The position numbers and the translations under genes were made by a program. From the NCBI GenBank assembly GCA_009841005.1, contig VXMR01000022.1, positions 1 to 50,956 of the forward strand: 50,956 nucleotides of DNA. The letters run 5' to 3'. Of this stretch, positions 1 through 50,956 are shown piece after piece. Numbering within the stretch: the first letter of the stretch is position 1; each line of letters opens with the position of its first letter. This DNA comes from Gemmatimonadales bacterium. Lineage in GTDB: Bacteria; Gemmatimonadota; Gemmatimonadetes; Palauibacterales; Palauibacteraceae. The notes under the pieces were generated by a model, which saw only the letters and a program-made list of their open reading frames with translations, was not told the DNA's origin and did no database searches.

Positions 1-685
1 AGTACTTGTACCCGCCCCCCACGACGAACGCGCCTTCGAGCCCCAGCTTCGAGAGGTCGAAGGGGATCGCGTTCAGCGCGTGATAGGCGTCCACGAGGAG
101 GTGGCACCCTACTTCTTCGCAGCGTTCCGCCACGCGGTCCAGCCCGCCGACGATACGGGCGTCGCGGTAGAGGACGGCGGAGACCAGCACGCCGGCCGTC
201 TCGTCGTCTGTCGCGAGACGGAGCCGCTCGGAGAGCGAGTCGATCGGGTCCACGGGCACGCGAACGATGGTCGGTCCCTCCTCCTCCAGGCGGTCGAGCT
301 GGCGCCGGATGGAGTGGAACTCCCCCGCCGTCGTCACGAGCCGGGGCCGCGCGCGCAGCGGCAGGGCGGAGAGAAAGCGGACCACGAGTTCGTGCGTGTT
401 CGAGCCCAGCGCGTAGTCCCCTTCGTCCGGGCGCCCCGGGCGTCCGAGGAGTTCGGCGTACCCGGCGCGGACCCGGTTCCCGCGGGCGAACGCCTCCTCC
501 CACTTCCCGTCCACGAGGCGGGCTGCGTCCTCCCAGGCCCGGAGCTGTCCCGCGAAGCCGCAGTCGGGCCACGCCTGGTGCGAATGGCCCGTGAGAAGCA
601 GCCGCTCCGCGACCCGGAAGCGAGAGTAGTACGGGGCGAGCGCGTTCGGCTCCCGGTACAGATCCTCCGCCGCGAAACCCGTCAC
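1..685 (-). CDS. kynU: Kynureninase, C-terminal part missing at window edge
   Basis: Pyridoxal-phosphate enzyme that cleaves kynurenine to anthranilate and alanine. The minus strand reads continuously from a GTG at 685 to base 1: residues LLTGHSHQAWPD near the N-terminus, then a Asn-Thr-His-Glu stretch and VDAYHAL. The last residues in the window are GGGYKY, where kynureninases carry the Schiff-base lysine, so the visible part ends at the active site. The GTG at 685 is chosen because an earlier GTG, 14 bp upstream in a near-copy of the same sequence (GTGACGGG), runs into TGA after five codons. It lies 10 bp after tryptophan dioxygenase on the same strand, which supports the pathway role. The family call is firm at the aminotransferase class V level; kynureninase itself rests largely on the neighbour. 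Confidence 0.82.
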   Translation of the reverse strand, partial: MTGFAAEDLYREPNALAPYYSRFRVAERLLLTGHSHQAWPDCGFAGQLRAWEDAARLVDGKWEEAFARGNRVRAGYAELLGRPGRPDEGDYALGSNTHELVVRFLSALPLRARPRLVTTAGEFHSIRRQLDRLEEEGPTIVRVPVDPIDSLSERLRLATDDETAGVLVSAVLYRDARIVGGLDRVAERCEEVGCHLLVDAYHALNAIPFDLSKLGLEGAFVVGGGYKY

Positions 686-695
686 GGGAAGCCCG

Positions 696-1499
696 TCACA
701 GGTCGGTGCGGATCGCCCAGAGGTCGGGAAACACGGCGCGGTTCAGCGACTTCCTGAGGTAGGCGGCGCCCCCCGTCTGGCCGGTCCCGGGCCGCGCCCC
801 GATCGTGCGCTCCACCATCTTCACGTGCCGGTAGCGCCACTCTTGGAGTCCCTCGTCGAGATCCACGAAGCGCTCGCACAGCTGGACGAGCTGCGGGTCC
901 TCCCGGTACAACCGGATGAGGGCGGCCCGCACGCCCGCGGACGGCTCGGTCGGTGCCGTGACGTCCCGCTCGAGGTCCTCCGCCGGGATCGCGTACCCGT
1001 GCGCGTGGAGGAACCGGAGGAAGGCGGCCCAGAGCGACGGCTCCCCGTAGCGGGAGTCGAGCCGCCGGCGCGCGTCGCTTCCCTCCGGGTATCGGTCGAA
1101 CACGTCCCGCCGCTTGTGGCCGAGAATGAATTCGAGTTCCCGGAACTGGTACGACTGCAGGCCGCTCGCCTCTTCCAGCCGCTGCCGGAAGGCGAGGAAC
1201 TCCAGCGGCCGCATCGTCTCCAGGATGTCGAGTTGATGGACCTGCACCTTCAGGATCGTGAGGATTCGCCCCATGGTGTGCAGCAGCCGCGGCATGTCGT
1301 CCGCGCCCATCCGGTCGCGCGCGAACTCGAGCTCGTGCAGGAGCTGCTTGAACCACAGCTCGTACACCTGATGGATGATGATGAACAGCATCTCATCGTG
1401 CTCGGGGTCCCCGCCCTCGCCCGACTGCTCCCGCTGGAGCGACAGCAACTCGTCGAGGTGCAGATATCCGGCATAGGTCAGGTATTTCCCGTGCGCCAT
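696..1499 (-). CDS. kynA: Tryptophan 2,3-dioxygenase
   Basis: Heme enzyme that opens the indole ring of L-tryptophan with O2 to give N-formylkynurenine, the first step of the kynurenine pathway. The 267-residue product has the usual bacterial length and the family segments LTYAGYLHLDELLSLQ at the N-terminus, HQVYELWFKQLLHELE near residues 43-58, and YRHVKMVERTIG near the C-terminus, whose His is the expected axial heme ligand, followed by a GTGQTGGAAYLRKSL segment. It starts at ATG and sits 24 bp after the anthraniloyl-CoA oxygenase gene and 10 bp before kynureninase, so the three are very probably co-transcribed. Confidence 0.95.
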   Translation of the reverse strand: MAHGKYLTYAGYLHLDELLSLQREQSGEGGDPEHDEMLFIIIHQVYELWFKQLLHELEFARDRMGADDMPRLLHTMGRILTILKVQVHQLDILETMRPLEFLAFRQRLEEASGLQSYQFRELEFILGHKRRDVFDRYPEGSDARRRLDSRYGEPSLWAAFLRFLHAHGYAIPAEDLERDVTAPTEPSAGVRAALIRLYREDPQLVQLCERFVDLDEGLQEWRYRHVKMVERTIGARPGTGQTGGAAYLRKSLNRAVFPDLWAIRTDL

Positions 1500-1523
1500 G
1501 GATCTCCCTTCGGCGGCCGGTCC

Positions 1524-3830
1524 TCAGTACCCCCACTCGAAGCGCGGCGTGTAGCCATCCAGCGACGAATACTGCGGAGGCCAGGGGATCGGCGCCCCTG
1601 AAGCGTAGGCTGCGTGCCGGGTCCAGTATGGGTCCCAGAGGTGTGCGCGGGCGAGACAGCAGAGGTCCGCACGCCCCGCCGCGAGGATCGTGTTCACGTC
1701 CATGAAGGAGGAGATGTTGCCCACGGCCATGGTCGCGATTGCCGCCTCGTGCCGGATGCGGTCCGAGAAGGGGGTCTGGTACTGGCGGCCGTAGACCGGC
1801 TCCTGCCAGGGGACGGTCTGCCCCGCCGAGACGTCGATGATGTCCACGCCCGCATCCCTCAGGCGGCGCGCGACCTCGACGGCCCCGTCCGGCGTCATCC
1901 CGCCCTCCGCCCAGTCCACCGCGGAGATCCGGACGGAAATCGGCTTCTCCGCCGGCCACACGGCTCGCACCGCCGCGAGCACCTCGAGCGGGAAGCGAAG
2001 CTGCCCGTCCGCGTCTCCCCCGTACTCGTCCTCACGGAGGTTCGTGAGAGGAGAGATGAAGCTGGCGAGCAGGTAGCCGTGCGCGAAGTGAATCTCCAGC
2101 AGGTCGAACCCGGCCTCCTCGGACATCTCGGCCGCGCGACGGAACTCGGCCGTCACCCGGTCCATGTCCCGCCGAGTCATTTCGCGCGGAACCGGGCTGT
2201 GCTCGAACCAGGACACGGGAGAAGCGGCCATGATGGGCCAGCCGCCCTCTTCCAGCGGTTCGTTGTCGCCCTCCCAGGACAGCCGCGTGGACGCCTTCCG
2301 TCCCGCGTGGCCGAGCTGCATCCCGATCGCCGCCTCGGAGTGGCGGTGGACGAAATCGACGATCCGCTTCCACGCGCCCACGTGCGCGGGAGCGTACATC
2401 CCCGTGCAGCCCAGCGAGATACGTCCTTCGCGGCTCACGTCCGTCATCTCCGACATCACGAGTCCGGCGCCGCCGATCGCACGGCTGCCGAGGTTCACCA
2501 GGTGCCAGTCGTCCGGCGTGCCGTCCTCCGCCGAGTACTGACACATGGCTGAGACGACGACCCGGTTCTTCAACTCGAGTTCCCGGAGACGGAACGGGGC
2601 GAGGAGCGGAGGAGGAGCCGGACCGGACGCGACGCTCCCGGGGGGAGGCCTCCCGGCTCCCGTCGCCGCATCCGCCGCGGCCCGCTCCGCGAACCAGCGG
2701 TCGACGCGCGCGGTGAACTCCGGGTCGCGCAGCGCGAGGTTGGAGTGGGTGATCCGGAGGCTGCGCGTGATGAGGTTGAAGGCGAACTGCACGGGTTCCG
2801 TCTCCAGGAAACGCTCCGTCCCCTCGAACCACTCGAGGCTCGCCTGGGCCGCCCTCTGCACGCTCTCGACCTCCGGCCGGCGGGCCGTCTCGTAGGCCTC
2901 CAGCGCGGGAGCGACGGCGAGATCGTGGGCGAGGAGCGATTCGTGGAGCGAGATCGCATCGATCATCGCGAGCCGGGTGCCCGACCCGATGGAGAAGTGG
3001 GCCGAGTGCGCGGCGTCGCCGACGAGCACGATGTTGCCGTGGCGCCAAGACCGGTTCCGCACGGTCGGGAAGCCCCGCCAGATCGAGCGGTTCGCGACGA
3101 GTCGATGGGAGTCCAGCTCCTCGCGGAAGGTGTCCTCGAGGAAGGCGACGGTCTCCTCTTCGGACCCGGCGTCCATGCCGGCGGCGCGCCACGTCGCCTC
3201 GGTCGCCTCGACGATGAAGGTGGAGACGGCTTCCTCCCCGGCGCCGCCGGGCCGGTACTGGTACGCGTGCACGCGCCACAGACCGTGTGTGGTCTCACGA
3301 AAATGGAAGGTGAAGGCGGGGAAGGGCTTCGTCGTGCCGAGCCACACGAACCGGTTCGGACGGAGATCGACGCGGGGGCCGAACGCGCGGGCGTATCGGT
3401 CCCGCATGCGGCTGTTCACTCCATCTGCGGCGAGCACGAGATCGGCGTCGGCGTACGCCTCCTCCGACTCGACTTCCACGCCGCACCTCAGATCGACACC
3501 GAGTTCGCGCGCTCGCGCCTCCAGGATCTCGAGAAGGGTGGTGCGGGCGAGGCCGCTGAACCCGTGGCCGGTCGACGTGAGCCGGTGGCCCCGGTAGTGG
3601 ATGTCGATGTCGTCCCAGTGGTGGAAGGACCGCGTGATCGCCTCGTAGCTCTCGCGGTCCGCGGCGGCGAGTTCCTCCAGCGTCGCGTCGGAGAAGACGA
3701 CGCCGAATCCGTAGGTGTCGCCGGGGCGGTTGCGCTCGAGGACGATGACGTCGTGCGCCGGATCCGAGCGCTTCATCAGGATCGCGAAGTACAGGCCGGC
3801 GGGCCCGCCTCCGACGCAGACGATCCTCAG
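1524..3830 (-). CDS. abmA: Bifunctional anthraniloyl-CoA monooxygenase/reductase (FAD hydroxylase fused to Old Yellow Enzyme domain)
   Basis: About 768 residues. The N-terminal half is a flavin monooxygenase: FAD-binding GGGPAGLYF at residues 7-15, later GDAAHSAHFSIGSGTRLA. The C-terminal half, from about residue 395, is an Old Yellow Enzyme-type reductase (LKNRVVVSAMCQYSAEDG, LGHAGRKAS, HFAHGYLLASFISP). This fusion is known from 2-aminobenzoyl-CoA monooxygenase/reductase of Azoarcus evansii, which hydroxylates and reduces anthraniloyl-CoA to a non-aromatic product; salicylyl-CoA 5-hydroxylase is the nearest alternative. Kynureninase next door makes anthranilate, favouring the first. No ATG, GTG or TTG lies near the start of the fold. 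The best candidate is CTG at 3830, overlapping the preceding stop as CTGA, which suggests translational coupling. The open frame continues upstream to 4244, but that part reads as an arginine-rich shadow of the acyl-CoA dehydrogenase gene. Confidence 0.9.
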   Translation of the reverse strand: MRIVCVGGGPAGLYFAILMKRSDPAHDVIVLERNRPGDTYGFGVVFSDATLEELAAADRESYEAITRSFHHWDDIDIHYRGHRLTSTGHGFSGLARTTLLEILEARARELGVDLRCGVEVESEEAYADADLVLAADGVNSRMRDRYARAFGPRVDLRPNRFVWLGTTKPFPAFTFHFRETTHGLWRVHAYQYRPGGAGEEAVSTFIVEATEATWRAAGMDAGSEEETVAFLEDTFREELDSHRLVANRSIWRGFPTVRNRSWRHGNIVLVGDAAHSAHFSIGSGTRLAMIDAISLHESLLAHDLAVAPALEAYETARRPEVESVQRAAQASLEWFEGTERFLETEPVQFAFNLITRSLRITHSNLALRDPEFTARVDRWFAERAAADAATGAGRPPPGSVASGPAPPPLLAPFRLRELELKNRVVVSAMCQYSAEDGTPDDWHLVNLGSRAIGGAGLVMSEMTDVSREGRISLGCTGMYAPAHVGAWKRIVDFVHRHSEAAIGMQLGHAGRKASTRLSWEGDNEPLEEGGWPIMAASPVSWFEHSPVPREMTRRDMDRVTAEFRRAAEMSEEAGFDLLEIHFAHGYLLASFISPLTNLREDEYGGDADGQLRFPLEVLAAVRAVWPAEKPISVRISAVDWAEGGMTPDGAVEVARRLRDAGVDIIDVSAGQTVPWQEPVYGRQYQTPFSDRIRHEAAIATMAVGNISSFMDVNTILAAGRADLCCLARAHLWDPYWTRHAAYASGAPIPWPPQYSSLDGYTPRFEWGY

Positions 3831-4987
3831 GGGTCGCCCTCGGCGCGCGCGGCGTCGAGCAGATGACGCGCGATGATGAGACGCTGGATCTCCGTCGCGC
3901 CCTCGTAGATGCGGAGGGCTCTCACGGAGCGATACAGCCGGTCGACCGGGTGGTCCGCCAGCACGCCGCGTCCGCCGAGGATCTGCACGGCGTCGTCCAC
4001 CACCCCCTGCGCGATCTCGGTCGCGAAGGACTTGGCCATCGCGGCCTCGAGGTCGGTGCGGTCCGCCCCGCCGTCGCGCTCCCACGCCGCCCGGTACACG
4101 AGGAGCCGCGCGGCGGTGAGGTCGGTGCCCATGCGTCCCACCTTCTCCTGCGTGATCTGGAAATCGGCGAGCGCCCGCCCGAACTGCCGCCGCGAGAGAG
4201 CGTGGTGGAGCGCCTCGTGCAGCGCGCGGCCCGCCATCCCGCACGCAGCGGCTCCGACGGTGGGGCGGAGACGGTCGAGCGTCGCGAGCCCGAGCTTGTA
4301 CCCTTCACCCTCGCCTCCGACACGGGCCTTGGCCGGCAGTCGGCAGTCCTCCAGCGCGATCTCGCCCAGCGGGTGGGGGTCGGCCATCACAAGCGGCCGC
4401 ACGAAGCGGAACCCCTTCGTATCCGCCGGGAGGAGGAAGGCGGAGATCCCATCCACGCCCTCGCCGGGGTCGGTGACCGCGAACAGGAGGTAGAAGTCCG
4501 CGATCCCCGCGTTCGAGATGAACGTCTTCACGCCGTTGAGGACGTAATCGTTCCCGTCCCGGACGGCGGTCGTGCGCATGGCGGCGACATCGGACCCGGC
4601 CTCCGGCTCGCTCATCGCGAAGGCGGCCACGGCTCGCCCCCGGACGGCGCGGTCGAGCCACAGTCGCCGCTGCCTCTCGTCGCCGGCCAGCGCGATCGGG
4701 GTCGAGCCCAATGCCTGGAGTGCGAACATCGCGTCCGCGAGCGGCGAGTAGAAGGCGAGCGTCTCGCGAATCACGGAACAGGCCCGGAAGTCCTGCCGGG
4801 CGATCGCCTTCAGCCAGCCGCCCCGCCCGAGGGACGCGCAGATCTCCCGTGCGTACCGTCGGGCGAGATCATCGTCGTCCCGATGCGCGTGTTCGGCGAA
4901 CTCCGCGGCCGCATAGCGCCCGAGGCCCTCACCGAGTTCGAAGTGCCCCGGTTCGAGAAAGGCGCGGACGGGATGGAGGTCGATCAC
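3827..4987 (-). CDS. Acyl-CoA dehydrogenase
   Basis: FAD-dependent dehydrogenase forming an alpha,beta-double bond in an acyl-CoA. The 386-residue length is typical. Visible family features are AFAMSEPEAGSD (substrate/FAD loop), NDYVLNGVKTFISNAG, the RRQFGRALADFQ segment, QILGGRGVL and the C-terminal RIYEGATEIQ, whose first Glu (near residue 362) is the expected catalytic base. The start is the GTG at 4987, which overlaps the TGA of the enoyl-CoA hydratase gene as GTGA; the longer open frame back to 5179 lies inside that gene. Its place in the operon points to beta-oxidation-like processing of the ring-reduced anthraniloyl-CoA product, though the exact substrate cannot be read from sequence. 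Confidence 0.92.
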   Translation of the reverse strand: MIDLHPVRAFLEPGHFELGEGLGRYAAAEFAEHAHRDDDDLARRYAREICASLGRGGWLKAIARQDFRACSVIRETLAFYSPLADAMFALQALGSTPIALAGDERQRRLWLDRAVRGRAVAAFAMSEPEAGSDVAAMRTTAVRDGNDYVLNGVKTFISNAGIADFYLLFAVTDPGEGVDGISAFLLPADTKGFRFVRPLVMADPHPLGEIALEDCRLPAKARVGGEGEGYKLGLATLDRLRPTVGAAACGMAGRALHEALHHALSRRQFGRALADFQITQEKVGRMGTDLTAARLLVYRAAWERDGGADRTDLEAAMAKSFATEIAQGVVDDAVQILGGRGVLADHPVDRLYRSVRALRIYEGATEIQRLIIARHLLDAARAEGDP

Positions 4988-5784
4988 GAGAACACCGCGG
5001 CCCGCTTCTCGACGAAGGCCCGGAAGCCCTCGCGGAAGTTCGGGTCCTCCATGCAGGCGGCCTGCAAGCGGGCCTCCTCGGCGAGCGCGTCGCGCAGCGT
5101 CATGTGCGCCTCCTTCTCCAGAGCGCGCTTGGTGACGGACAGCGCGGAGGAGGGTCCCGCCGCCAGCCGCGCCGCCCACTCGGTTCCCGCGGCGAGCGCT
5201 TCGCCAGCGGGTACGACACGATTGTACAGTCCGAGACGAAGCGCCTCCCGCGCGTCGAGAAAGTCGCCCGTCATCAGAAGCTCCGTCGCCCGCCCGAGAC
5301 CGATGATGCGCGGCAGGAGCCAGGCGATGCCCATGTCGGCGCCCGAAAGCCCGACCCGGGTGAACAGGTAGGCGATCTTCGCGGATTCCGCCGCGATCCG
5401 CACATCACAGGCGGTCGCGATCACGGCCCCGGCCCCCGCCACCGTTCCGTTCAGGGCGCCGACGACGGGCTTGCCGCACTCCCGCATGGCGGCGATCAGG
5501 TCGCACGTCATCTGCGCAAATTCCAGCAGTTCGCCGGAGTCCATCTCGAGGAGCGGTCCGATGATGTCCCGCACATCTCCGCCCGTGCAGAAGGCGGTGC
5601 CGGACCCCGTGATCACGACCGCGCGGACCCCCGGTTCCCGGTCGAGCGCGCGGAAGGTGGTTCGGAGTTCGTCGTAGACCTCGAAGGTCAGGGCGTTGCG
5701 CCGTTCGGGACGGTTCAGCGTGATCGTCGCGACGGAGGTCGCGGCATCGACCTCGTACAGGAATGAAGTCGGGTTCAGAGGCAC
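4984..5784 (-). CDS. Enoyl-CoA hydratase/isomerase family protein (crotonase fold)
   Basis: A 266-residue crotonase-superfamily protein. The oxyanion-hole segments are visible: LNRPERRNALTF near the start, GTAFCTGGDVRDI in the middle and NGTVAGAGAVIATACDVRIA. Where classical hydratases carry the second catalytic Glu in the VGL..E.G segment, this one has VGLSGADMG, so it may be an isomerase, a hydrolase or a ring-opening enzyme rather than a plain hydratase. GTG at 5784 is preferred because GGAAGGAAG lies just upstream; the longer frame to 5862 overlaps the Rid gene. It lies between the Rid protein gene and the acyl-CoA dehydrogenase, and probably acts on a cyclic CoA thioester from anthraniloyl-CoA. 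Confidence 0.9.
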   Translation of the reverse strand: MPLNPTSFLYEVDAATSVATITLNRPERRNALTFEVYDELRTTFRALDREPGVRAVVITGSGTAFCTGGDVRDIIGPLLEMDSGELLEFAQMTCDLIAAMRECGKPVVGALNGTVAGAGAVIATACDVRIAAESAKIAYLFTRVGLSGADMGIAWLLPRIIGLGRATELLMTGDFLDAREALRLGLYNRVVPAGEALAAGTEWAARLAAGPSSALSVTKRALEKEAHMTLRDALAEEARLQAACMEDPNFREGFRAFVEKRAAVFS

Positions 5785-5815
5785 GGCGCGCTTCCTTCCA
5801 GGGAGTGGTGCGGCG

Positions 5816-6250
5816 TCACGGCACGACGGCGGTCGCCTCGATCTCGACCTGCGCGCCGACATCGACGAGCCCGCCGACCTCGACGAGCGACATGGCGGGA
5901 TAGTGTCGGCCCAGCCGGGCGCGCCACGCCGCCCCGAGTTCGGAACGCGCGTCCCGGTAGGCGGCGAGATCCGTAACGTAGATGGTCATGCGTCCGATGT
6001 GCGAAGGTTCTCCGCCGGCCGCCCGGATGACCGCCAGCACGCGATCGAGCGCGAGCGCGAACTGTGCGGCGAAGTCCGGCGTCTCGATGTCTCCGCCCGG
6101 ACCGGTCGCGGTTTGCCCGGCGACGAACAGCACCCGCCCTCCGCGAGGCGCGAGGAGTCCGTGATTCCAGCCCTGCGGCTCGCCCAGCGCGGCCGGATTC
6201 AGGACCTCGAACGGGTCGGTGCGGGCATCGGCCCCGCCATCGGCGCTCAT
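5816..6250 (-). CDS. RidA/YjgF-family protein
   Basis: Small Rid-superfamily protein of about 144 residues with VLFVAGQTATGPGGDIET, ALDRVLAVIRAAG, IYVTDLAAYRDAR and the C-terminal VEIEATAV strand. Archetypal RidA enzymes hydrolyse reactive enamines or imines to ketones and ammonia using an Arg in a PARSxVEV segment; here that segment reads PAMSLVEV, with Met in place of the Arg. It therefore falls outside the canonical imine-deaminase subgroup, or uses a different mechanism. In this operon a plausible job is removing the amino group from a 2-amino-ene CoA intermediate. The ATG at 6250 is preferred, with GGGGAA upstream; a GTG at 6268 is an alternative start. Confidence 0.87.
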   Translation of the reverse strand: MSADGGADARTDPFEVLNPAALGEPQGWNHGLLAPRGGRVLFVAGQTATGPGGDIETPDFAAQFALALDRVLAVIRAAGGEPSHIGRMTIYVTDLAAYRDARSELGAAWRARLGRHYPAMSLVEVGGLVDVGAQVEIEATAVVP

Positions 6251-6269
6251 GCGGGCGTTCCCCGACACG

Positions 6270-7052
6270 TCACTGGAGGGCCGATGTGGCGCCGCCGTCC
6301 AGCACGACGGTCTGGCCGTTGATGCTCAGCGCTTCATCTTCGCACAGGAACGCGATGGACGCCGCGACCTCCCCGGGGGCGATGAGCCGCCGCTGCGGCG
6401 TCGTCGCGAGAATCGCCTCGACGGCGTCGGTCTCCTCCATGTCCGTTCGCTTCACGATGTTCTCTATCGTCGCATCCGTCATCGGCGTGTCGACGTAGCC
6501 GGGACAGACCGCGTTCACCGTGACCCCGGCTCGCGCCACTTCGGCCGCGGCAGAGCGCGTGAGTCCGAGAAGGGCATGCTTCGACGCGGCGTAGCCCCCC
6601 ATGTAGCGCCCTCCCCGCAACGCGGCGACCGAGGCCACGTTCACGATCCGGCCCCAGCCGCGTTCCACCATGCCCGGCAGCACGCCCTGCATTGCGAGGA
6701 GCGCGCCGGTCGCGTTGATGCGCCACAGCCGTTCCCATTCCTCCAGCGCGAGCTTCACGACCGGGGCGGAACTCGCCACGCCGGCGTTGTTCACGAGGAT
6801 GTCCACGGCTCCGAGCCGATTCGCGGCCTCGCGGCACAGGGCGTCCACGCTCGCCGGGTCCGACACGTCGCACGTCGCCGCCCACGCCTCTCCCCCGCGG
6901 TCCCGAAGCTCGGCGGCGACGGCCTCGATCTCCGGCGTGCTCCGCGCCGCGAGGACGAGTCGGACGCCCCGGTCCGCCAGCGTGCGGGCGGTCGCGGCCC
7001 CGATGCCGCGTCCTCCGCCCGTGATGAGAGCGCCACGTCCGGCGAGACTCAC
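6270..7052 (-). CDS. Short-chain dehydrogenase/reductase (3-hydroxyacyl-CoA dehydrogenase candidate)
   Basis: A 260-residue classical SDR. The NAD(P)-binding TGGGRGIG lies at residues 11-18, NNAG at 88-91, and the catalytic triad is Ser141, Tyr154 and Lys158 (YAASK), with Asn113 completing the tetrad. The GTG start at 7052 overlaps the TGA of the preceding creatininase-family gene by four bases. In a CoA-ester degradation operon with a crotonase and an acyl-CoA dehydrogenase, the likely role is oxidation of a 3-hydroxyacyl-CoA; SDR sequence alone does not fix the substrate. Confidence 0.9.
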   Translation of the reverse strand: MSLAGRGALITGGGRGIGAATARTLADRGVRLVLAARSTPEIEAVAAELRDRGGEAWAATCDVSDPASVDALCREAANRLGAVDILVNNAGVASSAPVVKLALEEWERLWRINATGALLAMQGVLPGMVERGWGRIVNVASVAALRGGRYMGGYAASKHALLGLTRSAAAEVARAGVTVNAVCPGYVDTPMTDATIENIVKRTDMEETDAVEAILATTPQRRLIAPGEVAASIAFLCEDEALSINGQTVVLDGGATSALQ

Positions 7053-7816
7053 GACTCTTTCTCCTCTTCCAGGGCTGCGCTCACCGCTTCCGCGAGGATG
7101 TCTCCGAGCGTCTCAATCGTAGCACGTCCCTCTTCCGCCGTCGCCTGCGACGGATAACCGAAGTAGGCCCGCGTCCCCCCCGCTTCCGCGAAGTCTCCGA
7201 GTCCGGCCCCGATCGCGGCGGAGAGGGAGACCGGATTGTCCTCCAGTTCGCGCATTATTTCCATGCGCACGCGCCCGGGGCTACGGGCGAGAACGATCGA
7301 ACCCTCGTACTGCCCGGCGTGACACGCCCCGCTTCGGAACTCCTCCGTCAGCCGGCTTCCCCACGGCCGGCGCGTGACGTCCGGAAATACGACGCGAATG
7401 GCGTCCCCCTCGCCGACCGCCGCGGCCGCCCCCCGAAGCGTCTCGACGTGAGCGGGGTCGAAGTGTGCGTTCGCGATCGCCAGCGTAGCGATCCCGGCCC
7501 GGCCCAGGCTGGCGGCGATATCGACGACGAGGGCGGTGAATGTCGCGGTCCCGATATCGATGGTGCCGGGGAAGTTCGCGGCGAAGGCGGCGGGCGTGTA
7601 CCGGAGGCCGTCGAGGAGCACGGTCTCCAGACCGCGAGCCGAGAGTCGCCGGGCGCCGGCTTCCGCCATCGCTTCCGCGATGATGACGTCGGTGTCGAGA
7701 GGCAGATGGGGGCCGTGCGCTTCGGTAGCTCCCACGGGCAGGATGGCGACCGTTCGATCGAGGTCGAGCGCCCCGAACTCCTCCCAGGTGAGGTCCGACA
7801 GCCTGTACAGAGTCAT
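7049..7816 (-). CDS. Creatininase-family amidohydrolase, candidate N-formylkynurenine formamidase
   Basis: A 255-residue creatininase-fold protein and the first gene of the minus-strand operon. Probable metal ligands are Glu32 and His34 (GATEAHGPH), Asp43 (LDTD), His119 (ANAHFD, where creatininases usually have NGHGGN) and Glu172 (HAGQYEGS, usually HAGELETS). The family hydrolyses amide bonds using two metal ions; one member, archaeal ArfB, is a formamide hydrolase. The operon makes N-formylkynurenine and consumes kynurenine but contains no recognisable KynB-type formamidase, so this protein is a good candidate for that step. That assignment is inference: it could equally open a cyclic amide later in the pathway. 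It is divergently transcribed from the CoA ligase. Confidence 0.85.
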   Translation of the reverse strand: MTLYRLSDLTWEEFGALDLDRTVAILPVGATEAHGPHLPLDTDVIIAEAMAEAGARRLSARGLETVLLDGLRYTPAAFAANFPGTIDIGTATFTALVVDIAASLGRAGIATLAIANAHFDPAHVETLRGAAAAVGEGDAIRVVFPDVTRRPWGSRLTEEFRSGACHAGQYEGSIVLARSPGRVRMEIMRELEDNPVSLSAAIGAGLGDFAEAGGTRAYFGYPSQATAEEGRATIETLGDILAEAVSAALEEEKES

Positions 7817-7955
7817 GGAATCTCGCTACGCCGTGCCGGGGAGGGGCGCAAGTCCGGGAGGCTGGCGTCGGTTGTAGACGCGCCGGGCCGGACATACCCT
7901 GCGAAACCCGAACCCGACCCCGGACCGCCCGGAAGACCCTCGCCGACGGAGCCCG
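7817..7955. promoter_or_regulatory. Divergent intergenic region between creatininase operon and CoA ligase
   Basis: This 139-bp gap lies between two divergent start codons and must hold the promoters for both arms of the anthranilate pathway. On the plus strand TTGTAG (7872-7877) is followed after 17 bp by TACCCT (7895-7900), a plausible sigma-70-type pair reading toward the ligase; the same TTGTAG box with 17-bp spacing occurs upstream of two lipoprotein genes in this window. No convincing operator palindrome was found. Confidence 0.4.
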
Positions 7956-9605
7956 ATGCGAGCCGCCGTTCCGCAGCCGATCTTCGATCCGCCCGAGCGC
8001 TTCAACATCGCCGAGTATTTCCTCGGCGACCGCATCCGGGAGGGGTGGGGCGGCCGCCGCGCGCTCCTCACCGATGGCGGCGAGAAGACCTATGCCGAGG
8101 TCGACGCGCTCGCGAACCGCTACGGTCACCTCCTGCGCCGCGCCGGCGTGCGGCCGGAGGAGCGGGTCCTCATCGCGCTCCCGGACGGACCGGACTTCGT
8201 CGGCGCCCTCTTCGGGACGCTGCGGATCGGCGCCGTGGGCGTCATGCTGAACCCGTACCTTCGGCGCGACGAGATCTCGTACTTCTTCCGTTATACGCGC
8301 GGCGCCGTCCTGCTCGTGGATTCCGGCCGCGCGGACGCCTTCCGCGAAGCCGCGTCGCCCGGTGTGGCCGATGCCGGAGCGGGATCCGCGGCGGATGACG
8401 GGGAGGGGCTCCGCTGGGGCGAAGAGATCTCCGCCCCTCGCGAAACGTTCGTTGTGGACCGGCCGCGGTTCAGGGAGCGTCTGCACGGCCAACCGGCGAC
8501 GCTGGATCCGTTCCCCACTCACCGACACGATCCCGCCCTCTGGCTGTTCAGCGGAGGAACGACGGGACGCCCGAAAGGCGTCGTGCAGACGCACGCCTCG
8601 TTCGCGAATACGACGGAGTGTTACGGGAAGCGCGTGCTGGGCCTGACGGAGGACGACATCACGCTCTCCGTCCCCAAGCTGTTCTTCGGATACGCCACCG
8701 GGTCCAACCTCTTCTTCCCCTTTTCGGTCGGCGCGACGGCGGCCCTCTTCCCGGAACGCTGCACGCCCGAGGTCCTCTTCCATCGCATCGAGACGTTCCG
8801 CCCGACGATACTCGTGAATGTCCCCACCATGATCCGGCTCATGGTGGCGCAGCCGGACGCCGCCGGCCGCGACCTGTCCTCCCTCCGCCTGGCGACTTCG
8901 GCGGGCGAGGCGCTGCCGCCCGAGCTTCACCGGCGCTGGCGGGACACGTGGTGCGTCCCGCTCCTGGACGGACTGGGGACGGCGGAGATGTGGCACATCT
9001 TCCTGAGCAATCGCCCGGAGGAGGTTCATCCCGGGACCCTGGGCCGCGCCGTCCCCGGGTTCGACGTGCGGGTCTGCGACGACGAAGGCCGCGAGCTGCC
9101 GGATGGCGAAGTGGGCTGGCTCCGGGTCCGCGGGGGATCCCGGGCCCTGGGCTACTGGCAGCGGGCGGACGCGACGGCGGAGGCGTTCCGGGGCAAGTGG
9201 TACGTATCCGGAGATATGGTCGTCCGCGACGAACGGGGCGTCTTCCGCTACTGCGGGCGCGGCGACGACATGCTCAAGGTGAAGGGGAAATGGTTGTCGC
9301 CCGGCGAAGTGGAGGACTGCCTGCTGCAGCACGCGGCCGTGGCGGACGCGGCCGTGGTCGGCGTCCCGGGCCGCGACGGGCTCGTGCAGCCGGTGGCCTG
9401 GATCGTACCGGCCGGGGCGAACTCCGACGCCACCGGACTGGCGACGACGCTGCGGACATTCGTGGCTTCGCGCCTGGCGTCGTACAAGGCGCCGGCCGCC
9501 GTTCACGTCGTGGACGCGCTCCCCCGCACGCACCTGGGGAAGGTCGACCGCGCGGCGCTCCGCGAGACCGTGACGGGGGTCAGTCGTCGCCGAGGAGCGC
9601 CATGA
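7956..9605 (+). CDS. Aryl-CoA ligase, probably 2-aminobenzoate (anthranilate)-CoA ligase
   Basis: ATP-dependent acid-CoA ligase of the ANL superfamily, 549 residues. The AMP-binding P-loop is SGGTTGRPKGVV at about residues 199-210; later come the GLGTAEMWHIF segment (A5-like), YVSGDM and the C-terminal lysine in HLGKVDR that completes adenylation. The overall layout (ERFNIAEYFL near the N-terminus, FFGYATGSNLFFPF in the substrate region) resembles benzoate-CoA ligases. Divergent placement next to the anthraniloyl-CoA monooxygenase operon makes anthranilate the likely substrate. ATG at 7956 has GGAG five bases upstream. Its last 26 bp overlap the convergent DUF1015 gene. Confidence 0.88.
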   Translation: MRAAVPQPIFDPPERFNIAEYFLGDRIREGWGGRRALLTDGGEKTYAEVDALANRYGHLLRRAGVRPEERVLIALPDGPDFVGALFGTLRIGAVGVMLNPYLRRDEISYFFRYTRGAVLLVDSGRADAFREAASPGVADAGAGSAADDGEGLRWGEEISAPRETFVVDRPRFRERLHGQPATLDPFPTHRHDPALWLFSGGTTGRPKGVVQTHASFANTTECYGKRVLGLTEDDITLSVPKLFFGYATGSNLFFPFSVGATAALFPERCTPEVLFHRIETFRPTILVNVPTMIRLMVAQPDAAGRDLSSLRLATSAGEALPPELHRRWRDTWCVPLLDGLGTAEMWHIFLSNRPEEVHPGTLGRAVPGFDVRVCDDEGRELPDGEVGWLRVRGGSRALGYWQRADATAEAFRGKWYVSGDMVVRDERGVFRYCGRGDDMLKVKGKWLSPGEVEDCLLQHAAVADAAVVGVPGRDGLVQPVAWIVPAGANSDATGLATTLRTFVASRLASYKAPAAVHVVDALPRTHLGKVDRAALRETVTGVSRRRGAP

Positions 9606-10824
9606 CGAGTCCGCTGCGGATCTTGGGCTCGAACCAGGTCGACTTGGGCGGCATCATCCGGCGCTGCCGACAGACCGCGACGAACTGGTCCATGGTCACT
9701 GCGGGCAGCGTGACGGCCAGGTCGGCGCGACCCCCGTCCACTTCGGCCGCGAGCCACGCCGCGTCCCTGTTGGCGCCGACGAAGGTGAGCCGCTCGTCGG
9801 CCGCATCGGGGATGCCCAGATCCGCGAGGAGCGTCCGCTGCACGATATCGTGGTCGATGGAGGCCGCAGCGTCCGTCTCGTCGTAGACGCCGGCCCGCGG
9901 CAAGGCGCGCCGCCAACCTCCGTCCGCCGTGTACACGCCGACCACGTGTGTTTCGTCCGGCTGCAGAGGCCCGTCTCCCGCAGGCGCCACGTCGAACGAG
10001 CGCGCCAGCGCCGACTCCACCGACGCGTCGCGATCGCCGGGGAGCCGGACCAGCCGGTTGTAGGGGGAGATCCCCATCCGGTCGGCCGGAAAGAACACCG
10101 CGAGAAAGGACTCGTGTCCCAGCATGGCCGCGGCGGCGCTCCGGTGGTTCCCGTCGGCCACGTACGCTTCCGGCTCGCCCGCCAGGAGACGCTGCAGGCG
10201 CGTGACGGCGCCCGGCTCCGAGACGAGCCAGATGCGATGCGTCGTCCCGAGGTGTCCCTCCACCTCGAAGTCGACCGCCGTTCCATCGGCGTGGCGCTCG
10301 AGGGCCGCCGCGAACGCCCCCGACGCGTCGGGCACCGCATTGTTGACGGTCCCGATGATGGCGCCGGTCGCCTCGATCAGCCGTGCTCGTCCCCTCGCCT
10401 TGGGCGGGCGGACTCCCTCGTTGCGGATAATCGGCCCGTTCGCCGTCGCCTCCGTCCGGATCTGGGCCGTGCGCGCCAGCCCCCCGAGGCCGATCTGGCG
10501 CACGCCGGGGCGCTGCGGATCCACGATCTCATAGATGTACAGGGTCCTCTGCACCTCGTGCGTGAGCGGGGAGCCGCACAGGCGCTCGAAGTTGCGGCGC
10601 GCCCGCGCGAGCGACTCCTCCGAGTCCCCCCTCAGGATCCGGTCCGGGCTCGCCACGGCGCAGTGCGCCATGGTGACGCTCAGCACCGAGTCCGGTGCGT
10701 CCCGAATGGCTTCCCAGATCTCGTGGTCTCCCTGAAACTCGTCGTAGTTGAGCGCGGAGACGCGGTGCGCGGCCGCCGAGTCGACGGGCACGAGCGCGCG
10801 GCGGATGGGGCGTATCGTGAGCAT
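9580..10824 (-). CDS. DUF1015 family protein
   Basis: A 414-residue protein with the hallmarks of DUF1015: an N-terminal IRPIRRALVP segment, VADGNHRSAAA in the middle and the conserved C-terminal MMPPKSTWFEPKIRSGL. The NHR motif recalls ParB/sulfiredoxin-like folds, and an archaeal relative is described as a free-serine kinase (SerK), but the activity of bacterial DUF1015 proteins is not established. It stands alone on the minus strand, convergent with the CoA ligase, and its 3' end overlaps that gene by 26 bp. Confidence 0.88.
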   Translation of the reverse strand: MLTIRPIRRALVPVDSAAAHRVSALNYDEFQGDHEIWEAIRDAPDSVLSVTMAHCAVASPDRILRGDSEESLARARRNFERLCGSPLTHEVQRTLYIYEIVDPQRPGVRQIGLGGLARTAQIRTEATANGPIIRNEGVRPPKARGRARLIEATGAIIGTVNNAVPDASGAFAAALERHADGTAVDFEVEGHLGTTHRIWLVSEPGAVTRLQRLLAGEPEAYVADGNHRSAAAAMLGHESFLAVFFPADRMGISPYNRLVRLPGDRDASVESALARSFDVAPAGDGPLQPDETHVVGVYTADGGWRRALPRAGVYDETDAAASIDHDIVQRTLLADLGIPDAADERLTFVGANRDAAWLAAEVDGGRADLAVTLPAVTMDQFVAVCRQRRMMPPKSTWFEPKIRSGLVMALLGDD

Positions 10825-11054
10825 TTCGCAATGAACCGGGTTGGAGTATCAGTCGGCGCACGGTTGACCTCGCCAAGACCCTGCCAACCGGGGACATCCC
10901 GCGCAACGCCCGGCACGGACCGCTGGACGCCGGGGACGCGCTCCGCGGGAGCGGAACCCGGCCGCACCGGGCGGGTAGGCGGCTTCTTCGAAACCGGTGG
11001 CGCGTCAGCGGAAAGTCCGCGGCTTCGCGTCCCCCCATCACGTCGAGGACAACC
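10825..11054. other. 230-bp divergent intergenic region
   Basis: It separates the DUF1015 gene (minus) from the first lipoprotein gene (plus). There is no RNA gene, repeat array or convincing promoter pair. A stretch near 10985-11005 (GGTAGG followed by TTCTT) resembles one upstream of the second lipoprotein gene near 11625-11640, so part of the leader may belong to the same duplication as the genes. Confidence 0.4.
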
Positions 11055-11573
11055 ATGAGATCGCGAACAATACTCTCCCTCGCCCTCCTCCTGGCCGGCG
11101 CGGCCGCGTGCGAACGGGACGGAAACCCGTACGGCGCCGCGTGGCAAGACGCCCAGTCCAATCTCGTCGGGGCGTACCGCCCGCTCACCAGCCTCTCGAT
11201 CGTAAGCAATCTGCCGGACGACTTCCGCGCGCTGCCCCCGGGGGGAGACCTCCGGCTCGTCTTCGGATCCAGCGGGAGTCTCACGGGCTGGGTGATCCTG
11301 CCGTCGCAGATACCGGGAGAAACCGGCCTGAACGCGCGGCTGAACGGTTCCTGGGACTATGACCGGTCCTCCCGGCAAGTTGCGCTGAGCGTGGCCGCCA
11401 CGGCCTCGACGGCGGCGTTCGAGCTGATCCTGCACGCGACGTCCTTCGACGGCTGGGTTCGACTCCAGGGTGCGGGCGAAATCGATGGGCAGCTGATCCA
11501 CGTGGATCTCGGCAAGCCGACTCCGAGAACCCCGGAAACCATCGGCGGCGGCGGAGGACCCATGTCGCTCTGA
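11055..11573 (+). CDS. Lipoprotein, first of two tandem paralogues
   Basis: A 172-residue protein with a type II signal peptide: MRSRT, a hydrophobic stretch and the lipobox LAGAAAC, giving a lipidated Cys at about residue 19. The mature part begins ERDGNPYGAAW and contains VGAYRPL, LPDDFRALPPGGDLRLVFGS, a SWDYD segment, WVRLQGAGEIDG and LIHVDLGK, ending in a glycine-rich tail. These blocks recur in the same order in the next gene, so the two arose by duplication. The block order suggests a small beta-rich domain, but no family with a known function was recognised. Confidence 0.8.
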   Translation: MRSRTILSLALLLAGAAACERDGNPYGAAWQDAQSNLVGAYRPLTSLSIVSNLPDDFRALPPGGDLRLVFGSSGSLTGWVILPSQIPGETGLNARLNGSWDYDRSSRQVALSVAATASTAAFELILHATSFDGWVRLQGAGEIDGQLIHVDLGKPTPRTPETIGGGGGPMSL

Positions 11574-11657
11574 CGAGCAGGCCTCCCGGCGCCCGACGCG
11601 CGGACGGCGGGTTGCCCGCAAGAGGTAGGAGCGTTTCTTATCAGAGGGGTGTCGCGC

Positions 11658-11689
11658 CCCCCCGGGCCGGCCCGGCCGTGCCCGGGGGG
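11658..11689 (+). repeat. Strong GC hairpin between the tandem lipoprotein genes
   Basis: Arms CCCCCCGGGC (11658-11667) and GCCCGGGGGG (11680-11689) are perfectly complementary, with a 12-nt loop that is itself GC-rich. No T-run follows, so it is not a classical terminator. It lies in the probable leader of the second lipoprotein gene, downstream of a weak promoter-like pair (TTGCCC at 11612, TTCTTA at 11635), and could act as an attenuator or an mRNA stabiliser. Confidence 0.5.
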
Positions 11690-11726
11690 CGGCGGCAGAC
11701 CGGTCGAAACCAGTGCTGGAGGCTTC

Positions 11727-12275
11727 ATGAGATACCCGCGGGTCCGGAACATGGTGTGCGCGGCCACGGTCGCTACCTTCGCCGGCGGCATGACGGCGTG
11801 CGAACTGGACAACAATCCGTACGGGCCCGCATACCGAACGGTCCATCACACCATCGTCGGCGCCTACCGGCCCCTCGAACTCCTCCAGCGCGAGGTGCCG
11901 GATCTTCCCGACGACTTCCAGCCTCTCCCCGCCGGCTCGGATGTTCGTCTCGTCTTCGGGTCTGTCCAGAACCTGAGTTCACGGATAACGCTGACCGGAT
12001 TCGGGTCGGGCGGTACGACCCTCGACACCCGGCTCTACGGTTCGTGGGAGTACGACGTCAATGCGCGGCGGATCACGATGAAGATCGACCCCTCGGCGAC
12101 GATCGCGGGGTTCGAGACCGTGCTCCAGGTGACGCTTCTCGACCGCTGGGTCCGCATACAGGGCGTCGCGGAGATCGGCGGCCGGCTCGTGCCTCTGGAT
12201 CTGGGCAAGTCGCTCTTCGATCCGATCGAGGGCGGCGGTGGAGGTGGGCCGGCGAACCGCGTCTCGGCGCGGTAA
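11727..12275 (+). CDS. Lipoprotein, second of two tandem paralogues
   Basis: A 182-residue lipoprotein starting at ATG 11727, with TGGAGG at 11717-11722 as ribosome binding site; the open frame extends upstream to 11649 but without signal-peptide character. The signal peptide ends in GGMTAC. The mature protein begins ELDNNPYGPAY and repeats the order of the upstream paralogue: VGAYRPL, LPDDFQPLPAGSDVRLVFGS, GSWEYD, WVRIQGVAEIGG, LVPLDLGK, then a glycine-rich end. By eye the pair share blocks rather than near-identity, so the duplication is old. The function is unknown. Confidence 0.82.
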   Translation: MRYPRVRNMVCAATVATFAGGMTACELDNNPYGPAYRTVHHTIVGAYRPLELLQREVPDLPDDFQPLPAGSDVRLVFGSVQNLSSRITLTGFGSGGTTLDTRLYGSWEYDVNARRITMKIDPSATIAGFETVLQVTLLDRWVRIQGVAEIGGRLVPLDLGKSLFDPIEGGGGGGPANRVSAR

Positions 12276-12291
12276 CGCGTACGGCGTCCCG

Positions 12292-13068
12292 GTGGCGAAG
12301 AAGGCGAAGGCGCGGCCCCGATCCGCGCGCGGCATCGAACTGACGGCGTTCCGGGTCGCGGACACCGCCCTCGAGATCGAGACGGGCGACCAGCGTCGCG
12401 AGTGGATGGACGAGACGCCCGACCGCTTCGCGTACCGCTGCCTGCCGCTCCTCATCGCGAACCAGGCCGGCTGGGATCTGCTCTGTCCGACGAAGTTCTG
12501 GCTTCGCTGGGACGGCGGGGTCGGGTTGGAGTCCATCCGTTTTCGCTGGGAGGACGAACCGCACCCGGCCATCTCGAGCCATTTCGGGAGCGGAGTCGTG
12601 ACGTTCACGCCCGGCTACCTGTTCCGCACCACGAAGGGCCACAACCTCTGGGCGCGAGGCTGCCCGAACCTCCCCAAGGACGGCATCGTTCCGCTCGACG
12701 GGATCATCGAGACGGACTGGGCCCCGTTCTCGTTCACGATGAACTGGAAGGTCACGCGGCCCAAGCATTGGATCCGCTTCGACGAGGCAGAGCCCATCTG
12801 CCGGATCCTCCCCATGCCGCGGCACTATCTCGAGAACGCGCGCCCCCGCACGCGAGAGCTGTGGGACGACAGGCTCGTCGCCCGGCAGTACACGGAATGG
12901 AACGAGTCCAGAGCCCAGTTCATTGACGACCTCCACGCCCGGGATGAAGAGACGGTTCGAGAGGGCTGGCAGCGGACCTATATTCGCGGCCAGAACATGC
13001 GCGGCATGCGGATGCAGGACCACCAGACGAAGCTCCGGCTTCGCGATTTCCTCTCTGTGGGGAAGTAG
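12292..13068 (+). CDS. DUF6065 family protein
   Basis: About 258 residues from GTG 12292; an upstream in-frame ATG at 12238 would overlap the lipoprotein gene. The sequence matches what I recall of DUF6065 proteins: [36 protein letters not shown], a [24 protein letters not shown] block and [16 protein letters not shown]. No signal peptide is seen after the lysine/arginine-rich N-terminus, so the protein is probably cytoplasmic. No catalytic motif is recognised. It lies 16 bp after the second lipoprotein gene on the same strand. Confidence 0.75.
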
Positions 13069-13087
13069 GCGCATCCCGCCCGGCGCA

Positions 13088-13116
13088 TGGACAACCGCAA
13101 ATTGGCTGTGTATTCT
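13088..13116 (+). promoter_or_regulatory. Probable cold-shock gene promoter
   Basis: TGGACA (13088-13093) and TATTCT (13111-13116) are separated by 17 bp, a good sigma-70-type match for this GC-rich DNA. Transcription would begin near 13123 and leave a leader of about 98 nt before the cold-shock gene; a long structured leader is usual for csp genes. Confidence 0.5.
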
Positions 13117-13130
13117 GGGCTCCGGAAAAT

Positions 13131-13150
13131 GCGAACCGGATCAGGTTCGC
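13131..13150 (+). promoter_or_regulatory. Hairpin in cold-shock mRNA leader
   Basis: GCGAACC (13131-13137) and GGTTCGC (13144-13150) pair perfectly over seven bases around a six-base loop. It lies just downstream of the predicted transcription start and about 70 nt before the start codon. A temperature-responsive or stabilising 5' structure is plausible by analogy with other csp leaders. Confidence 0.45.
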
Positions 13151-13220
13151 CGGCATTGTGGTCGGCATGTGCGGCAAGGCCCGTACTCTCGGCGACACCA
13201 ATACCTTCAGGAGCACGGGC

Positions 13221-13433
13221 ATGCGCAGAAGCGGCACAGTCAAGTGGTTCAACGATCAGAAGGGCTTCGGGTTCATCGCGCTCGATGATGGATCCGCGGA
13301 GGTCTTCGTTCACCACACGGCGATCCAGGCGGACGGTTTTCGGAGTCTGGCGGAAGGCGAGAAGGTCGAGCTCGATGTCGTCGACGGACCGAAGGGCCCC
13401 AAGGCCGAGAACGTGGTCAAGCAGGCCTACTGA
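13221..13433 (+). CDS. csp: Cold-shock domain protein
   Basis: A 70-residue CspA-type protein, a single OB-fold that binds single-stranded RNA and DNA. Both nucleic-acid motifs are visible: KWFND.KGFGFI (RNP1) and EVFVHHTAI (RNP2), followed by the usual GPKAENV end. The start is ATG 13221 with AGGAG at 13209-13213; the frame is open further upstream to 13158 but carries no extra domain. It has its own promoter candidate, a leader hairpin and a strong downstream terminator, so it is a single-gene unit. Confidence 0.95.
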
Positions 13434-13479
13434 CCCACCGGCAGCATGGCGCATCGCGTTGAGGGGCACGTAGAAGGGA

Positions 13480-13511
13480 GGGGGCGTCCGGGATGGGACG
13501 CCCCCTTTTTT
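13480..13511 (+). terminator. Rho-independent terminator of the cold-shock gene
   Basis: GGGGGCGTCC (13480-13489) pairs perfectly with GGACGCCCCC (13496-13505) around a six-base loop, followed by six T residues (13506-13511). Confidence 0.92.
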
Positions 13512-13679
13512 CGTGGCCTGGCGCGACCCTCCCCACCGCCACATCCGGTGTCGTGTCCGGAAATGTCACGGCACTCCCGGTAGCTCGCGGATTTCCGGGC
13601 ACGCCACTAGCGGTCCCGCACTCGTTTAATCAACTTGAGGGTGTAACCGTCGCGTAACCTCCAGCGCCGGGATGGAATC

Positions 13680-14588
13680 ATGGAGATCGACCGGAGAAGG
13701 TTCCTTGCATCGGTTGGTGCCGGTGCCCTCGCGGTGATGACGCCCGAGGACAAGGCGGAGGCTCTGGAGCACTACATGTGCGATCTCCTCGACGGCGAGG
13801 ATCCGGGTCACGTCCACGACCATCATCACCACCACGGTCCCGTTCCGCGGACCGAAGACCTCGACCCGCGGCTCCTCGACGAGAACGACCTGCTGGCGGA
13901 AGCGGCGGAGGCCGAAGCCGAGTTCGCGGACGAACACCACCACGACGACGACCATGACGCCGGACAGGAAGTCCGCGCCCCGCGCGGAACCGGCAACCTG
14001 TTCAGGCCCAGCGATGAGGTCCTCGAACCCCTGCCCGCGAATCCGACGCTGGAAGATTTCTTCCGCCTGAGGTTCTGGCCCGCCCGTCATGTCCTGCAGA
14101 GCGCGACTCACGCGTTGAATGACGGGCAGCCCGAGGAGAATGTCCTCGCCGGCCTGCTCCACGACACCGTGCAGAACCTGATCAAGGTGGATCATGGCTG
14201 GTGGGGCGCACAGCTCTACGAACCGTATGTGCCGGAGTACGTGAGCTGGGGCATCCGGTATCATGGGGCGCTGCGCTTCTACCCGGACGAGGAGTACGGG
14301 TACGAATACCCGGAGCTGTACAACCGGATCTTCGGCGAGGATTACATCCCGCCGGATTACATCAAGCAGGCTGCGGAGTACGCGAAGGGTCATCCGCTGT
14401 ATGTTTCGGCTCGCATGATCTGCGTGAACGACACGTATGCCTTCCAGGATGGCATGGAGGTCTCGCTGGATCCGTTCATCGACATCATCGGGCGACATTT
14501 CAAGCAGCCAAAGGAGGGTCTCGGGTACGACAACAGTCCGGTCGCACACATGTGGAGGTCCATCGAGATGCCTTGGGCTCCGCTCTAG
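13680..14588 (+). CDS. Tat-type, His-rich HD-domain protein, candidate mixed-valence diiron oxygenase
   Basis: A 302-residue protein. The N-terminus DRRRFLASVGAGALAV resembles a twin-arginine signal with a short hydrophobic core and no obvious cleavage site. Residues 44-52 (HVHDHHHHH) and 86-92 (HHHDDDH) are His/Asp-rich and could bind or store metal. The rest resembles an HD domain: His144 (or His137), the His161-Asp162 pair in GLLHDTVQNL, His172, His195 (RYHGALRFYPD) and Asp251 (CVNDTYAF). This H...HD...H...H...D order is the ligand set of the PhnZ/inositol-oxygenase group of HD diiron oxygenases rather than of phosphohydrolases, though the spacing was judged by eye. Substrate unknown. It lies 121 bp upstream of the TonB-dependent receptor in the same direction. 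Confidence 0.7.
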   Translation: MEIDRRRFLASVGAGALAVMTPEDKAEALEHYMCDLLDGEDPGHVHDHHHHHGPVPRTEDLDPRLLDENDLLAEAAEAEAEFADEHHHDDDHDAGQEVRAPRGTGNLFRPSDEVLEPLPANPTLEDFFRLRFWPARHVLQSATHALNDGQPEENVLAGLLHDTVQNLIKVDHGWWGAQLYEPYVPEYVSWGIRYHGALRFYPDEEYGYEYPELYNRIFGEDYIPPDYIKQAAEYAKGHPLYVSARMICVNDTYAFQDGMEVSLDPFIDIIGRHFKQPKEGLGYDNSPVAHMWRSIEMPWAPL

Positions 14589-14715
14589 CGCATCTTCGGA
14601 CATCGGACGTCCCGCGGGCCCATCGGCTCGGGCCCTCGAGGACGGGAAGTTCAGAGCCGATCTGCTTGAACCGACAAACTTCGGGAATTGAGACAACCAA
14701 CCTCAGGAGATGAGT

Positions 14716-17481
14716 ATGCTGAAACGTGCATTCTTGGCCCTTGCCTTTCTGGCGGTGCCGGCGGCGGCCTTTGCCCAGGGGACGATCGAGGGCAGGGTCA
14801 CCAACCAATCCGGCGCCGGCCTCAGCGGCGCGAGGGTCGCGATCCCCGCGCTCGACATATCGGTGGGCTCGGGTGCCGGCGGCGCCTATTCGATTTCCGA
14901 TGTCCCGGCCGGCGACCATGTGGTCGAAGTCCGGATCATCGGTTACGCCATTCAGACGCAGACGGTCTCGGTCGTGAGCGGTCAGACCGCGAACCAGGAC
15001 TTCTCGCTGGAACTCCAGGCGATCAACCTCGGAGAGCTGGTGGTCGTCGGAAGCCGCGCGCAGCCGCGAACGGTGACCGAGTCGATGGTGCCGGTGGACG
15101 TGATCCCGGTGTCCGAGATCACGAGCCAGGCGGAGACGAACATCGACTTCCTGCTCCGCACCGTGGTGCCATCCTACAACGTCCGGGTCGAGCCCATCAG
15201 CGACGCGGCGACGATCACGCGCCCGGCGAACCTGCGGGGGCTCGCGTCCGACCACACCATGGTGCTGATCAACGGGAAGCGGCGGCACCGCGGGTCGATC
15301 ATCACGTGGCTCGGGGCCGGTCTCTCGGATGGGGCCCAGGGCGTGGACATCGGTTCCATTCCCGGCATCGCGCTGCGGCAGGTGGAAGTCCTCCGCGACG
15401 GCGCCTCGGCCCAGTACGGCTCGGACGCCATCGCCGGCGTGATGAACTTCATCCTCAAGGACGACCGCGACGGCGGCATGATCGAGGTGAAGACCGGCAG
15501 CTACTACGAAGGCGACGGCGACATGCTCACCGTCTCCGGAAACGTCGGGGTCCCGCTGGGGGCCACGGGCTTCGCCAACCTCAGCGTCGAATACGGGAAC
15601 CAGGATCCGACGGACCGGGCCATCCAGCGCGCCGACGCCATCGCGCTCCTCGGGGCCGGCAACAGCGCCGTGCGCACGCCCACGGCCCAGATCTGGGGGT
15701 CGCCCGAGGTCAACGACGACCTCAAGGTGTGGCTCAACACGGGCTATACGTTCAGCGACGACGAGCAGTTCTACGCGTTCGGTAACCTCTCCACCAAGGA
15801 GGTGGACGGCGGGTTCTTCTTCCGTAATCCGAACACGCGGGGCGCCGTGTTCAGCGGCGACGGGGGCGAGTCGCTCCTCATCGGCGACGTGCTGCAGGCG
15901 AAGGGTCTCGGATCGGCGAACTGCCCCGAGGTCCCCATCACGAACCATGTGCCCGACCCGGTGGCGCTGGCGCAGGTCTTCGCCGACCCGAACTGCTTCT
16001 CGTTCCAGGAGATGTTCCCGGGCGGCTTCACGCCCCAGTTCGGCGGCAACGTCACCGACTGGTCCGTCGTGAGCGGCGTCAAGGGCGGCAACGAGGACGG
16101 CTTCACGTGGGACGCCAGCGCCGGCTTCGGCAGCCACACCGCCGACTTCTTCATCTACAACACGGTGAACGCGGCGCTCGGGCCAGAGACGCCCACGCAT
16201 TTCGACCCGGGGCTGTACCGGCAGGATGAGTTCAACCTGAACTTCGACGTCGCGTACGAGGCCAGCGACGGGGTCCACCTCGCGGGCGGTCTCGAGCGGC
16301 GGGAAGAGCGCTTCACGATCGGGCAGGGGCAGGACGAGTCGTGGAAGATCGGACCCTACGCCGCGCAGGGATTCAGTTCGTCCTCCAACGGTTTCCCCGG
16401 CTTCAGCCCGATCGCCGCGGGAGAATGGGATCGCCAGAACGTGGCGGTCTACGGAGACGTTCAGCTGGGCGGCAGCGAAGATCCGTGGACGCTCGGCGCC
16501 GCGTTGCGCTGGGAGGACTTCTCCGACTTCGGAAGCCAGCTGACGGGGAAGGTCTCGGGTCGTCTCGAGGTGAGCGACGCGGTCGCCCTGCGCGCCGGCG
16601 GGAGCACCGGCTTCCGCGCGCCGACGCCGGGGCAGCAGAACGCCTTCAACGTGTCGACGGTGTTCGACGCGACGATCGGCGACCTCGTCAATCGCGGTAC
16701 GATCCCCTCGACGTCGGCCGTGGCGGCCCTTCGAGGCGGGGAGCAGCTGAAGCCCGAGAAGGCGTTCAGCCTGACGGCGGGGGCCGTGTTCGACGCGGAT
16801 GCGTTCAAGCTGACGATGGACTACTACCGGATCTCGATCTCGGACCGCTTCGCGCAGACGCAGACGTTCTCGCTCACCGACACCGAGGTCGCGCGACTCC
16901 TGGGCGAGGGGATCACGAGCGCGGCGAACCTCGCCGAGTTCCGGTTCTTCACGAACGACTTCAGCACGAGGACGCAGGGGCTGGACATCGTGGCGAACTA
17001 CACGCCCCCGTCGATGGGCGGCGCGACGAGCTTCAGCGTGCTCTTCAACTACAACGGGACGTCGGTCACCGACTTCAACCCCGACGTCATCAACCAGGAC
17101 CGGGTCGACCAGCTTGAGCAGTCCGTCCCCTCGTGGCGGGGCTCGCTCAACGTCCTGCACACGATCGGCGGGGTGCGCGGCCTCGTGCGCGGCACCTGGT
17201 ACGATTCGTGGGTGGACGTTGGTGGCGTCGTGATCGGCGGTGTGGAAGGCACGGCCTTCCCCGGCCGGTTCCTCGTCGACTTCGAGTTGTCCACGGACCT
17301 CACGGACGACGCCGAACTCACGATCGGCGCGAACAACCTGTTCGACACGTATCCGGCGGCGCAGGATCCGGACACGGCGGACAATGTGGGCCTGCTCTAT
17401 CCGGAGAGCTCGCCGTTCGGATTCAACGGCGGATACTACTACGTTCGCGTGAACTACCGGTGGTCGTGGCTCACGGGGTGA
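14716..17481 (+). CDS. TonB-dependent outer-membrane receptor
   Basis: About 921 residues: a signal peptide (MLKRAFLALAFLAVPAAAFAQ), a carboxypeptidase-regulatory-like beta domain (roughly residues 22-100, GTIEGRVTNQSGAGLSGARV), a plug domain (about 110-230, with RGLASDHTMVLINGKRR and EVLRDGASAQYGSDAIAGV) and a 22-strand barrel with the usual aromatic C-terminal strand (YVRVNYRWSW). It imports a bulky ligand across the outer membrane using TonB energy. ATG 14716 is preferred because AGGAG at 14705-14709 is six bases away; the ATG at 14710 is too close to it. No SusD partner is adjacent. The ligand cannot be inferred. Confidence 0.95.
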   Translation: MLKRAFLALAFLAVPAAAFAQGTIEGRVTNQSGAGLSGARVAIPALDISVGSGAGGAYSISDVPAGDHVVEVRIIGYAIQTQTVSVVSGQTANQDFSLELQAINLGELVVVGSRAQPRTVTESMVPVDVIPVSEITSQAETNIDFLLRTVVPSYNVRVEPISDAATITRPANLRGLASDHTMVLINGKRRHRGSIITWLGAGLSDGAQGVDIGSIPGIALRQVEVLRDGASAQYGSDAIAGVMNFILKDDRDGGMIEVKTGSYYEGDGDMLTVSGNVGVPLGATGFANLSVEYGNQDPTDRAIQRADAIALLGAGNSAVRTPTAQIWGSPEVNDDLKVWLNTGYTFSDDEQFYAFGNLSTKEVDGGFFFRNPNTRGAVFSGDGGESLLIGDVLQAKGLGSANCPEVPITNHVPDPVALAQVFADPNCFSFQEMFPGGFTPQFGGNVTDWSVVSGVKGGNEDGFTWDASAGFGSHTADFFIYNTVNAALGPETPTHFDPGLYRQDEFNLNFDVAYEASDGVHLAGGLERREERFTIGQGQDESWKIGPYAAQGFSSSSNGFPGFSPIAAGEWDRQNVAVYGDVQLGGSEDPWTLGAALRWEDFSDFGSQLTGKVSGRLEVSDAVALRAGGSTGFRAPTPGQQNAFNVSTVFDATIGDLVNRGTIPSTSAVAALRGGEQLKPEKAFSLTAGAVFDADAFKLTMDYYRISISDRFAQTQTFSLTDTEVARLLGEGITSAANLAEFRFFTNDFSTRTQGLDIVANYTPPSMGGATSFSVLFNYNGTSVTDFNPDVINQDRVDQLEQSVPSWRGSLNVLHTIGGVRGLVRGTWYDSWVDVGGVVIGGVEGTAFPGRFLVDFELSTDLTDDAELTIGANNLFDTYPAAQDPDTADNVGLLYPESSPFGFNGGYYYVRVNYRWSWLTG

Positions 17482-17552
17482 GTTCCGAAGCGTAGTCAGG
17501 CGGGACCCGGGGTCGCCGGTAGTCGAGGCCGAGCCCGGAGCGTAGGATCCGA

Positions 17553-17595
17553 CCCCGGCGGGAGGCGAAGGCCGCCCCCCGCCGGGGTTGTGTAT
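17553..17595 (+). terminator. Probable terminator after the TonB-dependent receptor gene
   Basis: CCCCGGCGGG (17553-17562) pairs perfectly with CCCGCCGGGG (17578-17587), followed by TTGTGTATT. The stem is strong but the loop is 15 nt and the T-rich tail is interrupted, so termination may be partial. Confidence 0.6.
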
Positions 17596-17645
17596 TCGTA
17601 CCGAACATCATGGCGCCGCATCGCGCGGCGCGGGAAAGGGGATCC

Positions 17646-19078
17646 GTGGAGAACCTCCGCAAGTTCTACATCGACGGGGCGTGGGTCGAACCGTCGGTCG
17701 ACGATACGCTGGACGTGGTCAACCCGGCGACCGAGGAAGTGATCGGAGCCATCGCGATGGGTGAGCAGGCCGACGTGGACGCCGCGGTGGCGGCCGCGAC
17801 CGACGCCTTCGACGCCTTCTCACAGACCGACCGGGAGGAAAGGGTCGCGCTGCTGGAACGCATCTGTGAGGGCTACGCGGCCCGTTCGGCGGAGTTGGCC
17901 GCGACCGTCAGCTCGGAGATGGGCGCGCCGATGGCCCTGGCCGTGCAGGCGCAGGTCCCTTCCGGCATGGGGCACTTTCGAACCATGCTGAAGATCCTCG
18001 CGGACTTCGAATTCGAGACGGACCTCGGAACGTCTCTCCTCGTGAGGGAACCGGTGGGGGTGTGCGCCTTCATCACGCCGTGGAACTGGCCGCTGAACCA
18101 GATCGCCTGCAAGGTGGCGCCGGCGCTCGCGGCGGGGTGCACGATGGTGCTCAAACCGTCGGAGGTCGCGCCGCTGAACGCCCTGATCTTCGCGGAGATC
18201 CTGCATGAGGCCGGTGTGCCGCCCGGGGTCTTCAATCTCGTGAACGGGGCGGGTCCAGTCGTGGGAGCGGCGCTTTCCGCGCACCCCGACGTCGACATGG
18301 TCTCCTTCACCGGCTCCACCCGGGCCGGGGTGGAGGTCGCCCGGAACGCGGCGCCGACGGTGAAGCGCGTGGCGCAGGAACTGGGCGGCAAGTCGGCGAA
18401 CATCATCCTGGATGACGCCGATTTCGGGCGGGCGGTGTCCCGGGGGGTCTTCGCGGTGTGCAACAACACGGGACAGTCCTGCAACGCGCCGACGCGCATG
18501 CTGGTGCCGCATTCGCGCATGAACGAGGCGGCGGAGATCGCGGCCGCGGCGGCAGGGAAGGTCGTGGTCGGCGAGCCCGGCGGCGAGGGGACAACGATCG
18601 GTCCGGCGGTGTCCGATGTGCAGTTCGACAGGATCCAGCGGCTGATTGAGCGGGGGATCGAGGAGGGTGCGCACCTCGCGACGGGAGGGCCCGGGCGGCC
18701 GGAGGGACTGGAGCGGGGGTACTACGTCCGGCCGACGGTTTTCTCGCACGTGAGCAACGAGATGGTCGTCGCGCGCGAGGAGATCTTCGGACCGGTCCTC
18801 GTGCTCATCGGATACGAGGACGATGATGACGCCGTTCGCATCGCGAACGACACACTCTACGGTCTCGCCGGCTACGTGTCGGCGGGCGACCGCGAACGTG
18901 GACGGTCCGTCGCGCGCCGGATCCGATCGGGCCAGGTCAACCTTAACGGCGCGCGTCCGGACTTCAGGGTGCCGTTCGGCGGCTACAAGCAATCCGGCAA
19001 CGGGCGTGAATGGGGTCGCCACGGGCTCGAGGAGTTCCTCGAGCTGAAGGCGATCCTCGGCTATCACGAGGAGGCGAA

Positions 19079-19082
<4 letters not shown>
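17646..19082 (+). CDS. NAD(P)-dependent aldehyde dehydrogenase
   Basis: A 478-residue member of the aldehyde dehydrogenase superfamily, oxidising an aldehyde to the acid. Motifs in order: PWNWPLNQ (cofactor region), KPSEVAPLNA, FTGSTRAG, the general-base Glu in VAQELGGKSANI, the catalytic Cys in NTGQSCNAPTRML, and EEIFGPVL. GTG at 17646 is chosen over an ATG at 17610 because GAAAGGGGATCC precedes it and alignment with the family begins there. Its stop overlaps the GTG start of the MmsA-like gene, so the two are co-translated. The substrate is not evident. Confidence 0.92.
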
Positions 19083-20638
<1,556 letters not shown>

Positions 20639-20639
20639 A

Positions 20640-20668
20640 TTGCGGATATTCCGTAAGTTCCGTATTAT
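20640..20668 (+). promoter_or_regulatory. Toxin-antitoxin promoter with internal direct repeat, leaderless start
   Basis: TTGCGG (20640-20645), 17 bp, then TATTAT (20663-20668) make a good promoter. The expected transcription start is at or within a base or two of the ATG at 20675, and no Shine-Dalgarno is present, so the mRNA is probably leaderless. The heptamer TTCCGTA occurs twice (20649-20655 and 20658-20664), nine bases apart, and could be the operator for antitoxin binding. Confidence 0.6.
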
Positions 20669-20674
20669 CAGCCA

Positions 20675-20980
20675 ATGTCCAATACACGAAACGTGTCTCT
20701 GGATGCGCGGAGGGTGAGCGCAACGGAGGCGGCGAAGAACTTCGGATCGATCCTCACGGAAGTGCGGGAGCGCGGCGCCGAGTACGTCGTGGAGCATCGC
20801 GGGAAGGCGGTCGCCCGGATCAGCCCGGAGGAAGATCCGACGCTGACCGTGAAGGAGTTCTTCGAGTACATCGAGAATCGTTCCGTTCCTCCCGTCGGGG
20901 AGGAATATCTCCGAGCAGTCGAAGAAGGCATCGCGATCTGGAACCGCGAGGAAGTCCCCGGAGGGTCGTGGGAACGCTGA
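20675..20980 (+). CDS. Phd/YefM-type antitoxin
   Basis: A 101-residue antitoxin. The N-terminal half (RRVSATEAAKNFGSILTEVRERGAEYVVEHRGKAVARISP) has the Phd/YefM DNA-binding fold; the C-terminal part (VKEFFEYIENR and onward) is the likely toxin-wrapping segment. It overlaps the downstream PIN toxin gene by 13 bp, the usual arrangement, and should repress its own promoter, probably at the TTCCGTA repeats. Confidence 0.88.
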   Translation: MSNTRNVSLDARRVSATEAAKNFGSILTEVRERGAEYVVEHRGKAVARISPEEDPTLTVKEFFEYIENRSVPPVGEEYLRAVEEGIAIWNREEVPGGSWER

Positions 20981-21372
20981 TCGATACCAGCGTTCTGGTC
21001 GCGGCCGAACGGGGTCATCTGAATCGCGAAGCGGTGTTCGCGGCTATTGCCGACGAGGATGGCGGAATGGCGATGGCCGCCATCACCGCTTCCGAGCTCA
21101 TGCATGGCGTCCACAGGCTTCGCGGTGCCGGGCAGGCGGCGGCCGAGCGCTCGTGCAGGACGTGGCTGTCGCTGCTTCCCGTGCTTCCGTTCGATCTCGA
21201 TGTGGCCCGGGTGCATGCGACGCTGACGACGCACCTACGCGGTGCGGGCACTCCCATCGGCGCCCACGACCTGATTATCGCGGCCACCGCGGTCCACCAC
21301 GGTCATGCCGTCGCGACGCGGGATCGGCGGAGCCTTGCCCGGATCGATGGACTGGAGGTCGAATACTGGTAG
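20968..21372 (+). CDS. vapC: VapC-like PIN-domain ribonuclease toxin
   Basis: A 134-residue PIN-domain toxin, expected to cut RNA in a Mg-dependent way when its antitoxin is lost. Acidic metal-site residues are Asp6 (LIDTSVLVAAERG), Glu43 (ITASELMHG), Asp101 (GAHDLIIAATA) and Asp119 (ATRDRRSL). GTG 20968 is chosen because the PIN fold begins there and it overlaps the antitoxin; the longer frame back to 19990 is a shadow of the mmsA gene. Confidence 0.9.
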   Translation: MGTLIDTSVLVAAERGHLNREAVFAAIADEDGGMAMAAITASELMHGVHRLRGAGQAAAERSCRTWLSLLPVLPFDLDVARVHATLTTHLRGAGTPIGAHDLIIAATAVHHGHAVATRDRRSLARIDGLEVEYW

Positions 21373-21397
21373 CCGACCGCAGGCGGGTGAGCCCCGA

Positions 21398-21413
21398 CGT
21401 TCCCGCGGGAACG
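21398..21413. repeat. 16-bp perfect palindrome between convergent genes
   Basis: CGTTCCCGCGGGAACG is self-complementary and lies between the stop of vapC and the stop of the convergent lipoprotein gene. No T-run flanks it; it may act as a bidirectional transcription barrier. Confidence 0.45.
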
Positions 21414-21439
21414 CGTCCCGGGGGAGCCGTGGACCGGAA

Positions 21440-23569
21440 TCAGCCTCCCCCGCCCGCGGCGGCGACGCTCTCGCCCGGGGTCTCCAGGTTGCCGCTGTCG
21501 TCCACGGCGCGGCTCAGGATCGAGACCTCGTCGCCCGCCGTGGCGGGGTCGTACTCGTAGCTCCAGTCCGTCCGTCCGTGGGCGGGGTGCCACGTCTCGC
21601 CTCCATCGAGCGAGACTTCGACGGCCGCGACGACGCCACCGCCCGAATCCGAAGCTGTCCCCGAGATCGTGACCATTCCGCCTTCGGCGTCCGGCGCCGA
21701 AGGCGGCCCGAACGAGGACGCGGGCGCCTCGAAGTCCATCGACGCCGTCGCGCGAACGAGATCCGGCTGCATCGTGGCGGGCTGGACGCCCATGTCCGCG
21801 AACAGGTTCACCGTCGCCTGCTGCAGGACGAGGTCCGGACCGTGTGGATCCACGCCGACGCGCGTGTCCGCGCCGTTCATCCGTTCCGGCGGCACGCCGG
21901 TCTCGGTGTCGTGATGCGCATCGAGGCCCCACGACCACTGCAGCGTCCCCGAGCCGAACGTGAGTGCGCCGCTCTCGTGTCGATGGAGGACGGCGTGGTG
22001 CGTGGCGGTCCCCGTCTCGCAGCCCCGCCCCGGGTGTACGCAGTAGAGCGTGTTGTCGATCTCCGTCGCGGCCACCCGGAACAATCCGGGCGGGCGGAAC
22101 CCGTTGTCGATGTCCGAGTCCCACTCGTGGCCCAGGATCCCCTTGATCGACACGTACCGCTCGCCGGGCCGCAGCCGGGCGACCTCGGTGTTTCGCCAGA
22201 ACCTCAGGTCGGCGAACTCCGCGTCCACGATGATGGGGTCGTTCCGCCACGCGTTCACCGTGAACAGCGTCCCCGTCAGCGCGTTCTCGGGCCAGGCCCC
22301 CTCGGCGTTGATCGAGCGGTGGTCGCGGAACTCTCCCGTCCACTCCACCGGATCGAGCCGCCGATGATCCTGCGAATCCTTGTACGTGACGAGCGTCCGG
22401 TACGGCTCGCCGGAGCCGTCGATGCTCGCCTCCCACCGAACCTTCCAGTAGACCTCGTTCGAGCTGAAGAAGGCGAGGTGCATGCCGGCGGCCCGGGCCG
22501 CCTCCACGTTCCGCCGCTGTCGTCCGCTCCAGTACTCGTCGTGACCGACCGAAAGGAGGATCCTGTGCTCAAGCAGTTCCTCGCCCCGCCGGTCCGTGTC
22601 GATCCCCGAGGAATAGCTCACGTCGTAGCCGTTCCTCTCCAGCCACCGGACCATCGGGTATTCGGAGTTGAAAACCATGTTCACGGCCCGGTAGTGCCGC
22701 GTCTCGAAGGGCCGGTTATAGCTCACCTTCGGCGCGCGGGGTTCCCCGCCGTGGAGGCGAAGGCGCTCCGGGTTGAGGCGTCCGTACACGCTGTGCCCCC
22801 CGTAGCGGTTGTACGCCTGCCAGGTGACGTCCGACGTCTGGAAGAGCATGTCGGACTCGCCGTCATCGTCCCGCACGACGAAGTAGATGTGGCTTGCGCG
22901 CGGTTCGCGCAGCGGGTTCCGCATCACGGCCCGGAAGCCCGGCGCCTCCCACAGAGAGTCCTCTCCTGTCGGCGGGAGCGGCGTCGCCTCGAACTGGTCG
23001 TTCTTCACCCAGCCCTCGATCGGGTCCTCGCGCACGAGGCGGGCGAAGTAGATCCCGGAAGTCGCGTCCTCCGGCGCCTGCCAGGAGGCCGAGACCGACC
23101 AGTTGCCGCAGTCCACAAGCGGGGCGGGCCAGGTTTCCATGCCACCGCCCTCGGCCAGCACCGGGATCGGGCCCCGCAGGCAGTCCGGCTGGATCTGCGG
23201 CAGCGTCGCGGCCGGATCGAAGGAGTCCACTCTGCGCGCACCCATGCCGCCGTAGTAGCCCATGCGGTAGATGTCGATGCGATAGTCGTCCGAGTCCGTG
23301 TCGATCTTGAACTCGATCGTCTCGCCCTGCGCGATCGCGATGTCGGTGCCGAACCCCTGGATGCTGGGGTCGCCATAGCTGTTGATGTCCCACTCCGTGG
23401 GCGGGTGCCCCTCGAGACAGTTCTCGGCCACGATCTCGTTGGCGGGGTTCACGCACGGATCACCCGCCATCGAGACCTGCAGTTCGCAGCCGGCCGCCGC
23501 GACAGCCGCGACCAGGAAAACGGAGGATGCGGGGAGCGGACGAGAGCGGGCTGCTACGGACGCGATCAT
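21440..23569 (-). CDS. Secreted lipoprotein with N,N-dimethylformamidase large-subunit-like domain (copy 1)
   Basis: About 709 residues. ATG 23569 has GGAG eight bases upstream; a signal peptide follows, with lipobox VAAAGC. The mature protein begins NPANEIVAENCLEGHP and contains a Tyr-rich N-terminal beta domain (DIYRMGYYGGMGAR), the large-subunit-like core (YNRPFETRH, MVRWLERNGYDVSY, SVGHDEYWSGRQRRN, KGILGHEWDSD) and a C-terminal Ig-like domain (VSLDGGETWHPAHGRTDWSYEY). The family's characterised enzyme is a cytosolic amidase with an unusual iron site; here the protein is an exported lipoprotein, so a different, extracytoplasmic substrate is likely. It is highly similar throughout to the gene at 23695-25797. 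Confidence 0.85.
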   Translation of the reverse strand: MIASVAARSRPLPASSVFLVAAVAAAGCELQVSMAGDPCVNPANEIVAENCLEGHPPTEWDINSYGDPSIQGFGTDIAIAQGETIEFKIDTDSDDYRIDIYRMGYYGGMGARRVDSFDPAATLPQIQPDCLRGPIPVLAEGGGMETWPAPLVDCGNWSVSASWQAPEDATSGIYFARLVREDPIEGWVKNDQFEATPLPPTGEDSLWEAPGFRAVMRNPLREPRASHIYFVVRDDDGESDMLFQTSDVTWQAYNRYGGHSVYGRLNPERLRLHGGEPRAPKVSYNRPFETRHYRAVNMVFNSEYPMVRWLERNGYDVSYSSGIDTDRRGEELLEHRILLSVGHDEYWSGRQRRNVEAARAAGMHLAFFSSNEVYWKVRWEASIDGSGEPYRTLVTYKDSQDHRRLDPVEWTGEFRDHRSINAEGAWPENALTGTLFTVNAWRNDPIIVDAEFADLRFWRNTEVARLRPGERYVSIKGILGHEWDSDIDNGFRPPGLFRVAATEIDNTLYCVHPGRGCETGTATHHAVLHRHESGALTFGSGTLQWSWGLDAHHDTETGVPPERMNGADTRVGVDPHGPDLVLQQATVNLFADMGVQPATMQPDLVRATASMDFEAPASSFGPPSAPDAEGGMVTISGTASDSGGGVVAAVEVSLDGGETWHPAHGRTDWSYEYDPATAGDEVSILSRAVDDSGNLETPGESVAAAGGGG

Positions 23570-23627
23570 GGCGACATCTCCGGACCAGAGCAGGGCGTCG
23601 GCCGACACCCGGCCGCCGCGTTCCCGC

Positions 23628-23656
23628 AACATGCCCCCGCCGTCGGCCGTCTACAA
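23628..23656 (-). promoter_or_regulatory. Putative promoter of lipoprotein copy 1
   Basis: On the minus strand TTGTAG (23656-23651) is followed after 17 bp by CATGTT (23633-23628). The same pair at the same spacing lies upstream of copy 2, inside an otherwise diverged leader, which supports function. Confidence 0.45.
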
Positions 23657-23694
23657 CGGCAGCGAAGGCTCGGGTCGGCTCAGGTCGAGTCCGT

Positions 23695-25797
23695 TCAGCC
23701 GCCCTCGCCCGGGGTCTCCAGGTTGCCGCTGTCGTCTACGGCGCGGCTCAGGATCGACACCTCGCCGTCCGTCGCATCCGGATCCCACGCGTAGCTCCAG
23801 TTCGCGCGGCCGCGGGCCGGGCGCCACGTCATCCCTCCGTCCAGCGACACCTCGACCGCCGCCACGACGCCACCCCCGGCGTCTGACGCCGTCCCCATGA
23901 TCGTCATCATGCCGCTCTCCGGATCGGGCCCCGAGGGCGCCTCAAACGAGGAGGTCGGCGGCACCTCATCGGTCGAAGCCGTGGCCGGCACGAGATCCGG
24001 CTGCAGGGTGGCGGGTTGCACGCCCATGTCCGCGAACACGTTGAGCGTCGCCTGCTGAAGGACGAGGTCCGGGCCGTTCGGATCGACGCCGACCCGCGTG
24101 TCCATGCCGTTCTGACGCTCGGGGGGGACGCCCGTCTCCGTGTCGTGGTGTGCGTCGAGTCCCCACGGCCACTGCAGCGTCCCCGTGTCGAAGACGAGTG
24201 CGCCGCTCTCATGCCGGTACATGGTCGCGTTGTGCGTGGCCGAGCCCGTTTCGCACCCCCGCCCGGGATGGACGCAGTACTGCAGGTTGTCGATCGTCGT
24301 CGCGGAGAGGCGGAAGAGCCCCGGCGGGCGGAACCCGTTGTCGATGTCCGAGTCCCACTCGTGGCCGAGGATCCCCTTGATCGACACGTACCGCTCGCCG
24401 AGCCGCAGCCGCGCGACCTCCGTGTTGCGCCAGAACCTCAGGTCGGCGAACTCGGCGTCGACCATGAGCGGATCGTTCCGCCACGCGTTCACCGTGAACA
24501 GCGTCCCCGTGAGTGCGTTCTCCGGCCACGGACCCTCCGGGTTGATCGAACGGTGATCGCGGAACAATCCCGTCCATTCGACCGGATCAAGTTTCCGGTG
24601 GTTCTGCGTCTCCTTGTAGGTGACGAAGGTCCGGTACGGCTGCTCCGATCCATCGATGCTCGGCTCCCAGCGCACCTTCCAGAAGATGTCGTTCGAACCG
24701 AAGAAGCCCAGGTGTACGCCCGCCGCGAGCGCGGCTTCCACGTTGCGGCGCTGCTGGCCCGTCCAGTACTCGTCGTGTCCGACGGAGAGGAAGACCTTGT
24801 GCTCCAGCAGTTCCTCGCCGCGCCGATCCGTGTCGATTCCCGACGAGTAGCTCACGTCGTAGCCGTTGCGCTCCAGCCAACGGACCATCGGGTACTCGGA
24901 GTTGAACACCATGTTCACGGCGCGGTAGTGCCGCGTCTCGAAGGGACGGTTGTAGCTCACCTTCGGCGCGCGCGGGGGTCCTCCGTGGAGCCTGAGACGC
25001 TCGGGGTTCAGCCGCCCGTACACGCTGTGGCCCCCGTAGCGGTTGTACGCCTGCCAGTTGAGGTCCGAGGTCTGGAAGAGCAGATCGGACTCGCCGTCGT
25101 CGTCCCGCACCACGAAGTAGATATGGCTGGCGCGCGCCTCGCGCAGCGGGTTCCGCATCACGGCGTGGAAGCCCGGCGCCTCCCACAGCGAATCCTCGCC
25201 GGTCGGCGGGAGCGGCGTGGCCTCGAACTCGTCGTTCTTCACCCAGCCGTCGATCGGGTCCTCGCGCACGAGGCGGGCGAAGTAGATGCCCGAGGTCGCG
25301 TCCTCCGGAGCCTGCCAGGAGGCCGATACGGCCCAGTTCCCGCAGTCCACCAGCGGCGCGGGCCACTCCTCGATTCCGCCACCCTCGGCCAGCACCGGGA
25401 TCGGGCTCCGCAGACAGTCGGGCTGGATCTGGGGCAGCCTCGCGGCGGGCTCGAACGAGTCGACACGGCGCGCACCCATGCCGCCGTAGTAGCCCATCCG
25501 GTAGATGTCGATCCGGTAGTCGGGGGAGTCCGTGTCGATCTTGAACTCGATCGTCTCGCCGCGGTTGATCGCGATGTCGGTCCCGAACCCCTGGATGCTG
25601 GGATCGCCGTAGCCGTTGATGTCCCATTCGGTGGCCGGGTGCCCCTCGAGGCAGTTCTCCGCCACGATCTCGTTGGCGGGATTCGAACACGCCTCCTCCA
25701 TCGTCATCCGCGGAGGCGCGCAGGCGGTCGCGAGGAGTGCGGCCGAAGTGGTGAAGGCGAGGAAGGACGGACGGAAGCGCGGGCGTGGCTGGGTCAT
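23695..25797 (-). CDS. Secreted lipoprotein with N,N-dimethylformamidase large-subunit-like domain (copy 2)
   Basis: A 700-residue tandem paralogue of the 21440-23569 gene. The signal peptide ends at LLATAC. Domain order is the same: beta-sandwich-like N-terminal part (DIYRMGYYGGMGAR), the core with SVGHDEYWTGQQRRN and KGILGHEWDSD, then an Ig-like domain (VSLDGGMTWRPARGRANWSY). Most residues match copy 1 by eye; the signal peptides and short loops (for example around EVPPTSSFEAPSG) differ most. Cys residues shared by both copies (AENCLEGHP, PDCLR, VDCGNW, QYCVHPGRGCETG) suggest disulfides in an extracytoplasmic protein. The substrate is unknown. Confidence 0.86.
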   Translation of the reverse strand: MTQPRPRFRPSFLAFTTSAALLATACAPPRMTMEEACSNPANEIVAENCLEGHPATEWDINGYGDPSIQGFGTDIAINRGETIEFKIDTDSPDYRIDIYRMGYYGGMGARRVDSFEPAARLPQIQPDCLRSPIPVLAEGGGIEEWPAPLVDCGNWAVSASWQAPEDATSGIYFARLVREDPIDGWVKNDEFEATPLPPTGEDSLWEAPGFHAVMRNPLREARASHIYFVVRDDDGESDLLFQTSDLNWQAYNRYGGHSVYGRLNPERLRLHGGPPRAPKVSYNRPFETRHYRAVNMVFNSEYPMVRWLERNGYDVSYSSGIDTDRRGEELLEHKVFLSVGHDEYWTGQQRRNVEAALAAGVHLGFFGSNDIFWKVRWEPSIDGSEQPYRTFVTYKETQNHRKLDPVEWTGLFRDHRSINPEGPWPENALTGTLFTVNAWRNDPLMVDAEFADLRFWRNTEVARLRLGERYVSIKGILGHEWDSDIDNGFRPPGLFRLSATTIDNLQYCVHPGRGCETGSATHNATMYRHESGALVFDTGTLQWPWGLDAHHDTETGVPPERQNGMDTRVGVDPNGPDLVLQQATLNVFADMGVQPATLQPDLVPATASTDEVPPTSSFEAPSGPDPESGMMTIMGTASDAGGGVVAAVEVSLDGGMTWRPARGRANWSYAWDPDATDGEVSILSRAVDDSGNLETPGEGG

Positions 25798-25860
25798 GGC
25801 GACATCTCCGGGCCCGGGTCAGCATGCGGACGGCCGACCCTCCGGCCGCCCCTTCCCCGC

Positions 25861-25889
25861 AACATGAGCCCGCCGTCGGAAGTCTACAA
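25861..25889 (-). promoter_or_regulatory. Putative promoter of lipoprotein copy 2
   Basis: TTGTAG (25889-25884), 17 bp, CATGTT (25866-25861) on the minus strand, matching copy 1. The bases between this site and the start codon also align with the copy 1 leader with small gaps. Confidence 0.45.
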
Positions 25890-25926
25890 CGCCGCTTGAA
25901 CGCAGCGGGGTTCTTGCCACGGGCTG

Positions 25927-27423
25927 CTAGGGGAGACGCAGGGCCTCGGAATAGGGGCGGCCGAAGCGGTCCGTGGCCTCCACGCGCACCTCCGCCACAC
26001 CGGGTTCGACGGGCGCGTAGAACATGTGGTTGGTGATGCGGGGCTCGACCCACGGACGATGCGGGGGCAGGTCGTCGCCGGAGTGAAGCTCGACGCTCAG
26101 CGGGTCGCGTCCCGGCCGCCGGGCCATGAGGCCGCGGGGATCGCCATCGGCGAACCAGCGCACGGTCCACTCGGGGTCCCAGTCCCACACGTTCGCCACG
26201 ATCTCGTCCGGCGCGGAGGGATCGGTCCCCGGCGCGTAGGTCCGCATCTGGTGGGCCGCCTGGAATCCCGTGGACTTGTAGCGCCACGAGATTTCCTCGC
26301 CCGCGGCCTCGTAGACGCAATAGCCGTTCGGGGCGCCGTCCCAGCAGATCGGTCCGCTCCACCAGGCGCCGCAGATCGCGCCCGCCACATGCTCGTGCGT
26401 CCCCGCCTCGAAGACGTGCTCGAGTTCGTGCGTGTGTCCCGTGAGGATGTGCGCCTGGAAGGGCTCCAGCAGCCGGTACAGCGCGTCGCGGTTCATGATC
26501 GCGCCCGGCGGATCGGGCGAGGTCAGGCCGCGTCGAACGTGGTTGCTCCCGAGCGCCGGGATGTGCGTCGCTACGATGACCGGCGCCCCCGCCTCGACGC
26601 GGTTCAGATCCGCCGCCAGCCAGGTCAGCGCGTCCGCGTCCAGATAGCCGAGGTACCCGCTCCCGTGCCAGAACACGTCGTCCAGCACCACGTAGTGCAC
26701 GGCGCCGCGGTCGAACGAGTAGTAGCGCGGCCCGAAGTGGCGCGAGAAGGTGTCCGTCGAGGCCTCGTCCGTACGGCTTTCCATGTCGAGGTCGTGGTTC
26801 CCGATGACCTGGAAGAAGGGGACGCCGATCCGCTGCACGCCGCGCTCGTACTCCGGATACAGTTCGAGACGGTCGTACATGATGTCGCCGTCGGAGATGC
26901 CGAAGACGTGCGTGTCACCCAACTCCCGCACTGTCTGCTGGAGGTCGGGGACGGAGCGCTCGTGGAACCACCCCATCTCTTCCTCGGTCTGGGTCTGGAT
27001 GTCCCCGAGGAGGAGCAGCGTGTGCCGCTCATCCGACACGCCCAGCGGCGCGAGGTCGAAGGCGACGGACATCTCGCTCGCGGACGGATCGATGCGTTCG
27101 TAGAAGCGCGCGGTGCCGGACGGGTTCAGCGGGATCTCGTATCCTGCCGGCACCCGAACCCACACGAAGTCGCGGTCCGCCGAGGTCACGAGTTCGAAGC
27201 GGCCATCGGCGTCGGAATCCACGACCTGGAGTCCATCGGAGACCGACACGCGGCCCAATCCGCGACCTTCCCCCCGGACCATCCCTCGCACGCGAATCCG
27301 GTTCGCGGTCCGGCGAGCGACGGGAAGAGGATCGCAGGGCGCCGCGAGGAGGGACTCCGCACGAGTCGCCAGCGCGGCCGCGGAGAGGGCGCCGGTCTTC
27401 AGGAACGTCCGCCGGTTCAGCAT
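25927..27423 (-). CDS. Tat-exported metallophosphoesterase (calcineurin-like)
   Basis: A 498-residue protein. The N-terminus MLNRRTFLKTGALSAAALA is a twin-arginine signal. A small beta domain follows (GRVSVSDGLQVVDSDADGRFEL), as in calcineurin-like proteins with an N-terminal accessory domain. The phosphoesterase core shows LLLGDIQTQ, ISDGDIMYD, VIGNHDLDME, VATHIPALG and LTGHTHELEH; the last motifs carry the dinuclear metal ligands. A C-terminal beta domain ends in RVEATDRFGRPYSEALRLP. It acts outside the cytoplasm on an unknown phosphoester. ATG 27423 is the only start that gives the Tat signal; it lies 11 bp after the NSS transporter stop, so the two genes form an operon. Confidence 0.9.
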   Translation of the reverse strand: MLNRRTFLKTGALSAAALATRAESLLAAPCDPLPVARRTANRIRVRGMVRGEGRGLGRVSVSDGLQVVDSDADGRFELVTSADRDFVWVRVPAGYEIPLNPSGTARFYERIDPSASEMSVAFDLAPLGVSDERHTLLLLGDIQTQTEEEMGWFHERSVPDLQQTVRELGDTHVFGISDGDIMYDRLELYPEYERGVQRIGVPFFQVIGNHDLDMESRTDEASTDTFSRHFGPRYYSFDRGAVHYVVLDDVFWHGSGYLGYLDADALTWLAADLNRVEAGAPVIVATHIPALGSNHVRRGLTSPDPPGAIMNRDALYRLLEPFQAHILTGHTHELEHVFEAGTHEHVAGAICGAWWSGPICWDGAPNGYCVYEAAGEEISWRYKSTGFQAAHQMRTYAPGTDPSAPDEIVANVWDWDPEWTVRWFADGDPRGLMARRPGRDPLSVELHSGDDLPPHRPWVEPRITNHMFYAPVEPGVAEVRVEATDRFGRPYSEALRLP

Positions 27424-27434
27424 TCGTCGTACCG

Positions 27435-28820
27435 TCAGCTGAAGTCGCGGCCCAGGATGACGGCGACGATGATCGCGCCCACCGCGATCGGCGCCACCCA
27501 GCGGATGAAGAAGCGCCACGCCCCGTAGTGGAACCAGCGCGGCTCCGTGCCGTCCACCAGTTCCTGCTCCGTCGCCTTCCGGGTCATGAACCACCCCGCC
27601 GCGAGCGTGATCGCGAACCCGCCGGTGGGCAGCATCCAGTTGGAGACGAAATGGTCGACGGTCGAGAACCAGCCCACCTTGCCTGCGAAGATCTCCAGCG
27701 TGGCCAGGAACGGCGTGCCCGTGAACGAGAGCGCCGCGAAGATCGTGAACACGAAGATCGCCGCGCCGCAGAGGACCGTCGCCTTGTGTCGAGGGATGCG
27801 GTGCTCATCGATGACGTAGCTCGACACGACCTCGAGCAGCGAGATCGTCGAAGTCAGCGCCGCGAGCGCCACGAGCACGTAGAAGAGCGGCCCCAGCACG
27901 ACGCCGAACGGCACCGCGGTGTAGAACAGCTCCGGCAGCGAGATGAAGAGCATCCCCACCGGTGAGCCGCTGACCTGGTCGCTCATCCCCGTCACCGAGA
28001 AGATGACGGAGAACATGATCACCGTCGCCACGAGGGCGATCAGCGTGTCCAGCGCCACGATCGCCCCCGACGCCTTCACGATCGAATGCTTGCGCGAGAT
28101 GTAGGAGCCGTAGGTGATCATCGCCCCCATCCCGAGGGAGAGGGTGAAGAAGGAGTGCCCCAGGGCCTCTAGAACCCCGCTCATCTCCAGTTCCCCGAAG
28201 TTGGCGCGGAAGATGAAGCGCATCGCCTCCCCCGACCCGCTCATCCCCAGCGCGCTCACCAGGAGGAGGAGCAGGATTCCGAACAGGATGGGGAGGAAGA
28301 TGCGGGCGATCCGTTCGATCCCCTTGCTCACGCCGAAGTAAACGACCGCGATCGTGGCGACGCTGAAGCTGAGGGAGAGCGCGAGCTGGAGGCCGGCGTT
28401 CCCCACCTGCTCGTTGAAGAGGTCGCCCGCCGCCATCCCGGCGGGATAGCCGCCGAACGTCCAGCCGAGGGACTGGGCGAAGTAGTACAGCGACCAGCCC
28501 GCGATGACGGTGTAGTAGCTGAGGAGGATGAACCCCGCGAGCACGCCCCAGCCGCCGACGACGCCCCACCAGGGCCCGGCCGCCTCCTTGAGCGCCCCGA
28601 CCGCGCTCTTCTGGCTCCTGCGCCCGATGAGCAGTTCCGCCATCATGATGGGCAGGCCCACGGCGAGGATGCAGACCAGGTAGACGAGGACGAAGGCGCC
28701 CCCTTCGTTTTCCCAGGTGATGAACGGGAATTTCCACAGGTTGCCGAGGCCGATCGCGCTGCCGGTCGCGGCCAGCACGAGGCCGACGTTCGAACTCCAG
28801 TTATCGCGGGGTTGGCTCAT
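27435..28820 (-). CDS. Sodium:neurotransmitter symporter (NSS/SNF) family transporter
   Basis: A 461-residue inner-membrane transporter with about 11-12 hydrophobic helices. The N-terminal signature LAATGSAIGLGNLWKFPFI (helix 1, Na+ and substrate site) is textbook for LeuT-like NSS proteins, and GAMITYGSYISRKHSI and the Na+-site helix near VALAALTSTISLLE are recognisable. These proteins usually import an amino acid with sodium; which one is not evident. ATG 28820 is chosen since the signature follows directly; the frame is open far upstream but only as a shadow of the adenine deaminase gene. It is followed by the metallophosphoesterase gene. Confidence 0.93.
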   Translation of the reverse strand: MSQPRDNWSSNVGLVLAATGSAIGLGNLWKFPFITWENEGGAFVLVYLVCILAVGLPIMMAELLIGRRSQKSAVGALKEAAGPWWGVVGGWGVLAGFILLSYYTVIAGWSLYYFAQSLGWTFGGYPAGMAAGDLFNEQVGNAGLQLALSLSFSVATIAVVYFGVSKGIERIARIFLPILFGILLLLLVSALGMSGSGEAMRFIFRANFGELEMSGVLEALGHSFFTLSLGMGAMITYGSYISRKHSIVKASGAIVALDTLIALVATVIMFSVIFSVTGMSDQVSGSPVGMLFISLPELFYTAVPFGVVLGPLFYVLVALAALTSTISLLEVVSSYVIDEHRIPRHKATVLCGAAIFVFTIFAALSFTGTPFLATLEIFAGKVGWFSTVDHFVSNWMLPTGGFAITLAAGWFMTRKATEQELVDGTEPRWFHYGAWRFFIRWVAPIAVGAIIVAVILGRDFS

Positions 28821-28849
28821 GGGACATGTCCAGTCGGGCGTTATCCGGG

Positions 28850-28868
28850 CAGGGGACTTCCGCCCCTG
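28850..28868. repeat. Inverted repeat in the symporter / adenine deaminase divergent region
   Basis: CAGGGG (28850-28855) and CCCCTG (28863-28868) form a six-base-pair stem around a seven-base loop. It sits between two divergent start codons (28820 and 28926) and could be a regulator site or a leader hairpin. No clear promoter pair was seen. Confidence 0.35.
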
Positions 28869-28925
28869 CATGAGTTCGACGATCCAACCTACCCCGTCGT
28901 CACGAGAGGCCACCAGACGCACGCC

Positions 28926-29882
28926 ATGCCGAACCTGAACGAAGTCATCCGGAGCACGCCCAAGGCGGAACTCCACATCCACGTCGAAGGCTCGCTGGAG
29001 CCCGGAATGATGTTCGACCTCGCCCGCCGGAACGGCGTGCCGCTCCCCTACGGCAGCGTCGAGGAGGTCCGCCGGGCCTACTCGTTCGGCAACCTCCAGG
29101 AGTTTCTCGACCTCTACTACGAGGGGATGAACGTCCTCCGGACCGAGGAGGATTTCTTCGATCTCGCCGACGGCTACCTGCGGCGGGCGGCTGTGGACGG
29201 TGTCGTCCACGTCGAGATGTTCTTCGATCCGCAGGCCCACACCGGACGCGGCGTGCCGCTGGTGACGCTGATGGACGGGCTCGAGCGGGCCATCGTCCGC
29301 TCACGGGAGCGGGGCGTGAGCGTCTCCCTCATCCTCTGTTTCCTGAGACACCTCACCGAGAGGGAAGCGTTCGAGACGCTCGAGGCCGCGGAACCCTGGC
29401 GGGACCGGCTCCTCGGCGTGGGTCTCGACTCGAGCGAAGTCGGACACCCGCCCTCGAAGTTCGCGCGCGTGTTCGAGGCGGCGCGTGACATGGGCCTCCG
29501 GCTCGTCGCCCACGCGGGGGAGGAGGGTCCGCCGGAGTACGTATGGGAGGCGCTCGACATCCTCGGCGCGGAGCGCATCGACCACGGCAACCGGGCCCTC
29601 GAGGACGACGCCCTGGTCGCCCGACTGCGCGACGACCGCATCCCGCTCACGGTATGCCCGCTGTCGAACCTCGAACTCCGCGTCGTGGAGGACCTCGCCG
29701 CCCACCCGATCAAGCGCATGCTGGACCTCGGCCTCCTCGCGACCGTGAACTCCGACGACCCGGCCTACTTCGGCGGCTACATCAACGACAACTTCCGCCG
29801 GGTCGCCGCGGCCGTCGGCCTCACTGCCGACGACATCGAAACGCTCGCCCGCAACTCCCTTGAAGCCTCGTTCGTCGCTTGA
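28926..29882 (+). CDS. Adenine deaminase (adenosine deaminase-like family)
   Basis: A 318-residue zinc hydrolase that deaminates adenine to hypoxanthine. Metal and active-site residues: His17 and His19 (KAELHIHVEGS), His196 and Glu199 (AHAGEEG), His220 (RIDHGNRALED) and Asp277/Asp278 (NSDDPAYFGGY). The HAGEEGPPEYVWEAL and PLTVCPLSNLELRVV blocks follow the adenine-deaminase branch (Aah1-like) rather than adenosine deaminases. ATG 28926 begins the conserved N-terminus; the upstream extension to 28812 is not conserved in character. A purine permease and a Tsx-like channel lie about 8-10 kb downstream on the same strand, consistent with purine salvage. Confidence 0.88.
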   Translation: MPNLNEVIRSTPKAELHIHVEGSLEPGMMFDLARRNGVPLPYGSVEEVRRAYSFGNLQEFLDLYYEGMNVLRTEEDFFDLADGYLRRAAVDGVVHVEMFFDPQAHTGRGVPLVTLMDGLERAIVRSRERGVSVSLILCFLRHLTEREAFETLEAAEPWRDRLLGVGLDSSEVGHPPSKFARVFEAARDMGLRLVAHAGEEGPPEYVWEALDILGAERIDHGNRALEDDALVARLRDDRIPLTVCPLSNLELRVVEDLAAHPIKRMLDLGLLATVNSDDPAYFGGYINDNFRRVAAAVGLTADDIETLARNSLEASFVA

Positions 29883-29962
29883 CGCGACAGACGTTCGTGA
29901 CAACCGTCGGGCTTGAACTCCACGCCGAGGAGTTGACTATCGCTTCGTCCGGATCCTGACGC

Positions 29963-32900
29963 GTGACTCTCAACGTAGTTCGAGCGCCGGCGGCGGCCCC
30001 GCTGTGGGAGGGGTGCGTCGACCGTTTTCTGGCACAGGCCGCCTCATCGGCCGAGGCGGGCGCGGGGGCTGGCGCGTGGATCTGGCTCAACCACCGGAGC
30101 CTGCGGGATCTCCTGTTCGAGGCCGCGCATGAACGCGGCCTCCCCGGCTGGCTCGATCCTCCCGTTACGCTGTTCGGAGAGCTGACCGACCGTTTCGGTA
30201 TCCGGGAGAAGTCCGTCGGGCTCCTCACGCGCCGCCGGCTCGTGAGCCGGCACGCGGCGCGGCTGGGGCAGCGGATCCTCGGGCGGGAGCCCGGCCGCGG
30301 GGACGGCGTGATCCGCGGACACATGCTCGACCGGCTGTTCGGCGACCTGCTGCCGGAGGGCGTACCGCCGGACGAGTTGGAGCGGGCGCTGGCCCGGCTG
30401 GGCGGCGACGACTTCGCGCGCCGCCGCAACGACTGGGCTGTGGCCGTCTACCGCGCGTATCTCGCTGCGCTTGAGAAGCGCGGGTTCCTCGACCGGCGCT
30501 CGGTGAACGCCCGCATCGCGGAGCGGATCGAGGCGGGAGGACTGGCGGCGGCGATCGGCGGCGCCCGGGAATTGCACGTGTACAGCATCGCGAGCCCTCG
30601 AACGCGCCGACGCATGCTTGAGGCCCTCTCCCGTCAGGAGGAGGTGGACGTCCATCTCTACCTCCCGTCCGAATCGGAGCCTGACCGCTTCTTTGACGAA
30701 CTCGCCGACCGGACCGAGGTGATCGGCGTCCCCCGCGATGGCGGCGAAGATGGTGGGGGCGGTGCCGGGGCCGGGGCCGGGCCGGTGACGGTACAGCCGG
30801 TTCCGGATGCCGCGCGGGAGATGGCCTGGGTGGCACGGCAGGTCAAGGAGATTCTCGCGGCGGGTACCGCGGAACCGCATCGGATCGCCGTCGTCGCGAG
30901 GTCGGGTCGCGAGAACACGCATCGCGCGTACCGGGCGCTGCGGCGGGCGGGCGTCTCCGCGACGGCTCGCATCCGGACGCCGCTGGACGAGGTCCCGGCG
31001 CTCAGAGCGCTCCTCCTCGTGCTGCGGGGCGTCGGGCGGAACTGGGACTACCGGTCTCTGCGCGCCCTCCTCGCGCACCCCTACTTCGACACCCGCGTCG
31101 ATCTGCGCAGCATCGACGCCATCGCGGCGCTCCGGCGCGTGGTGGGGCTCGAGAGCTGGACCGGTGCCCTCGAGCAGTTGCGTCCGCTCGTCGAGAACAA
31201 GGCGCGCGAGGTCCGCGGACGGGGGCTCTTCCTCGATCGCGTGGAGAAGGACATCGAGGCCTTCGGCGCCTTGCGAGAGGTGCTCGATCCGCTCGCCGAC
31301 GCCCGCTCCGAGGCGGATTGGATCGACCTCACGCTCGCGCTCCTCGGGGAGGATCGCGGCCTGTTCCGGCTGAGGCGCCGCGTGTGCGACCCGGTCGAGG
31401 AACGGTGGGAGGTCGTGCGCTCCGACCAGCGCGGAATCCTTCTCCTGGAACGACTGCTGCGGGAGTGGAGGGAGCTCGACCACCCGGACGACCCGCTCCC
31501 GCCGGCGGGGTGGCACGCGCTGCTCGGCAAGCTGTTGCAGGCGAACGAACTCGTCCTCTCGACTCCCGGGCAGAAGGGCGTCCAGGTGCTGGAGGCGCAC
31601 GACGCGGCGCTCGTGCCCTTCGCCCATACCTTCGTCGTGCATGCGAACGACCGCGAGTTCCCCCGCGCCGGGGGCGCCACGGGCGTGTTCACGGACACGG
31701 AGCGCCGCCGCCTCGCAGCTCTCGGGTTGCCGCTGGCCCACCGGGACGAGACGCTGCGCCGCGAGCGGGGCCTATGGCGCGCGGTCACGCAGCAGGCCGG
31801 CCCGGTCTGCATCAGCTACCGCACCACGGACGCGGGCGGCACGCCGCTCCTTCCGTCGCTCATGGTCCCGAGTCACGAGGACGCCGCTGAGCTGCCCCGG
31901 ATCCGTCGCCCCTCGGACGAGCTCGACCCCGTGACCCCGGCCGAGGCGGACCGGCGGGCCGCCTTCGCGATCCACAGGGCTCTCGGGGTTCCGGACCCGA
32001 CGGAACGGCCGCGAATCGCGCCCGCCCGCCCGGAACGCGTCGCGCGTGCGATCGTGGCGGCGGCGGCCGAGATCCACCGCGGTCCGGGACTCGAGCGCTA
32101 TCCCGGATTCCTCCTTCCGGCGCCAGCGCCGGGCCCTGGGAGGGCCGTGCACCCGGCCTTTCGGCCGAATCCATGGAACGGCCACCTGCGCGATCCGGAT
32201 GTGATCCGGGAACTGGAGCGTCGCTTCCACGACGACTATCGATGGTCCGCCGGCCAACTCGAGGCCTACGCCCGGTCTCCCTTCACCTTCCTCGTCGAAC
32301 GCGTGCTCTGGCTGGAAGGCGTGGAGGAGGCGGAGGAGGAGACGACGCCCCTCACCTTCGGCAGCGTCGCGCACGAGATCCTCGAACGCTTCTACGCCGA
32401 GTTCATGGAGAGGCTTCCCGTCGCCCTGGAGGCGTCGGTCGAGCACCGCCTCGCGGAGATCTCCGATGAAGTCTGTGCCGAGCGCGCGGAGAAGGGGGAG
32501 TGGCTCGGCGTCGCCAGCCTGTGGGAGCAGACCCGGGAGGGGATCGTCGCCGCCGTCCGCAACTACATCGAGTGGGAACTCGGACACATGGCCAGGAAGG
32601 GCGAGTGTCCCATCGAGACCGAGGTCGGGTTCGGCTTCGACGACGAGCGTGCGATGCTCGCGGGCACCGACATCCGCGGCCGCGCGGCCCGCCTGCGCAT
32701 CTGCGGCCGCATCGACCGGCTCGACCGGGACGCGGGCGGGACCGGGGTATTTCACGTCCTCGACTACAAGAGCGGCAAGCCCCCGCCGGCGCCGAGATTC
32801 GATGACGCGACCGCCCTGCAGGGGGTGCTCTACGCGCAGGTGATGGCCGACCGGGGCTACGCGATGGGCAGCTGCCGGTACCGGTCCATCAGGAGTCCCG

Positions 32901-33130
32901 GGAGTCCTCTCAACGGAGGGCTGGTCAGATTCGGAGAGGAGCGGTACGAGCGGGCGCTCACAATGGCGCTCTCCATCCCCGCCCGCGTGCGGGCCGGGTG
33001 CTTCGAGGCGGTCGTCTCGCGGAAGGGGGATTGGTGGTCCTGGGATCCGCCTCGCGAGGTGCGCCGCAGCGACGCCCAGCTCGCCGAGGGCCACCGCTTC
33101 GACGACTTCGGAGACGTCGCCGGTGGCTGA
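29963..33130 (+). CDS. addB: AddB/RexB-like subunit of a helicase-nuclease (PD-(D/E)XK nuclease)
   Basis: A 1055-residue protein. The N-terminal half follows the AddB-type helicase-like fold but shows no GKT Walker motif, so it should not hydrolyse ATP. The C-terminal third is a RecB-type nuclease: LTFGSVAHEILERFY, then GRIDRLD and the catalytic LDYKSGK, then a QGVLYAQV helix. AddB proteins often bind an iron-sulfur cluster through cysteines flanking the nuclease; the corresponding YARSPFTFLVERV stretch has Ser where Cys is usual, so the cluster is probably absent. It starts at GTG 29963 and overlaps the AddA-like gene by 8 bp. The pair should process double-strand DNA ends for recombination. 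Confidence 0.85.
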   Translation: MTLNVVRAPAAAPLWEGCVDRFLAQAASSAEAGAGAGAWIWLNHRSLRDLLFEAAHERGLPGWLDPPVTLFGELTDRFGIREKSVGLLTRRRLVSRHAARLGQRILGREPGRGDGVIRGHMLDRLFGDLLPEGVPPDELERALARLGGDDFARRRNDWAVAVYRAYLAALEKRGFLDRRSVNARIAERIEAGGLAAAIGGARELHVYSIASPRTRRRMLEALSRQEEVDVHLYLPSESEPDRFFDELADRTEVIGVPRDGGEDGGGGAGAGAGPVTVQPVPDAAREMAWVARQVKEILAAGTAEPHRIAVVARSGRENTHRAYRALRRAGVSATARIRTPLDEVPALRALLLVLRGVGRNWDYRSLRALLAHPYFDTRVDLRSIDAIAALRRVVGLESWTGALEQLRPLVENKAREVRGRGLFLDRVEKDIEAFGALREVLDPLADARSEADWIDLTLALLGEDRGLFRLRRRVCDPVEERWEVVRSDQRGILLLERLLREWRELDHPDDPLPPAGWHALLGKLLQANELVLSTPGQKGVQVLEAHDAALVPFAHTFVVHANDREFPRAGGATGVFTDTERRRLAALGLPLAHRDETLRRERGLWRAVTQQAGPVCISYRTTDAGGTPLLPSLMVPSHEDAAELPRIRRPSDELDPVTPAEADRRAAFAIHRALGVPDPTERPRIAPARPERVARAIVAAAAEIHRGPGLERYPGFLLPAPAPGPGRAVHPAFRPNPWNGHLRDPDVIRELERRFHDDYRWSAGQLEAYARSPFTFLVERVLWLEGVEEAEEETTPLTFGSVAHEILERFYAEFMERLPVALEASVEHRLAEISDEVCAERAEKGEWLGVASLWEQTREGIVAAVRNYIEWELGHMARKGECPIETEVGFGFDDERAMLAGTDIRGRAARLRICGRIDRLDRDAGGTGVFHVLDYKSGKPPPAPRFDDATALQGVLYAQVMADRGYAMGSCRYRSIRSPGSPLNGGLVRFGEERYERALTMALSIPARVRAGCFEAVVSRKGDWWSWDPPREVRRSDAQLAEGHRFDDFGDVAGG

Positions 33131-36100
33131 GATCCGGTGGACGCCCGAGCAGGTGCGGGCGATTCGGTCGGAGGACGACACGTTGCTCGTTGCGAACGCG
33201 GGCACGGGAAAGACGACGACCGTCGTGGGCAAGATCATGTGGCGGCTGGGCCTTCCGTTCGGCGTGAATGGGGAGACGGGAGAACCGCTCGCGCCGCCGG
33301 CGGTCTCCTGCCGGCTGGACGAGATCGCCGCGATCACGTTCACGGAGAAGGCGGCCTACGACCTCAAGCGACAGCTTCGCAAGCGCATCGAGGCATCTCC
33401 GCGTGCGGACGACCTTCGCTGGGACATCGACCGCGCCTCGGTCGGCACAATCCATTCCTTCTGTGGCGAATTGCTGCGCGAACACGCCCTGCGGCTCGGG
33501 ATCGACCCCACCTTCGAGATCCTCGATGAGGACGAGGCGTGGGCGGAACAGGACGACCTGATCAAGGCGCTCCTGCTCGAGCGGCTGGACGAGGAAGACC
33601 CCGCCGCGCAGCGGCTCCTGCGACGCTGGAAGCTCACCGGGTGGCAGCACTCCAAGGGGGCGATCGACCACGTACGGGACGTACTGCGTGACCTCCGCTG
33701 GCGGGAACAACGATACGCAAAGTGGCTCCGCGGCGACCCGCCGCCGGAGACCGGCGACACGCTCGACCTGTTCCCGCACGAAGGCCCCGGCCTCGACCTG
33801 CCCGTGCTGAGGACCCTGTGCAGGGAGAGTGAGGCCAGCGACGAGGAAGCGCTCGCGATCTGCGCGGACCTCGTCGAACTGGGCCTCGAGGCCCGCGCGC
33901 GCTGGGACGCATGGCTGGAGGAAGAAAACCGGCGCGATTTCGACAGCCTGGTGCTCGGCGCGGCCGACCTCCTGGCCGGCCCCGCGGGCGAGGCCGCGCT
34001 CGCCGCGATCCGCGACCGCTACCGGATCCTCATCATCGACGAGTTTCAGGACACCGACTTCACGCAGCGCGACATCGCCTTCGCGATCGGGCGCGGCGTG
34101 GATCGCCCGCAGCTCTTCCTCGTCGGCGACCCGAAGCAGAGCATCTATCGCTTCCGCGGCGCGGATATCTCGGTCTGGAACGCGGTCGCCGACGATTTCG
34201 CCGAGAGCGGCGAGATCCTCGACCTCCCGAGGAACTTCCGCAGCGCTCCACCGATCGTCGACTTCGTGAACGTCGTCGGCCGCGTCTCGATGGACGAGAC
34301 GGGCCGCGCGCTCGCGGAGGAAGAGCTCCCGAGCCGGATCGACTACGCCGAGCTCGTGGCCGGCGTGCCCGACCATGCGCAGACCGGCGTCGAGTGGGTC
34401 TGCGCTCAGGGGAAAAACGTCGCCGAACGCCGGGAAGCCGAAGCCGTTCGCATCGCGTGCCGGATCCTCGCCTCGGTGGGCCGCGACGAGGTCCGCGACT
34501 CCGACAGCGGCGAGCTTCGCCCGCTCGCGTTCCGCGACATCGCCGTCCTCTACCGCGCCCGCACCGGCATCGGGCATGTCGAGACGACGCTCAAGCGCTA
34601 CGGCATCCCCTACTTCGTCTCCGGGATGGCGCACCTCGGCGAGCGCCAGGAGATCCTCGATGTCCTCAACGCGCTGCGCCTGCTTCAGAACGAGCGCGAT
34701 GACGTGCGGGCCTTCGGCTACCTGCGCTCGCCCTTCGTGGGTCTCCGGGACGAGACGATCGCCCGCATGCACATGCTCCAGCGGTCCGGGCCGCTGCTCC
34801 GCCGCGCGAAGCGGTGGCTGGCGGAAGGGGAGTGGCCCAAGGCTCCGGACCATCCGGAACTGACCGGCATCGAGCGGGGCGCGCTGGCGCAGGGTCTCTC
34901 GGTGCTCGACGATCTGCGCCAACTCGCGCCGCGGCTCGCGCTGGACGAGATCATCGAGGAGTTGCTCGAGCGTACCGGATATCGTCTCCACGTCCTGCTC
35001 ATGGAGGGCGCGGAGGAGGTTCTCGCGAACCTGCAGAGCCTCATCCACTTCGCGGAATCCCATCGCGCCAGCGACCTCTCCACCTTCTTCGAAGTGTGGG
35101 ATCGATCAACGAACCGGGAAATCGGACTTCCGCAGGCCCCGCTGTACTCGAAGGAAGACGATGTCGTCACGCTCTCGACGGTCCACCAGGCGAAGGGGCT
35201 GGAGTGGCCGCTCGTCTTCCTGATCCGCGTCGAGCGGAAGCTCTGGACCCCCCGTACGAACGAGTACTGGTCCGATCCCGAACTCGGACCCCTGTTCTGC
35301 CTCAAGGCGTCCGACCGGGGGGCGCGGGGCCACCGCATCCTGCGTCGCGAGGAACTCGAAGCGACGGCCGAGGAAGCCCGCCTCCTGTACGTGGCCGCGA
35401 CGCGGGCCCGGGACCGGCTCGTCCTTGCGGGACCGAAGGAGGGCAAGGGCTACGACCGCTGGCTCGTCGAGGGGGAGGCTCCCGAGCGGGGTGATCCGGC
35501 CGCGCGCGCCGCCCCGGAGACGAGCCGACCCCCGACGCTCGCGTGGCTGGACGGATACGAGGTCGCCGAGCCCCCGGCGCTGATCCAGCCGCTCCCCGAG
35601 CCGCCGTTGCGCTGGACCCGATCGGCGACCGAACTCATGCTCCTGGAAGAGGATCCGGAAGAATGGGAGCGCCGGTACAGGCACGGCGCCCTCGCCCCAT
35701 GGCACTTCGCGCCCGAAACCTCGGCGCAGGAGACGGGACTCCCGGCCCTGGTCCGGGGCCAGATCATCCACGGCGTGCTGGAGCGGCTGGAGGCGGAGGC
35801 CGAGATCGCGCGCGTCGTCGAAGAGACCATCGGTTCGCTGGACGAGCCCGAACTCGAGGCCATGCTTCGTCCGGGGAGCGAATACCGCGAGCAACTGGAG
35901 GATGAGATCCGCCGCGTGGCGGCGAGCGAGGAGTGGGCCTGGTACACGGAGGGCGACCTCGGACGCGACTACTGGAAGGAACTCACCTTCACCCACCTCG
36001 TGGGAGCGCGGGATTGGCGGTTCGGCGCCTTCGACCTGTACCGGCGCCTCCCCGGCTCCGGCGCCGCCCCGGACCACGGCACCCCGCCCTCCTTCCTGGC

Positions 36101-36323
36101 CGGAGCCCTCGGCCTGAAGGAGGGACTGGACGCCCTCGTCATCGATTTCAAGACGCACGACATCACGGCGCCCCAGGCACCGCACGCGGCGCGCAGCTAC
36201 CGGATCCAGGCCGACGTGTACCGGGCGGCCGCCTCGAGCATGGCCGGCCGCGTCGCCGTCGGCCTGCACTTCACCCACCCCAACGCGCTCGTCCCCATGC
36301 GCAAGAAGCCGGATCCGACCTGA
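33123..36323 (+). CDS. addA: AddA-like UvrD/Rep helicase with C-terminal nuclease domain
   Basis: A 1066-residue superfamily 1 helicase, the ATPase subunit of an AddAB-type complex. Helicase motifs in order: ANAGTGKTTTV (Walker A, near residue 25), ITFTEKAAYDLK, GTIHSFC, LIIDEFQDTDF (Walker B), VGDPKQSIYRFRGADI, LPRNFRS, LSTVHQAKGLEWPLVFL and LYVAATRARDRLVL. The C-terminal nuclease has VIDFKTH followed by a YRIQADVY helix. The GTG at 33123 overlaps the end of addB, indicating coupled synthesis. It acts with the preceding gene in end resection. Confidence 0.92.
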   Translation: MAEIRWTPEQVRAIRSEDDTLLVANAGTGKTTTVVGKIMWRLGLPFGVNGETGEPLAPPAVSCRLDEIAAITFTEKAAYDLKRQLRKRIEASPRADDLRWDIDRASVGTIHSFCGELLREHALRLGIDPTFEILDEDEAWAEQDDLIKALLLERLDEEDPAAQRLLRRWKLTGWQHSKGAIDHVRDVLRDLRWREQRYAKWLRGDPPPETGDTLDLFPHEGPGLDLPVLRTLCRESEASDEEALAICADLVELGLEARARWDAWLEEENRRDFDSLVLGAADLLAGPAGEAALAAIRDRYRILIIDEFQDTDFTQRDIAFAIGRGVDRPQLFLVGDPKQSIYRFRGADISVWNAVADDFAESGEILDLPRNFRSAPPIVDFVNVVGRVSMDETGRALAEEELPSRIDYAELVAGVPDHAQTGVEWVCAQGKNVAERREAEAVRIACRILASVGRDEVRDSDSGELRPLAFRDIAVLYRARTGIGHVETTLKRYGIPYFVSGMAHLGERQEILDVLNALRLLQNERDDVRAFGYLRSPFVGLRDETIARMHMLQRSGPLLRRAKRWLAEGEWPKAPDHPELTGIERGALAQGLSVLDDLRQLAPRLALDEIIEELLERTGYRLHVLLMEGAEEVLANLQSLIHFAESHRASDLSTFFEVWDRSTNREIGLPQAPLYSKEDDVVTLSTVHQAKGLEWPLVFLIRVERKLWTPRTNEYWSDPELGPLFCLKASDRGARGHRILRREELEATAEEARLLYVAATRARDRLVLAGPKEGKGYDRWLVEGEAPERGDPAARAAPETSRPPTLAWLDGYEVAEPPALIQPLPEPPLRWTRSATELMLLEEDPEEWERRYRHGALAPWHFAPETSAQETGLPALVRGQIIHGVLERLEAEAEIARVVEETIGSLDEPELEAMLRPGSEYREQLEDEIRRVAASEEWAWYTEGDLGRDYWKELTFTHLVGARDWRFGAFDLYRRLPGSGAAPDHGTPPSFLAGALGLKEGLDALVIDFKTHDITAPQAPHAARSYRIQADVYRAAASSMAGRVAVGLHFTHPNALVPMRKKPDPT

Positions 36324-36328
36324 CCACC

Positions 36329-36541
36329 GGTGACGGTTTCCTGGCGTTTGGCGCTCATCGTGAAACGATTCGCAAATCCGTGAAGTGTTTTTGACGCCCA
36401 GCGGCCAACTTGCGAGCTTTTCTCCCGCATCGAGAAAATCGTGAAAGGTTTCTTGCGTTTTGCCAGATTTGTGATAGTTTTCGGCGTTCCGTGACGGTTT
36501 TCTTGCGAGAACGGCAACTCTGTGAATTATGCGGTTTCTCC
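36329..36541 (+). repeat. Low-GC array of phased degenerate repeats upstream of the Fic gene
   Basis: Seven copies of a degenerate motif, roughly CGTGAAGGTTTTCTTGCG, begin at 36329, 36359, 36379, 36440, 36470, 36490 and 36521. The steps are 30, 20, 61, 30, 20 and 31 bp, close to whole helical turns. The pattern repeats itself after 111 bp, and bases 36329-36439 align with 36440-36550 (shared blocks include GGTTTC near the start and TTTCTCCC near the end), so an older 111-bp duplication is nested on the short repeats. TTTTCTC/GAGAAAA (36418-36424, 36432-36438) can form a hairpin. The base composition is near half GC, unlike the flanks. No start-to-stop frame of note lies in it. It is probably an operator or promoter array for the Fic gene. 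Confidence 0.7.
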
Positions 36542-36542
36542 C

Positions 36543-38060
36543 ATGAGCTTCCGATGGCGGCCTCCAGAACCCGCGCAACCTGCGGGTTACGCTGCGCTCA
36601 TTGCCCGGCACGACCTTGAAGTTCCGCTACCGCCACGGATGGCTGCCATCGCCAAGCGTCATCGTCCCGCCTCGACACGCGAGTGGCTGTTGCTTCCTCC
36701 CGGCCACGCCCCGGAGGAGAGTCTTCGAGGACACCTGGAGTTCGCTTTGAAGTGGGAGGGCGTGAGTTTGGGGGTGCTCTCCGCCCTTTTTGGGAAAATC
36801 GACCCTCGCGAGATCGTCCGTATCGTGCGTGACACGCCGACGGGCGCTTACGCTCGCCGCATCTGGTTTCTGTATGAATGGCTGACGGACAAACCTCTGG
36901 GCCTCCCTGAAGCCGCAAAAGTGAAGGCCGTTCCGGTGGTGGATCCAAAGCAACAGTTTGCTTCGGCGAGCGGCCCTCTCTCACGACGGCATCGTGTGCG
37001 CAACAACCTGCCCGGCACGAACCGGTTCTGTCCGCTCGTCCGGCGGACTCCCGAGCTTGAACGCTATTCGGACATGCGCCTCGGCGAGCAGGCTCAAGAT
37101 GTCGTTGGTCATACTCAGCCGGATATCATTCGCCGCGCCGCGTCGTTTCTACTCCTCGAGGACAGCCAGGCATCGTTTCAGATCGAAGGCGAGCATCCGA
37201 CGCCGGCCCGTGGGCTCCGTTGGGGCCAAGCGATCGGCGAGGCCGGCCAGCGAGACCTTGAGGTCGATGAACTGGAGCGCCTTCAGGAACTCGTGATCGG
37301 GGACTCGAGATTCGTCGAGCTCGGGCTCCGGACCGAGGGCGGGTGGATCGGCGAGCGCAACCGGGCGACGGGTGATCCGATTCCGGAACATATCAGTGCA
37401 CGTCCGGATGACCTGGCCGATCTCATGCGAGGAGTGGTCGAGTATGGCCGACGGACGGAACAGGCGGCCGTCGATCCGGTCGTATCGGCGGCCGTTGTGT
37501 CGTTCGGGTTCGTATACATCCATCCCTTCGAAGATGGGAACGGCCGCCTTCACCGCTGGCTGATTCATCACGTCTTGGCACGTGCCGGATATGACCCGCC
37601 TCATGTCGTGTTCCCCGTGAGCGTCCCCATGCTGAGGCGGATCTCGGAGTACCGTGAGGTGCTTCGCAGCTACTCCTCGCAGGTGCTGCCCCTGATCGAA
37701 TGGCGCGCGACGAGACGACACAACGTCGAGGTCCTGAACGAGACGGGCGACTTCTACCGGTTCTTCGACGCCACGGCCCACGCGGAGTTTCTGTATGGCT
37801 GCGTCGAGGAGACGGTGACACGGGATCTCCCCGAAGAAGTCGAATACCTGGAGCGGTACGACGAGTTCTCGCGGCGCGTCCAGGAGGAAGTGGCGGACAT
37901 GCCGGACCGGACGATCGACCTGCTGTCCAGGTTCCTGCGGCAGAATCGCGGCACGCTGTCGGAGCGGGCGCGCACCGGCGAGTTCGAGCGACTTACCGCG
38001 GATGAGGCGGAGCGGGTCGAGGCGCTCTATGCGAGTTGCTTTTCCGCAGAGGTCTCTTGA
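36543..38060 (+). CDS. Fic-domain protein (predicted AMP-transferase, class II-like)
   Basis: About 505 residues from ATG 36543; a GTG at 36522 is an alternative start, and neither has a Shine-Dalgarno. The N-terminal region has no recognised family beyond a helical linker (WFLYEWLTDKPLGLPEA). The Fic core carries HPFEDGNGRLHR (about residues 327-338), the canonical motif with catalytic His. About 115 residues earlier SFQIEG (211-216) matches the inhibitory [S/T]xxxE[G/N] motif, so autoinhibition within the same chain is expected. A helical C-terminal region follows. The enzyme should move AMP (or another nucleotide moiety) onto a target protein; the target is unknown. No antitoxin is adjacent. 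The start codon sits at the edge of the repeat array. Confidence 0.9.
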   Translation: MSFRWRPPEPAQPAGYAALIARHDLEVPLPPRMAAIAKRHRPASTREWLLLPPGHAPEESLRGHLEFALKWEGVSLGVLSALFGKIDPREIVRIVRDTPTGAYARRIWFLYEWLTDKPLGLPEAAKVKAVPVVDPKQQFASASGPLSRRHRVRNNLPGTNRFCPLVRRTPELERYSDMRLGEQAQDVVGHTQPDIIRRAASFLLLEDSQASFQIEGEHPTPARGLRWGQAIGEAGQRDLEVDELERLQELVIGDSRFVELGLRTEGGWIGERNRATGDPIPEHISARPDDLADLMRGVVEYGRRTEQAAVDPVVSAAVVSFGFVYIHPFEDGNGRLHRWLIHHVLARAGYDPPHVVFPVSVPMLRRISEYREVLRSYSSQVLPLIEWRATRRHNVEVLNETGDFYRFFDATAHAEFLYGCVEETVTRDLPEEVEYLERYDEFSRRVQEEVADMPDRTIDLLSRFLRQNRGTLSERARTGEFERLTADEAERVEALYASCFSAEVS

Positions 38061-38096
38061 GGGACAGATCACCACGGAACAGTCGGAGGTGAACCG

Positions 38097-39395
38097 ATGA
38101 CCGGGAAGCTGGAACGCTGGTTCAGGCTGTCAGAGCGCGGCTCCGACGTGCGGACGGAGGTGACCGCCGGGGTCACGACCTTCCTGACGATGGTCTACAT
38201 CGCCTTCGTCAATCCGTCGATCCTCTCCGAGGCCGGCATGCCGTTCGGCCCCGTGTTCGTCGCGACCTGTCTCGCGGCGGCCTTCGCGACGCTCGTGATG
38301 GGGCTGTACGCGAACTATCCGATCGCCCTGGCGCCCGGGATGGGGCTGAACGCCTTCTTCACCTACGGCGTCGTACTCGGAATGGGGTACCCTTGGGAGG
38401 TTGCGCTCGGGGCTGTATTCCTGTCCGGGACGCTGTTCGTCACGCTGAGCGTGCTCCCGGTTCGGCGCTGGATCATCGACGCGATCCCGCGGGGCCAGAA
38501 AATGGCGATCTCGGCCGGCATCGGCCTCTTCCTCGGCGTGATTGCACTGCGGAACGCGGGCATCATCGAGGGGAGTCCGGCCACGCTCGTCACCGTGGGA
38601 GAACTGACGTCGGCGCCGGCCATGCTCGCCCTGCTCGGCTTCTGTGCGATCGCGGCGCTCTCCGCGCGGCGGATCCCGGGCGCGGCGATCCTCGGGATGC
38701 TCGGCGTGACGGCGCTCGGCCTGATTCTGGGCGTTTCGGAGTGGCACGGGTGGGTGTCCCTGCCCCCGGATCCGACCCCCACGCTGCTCGCGCTGGACAT
38801 CGGCGCCGCGCTGCAACTGGGCATGATCGCGGTGATCTTCACCTTCCTCATCGTCGACCTCTTCGACACCGCCGGCACGCTGATCGGCGTCGCGCACCAG
38901 GCCGACCTCCTCGATGAGGATGGGAGACTGCCGCGCATCCAGCGCGCGCTGATGGCCGACTCGACCGGGACCGTGGCGGGGACGCTGCTCGGGACCTCGT
39001 CGGTCACCAGCTACATCGAGAGCGCCGCTGGCGTGAGCGCGGGCGGCCGCACCGGTCTGACCGCCGTCGTCGTTGCCGGCCTCTTCCTCGTCTGTCTGTT
39101 CCTCGCGCCGCTCGCCGAATCCGTCCCGTCCTTCGCGACCGCGGCGGCGATTCTCTACGTCGCCTGTCTCATGGCCCGCGCGTTGAAGGATGTGGAGTGG
39201 GACGACATCACCGAGTCCGCGGCGGCCGTCGTAACCGCGATCGCCATCCCCCTCACGTACTCTATCGCCGACGGAATCGGACTCGGCTTCATCACGTACG
39301 TCGCGATCAAGATCCTGGCCGGCCGCTGGCGCGAGTGTCCGCCGATGCTGGTCCTGGTGGCGCTGGTGTTCGCCGCAAAATTCATCTGGCTGTAA
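38097..39395 (+). CDS. NCS2 family (AzgA-like) purine permease
   Basis: A 432-residue inner-membrane protein with about 12-14 hydrophobic helices. Signatures of the AzgA branch of NCS2 are EVTAGVTTFLTMVYIAFVNP near the N-terminus, ALAPGMGLNAFF, the FLIVDLFDTAGTLIGVA segment and TSSVTSYIESAAGVSAGGRTG. These carriers take up adenine, guanine or hypoxanthine with protons. ATG 38097 is supported by GGAGGTG just upstream. A Tsx-like channel gene follows, and an adenine deaminase gene lies upstream beyond addBA and fic. Confidence 0.94.
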   Translation: MTGKLERWFRLSERGSDVRTEVTAGVTTFLTMVYIAFVNPSILSEAGMPFGPVFVATCLAAAFATLVMGLYANYPIALAPGMGLNAFFTYGVVLGMGYPWEVALGAVFLSGTLFVTLSVLPVRRWIIDAIPRGQKMAISAGIGLFLGVIALRNAGIIEGSPATLVTVGELTSAPAMLALLGFCAIAALSARRIPGAAILGMLGVTALGLILGVSEWHGWVSLPPDPTPTLLALDIGAALQLGMIAVIFTFLIVDLFDTAGTLIGVAHQADLLDEDGRLPRIQRALMADSTGTVAGTLLGTSSVTSYIESAAGVSAGGRTGLTAVVVAGLFLVCLFLAPLAESVPSFATAAAILYVACLMARALKDVEWDDITESAAAVVTAIAIPLTYSIADGIGLGFITYVAIKILAGRWRECPPMLVLVALVFAAKFIWL

Positions 39396-39447
39396 CGTCA
39401 CGACGTGTGAGCGCCCTGGCCCCGATCCTCCTCGACAGAGAGGCTGA

Positions 39448-40233
39448 ATGAATCTCAGCACACGGCTTTCCGCCGGACTGCCCGCCATCGTCCTCCTCCT
39501 CGCCGCGCCGGGAGCCGCGGCCGGCCAGACGGAGTTCCAGCTCCAGCTCGGCAAGCTGGTGAATCCCTTCTCGGATACGGGGCACGGGACGACGGTCGTC
39601 ACCTTCCAGAACGCGTCGCAGTGGTCGTTGGGCGACCACTTCATGTTCTTCGACTACACGGCGGACGGGGGGAACGACGGGTTCAACGAGAAGGACCTGT
39701 ACGGCGAGTGGTATCCGTCGCTGAGCCTGGGGAAGATCAGCGGGAGCCACGTCGGGTTCGGCCCGATCCGCGACTTCGCCCTGCTCGGTGGCGTGAACTA
39801 CGGCTCGCAGGCGAAGGTGCTGAAGTACACGCCCGGCCTCCGGGCGTCGTGGGACATTCCGGGGTTCATCTTCCTTAACACGGAATTCGCCCGCATGGTC
39901 GACGCCTCGAGCGGTGTGGACAACGGCGGTGCGCCAGCGACGGACGACGGCTGGATGTTCGACGTGAACTGGCTCGCGACGTGGGAGATGCTGGGGCAGA
40001 CGTTCACGTTCACCGGCCATGCGGAGTACATCAGCGCCGTGACGAACGAGTTCGGCGACGAGGTTCGCGCCTGGATTCTCGCCCAGCCGCAGCTGACCGT
40101 GGACGTGGGCCGGATCATGGGCGGCGACGGAGGTCGTCTCATGAGCGGGATCGAATACCAGTACTGGCGCAACAAGCTGGGGACCGACGTGTCGGAGAGC
40201 GTGGTCCAGTTTCTCGTCGTGTGGCGGTTGTGA
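39448..40233 (+). CDS. Outer-membrane channel, Tsx-like (nucleoside-specific porin family)
   Basis: A 261-residue protein with a signal peptide ending AAPGAAAGQ and a run of alternating amphipathic strands with an aromatic C-terminal strand (SVVQFLVVWRL), as expected for a 12-strand beta barrel. FQNASQWSLGDHFMFFDYT and NDGFNEKDLYGEWYPSLSLGKI match the Tsx/DUF5020 group, which lets nucleosides pass the outer membrane. It follows the purine permease in the same direction, supporting uptake of purine compounds. It overlaps the next gene as GTGA. Confidence 0.83.
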   Translation: MNLSTRLSAGLPAIVLLLAAPGAAAGQTEFQLQLGKLVNPFSDTGHGTTVVTFQNASQWSLGDHFMFFDYTADGGNDGFNEKDLYGEWYPSLSLGKISGSHVGFGPIRDFALLGGVNYGSQAKVLKYTPGLRASWDIPGFIFLNTEFARMVDASSGVDNGGAPATDDGWMFDVNWLATWEMLGQTFTFTGHAEYISAVTNEFGDEVRAWILAQPQLTVDVGRIMGGDGGRLMSGIEYQYWRNKLGTDVSESVVQFLVVWRL

Positions 40234-41642
40234 ACGCCAGCCCCGCCCCTCGCGTGACGAACCGGCGGCCTGGACGCTGCCTGCTCGCGGGTTCTTTGCT
40301 TACCGCCGCGGCTGCGGCCACGGGAGACATCGGCCGGCTCTCGGCGCAAACGCCGGAGCAGCGCTACTCGGACTGGGTCCGCCCGGGCTTCCGCCCGCAG
40401 GAATACGAGTTTCGCCGCAACCGGATCCTCGACGGCCTGCGCGCCACCGGAGGCGGCCTCCTGCTCGTTCCCTCCTCGGACGGGATCACGCACGGCGAGA
40501 CCTTCCGGCAACTCGAGGACTTCTGGTACCTGACGGGACTGGAAGTCCCACAATCGATGCTCGTCCTCGATGCGCGACGCGACGCTTCAATTCTATTCAT
40601 GCCGCAGCGCGACCCGCGCTTCGAGAACCCGGGCCGACCCAACGATTTCCCGGGCCGGCCGCTGCTGGACGACTACCGGATCCGCGGCATCGGCGGCGCC
40701 GACGACTACCGCGACATCGCCGAACTCGGCGGCTTTCTGCGCGAACGCGCGGGAGCGGGGGAGGTGCTTCGGGTCAACGCGGGCGCCCCGGGTGAGGTCC
40801 CCGACCCGGTCGTCCCCGTCGTCGGGAGTCTCGACCCCACGGCTTCCCTGATCCGGCGACTTCGGGACGACCATCCGGACGCGCGCCTGGTGAACGCCTT
40901 CGAGATCGTCGCCCGCCTGCGCATGGTAAAGTCGCCCGCCGAGATCATGCGCATGCGCCGCGCGGCGGACGCCACCATGGCCGGAATCCGGGCCGCTGCC
41001 GCCCTCGTTCGGCCGGGGGTCGACGAGCGCACGCTGCAGGGTGAGTTCGAGCGCGCCTGCCGGCAGGCGGGCGCCCAGTCCATCCCCTTCACGCCCATCA
41101 TCAAGTCGGGTCCCAACAGCCTGTGGCCGTGGCGCGTCCTCGCCGCCCACTACAACCGCCGGAACCGCACAATGCGGGACGGGGACCTCGTCATCTTCGA
41201 CGTCGGGTGCGAGATCAACGGGTACGTGAGCGACGTCGGGCGGACCTTCCCCGTGAACGGCACCTTCACCGACGACCACAGGGAGAAGCTCCTCGTGAGC
41301 ACGCGGGCGGCGGAGGCCGTGATCGCCGCCGTGCGCCCCGGCGTCACGCTGCGCGAACTCACGCAGGTGGCCTACGACGCGATCCCCGACGAGGAGGAGC
41401 GGTACATGCAGACGCCCTCCTTCTTCGGCCACCACATCGGGCTATCGGCCGGAGATCCGGCCCTCCTCGACGAGCCGCTCGCGCCCGGCATGGTCTTCAC
41501 CGTCGAGCCGTGGTACTACAACCACGACCTCGGCGTCTCCGTGTTCGTGGAGGAGGTCGTCCTCGTCACGGAAGACGGCGCCGAAATCCTCACCGACGCC
41601 CTCCCCCGCGACCCCGACGCCCTGGAGGCGCTCGTCCCCTGA
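40230..41642 (+). CDS. pepP: M24 metallopeptidase (Xaa-Pro aminopeptidase type), exported
   Basis: About 470 residues from GTG 40230, which overlaps the TGA of the Tsx-like gene. A signal-peptide-like N-terminus (CLLAGSLLTAAAAATGDIGRLSAQ) suggests export. An N-terminal aminopeptidase P domain (RRNRILDGL, FWYLTGLEVP) is followed by the pita-bread catalytic domain, with metal ligands in IFDVGCEINGYVSDVGRTF (two Asp), GHHIGL (His), FTVEPWYY (Glu) and VFVEEVVLVT (Glu). It removes N-terminal residues ahead of proline. The long upstream open frame (to 39981) lies within the channel gene and is a shadow. Confidence 0.92.
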   Translation: MNASPAPRVTNRRPGRCLLAGSLLTAAAAATGDIGRLSAQTPEQRYSDWVRPGFRPQEYEFRRNRILDGLRATGGGLLLVPSSDGITHGETFRQLEDFWYLTGLEVPQSMLVLDARRDASILFMPQRDPRFENPGRPNDFPGRPLLDDYRIRGIGGADDYRDIAELGGFLRERAGAGEVLRVNAGAPGEVPDPVVPVVGSLDPTASLIRRLRDDHPDARLVNAFEIVARLRMVKSPAEIMRMRRAADATMAGIRAAAALVRPGVDERTLQGEFERACRQAGAQSIPFTPIIKSGPNSLWPWRVLAAHYNRRNRTMRDGDLVIFDVGCEINGYVSDVGRTFPVNGTFTDDHREKLLVSTRAAEAVIAAVRPGVTLRELTQVAYDAIPDEEERYMQTPSFFGHHIGLSAGDPALLDEPLAPGMVFTVEPWYYNHDLGVSVFVEEVVLVTEDGAEILTDALPRDPDALEALVP

Positions 41643-41671
41643 AGGACCCTCGGCGTCGGGCGTAGCTGGCG

Positions 41672-42205
41672 CTACCCTGGGGGTTCCTCCGTTCCCTCAC
41701 GGAGAACGGCGAGGTAGCTGTCGCAGGCGAAGATCTTGCCCCGCTGGCGGCCCGTGATTTCGCTTACGAAGCCCAACTCTTCGAGGGACTGCAGAGCGGC
41801 GGCGACCGTCGGACCGGAGAGACTCGTGCGCTCAGCGAGTCCGTTGATGCTGTCGACCGGGCGTTCCACCAGCGCACGGTGTACCCGTAGAGTTGAACTT
41901 GCCCGTCGTCTCTCCTGGATCCGGGCACGGTTGTCCGCGACGAGTTCGAGTGCGGATCGGGCGGTCGCGACGGCACCCTCCGCCACCTCGCGCACGCCTT
42001 CGAGGAAGAAGCGCAGCCACATCTCCCAGTCTCCCGTGCGACGCATTTCGTTCAGGAGTCGGTAGTAGGTGTCCCGATGCTGTTTGAAGTAGAGGCTGAG
42101 ATACAGGAGGGGCTCACGCAGAAGCCCTGCATCGCACAACATCAGGGTAATCAACAGGCGCCCCAATCGTCCGTTGCCGTCCTGGAATGGATGGATCGTC
42201 TCAAA
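41672..42205 (-). pseudogene. Decayed Fic-family gene, C-terminal part only
   Basis: The minus strand reads FETIHPFQDGNGRLGRLL, a canonical Fic motif, then YFKQHRDTYYRLLNEMRRTGDW, WLRFFLEGV and a C-terminal winged helix (LAERTSLSGPTVAAALQSLEELGFVSE). That is the usual second half of a Fic-plus-HTH protein. Directly before the first conserved Phe codon the frame has TAA (42208-42206), and no Fic N-terminal domain or inhibitory motif is found upstream; instead a short low-GC repeat region begins. A TTG inside the motif (42166) could start a 164-residue stub, but it would split the active site. The gene is therefore judged broken. Confidence 0.82.
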
Positions 42206-42230
42206 TTATGCCCTCTCGGGACGGCGCTAA

Positions 42231-42290
42231 GAAAAGAAAACGACGCCTTTTTTCGTTACGCGTCGGCTAACGAAGGAACTTTTCCTTACG
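42231..42290 (-). repeat. Low-GC phased repeats upstream of the broken Fic gene
   Basis: Read on the minus strand, CGTAAGG (from 42290), CGTTAGC (from 42272), CGTAACG (from 42260) and CTTAGCG (from 42232) recur at 18, 12 and about 28 bp steps, so the main period is near 30 bp, with A-runs between. The first two 30-bp units are 42290-42261 and 42260-42231. The composition is much lower in GC than the flanks. The layout resembles the array before the intact Fic gene, although the core sequence differs. Confidence 0.45.
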
Positions 42291-42342
42291 CCCCTCCTGC
42301 CGCCGGGTTGCACGGCCCGGGTTGCCGGGCGCATGCTGCGAC

Positions 42343-43320
42343 ATGAGAACGGTGCGGAGGTCGACCGGTACCGGCTGGAAGGCAGTCATCGGATTGGCGG
42401 TGGCGCTGCTTTGCGCCGCCACGGTTGGCTGCACCCGCACCGGGTGGCCGGATCCGCAGCCGGTGGAGTCCGAGGTGCTGGCGGCCGAGCATGAGGAGTG
42501 GCGCGAGGGGCGGCGGCGCAGCCTCGCGAACCCCAACGCGGGCGTCATCAGTTGGGACGGGCTCTTCGAACTGCGCGAAGGCGCGAATGCCTTCGGGTCC
42601 GATCCGGCGTCGTCAATCGTCCTGCCGGGGGAGGACGCGCCGCCCCTGGCCGGAACGCTGTACCTCGAGGATGGGGCCGTGCGGCTCGTCCCCGAAGCCG
42701 GGAGCGGTCTGCATCTGAGAGATCCGGTTTCCGGCGCGGCCGGCGACGCCGTCACGGAACCGATGCCGCTGCCGGACGACCGGAGCGAGGGGACGATCCG
42801 CCTGGGGCTGGGGTCGCTCGGGATGCGGGTCCACGCGGAGCCGGGAACCGAGAGGCTGTGGCTCCGGGTCTGGGATACGGACGCCCCGCGCCTCGCTGCC
42901 TTCGAGCTTCCCGAGTACTTCCCGATCACGAACGAATGGCGCGTGACGGCACGGTTCGAACCCTATGCGGAGCCGCGCACGGTCACGCTGGGGGATGTGC
43001 GGGGCGGTACGCTCGAGAACACGGCGCCGGGGGACCTTGTCTTCCGCGTGAACGACGCCGAACACCGCCTCATGGCCTTCGCCGGCGCGTCGAGCCGCTC
43101 CTACTTCATCAGCCTGTGGGACTCGACCGCCGTGACCGACACCTACCAGGCGGGCCGCTACATGCGCGCGCCCTTCCCGGACGACGACGGCTGGACGACG
43201 ATCGACTTCAACCGGGCCTACAATGCCCCGTGCGCCTTCACGCCCTACTCGGTGTGCAGCCTCCCACCGCGCGAGAACTACCTCCGCTTCGCCGTCACCG
43301 CCGGAGAAAAGCGGCCGTAA
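42343..43320 (+). CDS. DUF1684 family lipoprotein
   Basis: About 325 residues from ATG 42343. A signal peptide with lipobox ATVGC is followed by a DUF1684 domain: HEEWREGRRRSLANPNAG, DGLFELREGANAFGSDPASSIVLP, YFPITNEWRVTARFEPY and the strongly conserved C-terminal IDFNRAYNAPCAFTPYSVCSLPPREN. The two Cys in that last block are characteristic of the family. No biochemical function is established. It stands between the broken Fic gene and hipBA. Confidence 0.88.
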   Translation: MRTVRRSTGTGWKAVIGLAVALLCAATVGCTRTGWPDPQPVESEVLAAEHEEWREGRRRSLANPNAGVISWDGLFELREGANAFGSDPASSIVLPGEDAPPLAGTLYLEDGAVRLVPEAGSGLHLRDPVSGAAGDAVTEPMPLPDDRSEGTIRLGLGSLGMRVHAEPGTERLWLRVWDTDAPRLAAFELPEYFPITNEWRVTARFEPYAEPRTVTLGDVRGGTLENTAPGDLVFRVNDAEHRLMAFAGASSRSYFISLWDSTAVTDTYQAGRYMRAPFPDDDGWTTIDFNRAYNAPCAFTPYSVCSLPPRENYLRFAVTAGEKRP

Positions 43321-43379
43321 TCGACGACGCTATAAGCGGCAATATTTGGCTGTTTATCTTCCATTGAGGTCTGTAAAAT

Positions 43380-43421
43380 GCCATATATGGCCTCTTGACG
43401 TATCGACCATCCGGCGACAAT
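43380..43421 (+). promoter_or_regulatory. hipBA promoter and candidate operator palindrome
   Basis: GCCATATATGGC (43380-43391) is a perfect 12-bp palindrome just upstream of TTGACG (43395-43400). GACAAT (43416-43421) is the best -10 candidate, at a short 15-bp spacing. The start codon is at 43429, so the transcript may have almost no leader. An HTH dimer such as HipB would be expected to bind a palindrome of this kind. Confidence 0.5.
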
Positions 43422-43428
43422 ATGGGGC

Positions 43429-43779
43429 ATGGCGGACGAAACTCTGACTTCCCGGGCGCTGCGGATCGAACTGGGGCGTCGCCTTGCGAAGCTGCGCCTT
43501 GCGAGAAACGTGACACAGCGGACGCTGGCCGAAGATGCCGGAATAGGACTGCGTACGCTTCGCCGTATCGAGGCCGGACAGTCGTGCGGTGTGGACAGCC
43601 TGCTGCGCGTCGCGATTGCGCTTGACTTGGGGGAGGGTCTGCTGAACGCGGTGCCGCCGCGGGAGGTTCGACCCATCGAACGCGTGGACTCGGGCGGCAA
43701 GGAACGGCAGCGCGCGCGCCCTCGGAAGGGTGCGTCGCCCGACGATCCCTGGTCGTGGGCCGAAGATCCGAATGACTGA
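43429..43779 (+). CDS. hipB: HipB-like XRE-family antitoxin/repressor
   Basis: A 116-residue protein with an N-terminal XRE helix-turn-helix (LGRRLAKLRLARNVTQRTLAEDAGIGLRTLRRIEAGQ, roughly residues 15-50) and a basic, probably disordered C-terminal tail (GGKERQRARPRKGASPDD). It overlaps hipA by eight bases (start 43772, stop 43779). As in other HipBA pairs it should hold the kinase inactive and repress the operon, probably at GCCATATATGGC. Confidence 0.88.
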   Translation: MADETLTSRALRIELGRRLAKLRLARNVTQRTLAEDAGIGLRTLRRIEAGQSCGVDSLLRVAIALDLGEGLLNAVPPREVRPIERVDSGGKERQRARPRKGASPDDPWSWAEDPND

Positions 43780-45064
43780 CGCCAGCGTGAACCTGTGGGG
43801 TCGCCGAATCGGCGCGGTGTCCTGGGATGCGGGGCGGCAAGTCGGCGTGTTCCAGTACGATCCCGCCTTCCTGTCGGCCGGCATCGAGGTCTCTCCGATG
43901 GCGATGCCCGTGCGGGAGACTCCGTATGCCTTCCCGGCACTCGGGGAGGCGTTCAGGGGATTGCCCGGCCTGCTCGCGGATGCGTTGCCGGACCGTTTCG
44001 GCCACCGGCTGATCGATGTCTGGCTGGCGGAGACCGGGCGCCGCCCCGAGGAGTTCAGTCCAGTGGACCGCCTTTGCTACATCGGCGGGCGCGGCCTCGG
44101 GGCGCTGGAGTTCGAACCGGCGCTGCGTAGCGGGGACGGGGGCGAGGTTGAGATCGCCCAACTCGTCGATCTCGCCAATCGGGTTCTCGACGAACGGGGA
44201 CGGCTGTCGGGCAGGCTCGATGGCGAAGACGATGGCGGAGCGCTCCAGGACATCCTCAGCGTGGGAACCTCCGCGGGCGGCGCACGGGCGAAAGCGGTGC
44301 TTGCGTGGAATCCGGCTACGGGCGAGTTCCGGTCCGGTCAGGTCGACGCGGAGGTCGGCTTCGAGAACTGGATCCTCAAGTTCGACGGCGTCTCCAACAA
44401 CCGGGACCGGGAACTGGCCGACCCGCTCGGTTACGGGCGGATCGAGTACGCGTATCACCTGATGGCGCGCGAAGCCGGGATCGAGATGGCGGAGTGCCGT
44501 CTGCATCATGAAGGCGACCGGAGCCACTTCATGACGCGGCGGTTCGATCGCGACGCGAAGGGACGGAAGATCCACATGCAGTCGCTCGCGGCGCTGCGCC
44601 ACTTCGACTACAACCTGCCGGGCGCGTATGCCTACGAGCAGGCGGTGGAGACGATCCGGAGGCTTGGGCTCGGCATGGCGGTCGTCGAGGAGCAGTACCG
44701 CCGGGCGGTGTTCAACGTCATCGCGCGGAATCAGGACGATCACGTGAAGAACATCGCGTTCCTGATGAGCCGCAGCGGGATGTGGCGACTGTCGCCGGCG
44801 TATGACATCGCGTACGCCTACAACCCGCAGGGGAGATGGACAGGCCGGCACCAGATGAGCATGGCCGGCAAGCGCGACGGTTTCGAACGCGCCGACCTGC
44901 TGAAGTTCGCGGAGACTTCCGGACTCAGGATTCCGACGGCGGGCCGCGTCGTCGACCAAGTACTAGCCGCGGTCGGGAGTTGGCCGCGTTTCGCATCCCA
45001 AGCGGGCGTCGAGGAAAGGGATGCCGGGCGGATCGCGAAGACGCATCGCCCCGACCTGAGGTGA
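43772..45064 (+). CDS. hipA: HipA-family serine/threonine kinase toxin
   Basis: A 430-residue HipA-type kinase, the usual length. An N-terminal HipA subdomain (VNLWGRRIGAVSWD) is followed by the kinase: SVGTSAGGARAKAVL (about residues 163-177, ATP loop), Lys203 in ILKFDG, FMTRRFDR (about 253-260), catalytic Asp322 and neighbours in NQDDHVKNIAF (320-330) and Asp345 in SPAYDIAY. E. coli HipA phosphorylates glutamyl-tRNA synthetase and stops translation; the target here is not known. The start ATG 43772 lies inside the end of hipB. Its 3' end faces the GMC gene with four bases between. Confidence 0.92.
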   Translation: MTDASVNLWGRRIGAVSWDAGRQVGVFQYDPAFLSAGIEVSPMAMPVRETPYAFPALGEAFRGLPGLLADALPDRFGHRLIDVWLAETGRRPEEFSPVDRLCYIGGRGLGALEFEPALRSGDGGEVEIAQLVDLANRVLDERGRLSGRLDGEDDGGALQDILSVGTSAGGARAKAVLAWNPATGEFRSGQVDAEVGFENWILKFDGVSNNRDRELADPLGYGRIEYAYHLMAREAGIEMAECRLHHEGDRSHFMTRRFDRDAKGRKIHMQSLAALRHFDYNLPGAYAYEQAVETIRRLGLGMAVVEEQYRRAVFNVIARNQDDHVKNIAFLMSRSGMWRLSPAYDIAYAYNPQGRWTGRHQMSMAGKRDGFERADLLKFAETSGLRIPTAGRVVDQVLAAVGSWPRFASQAGVEERDAGRIAKTHRPDLR

Positions 45065-45068
45065 CCGC

Positions 45069-46700
45069 TCAGGCCGAGGGGAGTTCCTTTTGCATCTCCT
45101 CGGCGGACATGAGGGAGAGGGCGCAGAAGGTGAGCGTTCCGTTCGCGCAGCCGCCGGAGACGATGGTCGGGGCGCCCACGACGAACAGGTTCTCGTGGTC
45201 GTGGGTGCGACCCCGGCGGTCCACCACGCTCGTGGACGGATCGTCGCCCATCCGGCATCCGCCGCCCGGGTGCTCCCACAACTCGGACGGCTGCCCGATG
45301 CTTCTCATGGAGCCCCCGGCGGCGCGCGCCAACTCCTCGAAACGTCCCGAGATCGTCCCGACCGTGTGGTCCTCGAGGTCGATGCTCTCCTGCGCCGGGC
45401 GGTAGTCGATCCGGGGCATCGGGTCGCCCAGCTCGTTCGTCTTTCCGGCGTCGAGCGTGAGGCGGCTCTCGCGGTCCGGGAGCAGGTCGTAGTAGGCGCG
45501 GACGCGCGCGGTGGACTCGGACTCCGTGCGGGCCCTCCAGTCCGCCATGATTTCGTCGCCCCACAGGAGCTGTCCGTCTTCGTCCCTGAGTTTCGCGGTG
45601 CGGCCGACGTTCGACTCCCACAGGCGGAGGTCATGGCGCACGTAGCGGTCCAGGGGTCCCGGACTCGCGAAACGGCGGGACAGGAGGCTGTTGTAGACGA
45701 ACATGCCGGGATAGAGCCGCATCGGCAGGTTGATGAAGCCGCTGAGGTACCAGTGCCCCGTCATGTACCGTCCCACGTTTCCCGCGCGGTTGGCGAGGCC
45801 GTCCGGGAAGCGGCTGTTCGCCGAGAGCAGGAGCAGGTGGGAGCTCCAGGCGTGCCCGGAGGCGATCACGAAGGTGCCCGCGCGAAACTCGACGGGCTCA
45901 TCGGGCGCGTCCCGGTCGACGGCTTCCGCGACCGCGATCCGATCCGAACCCGGCTCCAGGCTCAGGCGCCGGACGAGCGTGCGCGTGACGAGGTCGATGC
46001 GCCCGTCCGCCAGCAGTCGGTCGAAGGCGAAATCGGGCGTGTACTTGGCGCCCGTCGGACAGACGGAGCAGGTGTCGCACCGCCGGCAGACGTTCCGCCC
46101 CTGCCAGGGCTCCGTGTTGCGGGCCCAGGGCTGCGTCCAGAAGGGGATGTCCGTCTTCTCGGTCCACTCCCGCATGCGTTCGAGGCTGTACGACAGGGGC
46201 AGCGGGGGCATGGGGTAGGGCTTCGAGCGCGGGTCGTACTCCGGCGGACCCTGTTCGCCCGCCACGCCGATGCGCTCCTCCGCCTCCTGGTAGTACGGCT
46301 CGATGTCGTCGAAGGAGATGGGCCAGTCGGACGCGACGCCGTACAGCGACCGCAGACGGAAGTCCTCCGGCGAAAAGCGCGGGACCGCGCCGCCCCAGTG
46401 CATCGCCGCGCCGCCCACGAGCATGGAATTGTACATGGCGCCCGTGCCCGTCTGGCCGCGGATATGGTCGTTGGGCCAGGGATTCTCACCGTAGGCCAGC
46501 ATCCGCGCCCGGGTGTCGGACCGTTCCTCGAGAGCCGCCGTCCGTCCGCCGGCCTCGACCACGGTGATCGAGGCGCCGGTGCGCTCGGCGAGCCGTTCGG
46601 CCACCATCGCGGCCGTGATCCCGCCGCCGATGATGCAGACGTCGCTCTCGACGACGCGCCTCGCCGCCCGCCCACCCGCGGGGCTGCGTGGGCGGCTCAC
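45069..46700 (-). CDS. GMC oxidoreductase, Fe-S-type catalytic subunit of a membrane-linked dehydrogenase
   Basis: A 543-residue flavoprotein. FAD is bound by VCIIGGGITAAMVAERLA near the N-terminus; MLVGGAAMHWGGAVPRFSPEDF and the C-terminal HPGGGCRMG and GAPTIVSGGCANGTLT blocks are of the gluconate/sugar-dehydrogenase branch. CRRCDTCSVCP in the middle places four Cys where the heteromeric sugar dehydrogenases carry an iron-sulfur cluster, so electrons probably leave through it. GTG 46700 overlaps the TGA of the small-subunit gene; the frame further upstream is a shadow. The partner small subunit is directly upstream, but no cytochrome c gene is adjacent. Substrate unknown, probably a sugar or alcohol. 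Confidence 0.9.
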   Translation of the reverse strand: MSRPRSPAGGRAARRVVESDVCIIGGGITAAMVAERLAERTGASITVVEAGGRTAALEERSDTRARMLAYGENPWPNDHIRGQTGTGAMYNSMLVGGAAMHWGGAVPRFSPEDFRLRSLYGVASDWPISFDDIEPYYQEAEERIGVAGEQGPPEYDPRSKPYPMPPLPLSYSLERMREWTEKTDIPFWTQPWARNTEPWQGRNVCRRCDTCSVCPTGAKYTPDFAFDRLLADGRIDLVTRTLVRRLSLEPGSDRIAVAEAVDRDAPDEPVEFRAGTFVIASGHAWSSHLLLLSANSRFPDGLANRAGNVGRYMTGHWYLSGFINLPMRLYPGMFVYNSLLSRRFASPGPLDRYVRHDLRLWESNVGRTAKLRDEDGQLLWGDEIMADWRARTESESTARVRAYYDLLPDRESRLTLDAGKTNELGDPMPRIDYRPAQESIDLEDHTVGTISGRFEELARAAGGSMRSIGQPSELWEHPGGGCRMGDDPSTSVVDRRGRTHDHENLFVVGAPTIVSGGCANGTLTFCALSLMSAEEMQKELPSA

Positions 46701-47329
46701 GGCGCGGCTCCCAGCGGCGCGGGTTCGTCCTCGGCCCCCTCGATCGAGCGGCAGAGTTCCCTCCGAATGGACCGCCCGTAGCAAATGTCCGTCGCGATCG
46801 CGGAGCCGAAGAAATGGGCCGCCAGGGCCAGCGCCACGTGGTCCGCGTTCTCGGGCGCCCCCAGGTCGGGCCCGGTGTCCGCGAGCGGACGCGCGAGGAG
46901 TTCCCGCCGACCGGATACTCCTAGGTCGGAGAGGGACACGCCGTGGCGGCTCTCACACTCCTTCTCGATGCCGTCGAGTTGCGCCACCCATCCCGGGCGG
47001 GGATCCGGCCCCGAATACCGGATCTCGGGTACCAGGTACGCGTGGCTCAGTTCGGCGACGGGCTCCAGCGCCTCGGACCAGCGCTCGAAGGCGCGCACGG
47101 CGCGTTCGCGACCGTCCTCCTCCAGTTCGTCCGGGAGGACGGCTTCGGCGACGGCCCGGAGGGTCTCGGTGGGGAGGGGGACCGGGGTGGCGCCGTCGGC
47201 GCGGGAGAGCGCGTCTCCGCCGGTCTCGGCCGCTCGCGCGCCAGCGGCTTCGGGAGCGCAGCCCGTCAGGGAGACGGCGGCCACCGTCGCGGCAGACTGC
47301 TTCAGGAACGTCCTGCGAGACTCGGCCAT
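46697..47329 (-). CDS. Gluconate 2-dehydrogenase subunit 3 family protein (Tat lipoprotein small subunit)
   Basis: A 210-residue protein starting at ATG 47329. The N-terminus MAESRRTFLKQSAATVAAVSL is a twin-arginine signal, ending in a lipobox SLTGC, so it is probably exported folded and lipidated. The rest has the subunit 3 pattern: LRAVAEAVLPDELEEDG, a central helical part and FFGSAIATDICYG. In known complexes this subunit carries the GMC flavoprotein out with it and anchors it. The two genes overlap by four bases, which agrees with a fixed stoichiometry. Confidence 0.86.
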   Translation of the reverse strand: MAESRRTFLKQSAATVAAVSLTGCAPEAAGARAAETGGDALSRADGATPVPLPTETLRAVAEAVLPDELEEDGRERAVRAFERWSEALEPVAELSHAYLVPEIRYSGPDPRPGWVAQLDGIEKECESRHGVSLSDLGVSGRRELLARPLADTGPDLGAPENADHVALALAAHFFGSAIATDICYGRSIRRELCRSIEGAEDEPAPLGAAP

Positions 47330-47509
47330 GGCCACCGGCCTTCCGGAAGTTGAGCTAATCGAGTCCTCAAGTGAGCGTAGGTGCCAGGCTTGAAGCGTCG
47401 CAACCCCGACCGGCCTCGACCGAAGCGGGGTGCTACGAAACTGGCGAGCGGAGCGCGGGCGCCCCATCCTTCACCACCCGGGGGCACCGCTGTGTCCCGC
47501 TTGTGTCGA

Positions 47510-47582
47510 GGGGCCGTAGCTCAGTTGGGAGAGCGCCTGCTTTGCAAGCAGGAGGTCGTCGGTTCGAATCCGATCGGCTCCA
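47510..47582 (+). tRNA. tRNA-Ala(TGC)
   Basis: A complete cloverleaf: acceptor GGGGCCG (47510-47516) with CGGCTCC (47575-47581, one G-T pair) and discriminator A at 47582; D arm GCTC/GAGC; anticodon stem CCTGC/GCAGG around TTTGCAA with anticodon TGC at 47543-47545; T arm with loop TTCGAAT (47563-47569). CCA is not encoded. A tyrosine integrase gene lies 56 bp beyond its 3' end, so the tRNA 3' end is the probable attachment site. Confidence 0.97.
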
Positions 47583-47610
47583 TAGACTTACGCGATTTGG
47601 TAGGATCCGA

Positions 47611-47631
47611 TTCCCGCTATTTTTCCCGCTA
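47611..47631. repeat. Direct repeat beside the attachment site
   Basis: TTCCCGCTA occurs at 47611-47619 and 47623-47631, a 12-bp period, between the tRNA and the integrase stop codon. It is a candidate arm-type binding site for the integrase or its helper. Confidence 0.45.
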
Positions 47632-47638
47632 AATGGGG

Positions 47639-48802
47639 TCATGAACGGGCGATCCGGCGATCCTCGAGGGCCTTCCTGAGCTGGTCCTGGTCGGCCTTCT
47701 GGTAGCACTGGAGCACCGTTCGGGCGGTCTTCCAGCCGCCGAGTTCGCAGAGGATCTTGAGCGGCTGATTCATGAGGTCGGAGGCGAACTTCCGCCTCAG
47801 CGAGTGCCAGCCGCGGCCACGCTTTCGTTCCATCCCCGCGAGCGTCTCGGCCCTCCCCCACCAGTCGCGGAGCAGCCAGCGGCTCACGCACTTCGATGGG
47901 TCCTTCGGCGCGGGCAGTAGCGGAATGTCCCCGATCCCGGGGTTCCGCTTCCGCGCCTCCTCCAGCACCCGGAGCACCTCGGCCGTGACCGGCGTCCGGT
48001 GCTCGTAGCCCGTCTTCTCATGCTCGGCGCGCCACCGGATGACTCCGGCTTCAACATCGACGTCCGACCACCGGAGTTGACTGATGGCGCCGATGCGGTG
48101 TCCCGTCTCGTGGGCGACCACCAGAGCCACGCGGAACCGCCAGTCCATCTCCCAAGACACCCGGAGCAGTTCGTCGTACTCCGCCTGGGTGAGGACCACC
48201 CGGGTCGGGTTCTTCTCCTTCGGCACCTTCAGGCCTCTCAGCGGATTCGACTCGAGGAAGAGCCTTCCCTCCTCATCTCTCGACCTCGCGGCCCAGTTGA
48301 GGACCGCGAGCAGGAACCGCAGGTCGTATTCGATGGTTCGATCGGAAACCGGCCTGCCGCTCGGACCCACGTTGCCCGACCGTCGCTCCCTGATGAAACG
48401 GTCCCAGTCGCGCTGGGATAGTGTGGCGGGCCTGCGGTCCCGGCCGAAGCACCCGAGAAACATCTTCATCGCGACCCTGTCGTACCTTCGCGACCGCGCC
48501 GACTTGGTGGGGGTCACTTCTTCACCGTAGATGTCAAAAAGCCGCTCCAGGGTGAGTGGCTCGGGCTCGGCATGCGGGCCATCTTCGATCTCCGACCCGC
48601 TGTAGCCTGCGGCGAACTGATCCGCCTGCCTCTTCGCTAGGGCCCAGTCGCTGTGCTTCAGCGACCTCGTGAGCCTGCGCCCGTTTTCCCGCCATTCGAT
48701 CTGGAGGATGCCGGTCTTGGGATCGGGGAACACCCTCACCCGGTTCCGGCCCCATTCGCCGGCGCCGTAGCTCCGGCGGCTTCGTTTCGTGCGTGCCATC
48801 AT
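47639..48802 (-). CDS. int: Tyrosine recombinase (integrase)
   Basis: A 387-residue site-specific recombinase. The N-terminal part is basic (MMARTKRSRRSYG), followed by an arm-binding-like segment and a core-binding domain (about residues 82-175). Catalytic residues: Arg236 (TGHRIGAISQLRW), Lys263, His333 and Arg336 (HSLRRKFA), Trp357 (GGWKTA) and nucleophile Tyr367 (LQCYQKAD). ATG 48802 overlaps the TGA of the preceding gene as ATGATG; the second ATG (48799) is equally possible. The much longer open frame upstream is a shadow. Its gene end faces the tRNA, the usual orientation for element integrases. Confidence 0.95.
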   Translation of the reverse strand: MMARTKRSRRSYGAGEWGRNRVRVFPDPKTGILQIEWRENGRRLTRSLKHSDWALAKRQADQFAAGYSGSEIEDGPHAEPEPLTLERLFDIYGEEVTPTKSARSRRYDRVAMKMFLGCFGRDRRPATLSQRDWDRFIRERRSGNVGPSGRPVSDRTIEYDLRFLLAVLNWAARSRDEEGRLFLESNPLRGLKVPKEKNPTRVVLTQAEYDELLRVSWEMDWRFRVALVVAHETGHRIGAISQLRWSDVDVEAGVIRWRAEHEKTGYEHRTPVTAEVLRVLEEARKRNPGIGDIPLLPAPKDPSKCVSRWLLRDWWGRAETLAGMERKRGRGWHSLRRKFASDLMNQPLKILCELGGWKTARTVLQCYQKADQDQLRKALEDRRIARS

Positions 48803-49209
48803 TCGATTCCTTTTTCGATGATGGACTGCACGATCTGCACGTTGGAAACATCGCGGCGCGGGGACTTCTCCGCCAGTCGCGTTGGGTCGAGCGCCGCGGC
48901 CTTCCGAGGCAGGTCCTTCAGCGCGATCCTGGGCGCGCCGGGCCGTCCGGCGTTGGGGATCTTGCCGTCGCGGACGAGCCTTCCGAGGTGCTCGGCGGTG
49001 TATCCGCTCTCGCGCGCGGCCTCGACCAGCGAGAACGTGGTCTCGTCCCTTTCGACGAGCGTGGCTTCGAGATCTTCGGCGCAGCGCTCGATCGCGGTAG
49101 CCGGCGTCTCGCCTCCGTAGCGGCGGAGCGCCTTGGCCTGCTTCCGCCAATCGGCGGGCAAGCCCTCCACCGATGCGGGTCTGGTCTTCCGTCCGCGCTT
49201 CCGGGTCAT
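48799..49209 (-). CDS. Small HTH protein, candidate excisionase / element regulator
   Basis: A 136-residue protein beginning MTRKRGRKTRPAS. The middle (SLVEAARESGYTAEHLGRLVRDGKIPNAGRPGAPRI) reads as a MerR/excisionase-type winged helix, normally used for DNA bending at attachment sites or for repression. ATG 49209 overlaps the stop of the membrane-protein gene, and its own stop overlaps the integrase start, so it is translated together with the integrase. Excisionase function is inferred from fold and position. Confidence 0.75.
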   Translation of the reverse strand: MTRKRGRKTRPASVEGLPADWRKQAKALRRYGGETPATAIERCAEDLEATLVERDETTFSLVEAARESGYTAEHLGRLVRDGKIPNAGRPGAPRIALKDLPRKAAALDPTRLAEKSPRRDVSNVQIVQSIIEKGIE

Positions 49210-49520
49210 TCCCAGTCTCCTTGCGTATCCTGGCGGAGCGCGTCCGCGAGACCCGCATCGCCCTCGCCGCGCCGCACGGACCGTTCGGCGAGATCGACGC
49301 GGCGGCCAAGGTCGGCGAGCCCCGTGGTGCGGGCGACGGCATATATCGCGGCCGCGACGGCGGTGAGCGCGAGCACGGCGTGGAGGAGGAGTGCGACTCC
49401 CTGCCCGGCGAAGATCGCGGGCCAGTGGGGCGAGAGGTATTCGAGTCGGGCCCCGCCGAGCAGGAACGCCGACCCGGCGAGTGCCGCGGTGAGTCCCACG
49501 CTGACCTTCCATGGCTGCAT
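49206..49520 (-). CDS. Small membrane protein, unknown function
   Basis: A 104-residue protein with two hydrophobic helices (VGLTAALAGSAFLLGG and a longer one spanning GVALLLHAVLALTAVAAAIYAVA) and a charged C-terminal tail (LGRRVDLAERSVRRGEGDAG). ATG 49520 has a strong GGAAGGAG site seven bases upstream. It overlaps the HTH gene by four bases. No family was recognised; conserved position between the HTH and winged-helix genes would suggest an element-specific role. Confidence 0.75.
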   Translation of the reverse strand: MQPWKVSVGLTAALAGSAFLLGGARLEYLSPHWPAIFAGQGVALLLHAVLALTAVAAAIYAVARTTGLADLGRRVDLAERSVRRGEGDAGLADALRQDTQGDWE

Positions 49521-49538
49521 CGTGTTTCTCCTTCCGGG

Positions 49539-50444
49539 TCAGAGTTCGACCGAGGCGGGGTCGCGGTCGGCCGGCCCCTTGAGCCAGGAGCCCTTCTCCC
49601 TTCCACCGAGCCCGAGCTTGCGGAGCAGCCCCGCCGCGGCCGGGCCGTTGGCGTGCATGACGAACCCGGCGGCGGCCTTGGCGCGCAGTGCCGGTTCGCG
49701 GTAGTTGCCGGACGCGACCTCGACGTTGACGCGACCGGTCCGCCCTTCGGCGTCCGCGTACTCGATCTGCGCGTCCGGGTAAAGCACCTTGCCCCGCTCA
49801 TCGAGGGGAAGCCCGAGTTCGCCGGCGATGCGGCGGCGCTCGGCGTCGGCCGCCTGTCTGCCGTGCTTGAGCCGGGCGGCTTCGCTCCCGCGCGCGACGG
49901 CGCTCTTGAGTTCTGCGTCGAGCCGGATGCGCCTGATGGTGGCGCCCTGTTCGGCGAGACGCTGACGTTCCTTCCGACAGGCGCGGTAGATGGCGGTGTC
50001 GTGCCCGGCCTCGGCGGGCCGCATGCGGTGGGTCCGGATCCGCTGTTCCGGATCCAACCCGCGCCGGGCGGCTTTTTTCCGGGCCTCGACGACACCCTCG
50101 CGGGTGAGCGAGAGGATCTTGAACGGATTGCCTTTCGGTCCGGTGGCCCGGTGCTCTTCGACCCATCCATTGCGGATCCAGGCGTTCACGGCCCGACGGG
50201 TGGTGTGGGGGTGGCCGCCGAAACGCGCCTCGGCGAGGTCGCGGTAGGAGACCGCTCCGAAGACGCCGATGTCGGTCAGCGCTCCGGCACAGCGTTCGGA
50301 GAAGGCGATGGTGGACCCGCGCGCCCGCTCGGCGGCGTGTTCTCGGCGGTGGCCGTCCCGCAAGCGTTGGCTGCTGCGGCTGGGTGGCGCGGCGGGGCGC
50401 GGGTCCGGTTCGGCCGGTCGGCCGAACATCTCCCTCCCTCTCAC
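49539..50444 (-). CDS. Winged-helix protein of mobile elements, possibly replication-relaxation-like
   Basis: Up to 301 residues from GTG 50444; ATG 50429 is an alternative, with GGAGGGAG directly against it. The N-terminus is basic and disordered. Residues from about 50 (GALTDIGVFGAVSYRDLAEARFG.HPHTTRRAVNAWIRNGWVEEH, then ILSLTREGVVEARK) look like a winged helix. A middle segment is Arg/Glu-rich, and the end (YADAEGRTGRVNVEVASGNYREPALRAKAAAGFVMHANG) resembles the nuclease-like fold seen in replication-relaxation family proteins. Family identity is not certain. It lies 3 bp after the ArdC-like gene. Confidence 0.6.
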   Translation of the reverse strand: MRGREMFGRPAEPDPRPAAPPSRSSQRLRDGHRREHAAERARGSTIAFSERCAGALTDIGVFGAVSYRDLAEARFGGHPHTTRRAVNAWIRNGWVEEHRATGPKGNPFKILSLTREGVVEARKKAARRGLDPEQRIRTHRMRPAEAGHDTAIYRACRKERQRLAEQGATIRRIRLDAELKSAVARGSEAARLKHGRQAADAERRRIAGELGLPLDERGKVLYPDAQIEYADAEGRTGRVNVEVASGNYREPALRAKAAAGFVMHANGPAAAGLLRKLGLGGREKGSWLKGPADRDPASVEL

Positions 50445-50447
50445 GGT

Positions 50448-50956
50448 TCAGCGGCTCGGCCCGAAGCCGCGCTCGGGGACCGGGACTCGGGGCACCGGAA
50501 CGACGATCCGCTGGGGTCCCTGCGCGGGCGTGCGGAGTGCGGCCACGGCGACGGGGTCGCGCTCGGCCACGCGCTCCCGGTGTCGGGCGAGCACGAAGTC
50601 GGAGATCTTCTGCGCGTCAGCGGCCGCGCGCCGGATCTCGCGGGGATCCTCCTCGAGTGACTGGATCCAGCCCTCGACGTAGGCCGCGCCCCTGCTCGGG
50701 TCGTGTCCGACGCCGACGCGCTCCCCGGTCATCATGGCGCTGATCTCGGCCCGGAGTTCCTCCCTCGCGTAGGCGGGCGAGCCGAACCCCTTGTCGATGC
50801 CCTCGATGAGCGTCTCGCGGTTCATCCGGTCCTTGTGGCCGGTGCTGTGGCCCAGCTCGTGGAGCGCGGTCTGGTAGTAGTGGTTGGCGGAGGGGAACTG
50901 TCCGCGCTCGGGCAGCACGATCTCGTCGCGCTTCATGTGGTAGTAGGCGCGGTCGC
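50448..50956 (-). CDS. ardC: ArdC-like zincin, C-terminal part (5' end outside window)
   Basis: The frame is open at the window edge, so the gene starts outside. The visible part begins DRAYYHMKRDEIVLPERGQF and carries the zinc site HELGHSTGHKDR, then FGSPAYAREELRAEISAMM, whose Glu is the usual third ligand, and YVEGWIQSLEEDP. These are the C-terminal zincin-like domain features of ArdC and related plasmid proteins. In characterised ArdC an N-terminal single-strand DNA-binding domain precedes it, and the protein protects incoming DNA from restriction; that N-terminal domain is not visible here. Confidence 0.86.
   Translation of the reverse strand, partial: DRAYYHMKRDEIVLPERGQFPSANHYYQTALHELGHSTGHKDRMNRETLIEGIDKGFGSPAYAREELRAEISAMMTGERVGVGHDPSRGAAYVEGWIQSLEEDPREIRRAAADAQKISDFVLARHRERVAERDPVAVAALRTPAQGPQRIVVPVPRVPVPERGFGPSR

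What the first reader, a model, noticed from the sequence alone, without database searches (positions are those of the whole stretch)
36329..36541. Nested, helically phased repeat array in front of a Fic gene
Seven degenerate copies of about CGTGAAGGTTTTCTTGCG start at 36329, 36359, 36379, 36440, 36470, 36490 and 36521. Steps are 30, 20, 61, 30, 20 and 31 bp, so all copies lie on nearly the same face of the helix. A 111-bp unit (36329-36439) is repeated at 36440-36550, including the bases just before the Fic start codon. The tract is low in GC within a high-GC region. No feature of the neighbouring genes explains it. A cooperative operator or a phase-variable promoter for the Fic protein is the simplest reading.
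Basis: partly seen in the sequence, partly recalled or inferred. Interest (0 to 1): 0.72.

Follow-up and report, generated by a model that had tools for sequence, protein, structure and literature searches.

The report
Repeated operator switch for Fic gene
A bacterial gene for a Fic enzyme of a type listed as a candidate virus-defence protein is preceded by a row of short DNA repeats spaced about 20 or 30 letters apart, and the same kind of row sits in front of its relatives in many unrelated bacteria, which suggests that the enzyme controls its own gene by coating that row.

Summary
The array is real, with corrections. The "nested 111-bp unit" is not a duplication: outside the motif copies only 18 of 57 bases agree.

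The array goes with the Fic gene. In held-out tests 66 of 76 non-redundant relatives carry three or more copies, against 0 of 76 shuffles and 1 of 71 control stretches. Neighbouring copies lie about 20, 30 or 50 bp apart in 305 of 336 cases. In most relatives the last copies lie inside the coding sequence, with matching codon bias. A second Fic subfamily in the same host genus has a different motif at the same spacing, and so have some more distant relatives. No neighbouring gene of 90+ codons is conserved.

Best reading: a cooperative operator bound by the Fic protein, which represses its own gene. Binding, repression and the DNA-binding surface are inferred. Closest precedent: CccR, a Fic autorepressor that uses one inverted repeat. 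The literature searches made here found no such array described.

The parts
36329..36346 (+). operator copy 1 (GGTGACGGTTTCCTGGCG), 6 bp after the stop codon of the upstream helicase gene
   Evidence: held-out motif model 4.0 bits; sequence
36359..36376 (+). operator copy 2 (CGTGAAACGATTCGCAAA)
   Evidence: held-out model 5.9 bits
36379..36396 (+). operator copy 3 (CGTGAAGTGTTTTTGACG)
   Evidence: held-out model 10.8 bits; the repeat finder
   Evidence: aligned to TGTGATC... copies in four relatives; not found by the motif model
36440..36457 (+). operator copy 5 (CGTGAAAGGTTTCTTGCG)
   Evidence: held-out model 5.7 bits; the repeat finder
36470..36487 (+). operator copy 6, the strongest (TGTGATAGTTTTCGGCGT)
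   Evidence: held-out model 16.2 bits; nearly invariant in the genus
36490..36507 (+). operator copy 7 (CGTGACGGTTTTCTTGCG)
   Evidence: held-out model 4.7 bits; the repeat finder
36521..36538 (+). weak copy 8 (TGTGAATTATGCGGTTTC); its GTG at 36522 is a possible start codon of the Fic gene
   Evidence: conserved in the genus; not found by the motif model
36542..36559 (+). possible decayed last copy (CATGAGCTTCCGATGGCG) over the ATG at 36543; the place corresponds to the intragenic copy of homologues
   Evidence: inference from the homologues' sequences; many of them have copies centred inside the coding sequence, the window's own locus has none at the threshold used
36543..38060 (+). Fic gene (505 aa from ATG 36543, 512 aa from GTG 36522); FIC motif HPFEDGNGRLHR at residues 327-338; candidate inhibitory helix S211-x3-E215-G216; PADLOC family PDC-S24
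   Evidence: Pfam Fic 6.3e-12; PDC-S24 1.3e-190; invariant columns in 50 homologues
33123..36323 (+). upstream UvrD/Rep-type helicase gene (AddA-like by inference); its stop codon lies 5 bp before the array
   Evidence: Pfam UvrD-helicase 6.4e-44; ORF

Best explanation
The tract is the operator of the Fic gene: eight or nine degenerate direct copies of an ~18-bp site, in one orientation, about 20 or 30 bp apart, filling the gap between the upstream gene and the Fic start. The Fic protein, made from a single gene with no conserved partner, binds its own sites side by side and cooperatively and so shuts its own promoter and start region until it is needed. Shown here by comparison: the copies, their spacing, their constraint at the nucleotide level even inside the coding sequence, their exclusive link with this Fic gene in the genus, and the change of motif with Fic subfamily inside one host genus. 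Inferred: that the Fic protein is the binder, that binding is cooperative, and that it represses.
For: Held-out motif model finds the window's copies in register. Six-fold held-out test: three or more copies in 66 of 76 relatives, 0 of 76 shuffles, 1 of 71 control stretches. Cross-group test: model of one group on the other 2.6 hits per sequence against 0.25 in shuffles (n=52) and 2.38 against 0.27 (n=24). Steps of 19-21, 28-32 and 48-52 bp make up 124, 139 and 42 of 336. A motif-free self-match count peaks at offsets 20, 49, 50, 29 and 30 (73% of 200 matches) but not in control stretches (9% of 69, 4% of 75). Phe codons in the leader are TTT in 97 of 109 cases, in the rest of the gene 561 of 1821. 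Array pattern in 33 genomes: 12 of 13 hits in front of this Fic gene. Subfamily-2 Fic genes in the same genus carry the subfamily-2 motif learnt from other hosts and score 0 with the subfamily-1 model. No ORF family of 90+ codons recurs in more than 4 of 64 neighbourhoods. Precedent: CccR, a Fic protein that represses its own promoter through its DNA-binding domain (PMC9755527, abstract and passages).
Against: No binding or expression data. No Pfam DNA-binding domain in any of 50 members, and the C-terminal segment that lies where CbFic2 and SoFic have their HTH is net acidic here. The N-terminal domain only weakly resembles AbiEi-type antitoxins. No sigma-70-like promoter was found in 36200-36700. 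Under the pooled motif model the window's own locus is one of 8 of 76 with fewer than two hits; it is found by the model of the GTGA-type group, whose members I chose by eye. Five of 12 distant homologues show no significant array, though two of these five were scanned and are PDC-S24 as well. An unlinked regulator or a small partner gene under 90 codons is not excluded.
Confidence: 0.72

Rival explanations
1. The array is an operator, but for another regulator of the host (for example a CRP/FNR-type or other global factor), not for the Fic protein.
For: Many copies read GTGA-N7-TCAC, close to the CRP half-sites (recalled), as in L018, L053 and L055; no DNA-binding domain was identified in the Fic protein by Pfam.
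Against: Within one genus two Fic subfamilies have two different motifs, each matching its own subfamily in other hosts; distant subfamilies have quite different motifs at the same spacing; no neighbouring gene of 90+ codons is conserved; in 33 genomes 12 of 13 pattern hits lie at this Fic gene, so no wider regulon is seen with that pattern.
Confidence: 0.15
2. The repeats act as RNA, in the manner of type III toxin-antitoxin systems, where a transcribed row of repeats in front of the toxin gene neutralises the toxin.
For: A row of repeats of one orientation stands directly before a presumed toxin gene and may lie in its transcript.
Against: The tract folds no better than shuffles as RNA (z 0.59, 140 of 200 shuffles at least as stable); no Rfam match up to E 1 in 36200-36700; no terminator-like site between array and gene in that stretch; copies alternate between 20 and 30 bp steps and run into the coding sequence. 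Spacing in multiples of about 10 bp points to double-stranded DNA.
Confidence: 0.05
3. The repeats control translation or simply reflect a conserved leader peptide and A/T-rich start region; they are not binding sites.
For: The last copies overlap start codons and encode a conserved leader (FSGPVTVFQERRLPE in many homologues); start regions are often A/T-rich (recalled).
Against: Most copies lie upstream of the start, on a fixed 20/30 grid; leader codons outside the motif cores have a third-position G+C of 0.572 against 0.134 in the cores (partly circular, since cores were chosen by a T-rich motif); TTT usage of leader Phe codons is far above that of the gene.
Confidence: 0.06

Closest known systems
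CccR of Yersinia pseudotuberculosis (PMC9755527; abstract and passages seen)
   Same: Fic protein that binds its own promoter and represses its own gene.
   Different: CccR binds two inverted 10-bp repeats 26 bp apart through a C-terminal HTH; here there are eight or so direct copies 20/30 bp apart, and no HTH was identified with confidence.
CbFic2 and SoFic (class II Fic proteins; PMC10628234, abstract, section 6 and passages)
   Same: Best structural matches to the predicted Fic model (8cil Z 24.1, 300 residues, rmsd 3.9; 3zcn Z 23.3); N-terminal inhibitory helix; CbFic2 activity is changed by DNA binding.
   Different: No phased operator array is reported in the parts read; their C-terminal HTH has no clear counterpart here; this protein has an extra N-terminal domain of about 160 residues.
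AbiEi-type antitoxins, including Rv2827c (PMC3985639 passages; PMC7319586 abstract)
   Same: Weak fold resemblance of the Fic N-terminal domain (1zel Z 6.8, 6y8q Z 4.2); autorepression of a toxin gene at repeated sites, with cooperativity.
   Different: AbiEi proteins are separate antitoxins with an N-terminal wHTH and use inverted repeats; here the domain is part of the Fic protein and the sites are direct repeats.
PADLOC PDC-S24, a candidate anti-phage family (name; 'phage defence candidate' is recalled)
   Same: The protein matches the profile over its length.
   Different: The profile says nothing about a cis array; no paper with the term PDC-S24 was found.
Plasmid iterons (recalled)
   Same: Direct repeats of about 20 bp in helical steps, bound by the product of the adjacent gene.
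   Different: Iterons serve replication initiators; here the gene is a Fic enzyme and lies mostly on chromosomes.

Membership tests
PDC-S24 (PADLOC) | full-length match to profile PDLC04966 | tested here: met
   E 1.3e-190, profile 4-491 of 497; 50 of 50 members of alignment A1
PDC-S24 (PADLOC) | protection against phages | not testable with these tools
   no experiment
class II Fic AMP-transferase | FIC motif HPFx(D/E)GNGRxxR | tested here: met
   HPFEDGNGRLHR; H327, P328, D331, G332, N333, R335, R338 invariant in 50 sequences
class II Fic AMP-transferase | inhibitory helix (S/T)xxxE(G/N) N-terminal to the Fic core | tested here: met
   S211 and E215 invariant, G216 at least 90% in 50 sequences; lies before the Pfam Fic match; motif as given in PMC10628234 section 6 and recalled
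class II Fic AMP-transferase | AMPylation activity | not testable with these tools
   no experiment
CccR-type Fic autorepressor | C-terminal HTH DNA-binding domain | tested here: inconclusive
   whole model aligns with CbFic2 to residue 502 but no HTH profile matches and residues 451-505 are net negative
CccR-type Fic autorepressor | operator of two inverted repeats | tested here: not met
   no inverted repeat in 36200-36700; copies are direct
CccR-type Fic autorepressor | autorepression | not testable with these tools
   inferred only
AbiEi-type antitoxin | C-terminal antitoxin fold | tested here: inconclusive
   Foldseek 1zel E 0.33 and 6y8q E 1.0; Z 6.8 and 4.2; Pfam AbiEi_1 in 1 of 50 members at E 0.13
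AbiEi-type antitoxin | paired inverted repeats as operator | tested here: not met
type III toxin-antitoxin RNA array | structured RNA repeats in front of the toxin gene | tested here: not met
   RNA fold z 0.59; no Rfam match up to E 1
CRP/FNR operator | TGTGA-N6-TCACA palindrome read by one host factor | tested here: not met
   window copies lack a TCAC arm; motif differs between two Fic subfamilies in one genus; consensus recalled

The most novel reading that the evidence does not exclude
The array is more than an operator: it is a DNA scaffold on which many Fic molecules assemble in a slowly winding row. Held there they silence their own gene and are kept in the inactive (or deAMPylating) state. 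When the row is disturbed, for example by phage-driven breakdown or takeover of host DNA, both the gene and the enzyme are released together, so that the array is the sensor of a one-gene abortive-infection system. The spacing rule is kept because it sets the geometry of the assembly, while the site sequence drifts with the protein.
Probability: 0.12. Interest if true: 0.88.

Novelty: new variant of a known kind. Interest (0 to 1): 0.7.

Why it matters
Solitary Fic toxins need tight control, and for the SoFic defence protein the trigger is described as unknown (PMC12249575, passages). A cis array that keeps its spacing while its sequence drifts with the enzyme would give a widespread candidate-defence family (149 plasmid records with a relative, besides the chromosomes) a concrete control element that can be tested with one purified protein and one DNA fragment. 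It also offers natural sets of matched protein and site variants for working out how the protein reads DNA.

Tried and rejected
Nested 111-bp duplication: rejected. Phase-variable promoter by slippage: not supported, copies too degenerate. RNA antitoxin array: no structure, no Rfam match. A genome-wide repeat: the tract occurs once in the own genome, and its consensus with two mismatches gave 4 hits, 3 of them in the tract. Conserved partner gene: none of 90+ codons (shorter genes were not looked at). Sigma-70 promoter scan: nothing; many homologues do have TGTGATAATAT-like sequence inside a copy, but I did not test it as a promoter.

The groups were set by eye. Rows dropped: of 96 loci with at least 50% identity, L016 and L044 for short upstream sequence and 16 near-duplicates, then L028 and L071 as truncated or misaligned starts, leaving 76. 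One search used 75 and one search used 71 of these (start codon rule). The distant set is 9 plasmid records that I chose from the 30 listed of 149 and 3 genome loci.

Domain search: Foldseek with the N-terminal domain alone gave no match at E 0.001. Tandem Repeats Finder did not see the tract. No match in the phage collection at E 1e-10. Literature: searches in the open-access library found no description of repeat arrays at Fic genes of this family; preprints and most subscription papers are not in it.

Full report
Observation. The tract 36329-36541 fills the gap between a UvrD-type helicase gene (stop codon at 36321-36323) and a Fic gene (GTG 36522 or ATG 36543 to 38060). A motif model trained on 21 relatives outside the genus, without the window, peaks at 36329, 36359, 36379, 36440, 36470 and 36490 in register; 36521 is not found by it. 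Aligning four relatives of the genus shows a further, decayed copy at about 36411 in the 61-bp step and at least two extra copies upstream in the relatives. The consensus-free count is 6 against a maximum of 5 in 500 shuffles. The 111-bp unit fails as a duplication: 33/54 identical bases in motif copies, 18/57 outside. Single sites are not rare in the window (15 plus-strand and 13 minus-strand places at 5 bits or more, 4 in the tract), so the evidence is in clustering, register and conservation.

Who has it. The genome is a Gemmatimonadota MAG close to Candidatus Palauibacter (named relatives L036, L037). The tract occurs once in it. In 33 relatives a two-copy pattern gave 13 hits: 12 in front of this Fic gene in the five genus genomes that hold it intact (G000, G001, G008, G010, G011) and one elsewhere in G013; reversed-pattern controls gave none. 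Ninety-six loci encode a relative of at least 50% identity with readable context; after removal of short, duplicate and misaligned rows 76 remain. They come from Gemmatimonadota, Acidobacteria, Alpha-, Gamma- and Deltaproteobacteria and others by record title. In six-fold held-out tests 75, 68 and 66 of 76 have at least one, two and three copies; shuffles 23, 2 and 0 of 76; stretches 800-1100 bp upstream 18, 2 and 1 of 71. Eight of 76, among them the window's own locus and L007, have fewer than two hits under this pooled model; they are GTGA-type arrays and the group model finds the window's copies. Two plasmid records outside the training set, Rhizobium leguminosarum WSM1325 and Sphingomonas sp. 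JE1, show 4 and 7 hits, with steps of 20, 32, 49 and of 29, 20, 32, 29, 20 (plus one of 96).

Spacing. Pooled neighbour steps (n=336) are 19-21 bp in 124, 28-32 in 139 and 48-52 in 42 cases. The best common period is 10.0 bp (0.843), with 10.5 at 0.794, a small difference. A motif-free count of self-matches shows peaks at 20, 49, 50, 29 and 30 (73% of 200) in the 76 sequences, 9% of 69 in upstream controls and 4% of 75 inside the gene. Multiples of about ten bases point to a protein layer on double-stranded DNA. With B-DNA at 10.5 bp per turn the copies creep round the helix.

Nucleotide-level constraint inside the gene. With the most downstream ATG taken as start, 67 of 75 relatives have at least one copy centred inside the coding sequence and 49 at least two (motif model not held out). 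Phe codons in this leader are TTT in 97 of 109, in the rest of the genes in 561 of 1821. Third-position G+C is 0.134 at motif cores, 0.572 at other leader codons and 0.69 in the rest (the core value is partly circular). So the repeat is kept as DNA, not as peptide. The window's own locus has no copy inside the gene at that threshold.

Motif follows the protein. A second subfamily (about 40% identity) has the motif TAATCGTTTTtCCACc in eight loci outside the genus, at steps of 20-21 (5), 30 (6) and 50 (1). In the window's genus, subfamily-2 genes of G004 and G007 score 1 and 2 hits with that foreign-trained model and none with the subfamily-1 model; subfamily-1 genes score 2, 4 and 3 with the subfamily-1 model trained outside the genus and 0, 1 and 0 with the other. 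Of 12 more distant homologues, 7 have significant self-matches at the 20/30/50 offsets (0 of 300 shuffles reach them), some with quite different motifs (L149 TCGATTTTCGATG, L150 TGGCxxAxxGxTCAG); 5 (L151-L155) do not. Because one host genus holds two motif types that each match their own Fic subfamily elsewhere, a single host regulator is unlikely, and with no ORF family of 90+ codons recurring in more than 4 of 64 neighbourhoods the Fic protein is the simplest binder. Smaller partner genes, such as the 47-residue AS1 of Sofic (PMC12249575, passages), would have been missed.

The protein. It matches Pfam Fic (6.3e-12) and PADLOC PDC-S24 over its length (1.3e-190; 50 of 50 aligned members; 6 of 6 distant ones scanned). 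FIC motif and inhibitory S-x3-E-G are invariant or nearly so in 50 sequences. The AlphaFold2 model has mean pLDDT 93.9 and matches CbFic2 best (Z 24.1, 300 residues, rmsd 3.9), then other Fic proteins. The N-terminal 165 residues, folded alone (pLDDT 93.4), resemble Rv2827c (Z 6.8) and AbiEi (Z 4.2) weakly, with no Foldseek match at E 0.001. No Pfam DNA-binding domain matches. The DNA-binding surface is therefore open.

Mechanism. Proposed: Fic protein made from this gene binds its copies side by side, covers promoter and start, and holds its own level low; loss of bound protein or disturbance of the DNA releases the gene. Shown: array, spacing, constraint, linkage, motif change with subfamily. 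Inferred: binder, cooperativity, repression, trigger. Precedents are CccR autorepression at one inverted repeat (PMC9755527, abstract and passages), DNA-dependent activity of CbFic2 (PMC10628234, abstract, section 6 and passages) and AbiEi-type autorepression at repeated sites (PMC3985639 passages; PMC7319586 abstract).

Verdict. A real, conserved cis array, most likely a cooperative autoregulatory operator; a new variant of a known kind. The array as sensor and store of an inactive Fic assembly is the boldest reading not excluded.

Noticed in passing
L131 (genome G118, same species), around 1480-1500; window 36423-36675: A conspecific genome has a 242-bp deletion between imperfect 11-bp repeats (window 36423-36433 and 36665-36675) that removes the later copies of the array, the start and about the first 41 codons of the Fic gene; an open frame of 477 codons remains. 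Whether it is expressed is unknown.
   Followed up: partly
L151:830-2332 (Deinococcus psychrotolerans plasmid): A Fic relative of this family lies between the S and R genes of a type I restriction system; in L150 (Bosea) it stands two genes after a DNA cytosine methyltransferase.
   Followed up: no
window 36543-37037: The N-terminal domain of the Fic protein weakly resembles the fold of AbiEi-type antitoxins, so the protein may be a Fic enzyme fused to an antitoxin-like domain.
   Followed up: partly
window 29963-36323: Two overlapping genes, a PD-(D/E)XK nuclease protein and a UvrD-type helicase, look like an AddB/AddA pair directly upstream of the array.
   Followed up: no
window 39448-40233: A 261-aa ORF downstream of the permease gene matches no Pfam family.
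   Followed up: no
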